A DNA stretch of 39,030 nt, from the IMG/VR virus record IMGVR_UViG_3300047408_000094, positions 1-39,030 of that record; one strand, given 5' to 3'. The position numbers and the translations under genes were made by a program. Source of the stretch: a virus. Positions 1 through 39,030 of the stretch are shown here, one piece after another; position 1 is the first letter of the stretch; every line of letters begins with the position of its first letter. The notes below the pieces were generated by a model. The model was not told where the DNA came from. It made no database searches and saw only the letters and a program-made list of their open reading frames with translations.

Positions 1-293
1 CACGCAATCGTGTCGCGTATCTCAAAGCCCGCTTCCTCGATCGCGACGGCCATGCGGTGGTAAGTACGGGTGCCGGCGAACGCCAGCAGATGGCCACCCG
101 GCGGCAGCAGGTCAAAGCACAGCCGCCACGTGCCGGGCTGAAAGGCGACGTTGTCTGCCGCATCCCATGCCTTGCCCATGAACGCCAGCCCATAGGGCGG
201 GTCGGTGACGATGCTCTGCACGACCTGGCCTTCGGCCACCATGCGGCCCAGCACCTCGCGCATATCGCCGTGGATGACGCGGGGGTCAGTCAT
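1..293 (-). CDS. DNA methyltransferase, N-terminal part (runs off left edge)
   Basis: 97 residues are visible before the window edge. The start is ATG at 293, overlapping the TGA of the upstream gene as ATGA. Residues 28-36 carry the catalytic motif IVTDPPYGL (DPPY, motif IV of N6-adenine/N4-cytosine methylases), followed by LLPPGGHLLAF, typical of phage-encoded SAM-dependent methylases of the DPPY-first (beta-type) order. The SAM-binding DPFxGSGTT motif is absent because the gene is cut. A methylase C-terminal part with exactly that motif enters from the right edge of the window on the same strand, so the two are probably one gene in a circular genome. Likely role is protective or regulatory methylation of phage DNA; the target site is unknown. 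Confidence 0.85.
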   Translation of the reverse strand, partial: MTDPRVIHGDMREVLGRMVAEGQVVQSIVTDPPYGLAFMGKAWDAADNVAFQPGTWRLCFDLLPPGGHLLAFAGTRTYHRMAVAIEEAGFEIRDTIA

Positions 294-1564
294 TCGGCAG
301 CCCTCGGCCAGACGCTCGCGGGCGCACCGGGAGCCACCCGCTGGTATCGCGCCCACGCCCGCTCGACCTCAGTCGCCTTCAGCGAGCCGTTGTCCTCCAG
401 CATGTCCATGACCTGCGCGAACTGCCGCTCGACATCGTCCGGCTCGATCAACGGCTTGCCCGCCATGTCGGCGGCGTAGCGGCTCGTCGCCATGAGCGTC
501 GGCCGCCTAAAATACGGATGGTAGTCCCTGGTGTTCGAGTTCCGCTTCCACCACCACGAGCAGTAGCTGGCGGCATCGACCCACCGGCCGGGTACAGGCT
601 TGCCCGGCGGCGAGACCTCGACGAAGGCCATGCCGTCTGCCGGCGTCGGCACGTAGAACGCATCTCCGCTGACGAAATCCGGCAGCACGCAGTCCATCGT
701 GTCCGTGAGCACGGTCGGCGCGGTGGCGCACAGGGCCGGCGACAGCCACGCCGGATTGTTGAAGCAGGAGTAAACGTGCAGCGCCTCGGGGCTCTGCCAG
801 ATCAGCCGAGGCCCGATCGGCAGGCGCTCGGGGAAGTCGCCATGGTTCATGAACAGCGCCAGGCTCTCGGCGTGCAGGTGCGCCGCCGCGATGTCGCCCA
901 GTGCGCGGTCGGGGATGGCCAGGACCTTGCTGTCGGCGTCGCGGTATTGCTCGAGCGCAGGCGCTGCCGCCTCGAGGTCGACGTTCACGCCAGCCTGCGC
1001 AATCGCCTCGTGGTCCCTGGCCAGCCGCCGCATGTTGGCGAAATAATCTTTCGCATACACATGATCCGGCATCAGCATGTGGAAGCCCATGCCGTCGCGG
1101 CCCGCGTGGTGCACCAGCAGGTTCTGGATGCAGCCGATCAGGCAGAACTGCGTCGCGTACTTCTCGGCCCGCTCGGCGGGCGTGGCGTCGGGCGACGGCG
1201 CCATCTCGGCCAGCAGCGCGTCGGGGATCTCGCGCAGTACCAGCTCGACGCCGGCGCCACGCAACGGACGGGTCAGCCGGAACAGCGAGGCCCGCGCCTC
1301 CCTCGGAGCATAGATCATGAGCCGGCAGCGCCCGGCCAGGGCCTCGATGTTGGCATTTGCGCCAACGGTCGGCAGGCACCACTTGGCGAAGCGGTCGATG
1401 AACGCCGGCCCCCAGATCGGGCAGCCCATCAACACGCTGTCAGGCCGCCAGGCGGCGGGGCGGCCGTAGAGGACGGCGATCTCGGCGTCGAACCATGGCG
1501 CGAGCTTGCGGGCGATGGCGCGACCCCGGCTCTCGGGCATCAGGGGCTCGGGGACCACGGGCAT
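290..1564 (-). CDS. Unknown phage protein, 424 aa, possibly glycosyltransferase-like
   Basis: I chose ATG at 1564 because it overlaps the stop of the upstream gene (TGATG); the frame stays open farther upstream without a better start. The protein is soluble, with no signal peptide or membrane segment. It has a region around residues 45-75 (WGPAFIDRFAKWCLPTVGAN) followed by alternating hydrophobic strands (RLMIYAP, VELVLREIPD), which loosely recalls nucleotide-sugar transferase-like proteins. A distinctive middle section contains GFHMLMPDHVYAKDYFANM. I see no certain catalytic motif, so the sugar-transferase idea is weak. It lies between small zinc-finger-like genes and a methylase downstream of terminase, a position typical of accessory genes. 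That it modifies DNA or the host surface is only a guess. Confidence 0.75.
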   Translation of the reverse strand: MPVVPEPLMPESRGRAIARKLAPWFDAEIAVLYGRPAAWRPDSVLMGCPIWGPAFIDRFAKWCLPTVGANANIEALAGRCRLMIYAPREARASLFRLTRPLRGAGVELVLREIPDALLAEMAPSPDATPAERAEKYATQFCLIGCIQNLLVHHAGRDGMGFHMLMPDHVYAKDYFANMRRLARDHEAIAQAGVNVDLEAAAPALEQYRDADSKVLAIPDRALGDIAAAHLHAESLALFMNHGDFPERLPIGPRLIWQSPEALHVYSCFNNPAWLSPALCATAPTVLTDTMDCVLPDFVSGDAFYVPTPADGMAFVEVSPPGKPVPGRWVDAASYCSWWWKRNSNTRDYHPYFRRPTLMATSRYAADMAGKPLIEPDDVERQFAQVMDMLEDNGSLKATEVERAWARYQRVAPGAPASVWPRAAE

Positions 1565-1797
1565 CAGATCATCCCCTCGCAGCGCCTGCAGCGACGCGTG
1601 CCGGACGACGGCGGCGGCGGCGGCAACGGGCACTCGCAGGACATGCAGCGCAGGCCCGCCATCCGCTCCGCCATGGAGGCGTCCTCGGCTGCGATCATGG
1701 CGGCCTCGGCCTCGGCCACGATCTCGTCCATGCGCTGGTCGGAGAGCGGCGTCCGGTTGCGGCCGGGGTTGGTCCAGGGCATGCCGAGGTCAGCCAT
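1564..1797 (-). CDS. Small cysteine-containing protein, 77 aa
   Basis: The start ATG at 1797 overlaps the TGA of the preceding gene (TGATG). ATGs at 1812 and 1818, next to a GGCGAGGGG stretch, are alternatives that would add 5 or 7 residues. The N-terminal half is helical and acidic (RMDEIVAEAEAAMIAAEDAS). The C-terminal end has two cysteine pairs, CMSC with an extra C, then a polyproline run and CRRC, which could bind one zinc ion. No known family was recognised. The gene sits in a tightly overlapped series downstream of terminase. Confidence 0.6.
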   Translation of the reverse strand: MADLGMPWTNPGRNRTPLSDQRMDEIVAEAEAAMIAAEDASMAERMAGLRCMSCECPLPPPPPSSGTRRCRRCEGMI

Positions 1798-2105
1798 CAG
1801 TGCCGCCACCATCGCCATCCCCTCGCCTTTTCGGCAGCCAGTTCCTCCTCGCATATGCAGACGTGGCAGACGAACTCCTTGAAATCGGCCGGGAACTCCT
1901 CCAGCCGGCCGCACTTCTCGCACGGGCGCCGCTTCAGTCCGCCTTGGATGACAGTGAACGCCGGGGCTTTGCGCCGCCGCGCATACTTGCGCTGACAGGG
2001 GACGCACAGATATTGCCCGTGGTCGTCGTTCACCAGGAACGCGGGCCGACTGGTAACGCAGAGGCAGGCGTCGCAGCTCTCACGGGTCACGTCGAGGTCA
2101 GCCAT
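1797..2105 (-). CDS. Zinc-ribbon-like protein, 102 aa
   Basis: The start ATG at 2105 lies inside the end of the upstream gene (8-nt overlap). The cysteines form paired knuckles: CDAC with a nearby C, then CVPC, then CEKC, then CHVCIC. This spacing suggests two zinc-binding ribbons, with a basic stretch between them (RKYARRRK). Such small multi-ribbon proteins in phages often bind nucleic acid or host proteins, but no specific family is recognised. The C-terminal end is Trp/Arg-rich (ARGWRWWRH). Confidence 0.7.
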   Translation of the reverse strand: MADLDVTRESCDACLCVTSRPAFLVNDDHGQYLCVPCQRKYARRRKAPAFTVIQGGLKRRPCEKCGRLEEFPADFKEFVCHVCICEEELAAEKARGWRWWRH

Positions 2106-2292
2106 CGGCGACCTCGTCGACAATCCTCAGCCCGTATCCAGCGAAGATCGCCTCAACGTCCGGGGCTTCGTTGATCTCGTGATAATAGGCGCAGTCGATC
2201 ACCGCCCACGCTATGCGCTCATCCCTGGAGAGCGTATTGCGCGAACGATTGTTGTTTTGCCACGGTGGCGGTGAGACATAATCTTGCGCCAT
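2098..2292 (-). CDS. Hypothetical protein, 64 aa
   Basis: The ATG at 2292 overlaps the stop of the large terminase gene (TGATG), indicating translational coupling. An in-frame GTG one codon upstream is a less likely start. The protein has a polar, Asn/Arg-rich N-terminus and a helical acidic C-terminus. There is no recognisable domain. It is the first of a run of small genes between terminase and the methylase. Confidence 0.6.
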   Translation of the reverse strand: MAQDYVSPPPWQNNNRSRNTLSRDERIAWAVIDCAYYHEINEAPDVEAIFAGYGLRIVDEVADG

Positions 2293-3782
2293 CACACCAC
2301 CCGCCGTCTGAGGTTGGCATACAACTCCTCGACCCGCTGCGACTGGCGCTGGTCCCTGACCGCCACCGGATAGGCGAACGTGAGCGCGAGAGCGTCGCCG
2401 TAGTCCGGGCTGGCTAGGCCGCGCTTGCGCATGTCGTCTTTCCGCTCGAGCAGGATCGCGTTGGCGGCGTTGTAGCCATACTCGACACCGACAAGGTCGT
2501 CAGCGAGGTCGCGATCGACCGGGAGGCAGCCGGTCAGGCACCAGTTCTTGAGGTAGCCCCACATCTCGGCGCGCTTGTTGGCATAGGCCGCCGTGGCGTC
2601 GCCGATGCTGCCGCGATCCGGGCTGGCACCGAAGTTGACGGCCACGACCTGGGTGTAGCCGAGCTGCTGGAGTCGATCGAATACACCCGCGCCGATGCCG
2701 GTGGCGTCGACGAACACGCCGGCCGGCTTGTAGAGGTCGATCTGCTCACCGACCCGTGAGGCGACCTGCATGAGGTCGGGGATGCGGAACTTGGCGGCCG
2801 GCAGCGAGCGGGCGTCGATGCCCTGGCGGAAGCAGATGACGGTCTGGTCCTCGCCCTGGCGGGCGATGTCGACGCCCATGATGAGCGGGGCGGCAGCATC
2901 GAGCACGGTCGGCCGCTGCATGGCCTGCTCGACGCGCTCGCCGTCGATGAACTGGGTCGATCCGGCGCGGGGGAACTCGCCCTTGACGCGGACGCGCACG
3001 AAGTCCGAGTCCTCGCCGTAGTCGGCGATCCACTCGGCAACCTGGGTTTTGTTGGAAAACGGTACTTGCCGGGCATCGACCTGCTGGCGGTTCCAGCGGT
3101 GCTTGAGGCTGCCGAAGCACTCGCGGAAGCGTCCGGTGTTGCGGGTTGGATTGCCGAAGGCGCACCAGACGATCTCGGTGTCGGCGTCGGTCAGGGCACC
3201 CTCGGCCACTTCCCAGACCTTGTCGGCAATGGCTGATGCCTCGTCGAAGATGAGGACGATGCGCCTGCCCTTGTTGTGCAGGCCGGCGAACGCCTCGGTG
3301 TTGTATTCGGACCATGTCAGCGCGTCGGCCTTCCAGGTGTCGCGGTGCGCGGGATCGGCCCTGAACATGCTGGTGGCCGTGACGGTGAACAGGTGGCGGC
3401 CGACGAACAGGTCGTGCCACTTGTGCAGCTCGGGCCAGGTCTTTGTCCGCAACTGAGGCTCGGTGTTGGCCGTGACGGCGACGCGGCAGCCGATGCAGGT
3501 CGTCATGGCCCACAGGATGATCCACGAGGACAGCGCGCCTTTGCCGATGCCGTGCCCGGACGCGACGGCCTCGCGGATCACGTCGTCGCTGCGCCGCAGG
3601 CCCTGGCCGATTTCCTCGAGGACGGTTCGCTGCCACGGTAGCGGGCCGGCGTCGTGCTCGAGGGGCGTGCCGGCTTTGCGCCATGGGAAGGCGGCGAGCA
3701 CGAAGCCGAGCGGGTCGTGGGCGAACTGGCCAAGCTCGGTGACGATGTCGAGTCGCTGTTGTTGGCTGTTATCAAGCGGCAT
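2292..3782 (-). CDS. terL: Terminase large subunit (packaging ATPase/nuclease)
   Basis: The 496-residue motor that packages phage DNA into the procapsid. The Walker A region is around residues 75-82 (SGHGIGKG), with glycine where Thr/Ser normally follows the lysine. Walker B is RIVLIFDE with D180 and E181, and a GNPTR coupling-type motif lies at about 210-214. The nuclease domain starts near MGVDIARQGED (D305), continues through VFVDATGIGAG and ends with the metal-binding SPDYGDALALTF. Length and domain order are normal for a full-length TerL. The start ATG at 3782 overlaps the small subunit gene by 11 nt. If the genome is circular, the next structural gene downstream is the portal, after a set of accessory genes. 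Confidence 0.95.
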   Translation of the reverse strand: MPLDNSQQQRLDIVTELGQFAHDPLGFVLAAFPWRKAGTPLEHDAGPLPWQRTVLEEIGQGLRRSDDVIREAVASGHGIGKGALSSWIILWAMTTCIGCRVAVTANTEPQLRTKTWPELHKWHDLFVGRHLFTVTATSMFRADPAHRDTWKADALTWSEYNTEAFAGLHNKGRRIVLIFDEASAIADKVWEVAEGALTDADTEIVWCAFGNPTRNTGRFRECFGSLKHRWNRQQVDARQVPFSNKTQVAEWIADYGEDSDFVRVRVKGEFPRAGSTQFIDGERVEQAMQRPTVLDAAAPLIMGVDIARQGEDQTVICFRQGIDARSLPAAKFRIPDLMQVASRVGEQIDLYKPAGVFVDATGIGAGVFDRLQQLGYTQVVAVNFGASPDRGSIGDATAAYANKRAEMWGYLKNWCLTGCLPVDRDLADDLVGVEYGYNAANAILLERKDDMRKRGLASPDYGDALALTFAYPVAVRDQRQSQRVEELYANLRRRVV

Positions 3783-4137
3783 CGCGCTGCTCGACCCGGT
3801 AGTCGCTGTCGGACAGCGACTTGGCGCTTGTAACCAAGCGAGCAGGCTCGTTACGCAGGGCGCGAATGCGCTCGCGCATTTCCTCGATGACGTTGTTTTC
3901 GCTGACGGTTATGTCGGCGGTCATGGCGAGGGCTTGCTTGGGCATGCCGTAGGCTCGGTTCAGCAGGGCGATGGCTGCGGAAATGGATGCGCGCGGATCA
4001 TCGGCACCGACCCAGTAGCTGAGACGCATGAGGGCGGGCACCGACATGGTCTTCGCGAGTTCTTCGATTTCATGCAGCTCGCGGGGCTTAGGGTTGCGCC
4101 CCTTGGGGTTGCCGGACTGTCCTTTGACGAAGGGCAT
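3772..4137 (-). CDS. terS: Probable terminase small subunit (DUF5681-like N-terminus)
   Basis: 121 residues starting at ATG 4137; a longer open frame upstream lacks a comparable ribosome site. The N-terminus FVKGQSGNPKGRNPKPREL is the DUF5681-type signature often found in phage proteins encoded directly before the large terminase, where they recognise DNA. A helical middle section follows (AALIRLSYWVG-like region, residues about 35-75), and the C-terminal tail reads SAKSLSDSDY. That tail is encoded by one of three 19-bp palindromes in this window. The assignment rests on the N-terminal signature plus the position immediately upstream of TerL. Confidence 0.75.
   Translation of the reverse strand: MPFVKGQSGNPKGRNPKPRELHEIEELAKTMSVPALMRLSYWVGADDPRASISAAIALLNRAYGMPKQALAMTADITVSENNVIEEMRERIRALRNEPARLVTSAKSLSDSDYRVEQRDAA
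3802..3820. repeat. 19-bp palindrome, copy 1
   Basis: GTCGCTGTC-G-GACAGCGAC is a perfect 9+1+9 inverted repeat inside the terminase small subunit gene, encoding SLSDSD on the minus strand. The same arms recur at 8402-8420, and a one-base-per-arm variant occurs at 4293-4311. It could fold as an RNA hairpin with a very tight loop or be bound as DNA by a dimeric protein. Confidence 0.85.
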
Positions 4138-4263
4138 TGTTTCCCCGTTGCTGGCAGGTTGTTCCGGGCAAAGAACAATGGCGCGATGCAACGCGCGGTA
4201 CCATGTTACCGTTCTATGCGGTTGTCTGTCGCTTGGCCACAGGCGATTTCACAGGAGGGCGCG

Positions 4264-4551
4264 ATGACGACGAAGGCAGAGAAGCACGAGCAGCCGCTGT
4301 CAGACAGCGGCCACGCGGCACGGGTCGATGCGCGGGAGACGACGGATGTCGATGACATCCGGGCGCTGGCGGACGGGATCGTGGCGTTGATCCAGACGGC
4401 GGCGTTTGACGACATGACGTGGGCGGAGGTCGACATGGCGCTGCGCGTGGCGAGTTCGTTGATAAAACTGAATTGGCAGGCGACGGGGACGGTGCAGCCT
4501 GCGGAGCCGCCTGTTGTGCGGGCTGCCCCGAAGGGGACGTATCCCGGCTAG
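4264..4551 (+). CDS. Hypothetical + strand protein, 95 aa
   Basis: This gene points against all its neighbours. The ATG at 4264 follows a strong Shine-Dalgarno sequence (CAGGAGGG). Its stop overlaps the stop of the convergent LuxR-type gene in the palindrome CTAG (4548-4551). The protein is acidic and helical (DDIRALADGIVALIQTAAFD), with no membrane segment and no known domain. Residues PLSDSG are encoded by one copy of the repeated palindrome. An isolated gene of this orientation with its own ribosome site could be an independently expressed cargo gene, but I see no clear promoter in 4138-4263. Confidence 0.65.
   Translation: MTTKAEKHEQPLSDSGHAARVDARETTDVDDIRALADGIVALIQTAAFDDMTWAEVDMALRVASSLIKLNWQATGTVQPAEPPVVRAAPKGTYPG
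4293..4311. repeat. 19-bp palindrome, copy 2 (variant arms)
   Basis: GCCGCTGTC-A-GACAGCGGC is a perfect 9+1+9 inverted repeat. It differs from copies 1 and 3 by one compensated base pair in each arm, so pairing is preserved although the sequence changed. It lies inside the + strand gene at 4264. Confidence 0.8.
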
Positions 4552-4778
4552 TCCTCGATCCCGGTGGCCTGGCACTCGGCCAGGTAGGCGACGACGAGTG
4601 CTATTCGGCCTTTGAGCTTGAGCTTGTCGCACATCGAGCGGATGTGGCTTTTCACGGCGGCTGGCGTGGTGCCGAGCTCGTGGGCGATGCGGTGGTTTTC
4701 CCAGCCGTGCGTGGCCAGCAGGACGAGGACGTTGCGCTGGCCGTCGGTGCAGGCGTCCCAGATCGGCCGGTCGCTCAT
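4548..4778 (-). CDS. LuxR/GerE-type helix-turn-helix protein, 76 aa
   Basis: A stand-alone DNA-binding domain without a sensor part. The sequence GQRNVLVLLATHGWENHRIA followed by ELGTTPAAVKSHIRSMCDKL matches the four-helix GerE/LuxR C-terminal domain: conserved LT-like opening, A-x-x-L turn, TxxxVKxHxxxxxxKL recognition helix. It overlaps the upstream gene by ATGA at 4775-4778. It lies immediately before the terminase genes in the leftward direction, so it could act as a late-gene activator. That role is inferred from position only. Confidence 0.8.
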   Translation of the reverse strand: MSDRPIWDACTDGQRNVLVLLATHGWENHRIAHELGTTPAAVKSHIRSMCDKLKLKGRIALVVAYLAECQATGIED

Positions 4779-5203
4779 TTTCCGCCGCGGTCCGTGGCTG
4801 GAAGCGAATTGTCCTCTGGATGGGCGCGGGTGCCACCCGATGGCTCGGAGGTCGACTTTGGCCCTTCAGGGACGGCGGCAAATGGCACCGTGCCGGGATG
4901 GGGCCGCCAATTCCGCAGCCTCAGGCTCTCCTTGTCGGGTTCCGTGTAGGTCACCTTTGCCCACTGGCCAATCGGCATGGGCTCGAAGCTGTCATAGGCC
5001 TTGCCGGCATGGCGCATGGTGAGCGGCGTTGCCGGATCGAAGCCGCGGGCGAGCAATTCGCGGGCACCATCGGCCAGCGGCTGGTGCGAATTGACCACGA
5101 AGTCGCCAGTGCTTTCCAGGACAGCGATGAAACTGGCGGCTTTAGTGGAGATCTGCTGGGACAGCAGGTCCGGCGTGAGGATCAGGCGGATCAGTTCGGT
5201 CAT
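4775..5203 (-). CDS. Hypothetical phage protein, 142 aa
   Basis: The ATG at 5203 overlaps the upstream stop as ATGA, and the stop overlaps the LuxR-type gene in the same way. The N-terminal 60 residues are helical (LIRLILTPDLLSQQISTKAA). The rest contains Tyr/Trp-rich short strands and a disordered Pro/Ser/Glu-rich tail (EGPKSTSEPSGGTRAHPEDN). There is no membrane segment and no family is recognised. Confidence 0.65.
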   Translation of the reverse strand: MTELIRLILTPDLLSQQISTKAASFIAVLESTGDFVVNSHQPLADGARELLARGFDPATPLTMRHAGKAYDSFEPMPIGQWAKVTYTEPDKESLRLRNWRPHPGTVPFAAVPEGPKSTSEPSGGTRAHPEDNSLPATDRGGK

Positions 5204-5493
5204 TTGGCGGTCCTCGGCTTGCGCTTGGGTTTGGGCGGTGGTGGCGCCTCGAGGCGGTCGAGGCGGGCTGAGAACTGGGCGACGGCGAAGGCGAGGCGCT
5301 TGACGGCGGCGCCGTCGAGGGCCGGGTCGCCGCGCATGTTGCCGAGCTTGGTGGCGACGGTGTCGACGCGCTCGTGCAGCCAGGCGACGGCGGTGTGCAG
5401 GGCGGGCAGGTCGATCTCGCCTTGGCTGGCCGTGATCGCGTCGAGGGCGGTGCGCAGGGCGGCCAGTTCGGCCACGATGGCGCGCTTTTTCAC
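5200..5493 (-). CDS. Hypothetical helical protein, 97 aa, GTG start
   Basis: I chose GTG at 5493 because it overlaps the preceding TGA as GTGA, the pattern used by several neighbours. ATG at 5523 would add ten residues. The protein is mostly alpha-helical with heptad-like spacing (AELAALRTALDAI, RLAFAVAQFSARLDRLE), suggesting a coiled coil. It ends in a basic Pro/Lys tail (PPPPKPKRKPRTAK) that could contact nucleic acid. No family is recognised. Confidence 0.6.
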   Translation of the reverse strand: MKKRAIVAELAALRTALDAITASQGEIDLPALHTAVAWLHERVDTVATKLGNMRGDPALDGAAVKRLAFAVAQFSARLDRLEAPPPPKPKRKPRTAK

Positions 5494-5672
5494 GGGTCGC
5501 GCCGTTCGGTGAGCGAGTGCCATTCGTCCCAGGTGACCGGCGTGCCGTATTCGGCGGCGACGGCTTGGATCTGCTCCCACCATTTGCCGGCGTCGTCGGG
5601 GATCCTGCCGTGGTGCTGGGCGCGGGCGCTCGACAGCAGGCGGGCGCGGTGGAGCAGTTCGGCGCGGGTCAC
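5490..5672 (-). CDS. Hypothetical protein, 60 aa, GTG start
   Basis: The GTG at 5672 overlaps the stop of the DUF1376-like gene as GTGA. The short protein has a basic helical N-terminus (RAELLHRARLLSSARAQHHG) and a Trp-rich C-terminal half (KWWEQIQAV, VTWDEWHSL). There is no known domain. Overlaps on both sides support translation. Confidence 0.6.
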   Translation of the reverse strand: MTRAELLHRARLLSSARAQHHGRIPDDAGKWWEQIQAVAAEYGTPVTWDEWHSLTERRDP

Positions 5673-6379
5673 TGGAACCGCTTCATGAAGGCGGCGCGCT
5701 TGGCGGCGGTGACCTCGGCCAGGCGTTCGCGGGTGGCCCTGGCGTCGGGCGACTCGGCTTTCGGGACCCGGATGGGTTCGAGCACGGCATGCGCGCGGGC
5801 CGGAGCTTCCAAATCCGGCGCAGGCTCGCGCGCGGCATCAGTACTGACCGCTGGCACGGTATCATGATCTTTGATGGTTGGTGGTTGTATGATCCGAACG
5901 GACGTTCGACCTAAGCCGTTGATGTGGCTCAATTCCGGCTGCTGCGACTGGATCGCTACTGGATCGCTACTGGATTGCGACTGGATCGCTACTGGATGTT
6001 TGACCCGTCGTGCCCCACCGCTGGCCATGCCTGCCTGGGCGGCTCCGCGCATCCGCTCGCGCGCCTTGTTCAGCTCTTGCTCGGCGCGGCCATTGGTCAG
6101 CCCCTGCTCGTCGGGCGTGACATGCAGTTTTCCCAGTTCGACCAGTCGCAGGACTGCCTGTCGGGCGCGCCGGGCCAGGGCGGCATGTGACTGTCGGGGA
6201 TGCGCGCCGCTGCGCACCATCTGGCCGGCGATGAAGCCTGCGTCGTTCGGGCAGGCGGCGCCCCAGTCGTAAATGATGTTGATCACCGTGATGTAGACCG
6301 CCGTCTCGTCCATGCCCATGCCTCGCGTGCCCGACAGCCATTCGGCCGGCGACCAGTCGATGCGGCGCACCTTGCTCAT
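5669..6379 (-). CDS. DUF1376 (YdaU-like) phage replication-associated protein
   Basis: 236 residues from ATG at 6379, which follows a strong AGGAGGG site. The N-terminal 120 residues match the DUF1376/YdaU pattern: a winged-helix-like start (WSPAEWLSGTRG, MDETAVYITVINIIYDWGA) and a basic ARERMRGAAQAGMASGGARR segment, as in phage replisome-organiser proteins. The middle holds an 11-residue repeat (PVAIQSQSSSD) encoded by 11-bp tandem DNA repeats. The C-terminal end is helical and basic (ERLAEVTAAKRAAFMKRFQ), perhaps an interaction tail. No polymerase or helicase is visible in the window, so this is the best candidate initiator, probably recruiting host replication proteins. Confidence 0.75.
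   Translation of the reverse strand: MSKVRRIDWSPAEWLSGTRGMGMDETAVYITVINIIYDWGAACPNDAGFIAGQMVRSGAHPRQSHAALARRARQAVLRLVELGKLHVTPDEQGLTNGRAEQELNKARERMRGAAQAGMASGGARRVKHPVAIQSQSSSDPVAIQSQQPELSHINGLGRTSVRIIQPPTIKDHDTVPAVSTDAAREPAPDLEAPARAHAVLEPIRVPKAESPDARATRERLAEVTAAKRAAFMKRFQ
5947..5997. repeat. 11-bp tandem repeat, about 4.6 copies
   Basis: The unit ACTGGATCGCT is repeated with one variant copy (ACTGGATTGCG), inside the DUF1376-like gene. Eleven is not a multiple of three, but three units make 33 nt, so the protein shows an 11-residue periodicity. It could be a variable-length linker or an iteron-like binding site. Confidence 0.8.
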
Positions 6380-6786
6380 GCGGCCCTCCTCGGCCACAGG
6401 CTGCCGTTGCCGACGACGGTGGCGTGCAGGGGGATGCCGTGGATGCGCAGCGCCTGCTGCACGTCCTCGAGATCCCAGCAGAACGCATAGGCGGCATCAG
6501 CAGCCATGAACTCCCTCTGCATGGCGACCTGGGCGGCGCTGGCACGGCCACGGCGGCTTTTCAGCTCGATGCCGACAACGATGGTGCCGACCTCGGCCGG
6601 GTGCAGAACCATCAGGTCGGGCAGTCCTTGCCGGCCGCCCCTCGCCTTCAGCAGCCCCGCCGCCGCGGGCGTCATCAGCCCGGCGCCGTGGTCAATCGCG
6701 AACCAGGTCGTCGGCGGGCGCAGGGCCAGCCGCAGGTAGTGCGCCGCGGCAAGGGCCAGCGCCGTCTCGGGGTGCGCCCGCCTCAC
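6376..6786 (-). CDS. VRR-NUC-type endonuclease
   Basis: 136 residues from GTG at 6786, which overlaps the methylase stop as GTGA. The nuclease core is visible: GLPDL (D57), then GIELKSRRGR with E74-x-K76, then Q86 in SAAQ. These are the catalytic D-ExK-Q residues of VRR-NUC/PD-(D/E)xK enzymes. The end (LEDVQQALRIHGIPLHATV) also matches the family. Such proteins resolve branched DNA or act in phage replication and recombination. The start of the next gene (DUF1376) overlaps the end of this one. Confidence 0.85.
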   Translation of the reverse strand: MRRAHPETALALAAAHYLRLALRPPTTWFAIDHGAGLMTPAAAGLLKARGGRQGLPDLMVLHPAEVGTIVVGIELKSRRGRASAAQVAMQREFMAADAAYAFCWDLEDVQQALRIHGIPLHATVVGNGSLWPRRAA

Positions 6787-8387
6787 CCGGCTACCTCTGC
6801 GAACAGCGGCCCGTCGTCGACGATGCGCTCTGTCATCATCGCCGCATAGGCCGGGTTCAATTCGATCAGGATGGCGTCGCGCTGCAGCCGGTCGGCCACC
6901 AGGCCGGTGGTGCCCGCGCCGCCGAAGGGATCGAGGACCGTGCCGCCCTTAGGGCATCCTGCCTTGATGCAGGGCTCGATCAGGTCGGGCGGGAAGGTGG
7001 CGAAGTGGCTTGTTTTGCTGGTCTTTTCGACGTACCATTCGCAGGTGCATTGAGAGAGACCGGATGCCAAGGATAACGCCTGTTCGTCTGGTGTGCGAAC
7101 GCTGCCACAAGCCGTTTGATTGCTGGGACTATCGACCAACTCGCCCTGCACGGTATTGCTCTCGGGCATGCGGTCAGCCAAATCAGAAAGCCCATGTGGC
7201 GCTGACGTGTCGTCAGTGCGGGGAGACGTTTCAGCGCAAGGCATACATGAAAGACTGGTCTCATGAACGCGGCCCGTTTTGCGGCTTCGTTTGCTATGGG
7301 GCTTGGCAGAAGGCGCACACGATTGGTCCAGCAAATCCGAATTTTGTAAGGCAGTCTCCGCTTCGGGGTGCGGGTCAGTGGGAACGGAACCGACAGCTTG
7401 CACTTGAAAGAGATCGATCCTGCCTCCGCTGTGGGGCAACGGAGCGGCTGCATGTTCATCATCGGGTACCGTGGCGGAAAGGCCAGCGCGATCCCCATGT
7501 ACTGGGCAATCTGGAGACGTTGTGCGCTTCTTGCCATCGTCGGGAGCATCCGCTGCCACACGCACCCTCTGGACGGTGGGTGTCCAGTCGCTAAAGGGCT
7601 GCGTCGCGACAGTCCAGACAGAGCGGCGGTTGCGGCCCTTGCTCGGATCGATCTCAGCCGCTTCACCCTTCTCTCGGCCTGCCCGATGCACAGTTCCGTG
7701 GCCGCCTGCCCCGGTATCCCAACCGTCTGGCTTCTTCGACTTGACCGAATTGCTCGCAACTGGCCCTTGTTGGAGGTAGGCCGTTCCTGTGCGAACGCCA
7801 TTCTCGCGCATGTCATCGCGACCGCTCGTCCAGTCCTCGCGGATGGCTTCTTGATCATAAAAATAGCGCGCGCTCTTGGAGAGCAGGAACAGGTACTCAT
7901 GCGCCTTCGTGCAGCGGTCGGTGACGCTCTCCGGCATCGGGTTGGGCTTGCTCCAAATGATGTCCTGCCGCAGGTACCAGCCATCGGCCTGCAGCGCGAA
8001 GGCCACGCGCCATGGCATTCCCATAAGGTCTTTCGGCTTGTATCCGAGCTTAGTGGCGTCAATAATCTTGTTGGCGCGAAAGCCGCCGCCCTCCAATGCG
8101 CCGCCGCCACGTTGCCCCTTGTCAAAACTGCCGCTTGGGGCGCTGGCGTAGCTATCCCCCAAGTTAATCCAGCATGTGCCATCCTTGCGCAGCACACGGC
8201 GCACCTCGCGGAAGACCTCGACCATTACCTGGACGAACTCGGCCGGCGTGGGCTCGAGGCCGATCTGCCCAACTACGCCATAGTCCCGAAGCCCAAAATA
8301 CGGCGGGCTGGTCACGACGCAATGCACGCTCTCCTCCGGCAATTCGGCCAGCTTCTCGCGCACGTCGCCCACGATGACGCGGATCAC
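6783..8387 (-). CDS. DNA methylase interrupted by an in-frame insert
   Basis: 534 residues from GTG at 8387 (GTGA overlap with the upstream gene). Motif IV is TSPPYFGLRDY (residues 26-35). The SAM-binding motif DPFGGAGTTG is at 486-495 and is followed by ILIELNPAY. The domain order IV then I is that of beta-class adenine/cytosine-N4 methylases. Related enzymes run directly from the WTVATQPFS motif (ending at S266) to HFATFP (starting at H461). Here about 194 residues separate them, and on the opposite strand the same DNA encodes an HNH endonuclease. The frame is open throughout, so a full-length fusion could be made; whether it is active is unclear. Confidence 0.88.
   Translation of the reverse strand: MIRVIVGDVREKLAELPEESVHCVVTSPPYFGLRDYGVVGQIGLEPTPAEFVQVMVEVFREVRRVLRKDGTCWINLGDSYASAPSGSFDKGQRGGGALEGGGFRANKIIDATKLGYKPKDLMGMPWRVAFALQADGWYLRQDIIWSKPNPMPESVTDRCTKAHEYLFLLSKSARYFYDQEAIREDWTSGRDDMRENGVRTGTAYLQQGPVASNSVKSKKPDGWDTGAGGHGTVHRAGREKGEAAEIDPSKGRNRRSVWTVATQPFSDWTPTVQRVRVAADAPDDGKKRTTSPDCPVHGDRAGLSATVPDDEHAAAPLPHSGGRIDLFQVQAVGSVPTDPHPEAETALQNSDLLDQSCAPSAKPHSKRSRKTGRVHETSLSCMPCAETSPRTDDTSAPHGLSDLADRMPESNTVQGELVDSPSNQTACGSVRTPDEQALSLASGLSQCTCEWYVEKTSKTSHFATFPPDLIEPCIKAGCPKGGTVLDPFGGAGTTGLVADRLQRDAILIELNPAYAAMMTERIVDDGPLFAEVAG
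7064..7594 (+). CDS. HNH endonuclease antisense inside the methylase gene
   Basis: 176 residues from ATG at 7064, preceded by GAGAGAGA. The N-terminal half has two cysteine-rich fingers (CERC...CSRAC and CRQC...CGFVC). The C-terminal half is a classical HNH core: RSCLRCGATERLHVHHRVPW, then NLETLCASCHRREHP, with paired cysteines for zinc and the HH/N/H residues. The stop (7592-7594) lies at the edge of the methylase-homologous region, so the gene nearly fills the insert in the methylase. This is expected of a homing-type element that moved into a conserved gene. Both strands are open here, but the strong HNH motifs make chance reading very unlikely. Confidence 0.85.
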   Translation: MPRITPVRLVCERCHKPFDCWDYRPTRPARYCSRACGQPNQKAHVALTCRQCGETFQRKAYMKDWSHERGPFCGFVCYGAWQKAHTIGPANPNFVRQSPLRGAGQWERNRQLALERDRSCLRCGATERLHVHHRVPWRKGQRDPHVLGNLETLCASCHRREHPLPHAPSGRWVSSR

Positions 8388-8764
8388 CGCTCGTCCTTGG
8401 AGTCGCTGTCAGACAGCGACCTGTCGCTCCTCGGCGTCCCAGACACCCACGCCTCGAACCGCCGCTCGGCCTCTGCCGACAGCGTCCCCCGCGGCTTGCA
8501 GTCGAAGATCGAGCCCCCGCCCCTTGCCACCACCGCGGCGTCGAGCTCGTAGAGCACGAACTTGATCGCGGCATCAGTCGACGCGGCAGCCCCGACCCCG
8601 AGCGGATCCAGCCCACCGGATGACCCCGGCGGCAGACTGGTGGGATTTTCGGGCCGTCGCCCTAGCCGCGCCGATCTCAATGCAAGGGCCGCCGCCGCCC
8701 GGCCGTCCTCGCCCATGGCCCGCAGCCGGCGCACCTCGGCCAAAAGGGCGGCCGTCGGCGTCAC
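8384..8764 (-). CDS. Hypothetical protein, 126 aa
   Basis: GTG start at 8764; the stop overlaps the methylase start as GTGA. The N-terminal 35 residues are helical and Ala/Arg-rich (LLAEVRRLRAMGEDGRAAAA). A second helical part (DAAIKFVLYELDAAVVARGG) follows a Pro/Gly/Ser linker. The C-terminal tail reads SDRSLSDSDSKDER, encoded by the third copy of the 19-bp palindrome. No family is recognised. It is the first gene after the leftward early terminator. Confidence 0.65.
   Translation of the reverse strand: MTPTAALLAEVRRLRAMGEDGRAAAALALRSARLGRRPENPTSLPPGSSGGLDPLGVGAAASTDAAIKFVLYELDAAVVARGGGSIFDCKPRGTLSAEAERRFEAWVSGTPRSDRSLSDSDSKDER
8402..8420. repeat. 19-bp palindrome, copy 3
   Basis: GTCGCTGTC-A-GACAGCGAC has arms identical to those of the copy at 3802-3820. 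It lies near the 3-prime end of the hypothetical gene at 8384-8764 and encodes SLSDSD in the same frame as copy 1. Confidence 0.85.
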
Positions 8765-8780
8765 GTCCCGTCCCCGCGAA

Positions 8781-8828
8781 GAAAAAGCGCCAGCGACGAG
8801 ACGGGGGAGAGTGTGTCGCCGCTGGCGG
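8781..8828 (-). terminator. Intrinsic terminator for the leftward early unit
   Basis: Read leftward, CGCCAGCG (8827-8820) pairs with CGCTGGCG (8795-8788), and the hairpin is followed by CTTTTTCTTC (8788-8779). GC-rich stem plus U-run is the expected form. It lies in the 109-nt space between the HNH gene and the next leftward gene, like the tL terminators of lambdoid phages. Genes beyond it would need read-through, antitermination or another promoter. Confidence 0.65.
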
Positions 8829-8873
8829 AGTTAGAAGCCGGCACGGCAGCGTGACCGGCCCCCCTCTCGGTAA

Positions 8874-9341
8874 TCACGCGAACCCCCAATGTTTTCCCTG
8901 CTTTATGGCGCCTATAAGCGATCTGGAAACACCGTGCTCGGCCGCAATAACCCGTTGCACCCTGTTGTCAGTTCGGATGACCGAAACTTGCGCCGCCGTA
9001 AGCTTTGCGTTCCAGTATCTCTGCTCTCCGCGCACCCTCGACTGCCGCCCCTTCGCTTGGCGATCGGCCATGTTATCGGCGTGCGTGCCCAGCCAAAGAT
9101 GGGCCGGGTTGATACAATTCGGGACATCGCAGCTATGGCAGACGTAAATTCCGGCGGGAATGTCCCCGTTTGTGATGGTCCACACGAGGCGATGCGCGAG
9201 CCACTTCTTGTAGTTGATGCAAATTTTGCCGTAACCATCAGCATCCAGCGACCCCAGGAAGAGCCGGCAGCCGGTAGCAGGGCAATCCTCCGCGAGGAGA
9301 TCGAGCCTCTCGGATGGCGACAACAGTGCGAGGCGGCTCAC
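8874..9341 (-). CDS. HNH homing-type endonuclease (HNH_3-like) with C-terminal HTH
   Basis: 155 residues from GTG at 9341 (GTGA overlap). The core reads GCRLFLGSLDADGYG, AHRLVWTITNGDIPAG, then CHSCDVPNCINPAHLWLGTH with the metal-binding His/Cys and Asn, and NMADRQAKGRQ, all typical of HNH_3 nucleases. The C-terminal 45 residues (LTAAQVSVIRTDNRVQRVIA, then a GVSRSLIGAIKQGKHW helix) form a NUMOD/HTH-like DNA-recognition part. It sits in the early leftward unit just before the terminator. Probably a selfish homing nuclease. Confidence 0.85.
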   Translation of the reverse strand: MSRLALLSPSERLDLLAEDCPATGCRLFLGSLDADGYGKICINYKKWLAHRLVWTITNGDIPAGIYVCHSCDVPNCINPAHLWLGTHADNMADRQAKGRQSRVRGEQRYWNAKLTAAQVSVIRTDNRVQRVIAAEHGVSRSLIGAIKQGKHWGFA

Positions 9342-9550
9342 TTAGGCTGCCCCTTCGGGCATCGTGTGACGCGCCGCGGACCTGGCGAGAACCCGGCTGC
9401 TGCCCCCACCCGGACCTGATCCAATCTGGCGAGAAAATGCCCAGCGAAACACCGCCCGACCTCGCGCAGGACGAGCCCGCCAGGGTGCCGGCTGACGATC
9501 AGGACATCGACCCAGCGGGCGCCGTGGTCGGGGCGGTATAAGGCTTTCAC
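9338..9550 (-). CDS. Hypothetical small protein, 70 aa
   Basis: I chose GTG at 9550 because it overlaps the stop of the upstream 28-residue gene (GTGA); the open frame extends farther upstream only as a shadow of other genes. The sequence (ALYRPDHGARWVDVLIVSRH, then GGLVLREVGRCFAGHFLARL) is compact with a basic tail. No family is recognised. Its stop overlaps the HNH start. Confidence 0.5.
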   Translation of the reverse strand: MKALYRPDHGARWVDVLIVSRHPGGLVLREVGRCFAGHFLARLDQVRVGAAAGFSPGPRRVTRCPKGQPK

Positions 9551-9633
9551 AGCCTCGACCACACGACCCAGATGATCGCCGCCAGCTCCAGCTCGGTCAG
9601 AGCGATCAGGACCGCCCAGCAGAGCGGGTTCAT
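9547..9633 (-). CDS. Tiny membrane peptide, 28 aa
   Basis: The ATG at 9633 overlaps the stop of the YdaS-like gene (TGATG), and its TGA overlaps the next GTG (GTGA). The product is a single hydrophobic helix (LCWAVLIALTELELAAIIWV followed by VWSRL). The coupling on both sides supports a real gene, although nothing about function can be said beyond likely membrane insertion. Confidence 0.5.
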   Translation of the reverse strand: MNPLCWAVLIALTELELAAIIWVVWSRL

Positions 9634-9893
9634 CACGCAGCCATGCTCTGGCCTCGGCCGGTGGCCTTGCGCCTGGACTTGGGCGGATCACCAAACACGT
9701 CAGGGCGCAGCTCGTAGCGCGTGACCTTGCCATCGATCGCTTTCTCGATGGCCGGGCACTGGTCAGCGGGCGGTTCGCCTCGCTTGGCCCAGTTCCATAC
9801 TGTCTGCTGCTTGCGGCCTATCTTGCGGCCTAGAGCGGCCTGACCGCCGGCAAGGCGGCACGCCTTCTCAAAAGGGGTTTCATCTTGTTGCAT
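9633..9893 (-). CDS. YdaS-like Cro-type regulator
   Basis: 86 residues from ATG at 9893; TTG at 9902 is a poorer start. The region GGQAALGRKIGRKQQTVWNW followed by AKRGEPPADQCPAIEKAIDG is the helix-turn-helix of YdaS/Cro-like phage regulators, with the usual TRYELRPDVFG ending. It diverges from a CI-like repressor gene across a 75-nt operator-bearing region, so it is likely the Cro-side partner of a lysis-lysogeny switch. No Shine-Dalgarno is visible upstream; the mRNA may be leaderless. Confidence 0.85.
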   Translation of the reverse strand: MQQDETPFEKACRLAGGQAALGRKIGRKQQTVWNWAKRGEPPADQCPAIEKAIDGKVTRYELRPDVFGDPPKSRRKATGRGQSMAA

Positions 9894-9968
9894 GGGTGGC
9901 AATGTAACCCATTTCTGGGTTTACACGCAACAAGCAAACGGGTAGCTATTGTTAATAAACTATTCCTC
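9894..9968. promoter_or_regulatory. Divergent promoter/operator region between Cro-like and CI-like genes
   Basis: The operator ACCCATTTCTGGGT (9907-9920) is a near-perfect inverted repeat embedded in GTAAC...GTTTAC. A further half-site CGGGTAG lies at 9939-9945. A rightward promoter candidate is TTTACA (9920-9925) with TAGCTA 17 nt later (9943-9948). A weaker leftward candidate, TTGCGT-17-TTACAT, would start transcription almost at the ATG of the Cro-like gene. The operator overlaps the rightward -35 box, so binding would block transcription. The pairings are read by eye. Confidence 0.65.
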
Positions 9969-10379
9969 ATGACGATAGCCGACAGAGTGAGGGAGCTGCG
10001 GGAGGCAAAGAAATGGTCACAGGCTGAATTGGCGGCGACGGTGACGAAACTTGGCGGAAAGCTATCACAGCAGAACGTCGCCAATATCGAAGCCGGGATC
10101 GTAAAGCAGCCTAAGAGTCTGCTCCATCTCGCACGGGCCTTGGGAGTTTCCCCGATGTGGCTTGACACGGGTATAGGCAAACGTGAGCCGCCGCCCATCG
10201 AGAGCCGGGCAAAGTCCACACCGGACGTTTTCATAAGCTATTCCGGCGAACCGCAGCAGGAGATGATTAACCTGCTGATGAATAAGATTTACGATCCGGC
10301 CAGCATGCCCAAAGGATCGGCCCAGGAAGAAGCCGTTTTTGCGCTGCTGCGGTATCTCAAACTGAGAGAGCGCCGATAG
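9969..10379 (+). CDS. CI-like HTH repressor, short form without peptidase domain
   Basis: 136 residues from ATG at 9969; an upstream in-frame extension has no ribosome site. The N-terminal part (IADRVRELREAKKWSQAELA, then a helix SQQNVANIEAGIVKQPKSLL and ALGVSPMWLDTG) is the XRE/CI-type helix-turn-helix seen in S24-type repressors. After residue 80 the S24 peptidase domain is missing. Instead there is a short helical tail (EEAVFALLRYLKLRERR) that may dimerise. Without the peptidase it cannot self-cleave in the LexA manner, so induction would need another route. Operators lie on both sides of the gene. Confidence 0.85.
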   Translation: MTIADRVRELREAKKWSQAELAATVTKLGGKLSQQNVANIEAGIVKQPKSLLHLARALGVSPMWLDTGIGKREPPPIESRAKSTPDVFISYSGEPQQEMINLLMNKIYDPASMPKGSAQEEAVFALLRYLKLRERR

Positions 10380-10382
10380 GGT

Positions 10383-10497
10383 CACCCCAGGGGTGCGACA
10401 GGTTATCCATACTATTTTATGGGTAGCTACTTATTTGTGGGTTGCACCTACCCATTAATGGGTTTACATAAGCTCCCGTTAACCAACACAGGGAGCT
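10383..10497. promoter_or_regulatory. Second operator cluster and early rightward promoter region
   Basis: This 122-nt gap contains a perfect palindrome ACCCATTAATGGGT (10450-10463) followed by TTACA. The segment 10450-10468 matches 17 of 19 bases with 9907-9925. Extra half-sites are TGGGTAG (10420-10426) and TGGGTTG (10438-10444). An odd palindrome CACCCCAGGGGTG is at 10383-10395. A hairpin AGCTCCC...GGGAGCT (10471-10497) encloses GTTAACC and includes the Shine-Dalgarno of the next gene. The AT-rich stretch is unusual for this genome and likely carries the early rightward promoter. Confidence 0.65.
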
Positions 10498-10501
10498 AGC
10501 A

Positions 10502-10663
10502 ATGTTCAGACTTTTCATCCTCGCGGCAGTCGCCGTCGCCGGCATCGTGGGCGTCGCCCATGCCCAGACCTCCTGCACCCGCGTCGGCAACACGACCTAC
10601 TGCAGCGGCGCCGGCAGCACCTATAGCTGCACCCGCGTCGGCAACACGACCTATTGCAACTGA
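10502..10663 (+). CDS. Small secreted cysteine-repeat protein, 53 aa
   Basis: ATG at 10502 follows GGGAGCTAGCA. A Sec signal peptide (MFRLFILAAVAVAGIVGVAHA) would be cut after AHA. The mature part is only about 32 residues and holds two near-identical repeats, SCTRVGNTTYC, separated by SGAGSTY, giving four cysteines that could form disulfides. It is the first gene of the rightward unit and directly follows the operators. Function is unknown; an envelope-acting early protein is possible. Confidence 0.7.
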   Translation: MFRLFILAAVAVAGIVGVAHAQTSCTRVGNTTYCSGAGSTYSCTRVGNTTYCN

Positions 10664-10723
10664 GCGGTTGCTCACGGTGAGGGGCGGCCCGCCAGCCTCC
10701 CCGATCCGCCAGCAACCGGAGCC

Positions 10724-10918
10724 ATGACAACATTTACAGATTGGGCCGCGTCCATGGAAACCGAAGATCGCGCCGCCGCCGCCCGCACCATGCTGGCCGC
10801 ACTGATAGCAGTCGCGAACGACCCCGACACGCCTGCCGATCTGCGCGGGATGGCGTTTGCTGTCATCGCCCAAGCCGAAGCGGCTGGCATCACGGCGGAG
10901 GAACTGAGCCATGACTAA
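10724..10918 (+). CDS. Hypothetical protein, 64 aa
   Basis: The ATG at 10724 follows a purine-rich CCGGAGCC. The protein is short, acidic, Ala-rich and helical (DRAAAARTMLAALIAVANDP), without a recognised domain. It overlaps the next gene by 8 nt, suggesting coupled translation. Confidence 0.55.
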   Translation: MTTFTDWAASMETEDRAAAARTMLAALIAVANDPDTPADLRGMAFAVIAQAEAAGITAEELSHD

Positions 10919-11225
10919 AGCCTTCCCAACTAATTCCGAGCGCACCCGCCTCAACACCATCGCCCGCCGCTTCACGTTGGCGGCCACCGCCGAGCGCCGC
11001 GCCGACTGCGACTCCTTGTTGGATGAGGGCGTGCGCTTCCTCACCGCCTGCGCCCACGCCGGAATGCCGGCCGCCTACATCGTCGACAGCGCAAAAGGCC
11101 TGCGGGACGAGCTGTCGAACCTGATGGCCCAGATCAACCGCGATCTGGACGACGTGGGCGAGGTCGCCGCCCCGCCGCTTGAGATGAGCGAGTTGGACGA
11201 CCTGATCCTCGGGGCCGGGCGATGA
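10911..11225 (+). CDS. Hypothetical protein, 104 aa
   Basis: The ATG at 10911 lies within the end of the preceding gene and follows GGAGGAACTGAGCC. The protein is predominantly helical (RLNTIARRFTLAATAERRAD) with an acidic C-terminus (MSELDDLILGAGR). There is no signal peptide, metal site or known family. Its stop overlaps the next start as ATGA. Confidence 0.6.
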   Translation: MTKAFPTNSERTRLNTIARRFTLAATAERRADCDSLLDEGVRFLTACAHAGMPAAYIVDSAKGLRDELSNLMAQINRDLDDVGEVAAPPLEMSELDDLILGAGR

Positions 11226-11395
11226 ACCTTAATCACCAGTACGACCTTTGGCTTCTCAGGAATGGATGGCGCCGCGAATGGGAAGATCGCCAACGGTTTC
11301 GCAAGGCCAAAATCCGGGAACGACAAATCACCATCTGGTCAGCCGTGGCCTTCGTCCTGGTTGACATCATGTTGATTTGGCAGCCGTGGCGATGA
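11222..11395 (+). CDS. Small single-pass membrane protein, 57 aa
   Basis: ATG at 11222 (ATGA overlap with the preceding gene). The N-terminal 37 residues are strongly basic and Trp-rich (LLRNGWRREWEDRQRFRKAK). They are followed by one membrane helix (ITIWSAVAFVLVDIMLIW), which suggests an N-in topology. The stop overlaps the next ATG. Function unknown. Confidence 0.55.
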   Translation: MNLNHQYDLWLLRNGWRREWEDRQRFRKAKIRERQITIWSAVAFVLVDIMLIWQPWR

Positions 11396-11568
11396 CCGAA
11401 CAGGAACACATCGAACTGCTGCGGCTGGCGGCCAAGGCGCGTCAGGACGAGATCGACAACTGCGCCTACTGCCAGGCCAACAAGGGCCAGATGGCGCCTC
11501 GCCACTTCGCATCACCGAACTGCGAGAGCGGCAAGCACAACCACTGCACCTGCTCGATTTGTTTTTAG
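11392..11568 (+). CDS. Small cysteine-rich protein, 58 aa
   Basis: ATG at 11392 overlaps the previous stop (ATGA). An in-frame upstream GTG at 11377 is less likely. A helical start (EQEHIELLRLAAKARQDEID) leads to CAYC, then a single C with His residues, and CTCSIC at the end, compatible with a zinc knuckle. No family is recognised. Confidence 0.55.
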   Translation: MTEQEHIELLRLAAKARQDEIDNCAYCQANKGQMAPRHFASPNCESGKHNHCTCSICF

Positions 11569-11579
11569 GGAACCGAGAG

Positions 11580-11891
11580 ATGAGCATCATCGACCAAGCC
11601 AACACACTCATGAGCGAGGCTGCAGACGAGATCCTGCGCCTGCGGGCCGTCACCGCCGGGCACCAGAGGGTCATTGCCAGCTACCGCGCCGAACTGGACC
11701 GGCAGATCGCCGTCACCGCCGAGATGCTGGCCGCGCTGGAGTTGTTCACCAAGCAATGGAACGCCTGCGGCCCCAATAGCGACTTCGGTCGCTACTTCTC
11801 AAATGTGCGGGCTGCGGCAGAGGCCGCCATCGACAGGGCCAAGGGCGAGACGTTCACCACCGGGCAGGCCCGCAACGGAGTCGCGCCGTGA
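11580..11891 (+). CDS. Hypothetical coiled-coil-like protein, 103 aa
   Basis: ATG at 11580 after GGGAACCGAGAG. It has long helical segments with leucine/isoleucine spacing (ADEILRLRAVTAGHQRVIAS, AVTAEMLAALELFTKQW), typical of small phage proteins carrying a coiled coil. The stop overlaps the next GTG. No known family. Confidence 0.6.
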   Translation: MSIIDQANTLMSEAADEILRLRAVTAGHQRVIASYRAELDRQIAVTAEMLAALELFTKQWNACGPNSDFGRYFSNVRAAAEAAIDRAKGETFTTGQARNGVAP

Positions 11892-11944
11892 CGTGGCTTC
11901 CCGTCATCCTGCTCCTGATCCTTTTTCTCGTGGCGGATGAATGA
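11888..11944 (+). CDS. Possible 18-residue hydrophobic peptide
   Basis: GTG at 11888 overlaps the previous TGA (GTGA), and its own TGA overlaps the next ATG. The peptide VTWLPVILLLILFLVADE is almost entirely hydrophobic. Precise overlaps on both sides suggest translation, but at this size it could be chance. Confidence 0.35.
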   Translation: MTWLPVILLLILFLVADE

Positions 11945-12228
11945 CCCGCCCAGCGATTGCCGGCCTGTTGGGGGCGGTGGGGATGGTGATGCTGGGAGCG
12001 GCCATCCCCACCTGCGCCCAAACCGCCGGCTACCAGCTCCAGCAGCGCATCGACGGCGAGTGGCAGGTCTTACGCACGCAGCGCGGCAACTACGCCACGG
12101 TCCAGGGCGAGGTCGCTTGCAATTTGGACCTCGCGTCCGCCGCCAAGGCCATGCCCAGCGGCACCGTCCTGGCCTGCCGGCGAGCCATCCAGCCCATACC
12201 CATCCAGCGCAACGCACGAGGCAACTGA
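11941..12228 (+). CDS. Secreted or periplasmic protein, 95 aa
   Basis: ATG at 11941. A signal peptide (GLLGAVGMVMLGAAIPTCAQ) is likely cut near residue 26. The mature part (about 69 residues) has strand-like segments (YQLQQRIDGEWQVLRTQRGN) and one cysteine pair. There is no lipobox, because the residues before Cys25 do not match. It precedes the ERF gene. Function unknown; envelope action after infection is possible. Confidence 0.6.
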   Translation: MTRPAIAGLLGAVGMVMLGAAIPTCAQTAGYQLQQRIDGEWQVLRTQRGNYATVQGEVACNLDLASAAKAMPSGTVLACRRAIQPIPIQRNARGN

Positions 12229-12229
12229 C

Positions 12230-13045
12230 ATGTCCGACGACAACATCCCTGACATTGGCGAGGTCTACCGCGGTCGCTCGCCCGAGATCGCCAAGCTCGC
12301 CGCCGCGCTCTGCAAGGCGCAGGCAGCCATGGGCGGCGCCAAGAAGGACAGCACCAACCCACACTTCAAAAATGCCTACGCCGACCTGGCGAGTATCTGG
12401 GATGCCGTGCGCAAGCCGCTCACCGACAACGGCCTGGCCATCGTGCAGTTTCCGCGCACGACCAGAAACGGCGTCGAGGTCGAGACGATGCTGGTTCACT
12501 CCAGCGGCGAGTACATGACCGACGTTCTATGGCTGCCGGTCCTCAAGATGGACGCACAGGGCGTCGGGTCAGCCATCACCTATGGACGCCGCTATGCGCT
12601 GATGTCCGTGACCGGCATTGCCCCGATCGACGATGACGACGGCGAGGGCGCAGTCTCGCACAAGCCCGGCGTGCCCGGCTCGGCCGGCGGCGGCGCCGAC
12701 TTCCGCCCGCCCGGCCCGCGCCAGTCGTCAGCCAACGGCCGGCGCATGGCAAACGATGACGAGCACCTGATCGACAACGAACGCGGCAAGGGCACCACCG
12801 GCAAGCCGCCGACACAAGACGAGCGCGCCCAGAAGATCGCCGCCAAGGCCAAGGCATGGGTCGACAACGCTGCGGCCACGCTGCGGCTCTCCGGGCAGTC
12901 GGTCGACTCGCTGTCGCGCTTCCTGGCCGACCACGAGGAGCAGATCACATTCCTCAATGACCACGCGCCGACCGAATTCGAGCGGTTCTTCGAGGTCTAC
13001 AACGACGTGGCTGATAAGGCCCGCGCAATGGTGGGGGGAGCGTGA
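12230..13045 (+). CDS. erf: ERF-family single-strand annealing recombinase
   Basis: 271 residues from ATG at 12230. The ERF superfamily core spans about residues 15-140: SPEIAKLAAALCKAQAAMGG, KNAYADLASIWDAVRKPLTD, the GVGSAITYGRRYALMSVTGI signature, then an acidic loop (DDDDGEG). The middle is a Gly/Pro-rich linker, and the C-terminal 80 residues are helical. ERF proteins form rings that anneal complementary single strands, serving recombination and circularisation of phage DNA. The neighbouring NinB gene fits the same pathway. The stop overlaps the ATG of the next gene. Confidence 0.9.
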   Translation: MSDDNIPDIGEVYRGRSPEIAKLAAALCKAQAAMGGAKKDSTNPHFKNAYADLASIWDAVRKPLTDNGLAIVQFPRTTRNGVEVETMLVHSSGEYMTDVLWLPVLKMDAQGVGSAITYGRRYALMSVTGIAPIDDDDGEGAVSHKPGVPGSAGGGADFRPPGPRQSSANGRRMANDDEHLIDNERGKGTTGKPPTQDERAQKIAAKAKAWVDNAAATLRLSGQSVDSLSRFLADHEEQITFLNDHAPTEFERFFEVYNDVADKARAMVGGA

Positions 13046-13689
13046 TGGACGCGCTGAGTAACGCCCCACCACTGCAAGATCGGCTCGCCCTCGACTACGA
13101 GGACCTGCGCGCCGAGATCGCCCACGCCCTCGCGACCATGCCGCCCATGTTCGGCATCAGCATCGAGAGCGACGACGACATCCTGGCCGCCCGCGACGTG
13201 GCGCTCTCGCTCAAGGCGTTGCAGAGCCGGGTCGCCGCCGCGTTCAAGGCTGAGAAGGAGCCCTGGCTCGAGGGCGGCCGAACCTGCGACGCTTTCTTCA
13301 GGGCGTTGCGGGTCGGCCTCGATGCCACGGTTCTGGCCATCACCACCCAGGCCGCCACTTGGCAGGCGACGAAGCTGGCCATGGCCCGCGAGAAGGCCGC
13401 CGAGGAGGCCCGCTTTGCCGCGTTCCTCGACGAGCCGCCGCCCGAGCCAGCCAAGCCCGCCGCCATGACCCGCGTCGCTGACGGGGGCGCCGTGGCCGTC
13501 AGCGGGGCCGTCCGCTGGGACTTCGAGGTCGTCGACCCGGACGCCCTGCCCCGCGAGCTGCTGCAGGTCAACGCCGCAGCGGTCAAAGCCCGCGTCGCCG
13601 GGCTCAAGGCAACCACCACCATCGACAAGGCAGCCGGGGCCATCCCTGGCGTGCGGATATTTGAGAAAATTCAGGCCACGTTCCGTTAG
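13045..13689 (+). CDS. ERF-partner phage protein, 214 aa
   Basis: The start ATG at 13045 shares its A with the stop of ERF and follows GGGGGGAGCG. The N-terminal half is a long helical region (LKALQSRVAAAFKAEKEPWL; MAREKAAEEARFAAFLDEPP). The C-terminal domain (VRWDFEVVDPDALPRELLQV ... AIPGVRIFEK) is a pattern often encoded next to phage annealing proteins. It probably helps recombination or nuclease control. This function is inferred from position and resemblance. Confidence 0.75.
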   Translation: MDALSNAPPLQDRLALDYEDLRAEIAHALATMPPMFGISIESDDDILAARDVALSLKALQSRVAAAFKAEKEPWLEGGRTCDAFFRALRVGLDATVLAITTQAATWQATKLAMAREKAAEEARFAAFLDEPPPEPAKPAAMTRVADGGAVAVSGAVRWDFEVVDPDALPRELLQVNAAAVKARVAGLKATTTIDKAAGAIPGVRIFEKIQATFR

Positions 13690-13697
13690 GGGCTGTC

Positions 13698-13964
13698 ATG
13701 AACGACCGCTATTGGGACGACCCGGTTTTCCGCGAGGCCGCTCGCCGCTACGGACGCGAATATTCGGCATGGTACCGGGCCTATGCCCGCGATGCCCGCA
13801 GAGACTTGCGCTCGCTCATGGCCATGGGACCGCACACCACGCGGCTGATCCGCCGCCACATCGACATCTGGAGCGCAAGCGATGCCGAGGTGAAGCGGTT
13901 CTATGACCAATTCAAGTGGAGGCTGGAATATGCCAAACGCACAGGGCAGATCTTCGACTGGTAA
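13698..13964 (+). CDS. Hypothetical protein, 88 aa
   Basis: ATG at 13698, eight bases after the preceding stop. The protein is Arg/Tyr/Trp-rich and helical (FREAARRYGREYSAWYRAYA; WRLEYAKRTGQIFDW), so it may bind nucleic acid. No domain is recognised. The next gene starts 35 nt before this one ends. Confidence 0.6.
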   Translation: MNDRYWDDPVFREAARRYGREYSAWYRAYARDARRDLRSLMAMGPHTTRLIRRHIDIWSASDAEVKRFYDQFKWRLEYAKRTGQIFDW

Positions 13965-14421
13965 GGCCGAACGCTCGCCGCTCAAGCGGCGCTCGCTGTC
14001 GTTCAGCCAGCACGCCGAGCAGCTCAAGCGCGACGAGGCGCATCTGTTCGACGACTACGACAGCACCCTGCTGGCGCAGGAGATGTTGTCGCTGCTGTAT
14101 CCCAAAGGCGTCGAGCACGAGAACGTCGTGCTTGAGGGGTTCGAGTGCCTGTTCCGGCAGAACCGGCGGTATCTCGATCCGGGCTTCGAAGCCCAAGTGC
14201 AGAAGCGGCGTCGAGAAATTCCAACCACCTCGACGCCCCAGGTCGGTGAGATGCTGACGGCCGTGCTGGGCGTGCTGACCGTCAAGACGAAGATGCGCGA
14301 TGGGCGCTTTCTGGGCCAATGGACGTTCGGCGAGTTCCGCAAGGAATACAAGGCGATGTCCGAACTGGTCCTGCGCTATGCCGACCTCGGCGACGACGAA
14401 CTGATGGGCGACCATCTCTAG
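13930..14421 (+). CDS. Hypothetical protein, 163 aa
   Basis: ATG at 13930 is taken as the start; the frame is open 27 nt farther upstream. The basic N-terminus (KAERSPLKRRSLSF) is followed by mostly helical sequence (EMLSLLYPKGVEHENVVLEG) and VGEMLTAVLGVLTVKTKMRD. A family was not recognised. A perfect GC hairpin lies just after its stop, so it may end a transcript segment. Confidence 0.65.
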   Translation: MPNAQGRSSTGKAERSPLKRRSLSFSQHAEQLKRDEAHLFDDYDSTLLAQEMLSLLYPKGVEHENVVLEGFECLFRQNRRYLDPGFEAQVQKRRREIPTTSTPQVGEMLTAVLGVLTVKTKMRDGRFLGQWTFGEFRKEYKAMSELVLRYADLGDDELMGDHL

Positions 14422-14436
14422 ACGAACGAGGGGACG

Positions 14437-14457
14437 GGCCGGGGCTCAACCCCGGCC
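14437..14457 (+). terminator. Strong GC hairpin between early genes
   Basis: GGCCGGGG-CTCAA-CCCCGGCC forms a perfect 8-bp stem with a 5-nt loop, followed only by TTCC rather than a U-run. It could be a partial terminator, an RNA processing or stability element, or an attenuator before NinB. Confidence 0.5.
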
Positions 14458-14486
14458 TTCCATCCAATGAAGCGATAGAGGCACCC

Positions 14487-14903
14487 ATGAGTTCACCCGA
14501 GAGACGACGCTACACGTTGACGGAACAAAACCGAGCTTGGGTAGGGTCCTTCATCCTGACTCTCGAGCCGGGCTATGTCGTCACCGTATCCCCGCCCGGC
14601 CGATCGCTCGACCAGAACTCGGCGCTTCACGGATACTGTTCGCAGATAGCCAAAGCGCGGCCAGTCTGGAACGGCATCGACATGACGGCGGGGGACTATA
14701 AAGCCCTGTTCGTCGTTTCTCATGCCATCGCTACCAGCGGCGGTAGCGTTCGGCTCGTTCCAGACCTGGAAGGTCGTGGGCTCGTCCAGCTTCGCGAGCA
14801 ATCCTCGCGCATGACCAAGGAGCGGGCGAGCAGCCTGCTTTCCTACATCGACGCATGGGCTGCATCCAACGGCATCACGCTCATAGGGCAGCAGAATGGC
14901 TAA
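14487..14903 (+). CDS. ninB: NinB-family recombination protein
   Basis: 138 residues from ATG at 14487. The signature RSLDQNSALHGYCSQIAKAR matches NinB (lambda Orf), followed by a region corresponding to its W-x-G-x-x-x-D segment (VWNGIDMTAGDYKALFVV) and the late SSRMTKERASSLLSYIDAWA motif. NinB/Orf proteins bind single-stranded DNA and help recombinases load. Pairing with ERF a few genes upstream makes a P22/lambda-type recombination module. The stop region overlaps the next HNH gene by 8 nt. Confidence 0.88.
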   Translation: MSSPERRRYTLTEQNRAWVGSFILTLEPGYVVTVSPPGRSLDQNSALHGYCSQIAKARPVWNGIDMTAGDYKALFVVSHAIATSGGSVRLVPDLEGRGLVQLREQSSRMTKERASSLLSYIDAWAASNGITLIGQQNG

Positions 14904-15375
14904 GCACATCAGGTTTCCAAACGACATGCCCCTAAGTGAGAAACTGGAGCGGCGGATGAACAAGAATGGCCCGAACGGCTGTTGGATATGGACCGCCGGG
15001 ACGATCCTCAAAGGCTATGGCCGTGTCCGGCATGCCAAAAAACTCTGGCTCGCACATCGTGCCTCTTGGTTAGTCGCGCATGGCCCCATTCCAGATGGCA
15101 AATTCGTTCTGCATCGTTGCGACAATCCCCCGTGCTGCAATCCCGATCATCTGTTCCTGGGCGATCACGCCATCAACGATGCGGATAAGCGCGCCAAAGG
15201 ACGCCAGCCTTCGATGAAGGGAACGCGCAATCCAAATGTGCGGCATACACCGGACAAAATCCTCGCCATCCGAGCCGACCCACGCCCGGTGAGAGAGATT
15301 GCTGACGAGTTAGGGTGCCACCCATCCTATGTCTATTACATCAAGAAACGGAAACTATGGGCGTCGCTGCCATGA
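14896..15375 (+). CDS. HNH homing-type endonuclease (HNH_3-like)
   Basis: 159 residues from ATG at 14896, overlapping the end of NinB. The core is complete: GCWIWTAGTILKGYGRVRHA, AHRASWLVAHGPIPDG, LHRCDNPPCCNPDHLFLGDH, NDADKRAKGRQ. A C-terminal helix-turn-helix (VREIADELGCHPSYVYYIKK) would give DNA specificity. It is related in architecture to the genes at 8874 and 29466. Likely selfish, possibly excluding competing phages by cutting their DNA. Confidence 0.87.
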   Translation: MAKHIRFPNDMPLSEKLERRMNKNGPNGCWIWTAGTILKGYGRVRHAKKLWLAHRASWLVAHGPIPDGKFVLHRCDNPPCCNPDHLFLGDHAINDADKRAKGRQPSMKGTRNPNVRHTPDKILAIRADPRPVREIADELGCHPSYVYYIKKRKLWASLP

Positions 15376-15428
15376 ATGGCGCCGAGAACGGCGTGCGGTT
15401 CCAGGCGGAGGAAAGGGAGGCAGGATGA
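15372..15428 (+). CDS. Possible 18-residue linking peptide
   Basis: ATG at 15372 overlaps the HNH stop (ATGA), and its TGA overlaps the next ATG (ATGA). The product MNGAENGVRFQAEEREAG is polar. It may exist only to couple translation of the flanking genes; its end contains the next gene's Shine-Dalgarno (GGAGGCAGG). Confidence 0.3.
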   Translation: MNGAENGVRFQAEEREAG

Positions 15429-15838
15429 GCGACCCCATGACAGGACCCTACCGGCCCACGCAGTGGCGGAAAAACCGCGCCAGCAAGACCAGCATGGACG
15501 GCCTGCCAAGCGACGAGGAACTGGCCGGGCAGACGCCCGAGCAGGCCGAACGCTTCCCGCTCTACACGCCAGAGCAGGTCGAGGCCGAGACCAAGGACGT
15601 GAAGATCTGCCTCACGTTCGGCGGCGGTCCCGGCGCGGCCATGAAGATCCGCGACCAGGCCGAGATGATAATTGCCGGCATGCGGGCGATTATTGAAAAG
15701 ACCCGCCAGCATGATCTAGGCTCAACCAGGCAGCGGATCGAAGCGCGCAACGAAGCTGCCTCGCTCGGCCGCGCCCTCTCTCGGTTCAATGGGCGCACGC
15801 CTTACGGCGACTGGAAGCCGAAGAAGCCACGCTCTTGA
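15425..15838 (+). CDS. Hypothetical protein, 137 aa, last rightward gene
   Basis: ATG at 15425 after GGGAGGCAGG. A basic, disordered N-terminus (YRPTQWRKNRASKTSMDG) precedes an acidic stretch (TPEQAERFPLYTPEQVEAET). A helical part (KIRDQAEMIIAGMRAIIEKT) follows, then a basic tail ending KPKKPRS. No family is recognised. It closes the rightward unit just before the convergent late genes. Confidence 0.6.
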   Translation: MSDPMTGPYRPTQWRKNRASKTSMDGLPSDEELAGQTPEQAERFPLYTPEQVEAETKDVKICLTFGGGPGAAMKIRDQAEMIIAGMRAIIEKTRQHDLGSTRQRIEARNEAASLGRALSRFNGRTPYGDWKPKKPRS

Positions 15839-16077
15839 TTTGAAGTACTACAAGGCGCGGTGTACGCCGAGAAATTGGCAGAACTATATAATATACGATA
15901 ACTGGACTGACCCAACCCGGCCATCCTCTTGATTTGGCGTCAATTCGGCAAACCATCCCCATTACGCACCATGCCTGAGTTCCGCCCCCGTTCTATCAAC
16001 CCATGGCGTATCGGGCATTTTCCATAATCATGCCCCACCCCGGCGGACTGCGACGCCCGCCGGGCTGCGACGGGGAC
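15839..16077. other. Convergent intergenic region, 239 bp
   Basis: No open frame with a ribosome site is visible. The segment includes an AT-rich run (ACTATATAATATACGATAAC, 15883-15902) unlike the surrounding GC-rich DNA. An 11-bp direct repeat CTCTTGATTTG occurs at 15832-15842 and 15926-15936. It separates the end of the rightward early unit from the end of the leftward late unit. It could hold terminators or an attachment site, but neither is shown directly. Confidence 0.5.
16038..16065 (-). terminator. Candidate hairpin at the end of the late leftward unit
   Basis: CCCGGCGG (16039-16046) and CCGCCGGG (16057-16064) form a perfect 8-bp stem around a 10-nt loop, just beyond the last late gene. 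No U-run follows, so terminator activity is uncertain. Confidence 0.4.
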
Positions 16078-16455
16078 TCAGGTCGGCGTCGGAACCGGCG
16101 GGACCGGCTGGCCGGTGGCGTAGTCCGGCGGTGGCGTCGGCAGCGGCTTGGGCGGCGGCGTGCTGGCGTCGAGCGACGCATAGTGCCAGATCCCCTCGGG
16201 ATCGCGCACGAGGATCAGCGTCTCACCCGCTGCCACGACCGGCGGACGGCCGCTCGGCAGGCTGTTGTCGGGGAAGGCCGGGTTGTGCGGCGGACGGTTG
16301 CCGGGATGGCCGCCATGACCCGGCAGGCCCTGGTCGGGCCGCCCGCCCCCGCCACCGACACCGAAGCCCGGATCGGTCGCATGGAACGGCCGCAGCAGAT
16401 AGAGGTCGCCGCCGCCTTCGACCTTGGTGACATGGACTAGCTTGGCGTCTGGCAT
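16078..16455 (-). CDS. Gly/Pro-rich phage protein, 125 aa
   Basis: ATG at 16455 after GGGAGATCC. A compact N-terminus (AKLVHVTKVEGGGDLYLLRP) is followed by a Gly/Pro/Asp/Asn-rich low-complexity middle (residues about 30-70). A short strand segment follows (LILVRDPEGIWHYASL), then a polyproline tail. It resembles unnamed proteins found near phage lysis genes but has no assigned function. It is the last gene of the late unit. Confidence 0.65.
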   Translation of the reverse strand: MPDAKLVHVTKVEGGGDLYLLRPFHATDPGFGVGGGGGRPDQGLPGHGGHPGNRPPHNPAFPDNSLPSGRPPVVAAGETLILVRDPEGIWHYASLDASTPPPKPLPTPPPDYATGQPVPPVPTPT

Positions 16456-16511
16456 GAGAGGATCTCCCTAGGTTCAGGTTGGCGCACGCTACGCTAGGCA
16501 TATGACAGACG

Positions 16512-16592
16512 CTACCGGAACGCCAGAAACAGGATGATGGCGACCCCGACCACGATCAGCAGGTAGGGCAACCAGACAAACAGCTCCGTCAC
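16512..16592 (-). CDS. Tiny membrane peptide, 26 aa
   Basis: GTG at 16592 overlaps the stop of the glycoside hydrolase-like gene (GTGA). The product is a single hydrophobic helix (WLPYLLIVVGVAIILFLAFR). It sits in the lysis region and could be an accessory holin or other lysis peptide, but this is speculative. Confidence 0.45.
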   Translation of the reverse strand: MTELFVWLPYLLIVVGVAIILFLAFR

Positions 16593-17728
16593 TTGACCGG
16601 AGTCAGGTTGACGGTGCCGGTGAACGTGCCGTTTAGGGTGCCACTGACCGTGCCGGTGTAGTTGGGCGGCGGTGTCGGTGTTCCGCCGCCGCCGCCTCCG
16701 CCGCCGGGGTCGGGCGGCGTACCACCGCTCGACATCGCCCCGAACTGAGCCACCGTCGCCGCGGTCGGCTTGCAGTTGCCGACGACGTAGCACACGCCGA
16801 AGAACCGCTCGACGCCCGCCATGTCGGGCTGATCGAGCATCTCGTAGACGACCACCTCGGCAAACACGTCGCTGTATTTGTTGATGACCTCGTTGAGCGC
16901 CTGCGTCAGCGCCGTGACACAGGTCCCGCCGCCGTCGGTGTTGCCGTCGTAAATCTCGCCGCAGTTCACCTCGTTGAAGAAGATCGGCACGCCGAATTTC
17001 TTCGACGCTGCCTTGGCCTGGCCGAGGTACTTGTCCATCCAATAGCCAACGTCGTGTTGCCTAGGATAATAGTGGAAGCTCACGTAGTTGAAGTTCCACC
17101 CGCTCGCCTTGGCCATGTCCAGGAACCAGCCGTCGCCCGAGGCATCACCGGCGCACTGAGACTCGGCGGCGTCGTTGTTGCAGCTCATGATGTTGATGGT
17201 GGTCTTCAGTCCGGCGTGCAGCTCGGCCTCGGCCTGCTCGACGCCACGCACGCTTGGCAGCATGGCGTTGATGCGGTCCTGGGCGCCTTGCTTCGGTGCG
17301 TCCTGCTCGTTGCCGATCTCCCAGATCTTGATGTCGTTGGCGTATCTCTTCGCAATCGTGTAGGTCGCTGCCTGTGTCCCCGGATACAACATGGGGCGCA
17401 CCGTGATCCCGTACTTCCTGGCCAGCGGCACGACCTTGTCGAGGATGTCGAAGCTCGTCGTGCCGACGTCGGTGCGCCACAGCGTCAAGTGATTAGCCTG
17501 CATCCACTGCATGCGCTGCTCGACCTCGGCCAGCGGATAGTAGGCGCGGCCGTCGTGACCATTGAGCCCGAACGTGATGCTCGTCGTCCCGGCAGTGGCT
17601 TGCGGCCGGACAATGCCGGTATGGCCGGCGATCCTGCCCTTCGGCGCCTCCGGCTTCTGCTGGGCATTGGCGGGAACGGTGAGCAGCAGCAGGAGGGCGG
17701 TTATAATTCTGGTTATATTTTTCGTCAT
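16589..17728 (-). CDS. Secreted glycoside hydrolase-like protein (clan GH-A type)
   Basis: 379 residues from ATG at 17728 after GAAGGACAAAC. A Sec signal peptide (ITRIITALLLLLTVPANA) is followed by a TIM-barrel-like pattern: WRTDVG, IKIWEIGNEQD with putative acid/base E141, FNYVSFHYYP, then IFFNEVNC with putative nucleophile E253. The two glutamates after strands 4 and 7 are the GH-A arrangement, but the exact family cannot be named. After residue 330 a Gly/Pro linker leads to a short strand repeat (GTVSGTLNGTFTGTVNL). Placed next to the endolysin, it may degrade capsule or exopolysaccharide around the host. Export by the signal peptide implies it is not a virion part. Confidence 0.75.
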   Translation of the reverse strand: MTKNITRIITALLLLLTVPANAQQKPEAPKGRIAGHTGIVRPQATAGTTSITFGLNGHDGRAYYPLAEVEQRMQWMQANHLTLWRTDVGTTSFDILDKVVPLARKYGITVRPMLYPGTQAATYTIAKRYANDIKIWEIGNEQDAPKQGAQDRINAMLPSVRGVEQAEAELHAGLKTTINIMSCNNDAAESQCAGDASGDGWFLDMAKASGWNFNYVSFHYYPRQHDVGYWMDKYLGQAKAASKKFGVPIFFNEVNCGEIYDGNTDGGGTCVTALTQALNEVINKYSDVFAEVVVYEMLDQPDMAGVERFFGVCYVVGNCKPTAATVAQFGAMSSGGTPPDPGGGGGGGGTPTPPPNYTGTVSGTLNGTFTGTVNLTPVK

Positions 17729-17737
17729 GTTTGTCCT

Positions 17738-18193
17738 TCAGGCGAAGCCGGTGGTGGTCCCGGCGTTTGTAATTGTCAGGCACTCGCAGCGGGCGTCGTC
17801 GATGTTCACGGTGATCGCCAGGTGAACCCAGTCGCCGTATTCGTGGATGAGCTGGTCGATGCCGAGCGTGTCGAGATAGGGCTCGATCGCGTGGCAGACC
17901 TCGAGCGGCGTACCGAAGGCTGGCACGATGAAATCGGCCGCGAGGCCGGACATATGGGCGCTGGTACTGGACCCGCCGGTGGCTGCGTTGACCTCGGGGC
18001 TGCGGTAGCCACTGGTGATCTGGACGGGGTTAGCGCCGCAGATGTCGCGGACTTCCTCCATGACCTGAGCAAGCTGCTGTAGGTGGACATGGGCCTCCGG
18101 GGTCGGCGTGTTGTCGAGCCCCATGCGCGAGGCGGTCTGCGAGTAGACGAACTCGGCCAAGGTGAAGTGCTCGCTGAGTTGCTCGCTGGGCAT
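17738..18193 (-). CDS. Endolysin, peptidase M15 family (D-Ala-D-Ala carboxypeptidase type)
   Basis: 151 residues from ATG at 18193, which overlaps the upstream stop (TGATG). The M15_3 zinc-peptidase pattern is visible: ITSGYRSPEVN, then SAHMSGLAADF with H80 and D87, and WVHLAI with H124 as third ligand. Its substrate is the peptide cross-link of peptidoglycan. There is no signal peptide, so it needs a holin to reach the wall; two small membrane proteins are encoded 1 kb upstream in the same unit. Confidence 0.85.
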   Translation of the reverse strand: MPSEQLSEHFTLAEFVYSQTASRMGLDNTPTPEAHVHLQQLAQVMEEVRDICGANPVQITSGYRSPEVNAATGGSSTSAHMSGLAADFIVPAFGTPLEVCHAIEPYLDTLGIDQLIHEYGDWVHLAITVNIDDARCECLTITNAGTTTGFA

Positions 18194-19080
18194 CAGGCTG
18201 CCTCCTGCGGTTTCAGCACTTCGCAATTGTAGAGATTGATATTCGCCAAGTTAAGATTGTCCTCGCGCCCGCCGTAGTCGAGGACGTAGGTCATCTGCCC
18301 GCCGGTGTTGGACGCGTCGATGTTGGTGATGGTGGTGTAAAAATAGTTATCGCTGACGACGATGGCGGCGTGGCCGGTGTTGCCGACGTTTTCGTAGGAG
18401 CAGTCGGAGACCAGTTTGACGCCGATCGGTGCCAGGATCGCCGGCCCGTCGAGAGCGATGAAGTTGCCGCCCCGGATCAGCACCGAGGCGCAGGCGTCGC
18501 AGAAGATGCCGCGAGCCTCGCCCAGGTTGGCCGGCCCGGTGCGCAGGCTGGGGTTCTCGATGAAGATGTTGCTCATGATGCCGGGGATCTCGTAGCCCTG
18601 ACGGACCCAGATGCCGTTGTCCCTGCAGTACGATCCCTTGGGCCGCACGATGAAGCCCTCGAAGACCTCGCCCTCCAGGTAGATGCCGTTCTGGACGTGC
18701 TCGAAGGTGCAGTCGGCAACCAGGAAGTTGCGCACCGCCGCGCCGCTCGAGCCGCGCACCTCGAGGAAGTTGGCAGGCGGCGCCGCATAGCCGTCGCCGT
18801 AGGCCGACACGCCGCGGAAGACGAAGTTCTTGTTCTCCTCGCCATCGGTCTGGAAGCGGAACATCGGCGTTCCGTACTGGCCGTCGCTTTTCCAGGTGAA
18901 GTGCGCGCCGTAGGCTTCCAGCCCGTTCTCGAAGTAGTGACCACCGCGCAGCGTGAAGTCGAGCGTGCGGTCGAGGGTCAGCCGCGTGTCGGGATCGAGT
19001 GTCAGGAGCCGGCCATGGTCGAGCGCGTACTGAAGGGCGGCGGCCAAATCTTCCGGGCTGTGCGGTCGGTCGAAGGTCAT
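18193..19080 (-). CDS. Beta-helix (pectate-lyase-like) protein, probable tailspike
   Basis: 295 residues from ATG at 19080. Repeated short strands with Asn/Gly turns (FVFRGVSAYGDGY, FLVADCTFEHVQNGIYLEGE, SVLIRGGNFIALDGPAILAP, AAIVVSDNYFYTTITNIDAS) are the right-handed parallel beta-helix pattern of polysaccharide-binding or -degrading phage spikes. No unambiguous catalytic residues can be assigned. It lacks a long N-terminal virion-attachment part, so it may attach through another protein. Confidence 0.75.
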   Translation of the reverse strand: MTFDRPHSPEDLAAALQYALDHGRLLTLDPDTRLTLDRTLDFTLRGGHYFENGLEAYGAHFTWKSDGQYGTPMFRFQTDGEENKNFVFRGVSAYGDGYAAPPANFLEVRGSSGAAVRNFLVADCTFEHVQNGIYLEGEVFEGFIVRPKGSYCRDNGIWVRQGYEIPGIMSNIFIENPSLRTGPANLGEARGIFCDACASVLIRGGNFIALDGPAILAPIGVKLVSDCSYENVGNTGHAAIVVSDNYFYTTITNIDASNTGGQMTYVLDYGGREDNLNLANINLYNCEVLKPQEAA

Positions 19081-19081
19081 G

Positions 19082-19321
19082 TCACTTGTCCTTGCCGTCC
19101 CGCCGGATGCCGGCGAAGGCCAGCGCCGCCGCCAGCGCCGCCGCGAGCAGGCCCATCAACCTGTTGTGCGGATCGCAACTGATTTCGCTGTCGCTGATGA
19201 TGGCGGTGGCATGAACCACGCAGGCCACGGCGAAGGCGGTGATCACCACGCCGTAGATGCCGACGACAAACGCGATCAGCCAGAACGCAGCCCTGACCGG
19301 ATCGAACGGTGGCTTGTCCAC
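19082..19321 (-). CDS. Two-helix membrane protein, holin candidate
   Basis: GTG at 19321 with a GGAG site seven bases upstream; an out-of-frame ATG lies just before it. There are two hydrophobic helices (AFWLIAFVVGIYGVVITAFA and LMGLLAAALAAALAFAGI) with a short loop and a charged C-terminus (RRDGKDK), the usual class II holin-like shape. Its position near the endolysin fits a holin, but small phage membrane proteins cannot be assigned reliably. Confidence 0.65.
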   Translation of the reverse strand: MDKPPFDPVRAAFWLIAFVVGIYGVVITAFAVACVVHATAIISDSEISCDPHNRLMGLLAAALAAALAFAGIRRDGKDK

Positions 19322-19340
19322 TCATGCTCCGCCTGCCCGC

Positions 19341-19544
19341 TTAACGCAGGGCCGGAACATGGACGACACCGGACAGAAGGTGCCACAGCACGAGGACGCA
19401 CAGCAGGGCGACGATGACCCAGATAACGCGCATCACATTCGCAGGCAGCGGCACCCCGATCTGACCCAAAACCCATATCACCAGGTAGACGACCAGAACG
19501 ATCACACAGATCGAGATCAGGGCGTAGATGACGGCGTCGATCAT
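19341..19544 (-). CDS. Two-helix membrane protein, second holin/antiholin candidate
   Basis: ATG at 19544 preceded by GGGAGGCTGCC. Two membrane helices (VIYALISICVIVLVVYLVIW and VMRVIWVIVALLCVLVLWHL) with a short Gly/Pro loop. Together with the protein at 19082 it could form a holin/antiholin pair. Other roles in the envelope are possible. Confidence 0.65.
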   Translation of the reverse strand: MIDAVIYALISICVIVLVVYLVIWVLGQIGVPLPANVMRVIWVIVALLCVLVLWHLLSGVVHVPALR

Positions 19545-19557
19545 GGCAGCCTCCCGG

Positions 19558-20448
19558 CTAGACGCGGATGATGTAGTTCAGCACGCGGGTCGGCTGGACG
19601 ACGCTGAAGAATGCGGTGGTGACCGGGGCGTTCAGGCTGATGTTGTGAGCGTGAATTCCCGTGGCGAAATCGCCTGTGGCCCCATTGTTCGTCCCGGTGA
19701 CATTGTTCGGGCCCTGAGTTGGACCGTTGATGGAAGCATTGCCGGTCGTAGACGTGCTCTGGACGCCAAGCCCCGCCCCCAGCGTGGCGCCGCCGGTCAG
19801 ATTGCCGGCATCGCTGCCGCCCATGTTGCTCATGCCGGCCCCTACCTGACCGCGCATGTCGGGCAGGTTGAAGGTGGCCGTGCCGTCCCCCACTCCATGC
19901 GCCGTGCCCAACGCCACAAAGAGTCCCGCATAGGCCGTCCGGCTGATCGCCTGGCCGTAGCACAGCAACGACCCGTGCGGCACGGTCGCGCCGGCAAAGG
20001 TCACGACCTCGCCCGTCCTGTCAGGTAGATCGAGCAGGCGATAGGCGGCGGCGGCGGCGTTGTACGCCACCCGTGACGTGAAGTCGGCGCCCCACAAGTC
20101 GTTAGGGATTAGCCGCCACGCGCCCGCAGCGTAGTAGTGCAACGGCACCGCCCCCAGGCCGCCCACGTTCAGCGTCGCCCCGGCAGTATTGGCGGCATGA
20201 AATTGGATCAGCTCGCATTCGCCGTCCGCGAGAGCCGCGGGCGGAACGGTGTGCGTCACGAGGTAGGCTGAACTCGAGCCCGTCGTGACTATGACCGAAC
20301 TGCGCTTCCAGAACCGTTTGATGGCCCCCATCGTCGCCCTGGCCCAGTTGTTCACGCCGCTAGGCGCGCAATTTTCAGGCAAACCGTCTGGTGATGCAGC
20401 GGTGTTGGAATTATCGGCCTGGTTCCAGTTGGCGGCTGCGATGTCCAT
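19558..20448 (-). CDS. Tail-collar-domain fibre protein
   Basis: 296 residues from ATG at 20448 after AGGAGTGAG. The N-terminal region (NNWARATMGAIKRFWKRSS) resembles virion-linking parts of fibres. The phage collar domain is clear around residues 165-235: GATVPHGSLLCYGQAISRTA, YAGLFVALGTAHGVGDGTAT and FNLPDMRGQVG. A Gly/Asn/Thr-rich tip with a HAHN metal-binding-like motif follows, ending in LNYIIRV. It is likely the receptor-binding fibre. Confidence 0.85.
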   Translation of the reverse strand: MDIAAANWNQADNSNTAASPDGLPENCAPSGVNNWARATMGAIKRFWKRSSVIVTTGSSSAYLVTHTVPPAALADGECELIQFHAANTAGATLNVGGLGAVPLHYYAAGAWRLIPNDLWGADFTSRVAYNAAAAAYRLLDLPDRTGEVVTFAGATVPHGSLLCYGQAISRTAYAGLFVALGTAHGVGDGTATFNLPDMRGQVGAGMSNMGGSDAGNLTGGATLGAGLGVQSTSTTGNASINGPTQGPNNVTGTNNGATGDFATGIHAHNISLNAPVTTAFFSVVQPTRVLNYIIRV

Positions 20449-20452
20449 GTTC

Positions 20453-22597
20453 TCACTCCTGCCCTGGCACGCCGGGGATGACGGCACGCTGGATGACCCT
20501 GGGTCGCTTCGCTTCCATGCTGAGTTGCGCGGCGATGCGGGTGATCAGTTCCTCGTTGGCGTCGGCCCCGCTCTGAGTGAGCATCCTGGCGATCTGCTCG
20601 CGCACGGCCTCGTTGCCGGCCTTGCCCCTGTTATAGAGGTCTACGCCTGCGTGTATGAGCTTGCTGGCCCAGCCTTGCGGCGTCATCGGGATGCCGCCGC
20701 TTAAGGCGTCATCGGTGGCCGATAGCAGCTTGCTCGCCGTATCCGAGCCGCCGCGGACGACCCGGTCGGTGCCGGAAAAGACCTTCTCAGACTTTGCGGC
20801 CTGCTCCATCGCGGCGAAGCGATCGGGGCCGTAGATCAGCGGCAGCTTCTCGCGCATCAGATCGTTGGTCAGGATCTTCTTGCCGAGGGCACGGGTCGCG
20901 TCCGGGTCGGCGGCGGTGTCCTTCATGGTGTTCGTGGCGCCCACCTTGAAGGTCTGCATCTGCATCGGGTCGTACTTCGGCAGGTCGGCAGCCAGGGCGG
21001 CAGGCGACGCCTCGATACCGGCCTCCGATGTGCCGCCGCCCATGAATTTCTGCCCCTTGGTCAGGATGCCCGCCTGGGGATCGCGGGCGGTAAACAGCGA
21101 CGTGGCCTGCCGGTATGCGTCATCAGCCTCGGCCAGCTTGGGGTTCGCCTTCCTCAGTTCGCGCACGAAGTCGTCGGACATCTGCTGCCACCAGAAAGCG
21201 CCGGGGGCCGGCCTGCCGGTGGGGTCCAGGCCGAGGTTCTGGATGCCCCGCTTGACCTCGTGCATGATCTCGACCGGCGAGGCCGGCGGCCTGTCGGTTC
21301 CTGCCCGCGAGGCCTTCTCGGCGTTCATCACGTTTGTCATCACCGCAGACACTTGCGGGTTTTCGTAAATGTTCATCAGCGCGGGCGTCTGCTTCAGGCC
21401 CGCCTCGTCCATGGCCCCGTATACGTTTTTCCCAACCATCTGGCGGTTGAGGTCGAGGAACTCCCGTGCCTGGGCAATCGGCGGCACGTCCGCCTCCGGT
21501 CCAAGTGACGCCCGGAACCGGCTGGGCGCTCCGAGATTGCGCGCATCCAACGCCTCGTTGAGGACCGCTGGCGCACCGCCGGGGCTGATGTAGGCCGTCC
21601 GCGCCAGCCGCTGCGTCATCGGGTTCGTGTCGACCGGCATGGCGCCAGGCCCCAGCTCGCCCATCTTCAGTTTGAAGCCCGGTACGTCATTGCCGCCCCG
21701 TGTAATGGCGTCCCCGATCCGGCGCGCGGCGGCGTTCTTCAGGACTTCCTCGCTGCTGTCGGGTGCGGCACTGCGCAGGGCGTCGGCAACACGGGTCAGC
21801 GCGCTGTCAGCGGCGACGGCGGTCCCTTCAGGTGCTGCCGCGCTCAACGAGCCCGGCGCGACCTTGGGCGCAAAGCGGTCGACCACGTCGGCCATCATGT
21901 TGACGGCCTGCCCGGTCTTGTCCGCGAGGTATCGGCCAGGCCCGCTCTCGAGACCGTAACGGACACCCGAATTGGCTATATTGGCGATCGGGTTCAGCGC
22001 GCCTCCGGTGAGGGCGCCTATCCCCGCGCCCAAGCCAGCATTCTCTGCCCGGTTTAAGAAGCCGCCCTCGCCCTCGCCAAAGCCGGCGCCGCCCCCGTAA
22101 AGGCCGCCCGCCCCGGCCGCCCTGAGCGCCCCCATCAGGCCCGACCCGCCGGCAGAGGCCAATACCTGCGGCACTGCGGCCAGCGTCCCGGCAACGCCGC
22201 CACCGATCTTGCCCGCCGTGCTCGTCACCGGATAGGCCGTGTCATAAGCCTTGTCCTGTGCCCGCTCGCCGCCGAGGTTCTGCGTGTAGCGTTCGTTCCA
22301 CGTCGGCGCCGTGCTGGTGTTCGTAGTGCCGAGGTTGCCCTGCTTCAGCAGCCAGTCGACGTAGGGGCCGACCGTGGCATCAGCACCCGCCGCGAACTCG
22401 TCGGCCAGTCCACCGATGAAGGGCACGCCCCTGGCGATCGAGCGCCCGAGGTTGTCGATGCCGCCCGCCGTGCCCTGATCGCTGCGGCCTTCACGCATCA
22501 TGATATTCTTGGCACCCTGCGCGGCTTCTTCGGGACTGTTGGCCTGAATGCCAACCGTGCGTCCATCAGGAAGCTGGATATTGAATACGTCGGTCAT
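20453..22597 (-). CDS. Large internal virion (ejection-type) protein, 714 aa
   Basis: ATG at 22597 overlaps the upstream stop (ATGA). The N-terminus (FNIQLPDGRTVGIQANSPEE) is a short domain often found in large podovirus virion proteins. A Gly/Ala-rich segment that could contact membranes follows (residues about 130-215). The rest is long and helical (EFLDLNRQMVGKNVYGAMDE; EQIARMLTQSGADANEELIT). Size, Gly/Ala-rich middle and neighbouring lysozyme-containing protein suggest a DNA-ejection role. No direct sequence motif proves it. Confidence 0.65.
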   Translation of the reverse strand: MTDVFNIQLPDGRTVGIQANSPEEAAQGAKNIMMREGRSDQGTAGGIDNLGRSIARGVPFIGGLADEFAAGADATVGPYVDWLLKQGNLGTTNTSTAPTWNERYTQNLGGERAQDKAYDTAYPVTSTAGKIGGGVAGTLAAVPQVLASAGGSGLMGALRAAGAGGLYGGGAGFGEGEGGFLNRAENAGLGAGIGALTGGALNPIANIANSGVRYGLESGPGRYLADKTGQAVNMMADVVDRFAPKVAPGSLSAAAPEGTAVAADSALTRVADALRSAAPDSSEEVLKNAAARRIGDAITRGGNDVPGFKLKMGELGPGAMPVDTNPMTQRLARTAYISPGGAPAVLNEALDARNLGAPSRFRASLGPEADVPPIAQAREFLDLNRQMVGKNVYGAMDEAGLKQTPALMNIYENPQVSAVMTNVMNAEKASRAGTDRPPASPVEIMHEVKRGIQNLGLDPTGRPAPGAFWWQQMSDDFVRELRKANPKLAEADDAYRQATSLFTARDPQAGILTKGQKFMGGGTSEAGIEASPAALAADLPKYDPMQMQTFKVGATNTMKDTAADPDATRALGKKILTNDLMREKLPLIYGPDRFAAMEQAAKSEKVFSGTDRVVRGGSDTASKLLSATDDALSGGIPMTPQGWASKLIHAGVDLYNRGKAGNEAVREQIARMLTQSGADANEELITRIAAQLSMEAKRPRVIQRAVIPGVPGQE

Positions 22598-24924
22598 TTG
22601 ATGCGCTTCCCACTTAGATCGTAAACGGGAACATTTCCGGTGTTGGCTCCGGCCGGCTGAGCGGGAGCAGGTGCGGTCTGCGGCGGCGTGCTGGCGCTGG
22701 GCGCGGACGCGCTCGCGGCCGGCTGATAGGCCGGACCAGCCCCGCGGACCATGCCTTCATATGCCAACTGCCTGTTGGCCGCTTTCTGCTTGATCACCTC
22801 GGGCTTGTCGCCCGGCTGCGGGAAGTATTGGCTTTCAGCCTTGGCGAACTCGGACGCGCTGATGGCCGCGCCCGACTCTCGGCGAAGCTGGGCATTGATG
22901 AAGTTTTCCTTGGCCTGCTTGAACTGCTGGTACTCCGGCGTCTGCATATAGCCGCCGCCGGGCACCATTTCGGACAACCGCTCCTTGGCATGGGTTCCCT
23001 GCACGTCCAGCGTATTAAGCAACTGGTTGGCGACGTGCATGCGATCCGCAAAGCTGGCCGCGTTCGCCTGCTCGGTGTTCATCGGCGCGCTGCGCCGGGC
23101 GATCGCCGGATCGGCTGGGCCACCGGGAATGAACTCTAGTTCCCCACCAGCCTTCCGCTGGTATCCAGCCGGTGGCTCGGCCGGCTTATCCAGCCGCGTC
23201 ATGCCCGGCTTGAGGTCCGCCTTGGGCACGGCCCTCTCGACACCATCGTCGCCGCGCACCCAGACAACCTCCTCCTTTTGCCCGCGCTCATGCCTCTGCT
23301 GCTCCTGTGCCGCGGCCCGCTGTTCGGCCTCGACCTGCGCCTGGATCCTGCGCTGTTCGGCCTCGACCTGCGCCTGGATCTTGCGCTGCTCGACGGCGAC
23401 CTGCTCGCGCTGCTTCCAGATTTCGACCTGCCCGGAAAACTGCGCCCGCGCCGCCTCGTGGACCTGCTTGTTGAGTTCCGTGCCGTAGTCCGAGATCGCT
23501 TTCTCGGACTGCTCGGGCGTTATGAGTCCCACGGCCGCGAGCCGCTTGAAATGCATGACGACCTCGGCCGGCACCGGAACCTGCGCAGGTGGGACAAAGG
23601 TCGGCGGCGGGTTGGCAGCAGGAGCAGGACCACCGCCCGGCGCCATGGTCGGCTGTCCCGGCTGTGGCGTATATTGCGGCTGCACGACGTTGGGTCCGCC
23701 AGGAGTCGGCTGCATGAACGACGGGGCCGGCGCATTGGGATCAACTCCCGTGCCGCCCGGCATCACGGTCGCTCCCGGCGGCGGCCCTGCCGGGATCACG
23801 GGAAACGGCACGGAGCCCGGCGGCGCAGCCACGGGCGGGCGTGCAGGGAACGGCAGCCCGATCCGCGGCAGAACCACCTCTCCCGTGTCGCCCCCCTGCG
23901 CCACCGGCACGCCATCCTGCGCCGGGCCGGGCGGCATTGCCCGCGGCCCCAGTCCTGGCCGTGGCAGCGGCCCCGGCGGCGCTACAGGCACCGCGTCGGG
24001 GTCCGGCCCCACGCCGGGCACTGGCGCCGTCGCTGGATCGACCGGCCTCTGTTGCGGCAGCAGGGCGCGCGTGTTGGCGACGCGCCCACCAAACCCATGC
24101 CCGCCTGTCGGATTTGCAGGCGTGTACCCCGCCGGCCGGAAGAAATGCATCAGCGCGGCATTCGCCTGTTCCGGCGTCTGCGCCTGCTGCAGCATCGCAT
24201 AGGCCCGAGCGGCGCCCATGTCCGTGCCGCCCTTCATCTCGCTGACGGCGTAGTCGAGCTGCGTCTGTAGATCGGTGACCGGCTTTCCCTGGGCAGCGGC
24301 AAACGCCTGCAGCCCGGCCGTCCGACCAGGATCCCAGCCAGCCAGGCCGAAGCCCCGGCCGCCGTCGTGCGACTGCGAAGTGTTGAAGCCCGGCGACTCC
24401 CAGCCGAGGTTGCCGATCAGGGCCGCCGCTGCAACGGGCGACAGATTGTGCTGCGCCACGAGGTACTGGACCAGCGGTGCGCCTGCCGTCTTGAGGTCCG
24501 GCCCCGGCTGCGGCGTGCCTGTCGACGGCGTCCCTGTCGACGGCGTCCCGCCCGGCCCGAACAGCGGACCCGCCTGCGGCGTGATGTTGAAACCCGGTGC
24601 TTTTAGATAGGCATCCAGCGCATCCTGCTTGCGCTTCACCTCGGCCCGCTTGTCCTCGTACTCCTGCGCCTTCAGCCCGATCTCGGCGCGCTTGAGCCGA
24701 TCCTGCTCGGCCGCATTCGCCGCCTGGACGTTCATCTGGTTGCCCATCATCAGCCCCGGCCCGATGCCGGCCATGGTCGGCTGCCCGGTGGCCGCCGCCT
24801 GGCCGAACCCGCCGGCAAGGCCGAAGCCGAGGTTGCCGATGTTCTGCAGGACCTGCGCCCACGTCGGCCCGGTGTCCTGCTGCTGGAGCAGGGCCAGATA
24901 TGGATTTGTGCCGGCTTCGGCCAT
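22594..24924 (-). CDS. Virion-associated lysozyme/ejection protein, 776 aa
   Basis: ATG at 24924. After a helical N-terminus, residues about 150-275 match the phage tail lysozyme type: LVQYLVAQHNLSPVAAAALI, then GNLGWESPGFNTSQSHDGGR with probable catalytic E176, then GFGLAGWDPGR. A long Pro/Gly-rich linker follows, then a coiled coil (VAVEQRKIQAQVEAEQRRIQ repeats). A conserved-looking C-terminal part comes next (FADRMHVANQLLNTLDVQG; KENFINAQLRRESGAAISAS). Such proteins locally open peptidoglycan while DNA is injected. Its position among the tail genes supports this. Confidence 0.8.
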   Translation of the reverse strand: MAEAGTNPYLALLQQQDTGPTWAQVLQNIGNLGFGLAGGFGQAAATGQPTMAGIGPGLMMGNQMNVQAANAAEQDRLKRAEIGLKAQEYEDKRAEVKRKQDALDAYLKAPGFNITPQAGPLFGPGGTPSTGTPSTGTPQPGPDLKTAGAPLVQYLVAQHNLSPVAAAALIGNLGWESPGFNTSQSHDGGRGFGLAGWDPGRTAGLQAFAAAQGKPVTDLQTQLDYAVSEMKGGTDMGAARAYAMLQQAQTPEQANAALMHFFRPAGYTPANPTGGHGFGGRVANTRALLPQQRPVDPATAPVPGVGPDPDAVPVAPPGPLPRPGLGPRAMPPGPAQDGVPVAQGGDTGEVVLPRIGLPFPARPPVAAPPGSVPFPVIPAGPPPGATVMPGGTGVDPNAPAPSFMQPTPGGPNVVQPQYTPQPGQPTMAPGGGPAPAANPPPTFVPPAQVPVPAEVVMHFKRLAAVGLITPEQSEKAISDYGTELNKQVHEAARAQFSGQVEIWKQREQVAVEQRKIQAQVEAEQRRIQAQVEAEQRAAAQEQQRHERGQKEEVVWVRGDDGVERAVPKADLKPGMTRLDKPAEPPAGYQRKAGGELEFIPGGPADPAIARRSAPMNTEQANAASFADRMHVANQLLNTLDVQGTHAKERLSEMVPGGGYMQTPEYQQFKQAKENFINAQLRRESGAAISASEFAKAESQYFPQPGDKPEVIKQKAANRQLAYEGMVRGAGPAYQPAASASAPSASTPPQTAPAPAQPAGANTGNVPVYDLSGKRIK

Positions 24925-24926
24925 GA

Positions 24927-25601
24927 CTATCTCCTCACCCGGCCCCCGAAGAAGTCGCGCTCGGGCATGTAGTCTTTGACGTACTGGCCTCCGCTGGGCG
25001 GCATGTAGTCTTTGACGTACTGGCCTCCGCTGGGCGGCATGTAGTCTTTGATGTACTGGCCTCCGCTGGGCGGCATGTAGTCTTTGATGTACTGGCCTCC
25101 GCTGGGCGGCATGTAGTCTTTGATGTACTGGCCATTCGGCACGATGCGGCCGGGAACGTCGGGCACGAACGTCTCCGGCCCCTGCTCGCCCACCGTGTAG
25201 TATTTGCCCGGCGTGACCGGGCCGCCGTCAGCCCGAGCGCCGCCGTAGTTCGACCAGCCCGCGATCTCGCTGTCGATCGACGGCCCCGCCGTCACCCTGT
25301 TGAGCGCCGCGTAGTCCGATGGCGAGGCCATGTTCGACCACTGCGCGATCTCGGCGTCGCTCGCCCGCGTCCGGGCGTTGATGTCCGGTCCCTTGCCGAA
25401 CTGCCCCGCCAGCGCGCCGAGGCCCTGCCCCGCGCCGGCCATGCCCTGGCCGAGGTTGAAGCCCGGAGACTGCGGCAGGGCACCCAGGCCGCCGCCACCA
25501 CCGCCGCCGCCCATCAGCGCAGGCGGCTTGAAGGCTTGCCGCGCCATCTCGGCCAATTGGGCGGGCGTGTACTGGGTGATCGGCAGGTTAAATCCGGCCA
25601 T
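24927..25601 (-). CDS. Gly-rich virion protein with 12-residue tandem repeats, 224 aa
   Basis: ATG at 25601; the start overlaps the end of the reductase-like gene by 14 nt. A Gly-rich N-terminal half precedes a segment (RADGGPVTPGKYYTVGEQGP, then ETFVPDVPGRIVPN) like the C-termini of phage tail proteins. It ends with five consecutive copies of a 12-residue unit, GGQYIKDYMPPS, the last two with Val for Ile. The role is unknown; probably a virion or ejection component with an extensible tail. Confidence 0.7.
   Translation of the reverse strand: MAGFNLPITQYTPAQLAEMARQAFKPPALMGGGGGGGGLGALPQSPGFNLGQGMAGAGQGLGALAGQFGKGPDINARTRASDAEIAQWSNMASPSDYAALNRVTAGPSIDSEIAGWSNYGGARADGGPVTPGKYYTVGEQGPETFVPDVPGRIVPNGQYIKDYMPPSGGQYIKDYMPPSGGQYIKDYMPPSGGQYVKDYMPPSGGQYVKDYMPERDFFGGRVRR
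24970..25133. repeat. 36-bp tandem repeat, four full copies plus a partial
   Basis: Units begin at 24970, 25006, 25042, 25078 and 25114 and are nearly identical; the visible difference is GACGTAC versus GATGTAC. They encode the 12-residue repeats at the end of the 24927-25601 protein. Near-identity implies recent expansion or homogenisation. Confidence 0.9.
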
Positions 25602-26325
25602 CGCTCATCTCCTTCATCAGCGTCTGCCAGTGCGGCACGACCTCGGCCGCAACCAGCGCAAGGCGTGCTTGGTATTTCTCATACAGATCGGGGTGGTAGC
25701 GGCTTAGGTAGGCGGCCCGTCCCTCGGACCACCAGGCGGTGCAAGTCGAACACTCGGGCGCATTGACGGCGTTCTCGTAGACGCGGCAGACGGGCGCATC
25801 GACGGCGCGTAGGTACGTAAACACCTCGTCGTGCGACCAGTTCTCCAGCGGCAGCCACAATTCGTACCCGCAAGTCGTGTCGCCGTTATAGGCCGGCAGG
25901 CGCCGCAGATCGGCCCGCTTGGTCCCCCTGATCGCCAGCGTTACCTTGTCCTCCAGCATGCGCTGGTGCATCGGCAGTATCAGGTTCGCCGCGCAGCAAT
26001 CCATGCGATCGACAATGCGTTGCCGACTCATGCCCATGGCCATTCCGGCCTGCGTGCTGCTCGTCGGCACGAGGTCTGACGGCAGGCCCGCCACCGCCGT
26101 CCATGCCGCCGCGTCGGTCTCGATCCGCCGGAAGTCGGGGACCATGGCCGCCACCCGGTCGACGATCTCGCGCACCTCGGGCAGCAGATCGCCGGCATCG
26201 ACGTGGTACAGCGTGAGCCTGTCCCAGTACGGCCGCAGCAAATAGACCAGCGAGAGGGAGTCCTTCCCGCCGCTGAACTGCAGCGCGCCGCGCTCGTGCC
26301 GGTCGAAGGGCGTGCCCGTGGTCAT
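25588..26325 (-). CDS. PAPS/APS-reductase-like PP-loop protein
   Basis: 245 residues from ATG at 26325 (ATGA overlap). The PP-loop nucleotide-binding motif is ALQFSGGKDSLS (residues 14-25), followed by YHVDAGD. Two adjacent cysteines (C110, C111) and a CSTC pair (C192, C195) are exactly 80 residues apart, the CC-X80-CXXC pattern that binds a [4Fe-4S] cluster in APS reductases. Related phage proteins are usually annotated phosphoadenosine phosphosulfate reductase, but their true substrate is unknown; DNA sulfur modification or sulfur assimilation are both possible. It lies inside the virion gene series, an odd place for a metabolic enzyme. Confidence 0.85.
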   Translation of the reverse strand: MTTGTPFDRHERGALQFSGGKDSLSLVYLLRPYWDRLTLYHVDAGDLLPEVREIVDRVAAMVPDFRRIETDAAAWTAVAGLPSDLVPTSSTQAGMAMGMSRQRIVDRMDCCAANLILPMHQRMLEDKVTLAIRGTKRADLRRLPAYNGDTTCGYELWLPLENWSHDEVFTYLRAVDAPVCRVYENAVNAPECSTCTAWWSEGRAAYLSRYHPDLYEKYQARLALVAAEVVPHWQTLMKEMSDGRI

Positions 26326-27215
26326 ACGAACATGCTCGCAATTGACGCCGCCGTGCCGACGCCGCCCATGATCGTGCTCATCGTGCTGGCACCCTGGTTG
26401 CTGGCCGGTGTGCCGGTGCCGGTGGTGGTGCCGCTGGTGTTGCTGCTGCCCGAGGTATAGCCGCCGGGGTAGGCCGCCTGGAGGCGCTGGGCGAGGCCGG
26501 TCAGGAAGTCGAGCCCGCCCGTCTGGCCGTAGTTGTAGCGTTGCACCTGCTCGTCGGTGAGCTTCTGGTTATAGGCGTCCTGCATGCTGCCGGCCTGCGC
26601 GCCCATGGCGAGGCGCTGGGCGTCCATGCTCTGGAACTGCGGCAGCATGCCCTGCGTCGCGAGCTGGCGTTGCCGCTCGTCGCTGTAGGCCTGCGCACCG
26701 GCTTTGACCGTGGAGTCGGTCGCAGCACGGTCGAAGTTGGTCGTCGCGGTCTGCAGCGCCGTCAGCCCAAGGCCCGCGCCCGGCCGACCGGCGCCGGCAA
26801 ACGTGCTCTGAAGGGCCGGGATGACGCTGTTGGTGAAGTTCTCGGTGGCAGGCCGGAGACTCGCCGCGAGCGCGTCTTGGAAGTACGGGTTTTTGTCGAC
26901 GTTGAGGTAGTCGCCCTGCAGCGTGGCGTTCGTCAGAGCGGTATTCGCCCCGGCATACGGGTTCTGATAGTTCGCCATGCCGGCAATGGCCTGGTTCGTG
27001 TAGTCCGAGGGCGCCGCCGTATAGCTGCCGGGGTACAGGGATGGAGGCCCCTGGTTGATAGCACCCGCTATGCCCCCGCTGTTCCCTGGATCGCTGCTCC
27101 CGATGATCTGCTTCAGGAACGGATCGAGGAATTGCGATGGCCCGGTGCTCGATGAGCCCGACTGGTTCGACTGTGTCTGCTGCGTCTGCGTCGCTGGAGT
27201 GGGTCCGCTTCCCAT
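26322..27215 (-). CDS. Virion-associated protein, 297 aa
   Basis: ATG at 27215 after GAGGAGCC; the open frame upstream belongs to the previous gene's region. A Gln/Ser/Thr-rich N-terminus is followed by YQNPY, NPYFQDAL and a long helical middle (NFTNSVIPALQSTFAGAGRP; ATTNFDRAATDSTVKAGAQA). The C-terminus is Ser/Thr/Gly-rich with a hydrophobic end. This composition matches unnamed podovirus virion proteins encoded near ejection proteins. Function is unproven. Confidence 0.65.
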   Translation of the reverse strand: MGSGPTPATQTQQTQSNQSGSSSTGPSQFLDPFLKQIIGSSDPGNSGGIAGAINQGPPSLYPGSYTAAPSDYTNQAIAGMANYQNPYAGANTALTNATLQGDYLNVDKNPYFQDALAASLRPATENFTNSVIPALQSTFAGAGRPGAGLGLTALQTATTNFDRAATDSTVKAGAQAYSDERQRQLATQGMLPQFQSMDAQRLAMGAQAGSMQDAYNQKLTDEQVQRYNYGQTGGLDFLTGLAQRLQAAYPGGYTSGSSNTSGTTTGTGTPASNQGASTMSTIMGGVGTAASIASMFV

Positions 27216-27217
27216 TT

Positions 27218-27640
27218 TTACAGGCTCCTCGCCCAAACATTTTTTCCGTCCATCTCGATCTGCTCGCCGCCCATGGCCGCCACGACGCGCCGCCAGCCGG
27301 CCCGGCTCGGCATGCCCCAGATCACCGAGCAGCCCATCGACCGCGCCCACGGCTCGAGCCTGTCGAGGAAAGCCTGCGCCCATTTGTTCATCCGCGAGCC
27401 GCCGATCAGCCACAGCCGGCAGCCCTTGCGCGGGTCGAGCAGCGTGATCTGCGTCACCACCGCGGCGATGTACCTGGTCTCGTCGAGGACCAGCCAGGCT
27501 TGCGCGTGGCCGCTTGCGATCATGCCGCGCACGGTCGCTTCATCCCCGCCGTTCGTCCGCTGCGCTGCCCGTCCGAGAAATGGCCAGAGATGCCCCCAGA
27601 ACAGGCCGAGGTCGTTGGCGTCGATGGCCACGACGGTCAT
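27218..27640 (-). CDS. GNAT-like phage protein, 140 aa
   Basis: ATG at 27640 overlaps the upstream stop (ATGA) and follows GGAGGATGGG. The pattern of strand (AWLVLDETRYIAAVVTQITL), RLWLIGG, helix (MNKWAQAFLDRLEPWARSMG), CSVIWGMPSRAGWRR and a final strand resembles a small GNAT acetyltransferase fold. The acetyl-CoA loop is poorly conserved, so enzyme activity is doubtful. Similar proteins occur in podovirus structural operons. Confidence 0.6.
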   Translation of the reverse strand: MTVVAIDANDLGLFWGHLWPFLGRAAQRTNGGDEATVRGMIASGHAQAWLVLDETRYIAAVVTQITLLDPRKGCRLWLIGGSRMNKWAQAFLDRLEPWARSMGCSVIWGMPSRAGWRRVVAAMGGEQIEMDGKNVWARSL

Positions 27641-27885
27641 CCCATCCTCCACGCCGCGCCGTCCCAAAAAACAGGGGTGACGTGGGTGCCGCCGCCGGCC
27701 ACGACCGCACCGAAGGTCGCTGCCGTGGCGTTGCTCACGATCCACCGCTCCCCGACCGCAGGATCGGCCGGCAGGGTCGCCACCGTGACCGCGGTGCGCC
27801 GCCCGTTGAAGTCGCGGATCAGCACGTTCGTACGCTCGCTGATCGTGCGCGTGTCGGCGGTCGATGGAAGGGCCGGAATGGCCAT
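27637..27885 (-). CDS. Hypothetical virion-region protein, 82 aa
   Basis: ATG at 27885; the stop overlaps the next start. It is strand-rich (AVTVATLPADPAVGERWIVS; THVTPVFWDGAAWRMG), a pattern typical of short phage fibre or head-decoration domains with a terminal W-D-G-x-x-W element. It starts one base after the end of the 27886 gene, fitting a single operon. Confidence 0.6.
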   Translation of the reverse strand: MAIPALPSTADTRTISERTNVLIRDFNGRRTAVTVATLPADPAVGERWIVSNATAATFGAVVAGGGTHVTPVFWDGAAWRMG

Positions 27886-29355
27886 TTACTGGTATCCCGC
27901 CGGGCGAACGTCCAAATCATCGACTCCTTGCGCGTGCCGCCAGGTCGATCCGGCCGGAATGACACACCGGATCCGGTGGTAGCGCCCGGAGCTGTAGACC
28001 GGCGCCATGCCGGCCGCCGTCAGCCCGACCGGCGCCCCATACGCAATCGCTGACTGCTGCGTCTCACGCGAGGCAATGGAAATCGTCGGCGCCCCGCCGT
28101 CGATCAGCGGCCGGCACGAGCGGATAACGGACCGGGTGCCGCCCTTCCCCGTGTTTATCTCGGCTGTCTCGAGCGCCGCCTGCATGGCGGGACCGCTGAA
28201 AGCGCCGCTCTTGTGCGCCGTGTCGAAGCCGAACAGCTGCAGCGACACCACGCCCGTCCAGAACGTGCTGTCGAGCGAGTAGGGCAGCGTGTCGAGGTTG
28301 CCGAAGGCGTCGAGCTGCTCGAGGTTGTAGCTGTTCTGCGTGATGCCGTTGAACACCATCTCGAGGGTGAGTTCGGCCCGCGACCAGAAACCCGTCGTCC
28401 AGTTGTAGATCAGCAGCCGGTTCGGCGTGCCGCCGCTGCCGTTCGACGGGTAGGCGACAATGTAGAGCCCGCCGACCGGCTCGACCGCCGCCGAGCAGCG
28501 GTGCGCGTTGCTCTCGTCGAACTCGGCCCAGAACGTGCGGTCGACCTTGTCGCGCCCGATCGGCGTTATCTTCTGGGCGCTCGAGACCATGTAGAAGCCC
28601 GACTTGTGCAGGAAGAACGCCACGTCGATCAGGCTGGCGACGCTGCCCGGCACGCTGCAGCCGACATCGTTGGCGATCTTGTCGAACCTGAAGATGGTCG
28701 GCGGACCTTCGTAGGTCATGCGCCGGATCGCGCTCTCCTGAAGGATCAGGCCGTTCTCGCCGCCGACCAGGCCGGTGATGTCGCCGCCGTCCGGCATGTC
28801 CTGAAAGTCGGCCTGCGTCGTGGGGTTGGTGCCCCAGGTGCCCTCGGCGTTGTTGTAGGTCGACCACTGGACGCGCTGCGCCATGGCGTTGAGATTGCCC
28901 AGCACGACGAACTCGCGAACGATGGCGATGTAGGCTGCGATGGGCGGCGTGCCGCCGAGCGCCGTGAAGGTGCCGCCGGCCGCCAGGTCGAACTTCTGCG
29001 GCACGTCGAGGCCGTTGACGGCAATCGCCAGCGAGCCGAACTGGGCAAAGCGCCAGGCCCCCTCGACCGGGGTAGCGTAGGCGCCGCCCGTCGTGCGCGA
29101 GGCGTCCGCCCACGCCGTGTCGTTGTCCTGGAGGTAGAGCTTGGTGGCGTCGCCGGCCAGCATCAGGGCGTTGCCCTCGGTGCCGCGGAACCACGCCGCC
29201 CCCTGGGCGCGGGCGGTGAGCGCGCTGGACACGGTGGCGAGCGACGGGAACGGCCGGTACGACTCGGCGGCCGGCACGGCGTTGGTCGCTTCCCGCGCCC
29301 ATTCCGATAAGGCCGGAAGGTCCGGTTTCCACTGCGCGAAGGGGATCAGGGCCAT
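27886..29355 (-). CDS. Tail/head-completion protein, P22 gp10-like propeller, 489 aa
   Basis: ATG at 29355 after GGGAGGGGC. The N-terminus LIPFAQWKPDLPALSEWA followed by a NAVPA-type segment is that of podovirus stabilisation proteins. Repeated strand blades with W/F/D/G turns follow (AWRFAQFGSLAIAVNGLDVP; FFLHKSGFYMVSSAQKITPI; RLLIYNWTTGFWSRAELTLE), consistent with a beta-propeller. In P22-type phages such proteins close the portal after packaging and carry the tail. The assignment is by resemblance. Confidence 0.7.
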   Translation of the reverse strand: MALIPFAQWKPDLPALSEWAREATNAVPAAESYRPFPSLATVSSALTARAQGAAWFRGTEGNALMLAGDATKLYLQDNDTAWADASRTTGGAYATPVEGAWRFAQFGSLAIAVNGLDVPQKFDLAAGGTFTALGGTPPIAAYIAIVREFVVLGNLNAMAQRVQWSTYNNAEGTWGTNPTTQADFQDMPDGGDITGLVGGENGLILQESAIRRMTYEGPPTIFRFDKIANDVGCSVPGSVASLIDVAFFLHKSGFYMVSSAQKITPIGRDKVDRTFWAEFDESNAHRCSAAVEPVGGLYIVAYPSNGSGGTPNRLLIYNWTTGFWSRAELTLEMVFNGITQNSYNLEQLDAFGNLDTLPYSLDSTFWTGVVSLQLFGFDTAHKSGAFSGPAMQAALETAEINTGKGGTRSVIRSCRPLIDGGAPTISIASRETQQSAIAYGAPVGLTAAGMAPVYSSGRYHRIRCVIPAGSTWRHAQGVDDLDVRPAGYQ

Positions 29356-29389
29356 GACGAAGCCCCTCCCGCAAACACGCAGCATTTGC

Positions 29390-29434
29390 TAGAAAAGACG
29401 GGCCGGAACCAAGCTCGCAGCAAGGTTCCAGCCC
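29390..29434 (-). terminator. Intrinsic terminator in the late operon
   Basis: Read leftward, GGGCTGGAACC (29434-29424) pairs with GGTTCCGGCCC (29410-29400) across a 13-nt loop with one G-T pair, followed by GTCTTTTC (29399-29392). It is also just upstream of the + strand HNH gene, so it could affect that transcript instead. Confidence 0.6.
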
Positions 29435-29465
29435 TGACCACTCGCCGCTGTGAAGGAGCAGGCAA

Positions 29466-29969
29466 ATGGCTGAAACCACCCCTAAACGCTTCATGTGCCC
29501 CCGTCACTGGACGGCGGAGCAACGCTTCAACCACTACGTCGACAAGAGCGGCGGGGACGACGCCTGCTGGCCGTGGACCGGGAGCCTCGCCTGCAACAAA
29601 GGGTACGGCATACTGATGTTGCCCGGCGGGAAACAAAGGATGCCGGCGCATCGACTGGCCTATGTGCTTTTCCGTGGCCCAATTCCAAAAGGCCTGTTCG
29701 TCTGCCACCGCTGCGATAATCCGGCGTGCTGCAACCCGGCGCACCTGTTCGCGGACACGCCTGCGGGCAATAACGCTGATAGGGATGCCAAGGGACGCGG
29801 CAACTGGGCCTATGGCAAAAACCACGGCATGGCCAAGCTGACGGACCTTCAAATTCCGAAGATACGAGAAGCCGTTGGGTCGTGCGCAGTGGTCGGCGCA
29901 CAGTTCGGTATTTCCCCTGCGCTTGTCAGCCAGATCAAGCGCAGGGTTATCTGGAAGCATGTGCCGTAG
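29466..29969 (+). CDS. HNH homing-type endonuclease inserted antisense in the late operon
   Basis: 167 residues from ATG at 29466 with a strong GAAGGAGCAGG site. The core matches HNH_3: [69 protein letters not shown]-terminal HTH part follows ([20 protein letters not shown]). It is on the opposite strand to every neighbouring virion gene, placed exactly between two of them, with a hairpin just upstream. This indicates arrival by homing rather than as part of the operon. Confidence 0.88.
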
Positions 29970-29974
29970 CGCGC

Positions 29975-30748
29975 TCATGGGGTGCGGCCCGCCCTAAGCC
30001 TCATCACTGGCACGGCCGAAGCACTCTGTCTCTGGGCCCGAGCGTTCAAGCCCTGCACGCTCGTGTTGTATAATGCCATGTACCGCGCCGCGCCGGCCTC
30101 ATCTTGGGTAAAGACCGAAGCCTCCACGAGGCAAGCCCAGAGATATACGTCGGGGTAGCTGTTCAGGATGTCGTTGCTCGTGCTGCCGGCCGGCGTCGCG
30201 AGCTTCTGGAAATATCTCAAGGTCGCCGTTGCCGAGGCGGACGGCGCGTCGAGGAAGCGGAAATTGAGCCCGCTCACCGCCATCAGCCCGACCCGCCCCA
30301 CCGCATGCCGGCCGTAGCCGTCGATGACCCGCTGGGCGACGATGGTGATCGGCCAGCCGTCGCCGTTGTTGGTCGCCGAGATCAGCTCGAGGAAGTTGTC
30401 AGGCTGCCCGACCGTGCCGCCCAGGCTGTCGGTGACCGTGGCCACCGTGATGTCCGGCGCCTCCTCGGTAACGCGCACCACCGCATCCTCGCTCACGCGC
30501 ACGATCTCGGCCGTGCCCGTCATCAGGAAGGCCGGGTCGACGACCTCCATCTCGGGAATGCGCAGCGGGTCCGAGCGCAGCGCGTTGCCGACATCCTCGG
30601 TCGCATAGCCGTAGTAAATGCGCCGCTCGGCCATCAGGAGGATGTCGTCGAAGCGCGGGGTGATGATGGCCTCGCCCGTCGAGGCGCGGCCGAGCCACGA
30701 CAGGGTGCCGTTGAGCAGGCCGCCGTAACTGGTGATATTTATGGCCAT
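29975..30748 (-). CDS. Head-tail adaptor protein
   Basis: 257 residues from ATG at 30748. The sequence FDDILLMAERRIYYG near the start and SYPDVYLWACLVEASVFTQD, AARYMALYN near the end are typical of podovirus adaptor/tubular proteins (gp4/gp11-like) that dock under the portal. A strand-rich middle (FNF-like RFLDAPSASATATLRYFQKL) also fits. Its position between capsid and propeller genes agrees. Confidence 0.75.
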   Translation of the reverse strand: MAINITSYGGLLNGTLSWLGRASTGEAIITPRFDDILLMAERRIYYGYATEDVGNALRSDPLRIPEMEVVDPAFLMTGTAEIVRVSEDAVVRVTEEAPDITVATVTDSLGGTVGQPDNFLELISATNNGDGWPITIVAQRVIDGYGRHAVGRVGLMAVSGLNFRFLDAPSASATATLRYFQKLATPAGSTSNDILNSYPDVYLWACLVEASVFTQDEAGAARYMALYNTSVQGLNARAQRQSASAVPVMRLRAGRTP

Positions 30749-31078
30749 CTAGAGGGTGCTCCCGTCCGTCCGCAGCCAGCGCCAATCGGGATCGTTCAGA
30801 AGCGCGTCGACCTTGCGCTGCATGTCGGGGTCTCTCGACCAGTAGTCGATGCCCAGCTCGTTGCGCCATTTCTCGATGATGATGAGCGGAATGAGCGCCA
30901 CCAGCTTGGCGCTGCGGTCGCTCCAGTGCGTGTCGTGGTGGTTCTGGATCTCCTTGTTGAGGTCGAGCAGCGCCGTCGCGTCCTGCACCGTCTCGACCGC
31001 CCAGCCCTCGCCGTCCTCGTGCCACCACTTCGCGGTGCCATTGGGGTCGCCGTCCCAGCCGAGCAATCGCTTGGTCAT
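30749..31078 (-). CDS. Conserved-looking virion-region protein, 109 aa
   Basis: ATG at 31078 overlaps the stop of the 31075 gene (ATGA). The sequence contains QDATALLDLNKEIQNHHDTH and LIPLIIIEKWRNELGIDYWS followed by a short helix and NDPDWRWLRT. This arrangement occurs in unnamed proteins between the capsid and adaptor genes of podoviruses. Function unknown; perhaps a head-completion or assembly factor. Confidence 0.7.
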   Translation of the reverse strand: MTKRLLGWDGDPNGTAKWWHEDGEGWAVETVQDATALLDLNKEIQNHHDTHWSDRSAKLVALIPLIIIEKWRNELGIDYWSRDPDMQRKVDALLNDPDWRWLRTDGSTL

Positions 31079-31311
31079 GCGGTCCTCGCCACTTTGTCGG
31101 GCAGCAGGTCGATCAGGTCGGCCGGCATGGTGAGCTTCGTCCCCCGCCCAACCCGGACGGTCGGCACCTCGCGCCAGACCGCCGGCACGTTGCCGTCCTC
31201 GCCAATCGGGAGAAAGACGTGATCGACCACGACCTCGACCGTCTCGGCGTCGGTGTGGGCCTCGTGGTCGTGCTCGTGCTCGTCGCCGTCGTGCGTTTTC
31301 TTGCGCGCCAT
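31075..31311 (-). CDS. Small His/Asp-rich protein, 78 aa
   Basis: ATG at 31311. The N-terminal part is a charged HDGDEHEHDHEAHTD run that could bind metal, followed by strands (VEVVVDHVFLPIG; VPTVRVGRGTKLTMPADLID). The gene lies between the capsid terminator and the next virion gene and overlaps its neighbour. Function unknown. Confidence 0.6.
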   Translation of the reverse strand: MARKKTHDGDEHEHDHEAHTDAETVEVVVDHVFLPIGEDGNVPAVWREVPTVRVGRGTKLTMPADLIDLLPDKVARTA

Positions 31312-31330
31312 TCCGATCCTCCCAGGAACA

Positions 31331-31359
31331 AGAGAAAGTGGAGGGGCCGAAGCCCCTCC
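31331..31359 (-). terminator. UUCG hairpin after the capsid gene
   Basis: Read leftward, GGAGGGGC-TTCG-GCCCCTCC (31359-31340) is a perfect 8-bp stem capped by the very stable UUCG loop, followed by ACTTTCTCTTG. Phages often place such a partial terminator right after the major capsid gene so that capsid RNA is most abundant. Confidence 0.7.
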
Positions 31360-31371
31360 CCGTCCGTTGCT

Positions 31372-32313
31372 CTAGGAGAGATCAGCGACGATGCCGCTGC
31401 CCGCCTGGTTCTTGCTCTCGAGCGTGCATTCCGTGACGAGCTGGAAGCAACGAGCGTCGCCAGTCTTAGCAAGCTCCTCCTTCTTGATCCGCCGCAGGTA
31501 CAGCACCCGCCACAGATCGGGGTCGACGACGAGGCACACCGACTGCCTGACGTAACGTGACGGCACCGCGGTAAACGTGCCGAAGTCGGAGACGTAACGG
31601 CCGGCGGCACTCACGACGGTCGCCATCTTGTCCTTGGGCTCCTGGTACTGCGTGGCAATACCCGTGAAGGTCGAGAAGACCTGCTTCTGCTTCGAGGACA
31701 TGATCATGGCGGTGGGCTTGCCGCCATTGTCATAACAGGACTTGATGGTCGACTTGAGCATCGCCTCGGTGAAGGCGGCCGGCGTGCCGGCACCGGGCGC
31801 CACGGTGTTGCCGCCCGAAAAGCCGCCGTTGGTGCCGCCTGCGCCGCGAGCGGCGTTTGACACAATCCACGTCTCGTAGCCGCCCATCTTGCGCGGGTCG
31901 GTGCTCTGGGACGCCTGGTTCTGCGAGATCGTCGCCTCGATGTCCATCTTGAGGCGCCGGCCGGCGAGTGCGGCCTGGTAGTTGATCTCGCTCTCGCGGC
32001 CGGCGTGCTTCACGGCCTCCTGCGTTGCTGAGATCGTGAACGGCTTGTTCAGGATCTGCAGGCGGTTGCCGACGCGCACGGTCGGCACGATGTTGGCGGC
32101 GACGACCGTATTGCCTTCGGGCTGGAAGTTGGTCGTGCTGGCGGTGCCGAGGTCGTCGGTCTGCCATTCCTCGTAGGTTGCCTCGGCCGTCCCGTCGTCG
32201 ATGACGCCTTGGAACGGAAACTCGTCTTTGTAGAGGATGCTGATGATGTCGTGCAGGCTCTCGCGATTGCCTACCGCATTGTTGGAAATGAAAGTGCCAG
32301 TGGCCGCAGCCAT
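31372..32313 (-). CDS. Major capsid protein (DUF5309/SU10-like HK97 fold)
   Basis: 313 residues from ATG at 32313. The N-terminus (NRESLHDIISILYKDEFPFQ, then EWQTDDLG) and the spine-like part (VGNRLQILNKPFTISATQEA, ALAGRRLKMDIEATISQNQA) match DUF5309-type capsids. MIMSSKQKQVFSTFTG and FTAVPSRYVRQSVCLVVDPD, followed by YLRRI, fit the rest of the fold. It is immediately downstream of the scaffold gene and followed by a hairpin, the usual setting of a capsid gene. Confidence 0.9.
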   Translation of the reverse strand: MAAATGTFISNNAVGNRESLHDIISILYKDEFPFQGVIDDGTAEATYEEWQTDDLGTASTTNFQPEGNTVVAANIVPTVRVGNRLQILNKPFTISATQEAVKHAGRESEINYQAALAGRRLKMDIEATISQNQASQSTDPRKMGGYETWIVSNAARGAGGTNGGFSGGNTVAPGAGTPAAFTEAMLKSTIKSCYDNGGKPTAMIMSSKQKQVFSTFTGIATQYQEPKDKMATVVSAAGRYVSDFGTFTAVPSRYVRQSVCLVVDPDLWRVLYLRRIKKEELAKTGDARCFQLVTECTLESKNQAGSGIVADLS

Positions 32314-32326
32314 GTGCGGGCCCTCC

Positions 32327-33424
32327 TCATAGCTTGAGTGAACTCATTAGGGCCGCCGCCTCCCTCGCGGAGATCGAGCCGCCCTTACGGATCCGCTCAC
32401 TAGCTTGTCGCTGGCGTTCGCCTGTCTGGTTAGCGGCCCGCGGGGCCGGTCCAGGGGCGACGCGCAACGGTGTTCGTGCGCCGGGGGTATTCGCCGTGCC
32501 AGTCCCGCTGTAACCAGCGGGATTATTGGCAGCGGTCGAAGCTCTGTTCTTGGCCTGATCGTAGAGCCACGCCTTGGTGGCGATCCTGATGATCGGGGCC
32601 TCGTGAATGGCGTTGATGCGCGGGGCGTCGATGCCCTGCGACAGCAGGTACTTGCCGATGGTGTCGTAGGTCCTGGCCGCCCGCTCGGCTGTGCCGTAGA
32701 GGTTCGGCAGCTCGCGGGCGACCTGCTCGTGCGAGGCCCGCTTGCTCTCCTCGATCTGCGCCTGCTCGCGGCGCTGGGCGGCGGCGATGTCCTGCTGGCC
32801 GCGCTCGTGCGCCTGGCGCAGCAGGTGACCCTCGGCCTCGTGCATCTGCTTGAGCCGCGCCCACTCGGCCGGGTTCTGCTCGGCCAGCGCGTTCCAGTTG
32901 ACCTGCGCCCAGCGGTCGCCGAATGCCTTGAAGAAGGTCTGCCCGTTGGCCTGCCACCACTCGGCGCCCTTGACGACGACATCGGCCGCCTGCTTGGCGT
33001 ACTCGATCGCGTCCTGGCGGATGCGCGCTGCTTCCTGCTCCTTGCCCTTCACATGCTCGTTGCGCTGCTGCTCGTATTTCTTGATGAGCGGGCGCAGTTG
33101 CGGCGGGATTGTTTCCCATGCCGCCTTGTCCTCGGCCGACCAGAACGAGGGGGCGTCGTTCAGCGCGGCGGTATCCTGCTCGAGCGGCTCGTCGTCCGGC
33201 GGCAGCTCGAGGTCGTCCACGCCGTCGTCGGGCACGACCTCGTTGCCTTCTGGCTGGGCGTTGCCGAGGTCGGGCTCATCGGGCGCAGGCGGCTTGGGCG
33301 GCGCGGCGGCCTCGCCCGCATCGAGCTTGTCGAGCAGCGCCGCGGCCTCGTGGGCGTTCGTTATCTCAGGCAGGGCCTGCGGGGCGCTCTCAGGCGTAGG
33401 GGTCGTGGTATTCTCGTCGGCCAT
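32327..33424 (-). CDS. Scaffold protein, 365 aa
   Basis: ATG at 33424, inside the end of the upstream gene. An acidic, Pro-rich disordered N-terminus (residues 1-90) precedes long charged helices (KKYEQQRNEHVKGKEQEAAR; RREQAQIEESKRASHEQVAR). The basic C-terminal end (RQRQASERIRKGGSISAREA) would bind the capsid interior. Composition, size and position directly before the capsid gene are those of a procapsid scaffold. Confidence 0.85.
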   Translation of the reverse strand: MADENTTTPTPESAPQALPEITNAHEAAALLDKLDAGEAAAPPKPPAPDEPDLGNAQPEGNEVVPDDGVDDLELPPDDEPLEQDTAALNDAPSFWSAEDKAAWETIPPQLRPLIKKYEQQRNEHVKGKEQEAARIRQDAIEYAKQAADVVVKGAEWWQANGQTFFKAFGDRWAQVNWNALAEQNPAEWARLKQMHEAEGHLLRQAHERGQQDIAAAQRREQAQIEESKRASHEQVARELPNLYGTAERAARTYDTIGKYLLSQGIDAPRINAIHEAPIIRIATKAWLYDQAKNRASTAANNPAGYSGTGTANTPGARTPLRVAPGPAPRAANQTGERQRQASERIRKGGSISAREAAALMSSLKL

Positions 33425-33662
33425 TTCGGCGGTCCTTCATCGTTCGACCATTTTCGTATTCGGTAACCTCACCCTCCAGCAGCAGCTTCAGCTCGGTTGC
33501 CACGCGCGCCCGCAAGTAGGCTGCCTCGCGGGCCGCAGCGTCGGCCGGGTTGCTGGCGAGCCACTTGCGCGTCTCGGCGGCCACGAACTCGTCGAAGCAC
33601 CAGCCGGCATCGCGCAGCACCTCGCGGGCGCGCAGGTATCTCTGCTCGCCGTCGTCGCTCAT
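33390..33662 (-). CDS. Hypothetical protein, 90 aa
   Basis: ATG at 33662 overlaps the upstream stop (ATGA), and the gene overlaps the scaffold start by 35 nt in another frame. It is a helical, charged protein (RAREVLRDAGWCFDEFVAAE; AYLRARVATELKLLLEGEVT) with a basic/Tyr end. No family is recognised. Confidence 0.55.
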   Translation of the reverse strand: MSDDGEQRYLRAREVLRDAGWCFDEFVAAETRKWLASNPADAAAREAAYLRARVATELKLLLEGEVTEYENGRTMKDRRNGRREYHDPYA

Positions 33663-33913
33663 GTCGCGGCCTCGTATTTTTCCGCGAATGTCGGGGCCGG
33701 CATCGGGTAAATCTCGCCCTGGCCCTTCACAATCCAGTCGCCCGGCACCGCCCGCGCCCGCGCCGTCAGCGTCTCGATCGCGATGGTGCCGTCGGCATTG
33801 CGGAAGAATATGTCCTCGCCGTCAGCAGCCAGCGCGCAGACCGCAGCCCAGCTCTCGTCGGTGTCGAGCCATTCGACCGCCTCTACCTCGACCGGCAATG
33901 CTCTGTACTTCAT
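33659..33913 (-). CDS. Small phage protein with PGDWIVKG motif, 84 aa
   Basis: ATG at 33913 overlaps the fibre stop (ATGA). Strands YRALPVEVEAVEWL and AVPGDWIVKGQGEIYPMPAP, ending FAEKYEAA, match a widespread unnamed phage domain recognisable by PGDW-I/V-x-G...E-x-Y/F-x-x. Its role is unknown. It occurs near structural genes in many phages. Confidence 0.65.
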   Translation of the reverse strand: MKYRALPVEVEAVEWLDTDESWAAVCALAADGEDIFFRNADGTIAIETLTARARAVPGDWIVKGQGEIYPMPAPTFAEKYEAAT

Positions 33914-36129
33914 GGTGCGACCTCGCGGATGACGATGCTGGACGCCATGACGCCGCCAAGCTGGCGCACGCTATTGATGCCGTTGAAAGTCACGGTCGAG
34001 GCAACGGCGGGACCGACCCGAACCCGAAACGTTGTGGCGCTGGTCGTGCCGCTGGTCATCACATGGGTAAACTTGAAATTGATGGGCCAATTGAGATCAC
34101 TGATTTTCGTTGCCGTTGCCGCGATGGCGTTGGCTCCGCTGTCCTGAAACAGTGCCGCGACGATGTGCATGGCGGTCGCGCTTAGACCGCAGCCGACATT
34201 GCACGTCACGTCGATGATCAGTTTGCTGGTGGCACTCTTGGGCGTGACCGCCAGCGTCATAAACTCGGTGCCCTCCGTAATCTGCGGGATGGTGTCGTCG
34301 AGGGGGATCAGCGTCGTGCCGGTCGCCACCGCGCCGGTCTCGACGCTCACCATCTGGATCTGCGCGCCGGGAGCCATGACGGTGGCCGCGGCGGTAAGGC
34401 CGCCCGCCAATACCGTAGTGCCGTCATACTTGAACCGTGCCGTCTCGGTCAGCGTGGTATCGGCATTGGCACGCCGGGTGGCGATGATGATGTCGCCCCG
34501 CGTGTTGCTGGTGCCGTCTTGGAGATAGCCCTTGATGGCTGCCATGTTGCCAAGCGAAGACGCAAACATCAGCATGCCACCGGCACCTGCGGCGGGAGCC
34601 TCGGTATCTTGCAGGTTGATCGACCCACCGAGGCCGGTCGAAGTCGATGGATTGGAGGCTGTCTGGCCACTCCCGGCGACGACTTCACTCGTGAACGTCG
34701 CCGTCGTGCCGGTGAGCGCGCCGGTCAGCGTGCCGCCGCCGAGCGGCAGGTAGCCGCTTAGGACCGTGCCAGTGCCCAGCGTCTTGTTGGTGAGCGTCTG
34801 CGTGCTGGTCTCGCCGACCAGACGGTCCCAGCCGGTCGTGCCGTTGTTGTTGTAGTAGGGCAGGCCGGGGCTGCTGCCGTTCATGTAGATCGAGCCGTAG
34901 GAACCGAACGTCGAGAAGGTCGGGTTGGAGAGGCCGGCGAACAACCCGAGGTTGCCGCCCGCGCCGTTGCCGAGTGTCAGGGCAAAGTAGTCGGCGCCGT
35001 TGGTCACCAGCCCGCTCGTCGAGAGTGCCCGCAGCCAGCCTGAGAACTGCGTGTCGCCCGCCCGGTCGACCTGGAACAGCGGGTTGATGCCGGTGGCCCC
35101 GCCCATCACCCGCATGGCGCTGCCGCCGCCGCCGGTCGGATCGGTGAGCACGACATCGAAGTAATCCTGGCTCGCCGAGGTCGTGGTGCCGCGGACGATC
35201 AGAGCCTTGGTGCCGGCGACCGTCGAGTTGAAGTGAGCCAGTGCGCCGGGTGTTGCCGTGCCGACGCCGAGCCGCTTGTTGGTGGCGTCCCAGGCAAAGT
35301 CGGCCAGCACGCCGGTCAGCACGTTGGAGGCGCTGCCATAGCCCACCGCGCCGGCCGCCAGGGCCGCAGCACCGCCCGCGCCAGCAACTGCCGTCTGCAC
35401 GAAGGCCGTCGTGGCAATGCTGGTGTCGTTGTCGCCTGCGGTCGGAGTCGGCGCCGTAGGGTTGCCCGTCAGTGCGACGTTGGCCTTGATCGTCGGACTG
35501 GGATAGCTGCCGGCGAGATCACCACCCGCCGCGCCATTGGGCGGCAAGGTCGTCGGGATCGAGCTGGTGAGCGCGTAATTCGACAACGGGCCGCCAACCA
35601 GCGTCGGGTTGGGATAGGTGCCAGCCAATGCACCGCCCGCGGCGCCAGATGGTGCGCCGCCGGTTGGTGCCGCCCAGGCCGACACCCCGCCGACCGTCGT
35701 CAGCACCTGGCCGTTGGTAACGGACGGCTTGATGGTCGGGCCGGGATAGCTGCCGGCAAGATCGCCGCTCGCCGGCCCGTTGGGCGGCAAGCTGGTCGGC
35801 TTGCCGGTAATGCTGCTCCAGTCGACCGGCGGCAATGCGGTTGCCAGTTGGGCTGTCGTAATCCGCCTCGATGTCCCCGACTGGTTGACCTCGAACTGGT
35901 CGCTGGCCGTGCCACCGGAAGCCGCCGGCAAGGCCGAGATCTTCACGCCCGGCACCGTGACGCTCGCGACGCCGCTCTCCGCGGTCAGTTGCGACGCACC
36001 CGAGCGGCTGGGCACGCTGCCCAGCGGGTGCGGCCTCTTTACGCCCGCGGCACCACGCGCCAGGAACTGCGACACGCCCGCGTAGCCGGGGTCCAGAGGA
36101 TGCGGTTTCTTTACCCCTCGGATGCCCAT
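33910..36129 (-). CDS. Large tail fibre-like protein, 739 aa
   Basis: ATG at 36129. The N-terminus holds two copies of GVK(K/R)PHPL (residues 5-11 and 29-35), perhaps an attachment peptide. Repeated collagen-like or trimeric-fibre units follow (PASGDLAGSYPGPTIK, AAGGDLAGSYPSPTIK). Next come NPTAPTPTAGDNDTSIATTA-type fibre sequence, a strand-rich section (LGVGTATPGALAHFN), LTNKTLGT, and a strand-rich C-terminal head domain. These are typical of phage fibres made of trimers. The gene lies between portal and scaffold, an unusual place for a fibre. Confidence 0.75.
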   Translation of the reverse strand: MGIRGVKKPHPLDPGYAGVSQFLARGAAGVKRPHPLGSVPSRSGASQLTAESGVASVTVPGVKISALPAASGGTASDQFEVNQSGTSRRITTAQLATALPPVDWSSITGKPTSLPPNGPASGDLAGSYPGPTIKPSVTNGQVLTTVGGVSAWAAPTGGAPSGAAGGALAGTYPNPTLVGGPLSNYALTSSIPTTLPPNGAAGGDLAGSYPSPTIKANVALTGNPTAPTPTAGDNDTSIATTAFVQTAVAGAGGAAALAAGAVGYGSASNVLTGVLADFAWDATNKRLGVGTATPGALAHFNSTVAGTKALIVRGTTTSASQDYFDVVLTDPTGGGGSAMRVMGGATGINPLFQVDRAGDTQFSGWLRALSTSGLVTNGADYFALTLGNGAGGNLGLFAGLSNPTFSTFGSYGSIYMNGSSPGLPYYNNNGTTGWDRLVGETSTQTLTNKTLGTGTVLSGYLPLGGGTLTGALTGTTATFTSEVVAGSGQTASNPSTSTGLGGSINLQDTEAPAAGAGGMLMFASSLGNMAAIKGYLQDGTSNTRGDIIIATRRANADTTLTETARFKYDGTTVLAGGLTAAATVMAPGAQIQMVSVETGAVATGTTLIPLDDTIPQITEGTEFMTLAVTPKSATSKLIIDVTCNVGCGLSATAMHIVAALFQDSGANAIAATATKISDLNWPINFKFTHVMTSGTTSATTFRVRVGPAVASTVTFNGINSVRQLGGVMASSIVIREVAP

Positions 36130-38510
36130 TACACAGGCCTCTGCTGGAGTTCGATGTTGCCCGGCTTCGGCTGCAGGCTGATCTTCAGCGCCTCGAGCTG
36201 CGCCTCGCGCTCGATCTCCTGACGCGACAGGTCGGCATCGAGCGCCGCCTTCTCGCGGGCCAACTGCAGGTCCTGCGCCGCCTTCTCGCGGGCGAGCTGC
36301 AGTTCGAGGTCGGCCGCCTCGCGGCGCAACTGCATGTCGATGGCCGCCGCCTGGCGCTTCTGCTCCGACTCGGCCTGCATCTTCTGCTGCGCCAGCGCGT
36401 TGTCGGAAACCAGCTTCTGCTGCGCCAACTGCACGTCGGCCTGATGCTTGGCCGCCGCCGCCGCCGCATCGGCCTGGACCTTGAGCATGGCCGGGTCCGG
36501 CTTAGACGGCTGGCCCTGCTGCTGCGCGGCGGCCTGCGCCACCTGCTCGGGCGGCTGGAAGAACATGCCCGGCGTCTTGAAGCCGAGCTTCTCGGCCAGC
36601 TTCTGGCTCGTGTTGGCGATGTTCTCCGGGGTCACATAGGGGCCGGTCGCGCTGCCGCCCTGTAGCAACACCAACTGCTGCTGCGCGGCAGCGATCAACT
36701 GCAGGTGCTCGAGTTCCTGCTGCGTGTTGCCGGTGCCCAGCCCGACGTTCACCGTCAGGCTCATGTCGTCCGGCCACTTCGACGGGTCGACCGTCTTGAA
36801 CGTCTTGCCGGCCCAGTACTGCGTCGGCCCCATCGCCGCCCGCTTCAGGGCGCGATAGACCAGCCGATAGATGCGCGCCACCGCCGTCTCGGCCAGCACG
36901 CGGGCGATCAGCTTCTGGCGCTGCGCCGCCGCGCTCATCAGCAGGTTCATGCCGCGCGCCGTCTTGTTGATGTCGTCGGCCTGCAGCCCCTGCGATTGGC
37001 GCGACGTGCCGGTGCGGTTCTCCTTGACCGTCTGGAAGTATTCGAGGGCGCCGAGCGCGTCCTGCATGATCGACGGCACCTTCTGCCAGTCGATGTGCCC
37101 GTCGCCCGGCTTGGCGCCCGCCTTGAAGCGGATCGGCGAGCCCGGCACCCAGTCGAGCAGGCTGTCGAGGATCACCGCATCCGACACCGCCGGACGGGGC
37201 CGGTTGGACATGTAGAGATTGTCCAGCATGCCCCGCGTCAGCACCGACGAGATCAGTTGCAGATCCTGCGTCTGGTCGAACAGCGAGCGGCCGACCAGGC
37301 TGTGCGGCATCAGGATCGGCGTGGCCAGCGCGATCGGCGCGACACCGTCCTCCCATTCCTCGCACTCGATGATGCGGCCCCCGTCCCCGCCCGAGTGGGC
37401 ATACACGATGCGCAGCATTTCCGAGACGCCGTCGCCGTTGGCATCGGCCCGCAGATAGGCCACCACCAGCCACAGCGGGCGCTCGCTGTCGCCCACCGTG
37501 TCGCGCTCGTCGCGGTAGAGCGAGGAGGCGTTGGTCGTGAGCTGGGCGGCCTCGCCCGTGTCGGTGCGGTCGCTCTGCAGGTCGTCGACCTCGTCCGGGC
37601 TCATGCCCATCTTGACCAGTTCGGATGCGGTGGTGCGCCGGATGAAGCCGAGGAACGACGCCTCGTCCTGGGTGCGGGCGTCGGGCGTGAAGCGGATGTC
37701 CTGTGGCGCGATGCTCTCCGCGACCACCTTCTGGACCTTGCGGGTGATCTCGATGGTTCCGCTGAACGTCTGCGGCGGCGGCCCCATGGGCGGCATCCCA
37801 GGCGGCATTGGCCCCGCTCCTGGCCCCGGCACCCCAGGCATTCCAGGCGGCGCTCCAGGCTGCCCAGGCATCGCTCCAGGCTGCCCAGGCATCGCTCCAG
37901 GCGGGCCGCCAGCAGCAGCCATCGACATCGCCGCCGGGTCCATGCCCGGCATCGCCCCCGGCTCCGCCGCCGGGTCGGGCGTCAGTTCGAGCTCGATCTC
38001 GGGCGGGTCGGGCTCGTTGGCCGCCTCCGACAGCATCACGTCGATGGCGTCCTGCGGCATGCCCTGGACCGGCATGCGCTGGATGTCCTCCTTCTCGGCC
38101 AGGTCGACGCTCAGCCCGCCAAGGCGGAACATCAGCGCGTCCTTGATCAGCGAGTGCAGCAGCGTAAAGCCGTCGTTCTCGACCATGAAGCAGTGGGTGA
38201 CATAATCGGTCGCCTCCTGCGCGATCGGCTCCTCGCCGGGGGCACCGGGGACGAACTGCACCACCTGATCGCTGCCGGTGAAGACCTCCATCAGGCCCGG
38301 CATGACGCTCTCGATGGTGTCGGCGAACTCGGACGTGACGACCTGGGAAGCGCCCTCCTGCTCGTCGCCGTAGGGGTCGCGGTCGTAGTAGCGCAGCGCC
38401 ACCAGGCGCATGTCGGAGAGCGTGCCCGACTGGTAGTCGCGGCTGGCTTGCTCCTCCTTGCGCAGGATCGAGAGCAGGTCGTCGTCGTCGAGGGGTTCGC
38501 GGTCAGCCAT
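36129..38510 (-). CDS. Portal protein (P22-like), with Pro/Gly insert, 793 aa
   Basis: ATG at 38510 overlaps the methylase stop (TGATG). The N-terminus (ILRKEEQASRDYQSGTLSDM, ALRYYDRDPYGDEQEGASQV) and FADTIESVMPGLMEVFTGSD are characteristic of large podovirus portals. The central part has SLVGRSLFDQTQDLQLISSV and GMLDNLYMSNRPRP, then GTSRQSQGLQADDINKTARG. The C-terminal 130 residues form a long Gln/Ala-rich helix suited to the portal barrel. Residues about 200-245 are a Met/Pro/Gly collagen-like run. This is the DNA entry ring at the capsid vertex. Confidence 0.9.
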   Translation of the reverse strand: MADREPLDDDDLLSILRKEEQASRDYQSGTLSDMRLVALRYYDRDPYGDEQEGASQVVTSEFADTIESVMPGLMEVFTGSDQVVQFVPGAPGEEPIAQEATDYVTHCFMVENDGFTLLHSLIKDALMFRLGGLSVDLAEKEDIQRMPVQGMPQDAIDVMLSEAANEPDPPEIELELTPDPAAEPGAMPGMDPAAMSMAAAGGPPGAMPGQPGAMPGQPGAPPGMPGVPGPGAGPMPPGMPPMGPPPQTFSGTIEITRKVQKVVAESIAPQDIRFTPDARTQDEASFLGFIRRTTASELVKMGMSPDEVDDLQSDRTDTGEAAQLTTNASSLYRDERDTVGDSERPLWLVVAYLRADANGDGVSEMLRIVYAHSGGDGGRIIECEEWEDGVAPIALATPILMPHSLVGRSLFDQTQDLQLISSVLTRGMLDNLYMSNRPRPAVSDAVILDSLLDWVPGSPIRFKAGAKPGDGHIDWQKVPSIMQDALGALEYFQTVKENRTGTSRQSQGLQADDINKTARGMNLLMSAAAQRQKLIARVLAETAVARIYRLVYRALKRAAMGPTQYWAGKTFKTVDPSKWPDDMSLTVNVGLGTGNTQQELEHLQLIAAAQQQLVLLQGGSATGPYVTPENIANTSQKLAEKLGFKTPGMFFQPPEQVAQAAAQQQGQPSKPDPAMLKVQADAAAAAAKHQADVQLAQQKLVSDNALAQQKMQAESEQKRQAAAIDMQLRREAADLELQLAREKAAQDLQLAREKAALDADLSRQEIEREAQLEALKISLQPKPGNIELQQRPV
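37852..37904. repeat. 21-bp tandem repeat in the portal gene
   Basis: Two identical 21-bp units (37852-37872 and 37873-37893) and the start of a third encode PGAMPGQ-type heptads in the Pro/Gly insert of the portal protein. Exact identity suggests recent duplication. Confidence 0.8.
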
Positions 38511-39030
38511 CACTCAGCCGCCACCGCGAACAACGGCGTGTCGCCGCCGCGGACGTGCGCAATGCGCGCCTTGATGTCGGCCACATATTCGGCCTCGCGC
38601 TCGACCAGGAGGCAGTCAATACCCTCGGCCATGCAGGCCATCCCGGTGGTGCCTGAGCCCGCGAAAGGATCGAGCACGGTGCCGCCTGGAGGCGTTACCA
38701 GCCGCACCAGCCAGCGCATCAGGTCGACCGGCTTGACCGTGGGATGCTTGCTGCCCAGGCGGTCGTCGGCGTCGGCCTTGCTGCTGTAGAAGAACCGCGC
38801 CGCACTGCCGCTGTCACCGAAGCCGACAGGCTCCATCGTGCCCTTAGAGAAGCCGTAGCTAGTCAGGCTGCCGTTGCCGCCTCGTGTGCCAAAGCCGCCG
38901 CCCGCATCAGGAAACGCGCTCACGACCTCGTCGCTGCCGTCGTGGACCGTATTAGCAGGCCATCTTCCGAGAGATGCGCCGTCGCTTGGCGGCTGCTGCA
39001 AGCCGTTCTTGCTGTGTCGGATAGACGAAG
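38510..39030 (-). CDS. DNA methyltransferase, C-terminal part (runs off right edge)
   Basis: 172 residues are visible, entering from the window edge without a start. SLGRWPANTVHDGSDEVVSA, ARFFYSSKAD and KHPTVKPVDLMRWLVRLVTP are standard for phage D12-like methylases. The SAM-binding DPFAGSGTTGMACM and LLVEREAEYVADI complete the enzyme. Motif IV (DPPY) is missing here but present in the partial gene at 1-293 on the same strand. The TGA overlaps the portal ATG. Confidence 0.87.
   Translation of the reverse strand, partial: SSIRHSKNGLQQPPSDGASLGRWPANTVHDGSDEVVSAFPDAGGGFGTRGGNGSLTSYGFSKGTMEPVGFGDSGSAARFFYSSKADADDRLGSKHPTVKPVDLMRWLVRLVTPPGGTVLDPFAGSGTTGMACMAEGIDCLLVEREAEYVADIKARIAHVRGGDTPLFAVAAE

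Follow-up and report, generated by a model that had tools for sequence, protein, structure and literature searches.

The window, by which we mean the whole stretch of DNA analysed here, is a virus record of 39,030 bases, in which a DNA methylase gene carries a second gene, for an HNH endonuclease, on its opposite strand (Table 1). The Pfam profile PF01555 covers methylase residues 21–518, both halves of the protein included (E 1.5e-45), and the catalytic motifs are intact on either side of the nested gene. Between the halves lies an insert that widens the spacing from a conserved W to HFATFP to 202 residues, as compared with 10 in all homologues of the first searches in which HFATFP was located. 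A preliminary description of this DNA had put the insert at 7008–7589, with a length of 582 nt. These coordinates are correct to within two ambiguous flanking codons: measured against the empty site of the nearest insert-free methylase (L008), the insert spans 576 nt, with boundaries that are ambiguous by one codon per side. That description rightly noted that the length is a multiple of three and that the methylase frame runs through the insert, where we found zero stops. It had also taken the compact methylase to be the common form, which agrees with our sample: most of the methylases are compact, about 155 of them in the fetched loci. Two further genes of related kinds lie in the window. 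One is a free-standing HNH_3 gene of the ordinary sort, which is clustered with the methylase gene (8874–9341, − strand); the other, a second N6_N4 methylase, is represented at the window edge by its C-terminal part (38510–39001, − strand).

Table 1 Features of the methylase gene and of the HNH gene nested in it
Feature	Position	Strand	Basis or remark
DNA methylase (N6_N4_Mtase), 534 aa	6783–8387	−	ORF free of stops; reads through the insert
Insert, 192 codons, 576 nt	7011–7586	−	Between PFSD and SHFATFP; lacking in compact homologues
CTC, putative clasp half 2 (CxC)	7041–7049	−	A short way upstream of the HNH start; position accurate to a few bases
Predicted disordered loop, methylase residues 302–442	7062–7484	−	AF2 pLDDT 31–47
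HNH endonuclease gene, 176 aa	7064–7594	+	Two CxxC zinc-finger pairs and HNH motif; family alignment
SPDCPVHG, putative clasp half 1 (CxxH)	7491–7514	−	Antisense to the HNH catalytic region

The identity of the nested gene was examined by profile and by fold. A longer form of its reading frame (7010–7594, + strand) matched PF01844 with an E value of 3.3e-11, which bears out the earlier proposal of a nested HNH gene. Structure prediction used an alignment of viral-contig rows only. AF2 modelled the HNH protein confidently (pLDDT 88, pTM 0.47), and the closest fold to this model was that of the HNH nicking endonuclease 4h9d (probability 0.97, E 0.03). Thus, Pfam, the family alignment and AF2 together place both an HNH motif and an HNH fold in the nested protein. 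Its stop codon falls within the methylase flank. The ribosome-binding site of the gene is weak, and a promoter scan near it returned no promoter-like site. From sequence and structure models we infer that the HNH protein would act as a nuclease, that its gene would home, and that the methylase would be translated as a fusion.

How might a methylase gene accommodate such an insert? Group I introns often carry homing HNH genes (PMC3428280), and the insert could be an intron that removes itself from the methylase mRNA, with the open frame incidental. The preliminary description had likewise listed a self-removing RNA element among its possibilities. However, an Rfam search for introns gave no match, the HNH gene occupies nearly the whole insert and leaves only some 50 nt, and the methylase frame is free of stops in every member of the family described below, with conserved Cys and His residues within it. 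A group I or group II intron is therefore not supported, and we attach a very slim probability to removal from the mRNA. Nor is an intein supported, as no intein family appeared among the Pfam matches of 54 aligned methylases, and the insert ends with KT before S, not with His-Asn.

We searched for relatives of the nested gene. Viral contigs searched with the HNH protein yielded five relatives, each of which turned out to be nested in a methylase gene, on its opposite strand and at the same site. A search with an HNH alignment returned 21 stretches, several of which repeat one locus, and two members (L151 and L229) surfaced through a pattern search for the methylase flanks. Over the N-terminal half of the insert, the alignment proved too poorly conserved to serve as a query. 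In the resulting 21 loci, which include the window and one near-identical pair (L104 and L106), every strong HNH relative occupies one and the same methylase site in antisense orientation and leaves the methylase frame open; the register is identical in every member for which it was computed. Because most members were found through the HNH sequence, the shared methylase context is not an effect of the way in which members were selected. The sampled collection is largely metagenomic; genome contigs searched with the HNH alignment gave zero confirmed relatives. Homologues that lack the HNH gene and yet share the same minus-strand domain, a case that the preliminary description had weighed against its own reading, were not seen.

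We then asked how often the antisense frame would be open by chance, by shuffling the HNH codons synonymously. For the window alone the frame stayed open with a probability of 0.07, which leaves room for the view that the HNH gene disrupted the methylase and that the frame of a dead gene is open by chance in GC-rich DNA. Across the family, by contrast, open frames were found in 19 of the 19 members tested, as against 0.6 expected, and these include phages of 44% GC; single members in phages of lower GC content reach a probability of 0.001 or less. Treating the members as independent gives a joint log10 probability of about −38, a value that is overstated because the members are related. For comparison we took five HNH genes outside methylases, of which four are free-standing distant relatives and the fifth is a weak HNH match at another place in L088; they contained 2–16 stops in the same register. 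The open antisense frame is thus clearly beyond chance for the family, while for the window alone it could be chance. Since, in addition, the codons for putative zinc ligands are kept and the methylase motifs are intact on both sides, a dead methylase is barely credible.

Which residues of the methylase reading are kept can be addressed codon by codon, as the wobble base of each HNH codon falls on the second position of a methylase codon, and silent HNH changes therefore alter a methylase residue. A Cys of the methylase reading was kept in 18 of 18 members (7.9 expected from the HNH codons) and a His in 17 of 18 (10.8 expected); together they form the motif S-P-x-C-P-x-H. At the other end of the insert, a CxC is present in all members except L091, which has CxxC instead. 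An HNH Phe followed by T, N, K, I or M, a pair that forces an antisense stop, occurred at none of 110 Phe residues (16.6 expected); this avoidance is a consequence of the open frame and thus not independent of it. Amino acid constraint in the middle of the loop reached z 10.5, no higher than in a control sense frame (11.1), and for this reason the middle seems to be merely kept open. The hydrophobicity of the loop was mostly slightly under that of shuffles, a weak effect. These data support selection on both strands, which the preliminary description had listed as a possibility; HNH codons keep the Cys and His of the methylase reading. That description had further suggested that cysteine motifs of the reverse reading could build a zinc site. 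Conservation across the family makes SPDCPVHGD and QCTCEW candidates for zinc binding, but the third motif, SCMPC, is not conserved.

The AF2 model of the methylase with its insert has a confident core that resembles M.BceJIV, CcrM and M.RsrI. The ends of the insert were predicted as three strands (residues 270–277, 286–289 and 450–458), and the predicted disordered loop between them is what most of the HNH gene encodes when read in reverse. On the basis of this model we infer that CxxH...CxC is a putative zinc clasp pinning the ends of the loop. Short CxxC...CxC units without an HNH gene occur at the same methylase site in other loci (L158, L169, L172, L180, L190, L206 and L216). Since some methylases bear such a unit, the site evidently tolerates it, and a unit of this kind is possibly where the nuclease gene first landed.

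The same features could be taken to mean that the insert works for the methylase, as a DNA-recognition or zinc module, with the HNH protein and the methylase forming a protection/cleavage pair. The insert lies just before motif X, a region that in this methylase class is near the target-recognition region; its ends are predicted to be folded, the clasp residues are conserved, and the short inserts at the same site are zinc-ribbon-like. However, most methylases manage without an insert, and most of the insert is predicted to be disordered and is unconstrained beyond staying open. We regard such a mutualism as very unlikely.

We next considered the descent of the nested gene. Insert-bearing methylases are scattered among compact ones in the methylase tree, and a single clade of them was rejected (AU test, p 4e-6). 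The nearest methylase to that of the window is the insert-free L008 (67% identical), while the HNH protein of the window is 72% identical to that of L088, with methylase cores that are only 50% identical. More generally, HNH identity tracks methylase identity weakly (r 0.23), and the most similar pairs of HNH proteins are found in methylases that are much more distant. The distribution is thus patchy and incongruent with methylase descent, which fits horizontal movement of the HNH gene, as in homing, and could include precise losses. It might be argued instead that the insert is an ancient methylase domain of single origin, dual-coded, which was passed on vertically and lost on many occasions, and whose HNH protein no longer homes or never did. 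The constancy of site and register would agree with this, as would the HNH identity of only 41–78% between members and the fact that no empty and filled alleles of one phage, such as a recent insertion would leave, were seen among the sampled loci. The rejection of a single clade and the mismatch between HNH and methylase identities argue against it, and we consider the ancient domain unlikely.

Thus, we consider it probable that a homing-type HNH gene resides on the opposite strand inside the phage DNA methylase gene with neither an intron nor an intein. What keeps both strands readable is apparently that the methylase tolerates the reversed stretch as a loop pinned by zinc. The methylase would be translated straight through the insert, and the reversed nuclease gene would become a mostly disordered loop, whose ends the CxxH...CxC clasp may pin just before motif X, such that the enzyme still folds. 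The HNH protein, translated from plus-strand RNA, would act on the conserved HFATFP site of empty methylase alleles, by cutting or nicking, and the HNH gene would then be copied into the empty allele during repair. As the insertion would split the target site, the allele that carries it would be protected, and the host gene would be spared by an insertion that never stops the methylase frame.

Other nucleases are hidden in methylases of these loci. Two of the methylases contain a second antisense HNH gene, of another family, at a second site after GSSYAS (L102, 4455–4958, + strand; L110, 4467–4955, + strand); the methylase frame is again open in the same register, with probabilities of 0.004 and 0.16, respectively. 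In L091 (4934–5446, − strand) and L115 (1304–1999, − strand), a sense-strand, out-of-frame HNH gene, similar to the ShiLan domain discussed below, accompanies the antisense HNH gene in the same methylase, and the probabilities of an open frame are <0.001 and 0.001. The Mycobacterium phages Molly (L094, 1908–2534, + strand) and SG4 (L093) have a sense out-of-frame HNH gene between CxC and CxxC, and the Molly record annotates overlapping genes 60 and 61; we did not count these HNH matches as family members, as they are nested on the sense strand in a different type of methylase. By eye, the methylase of L092 (3510–6641, − strand) also bears an intein-like LAGLIDADG insert, and that of L107 (3169–5565, − strand) an in-frame LAGLIDADG-like stretch. 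This methylase family has the look of a hotspot where hidden nucleases collect on both strands.

The general view is that a selfish gene within coding sequence must rely on RNA or protein splicing if its host gene is to be spared. If our reading is true, a gene can host a homing element without any splicing step. On balance we favor a broader proposition, that splicing-free antisense homing elements may persist in conserved motifs by means of a zinc-clasped, disordered and stop-free reverse loop, and that phage methylases may collect such elements at several sites and on both strands. The family would then provide a natural case of two proteins whose codons share the two strands of the same DNA for about 150–220 codons, so that the cost and the mechanism of antisense dual coding become testable. 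It also implies that gene annotation can hide such nucleases.

The window methylase shares its fold and motifs with the beta-class N6/N4 DNA methylases M.RsrI, CcrM and M.BceJIV, but differs from them in the extra insert before motif X. Distant relatives of the nested HNH protein, 28–33% identical, are Halovirus HCTV-5 gp104, HATV-3 gp14, Lactococcus phage AM9_113 and HRTV-28 gp29; unlike the family members, these are free-standing, outside methylases, and have stops in the antisense frame. A distant relative in Lactococcus phage AM9 (L340, 1303–1965, + strand) lies between two annotated ribonucleotide reductase alpha subunit genes and perhaps splits one such gene. Inteins and group I introns resemble the antisense family in that a homing endonuclease gene sits inside a conserved gene with a patchy distribution. 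They splice, whereas in the antisense family we found no splicing element, and it is dual coding that keeps the host frame open.

The closest counterpart is the ShiLan domain of a mycobacteriophage methylase, where an HNH is hidden on the methylase strand itself, in the third frame; the domain is free of stops, is neither an intron nor an intein, and is patchily distributed (Arsenault, Gosselin, Gogarten 2025, PMC11855218); hidden HNH genes of this type had been described earlier (PMC9957025). Compared by description, the two systems have in common an HNH ORF nested in an insertion of a phage methylase with a stop-free methylase frame, the lack of an intron or intein signature, a predicted loop, and a patchy distribution suggestive of homing. 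Since the HNH gene is on the opposite strand in all of our members, we call the antisense family a variant and not a ShiLan domain. PMC11855218 contains none of the terms antisense, reverse, opposite strand and complement and mentions no antisense case; in the ShiLan literature consulted we found no codon-level test of both frames, and the literature searched, outside which most subscription papers fall, held no case of an antisense nested HNH gene. The antisense form and the codon evidence thus appear new, while the sense-strand, out-of-frame counterpart is already published. ShiLan suggested an escape by frame overlap; the antisense family would add an escape on the opposite strand that is repeated and leaves a measurable constraint on two strands.
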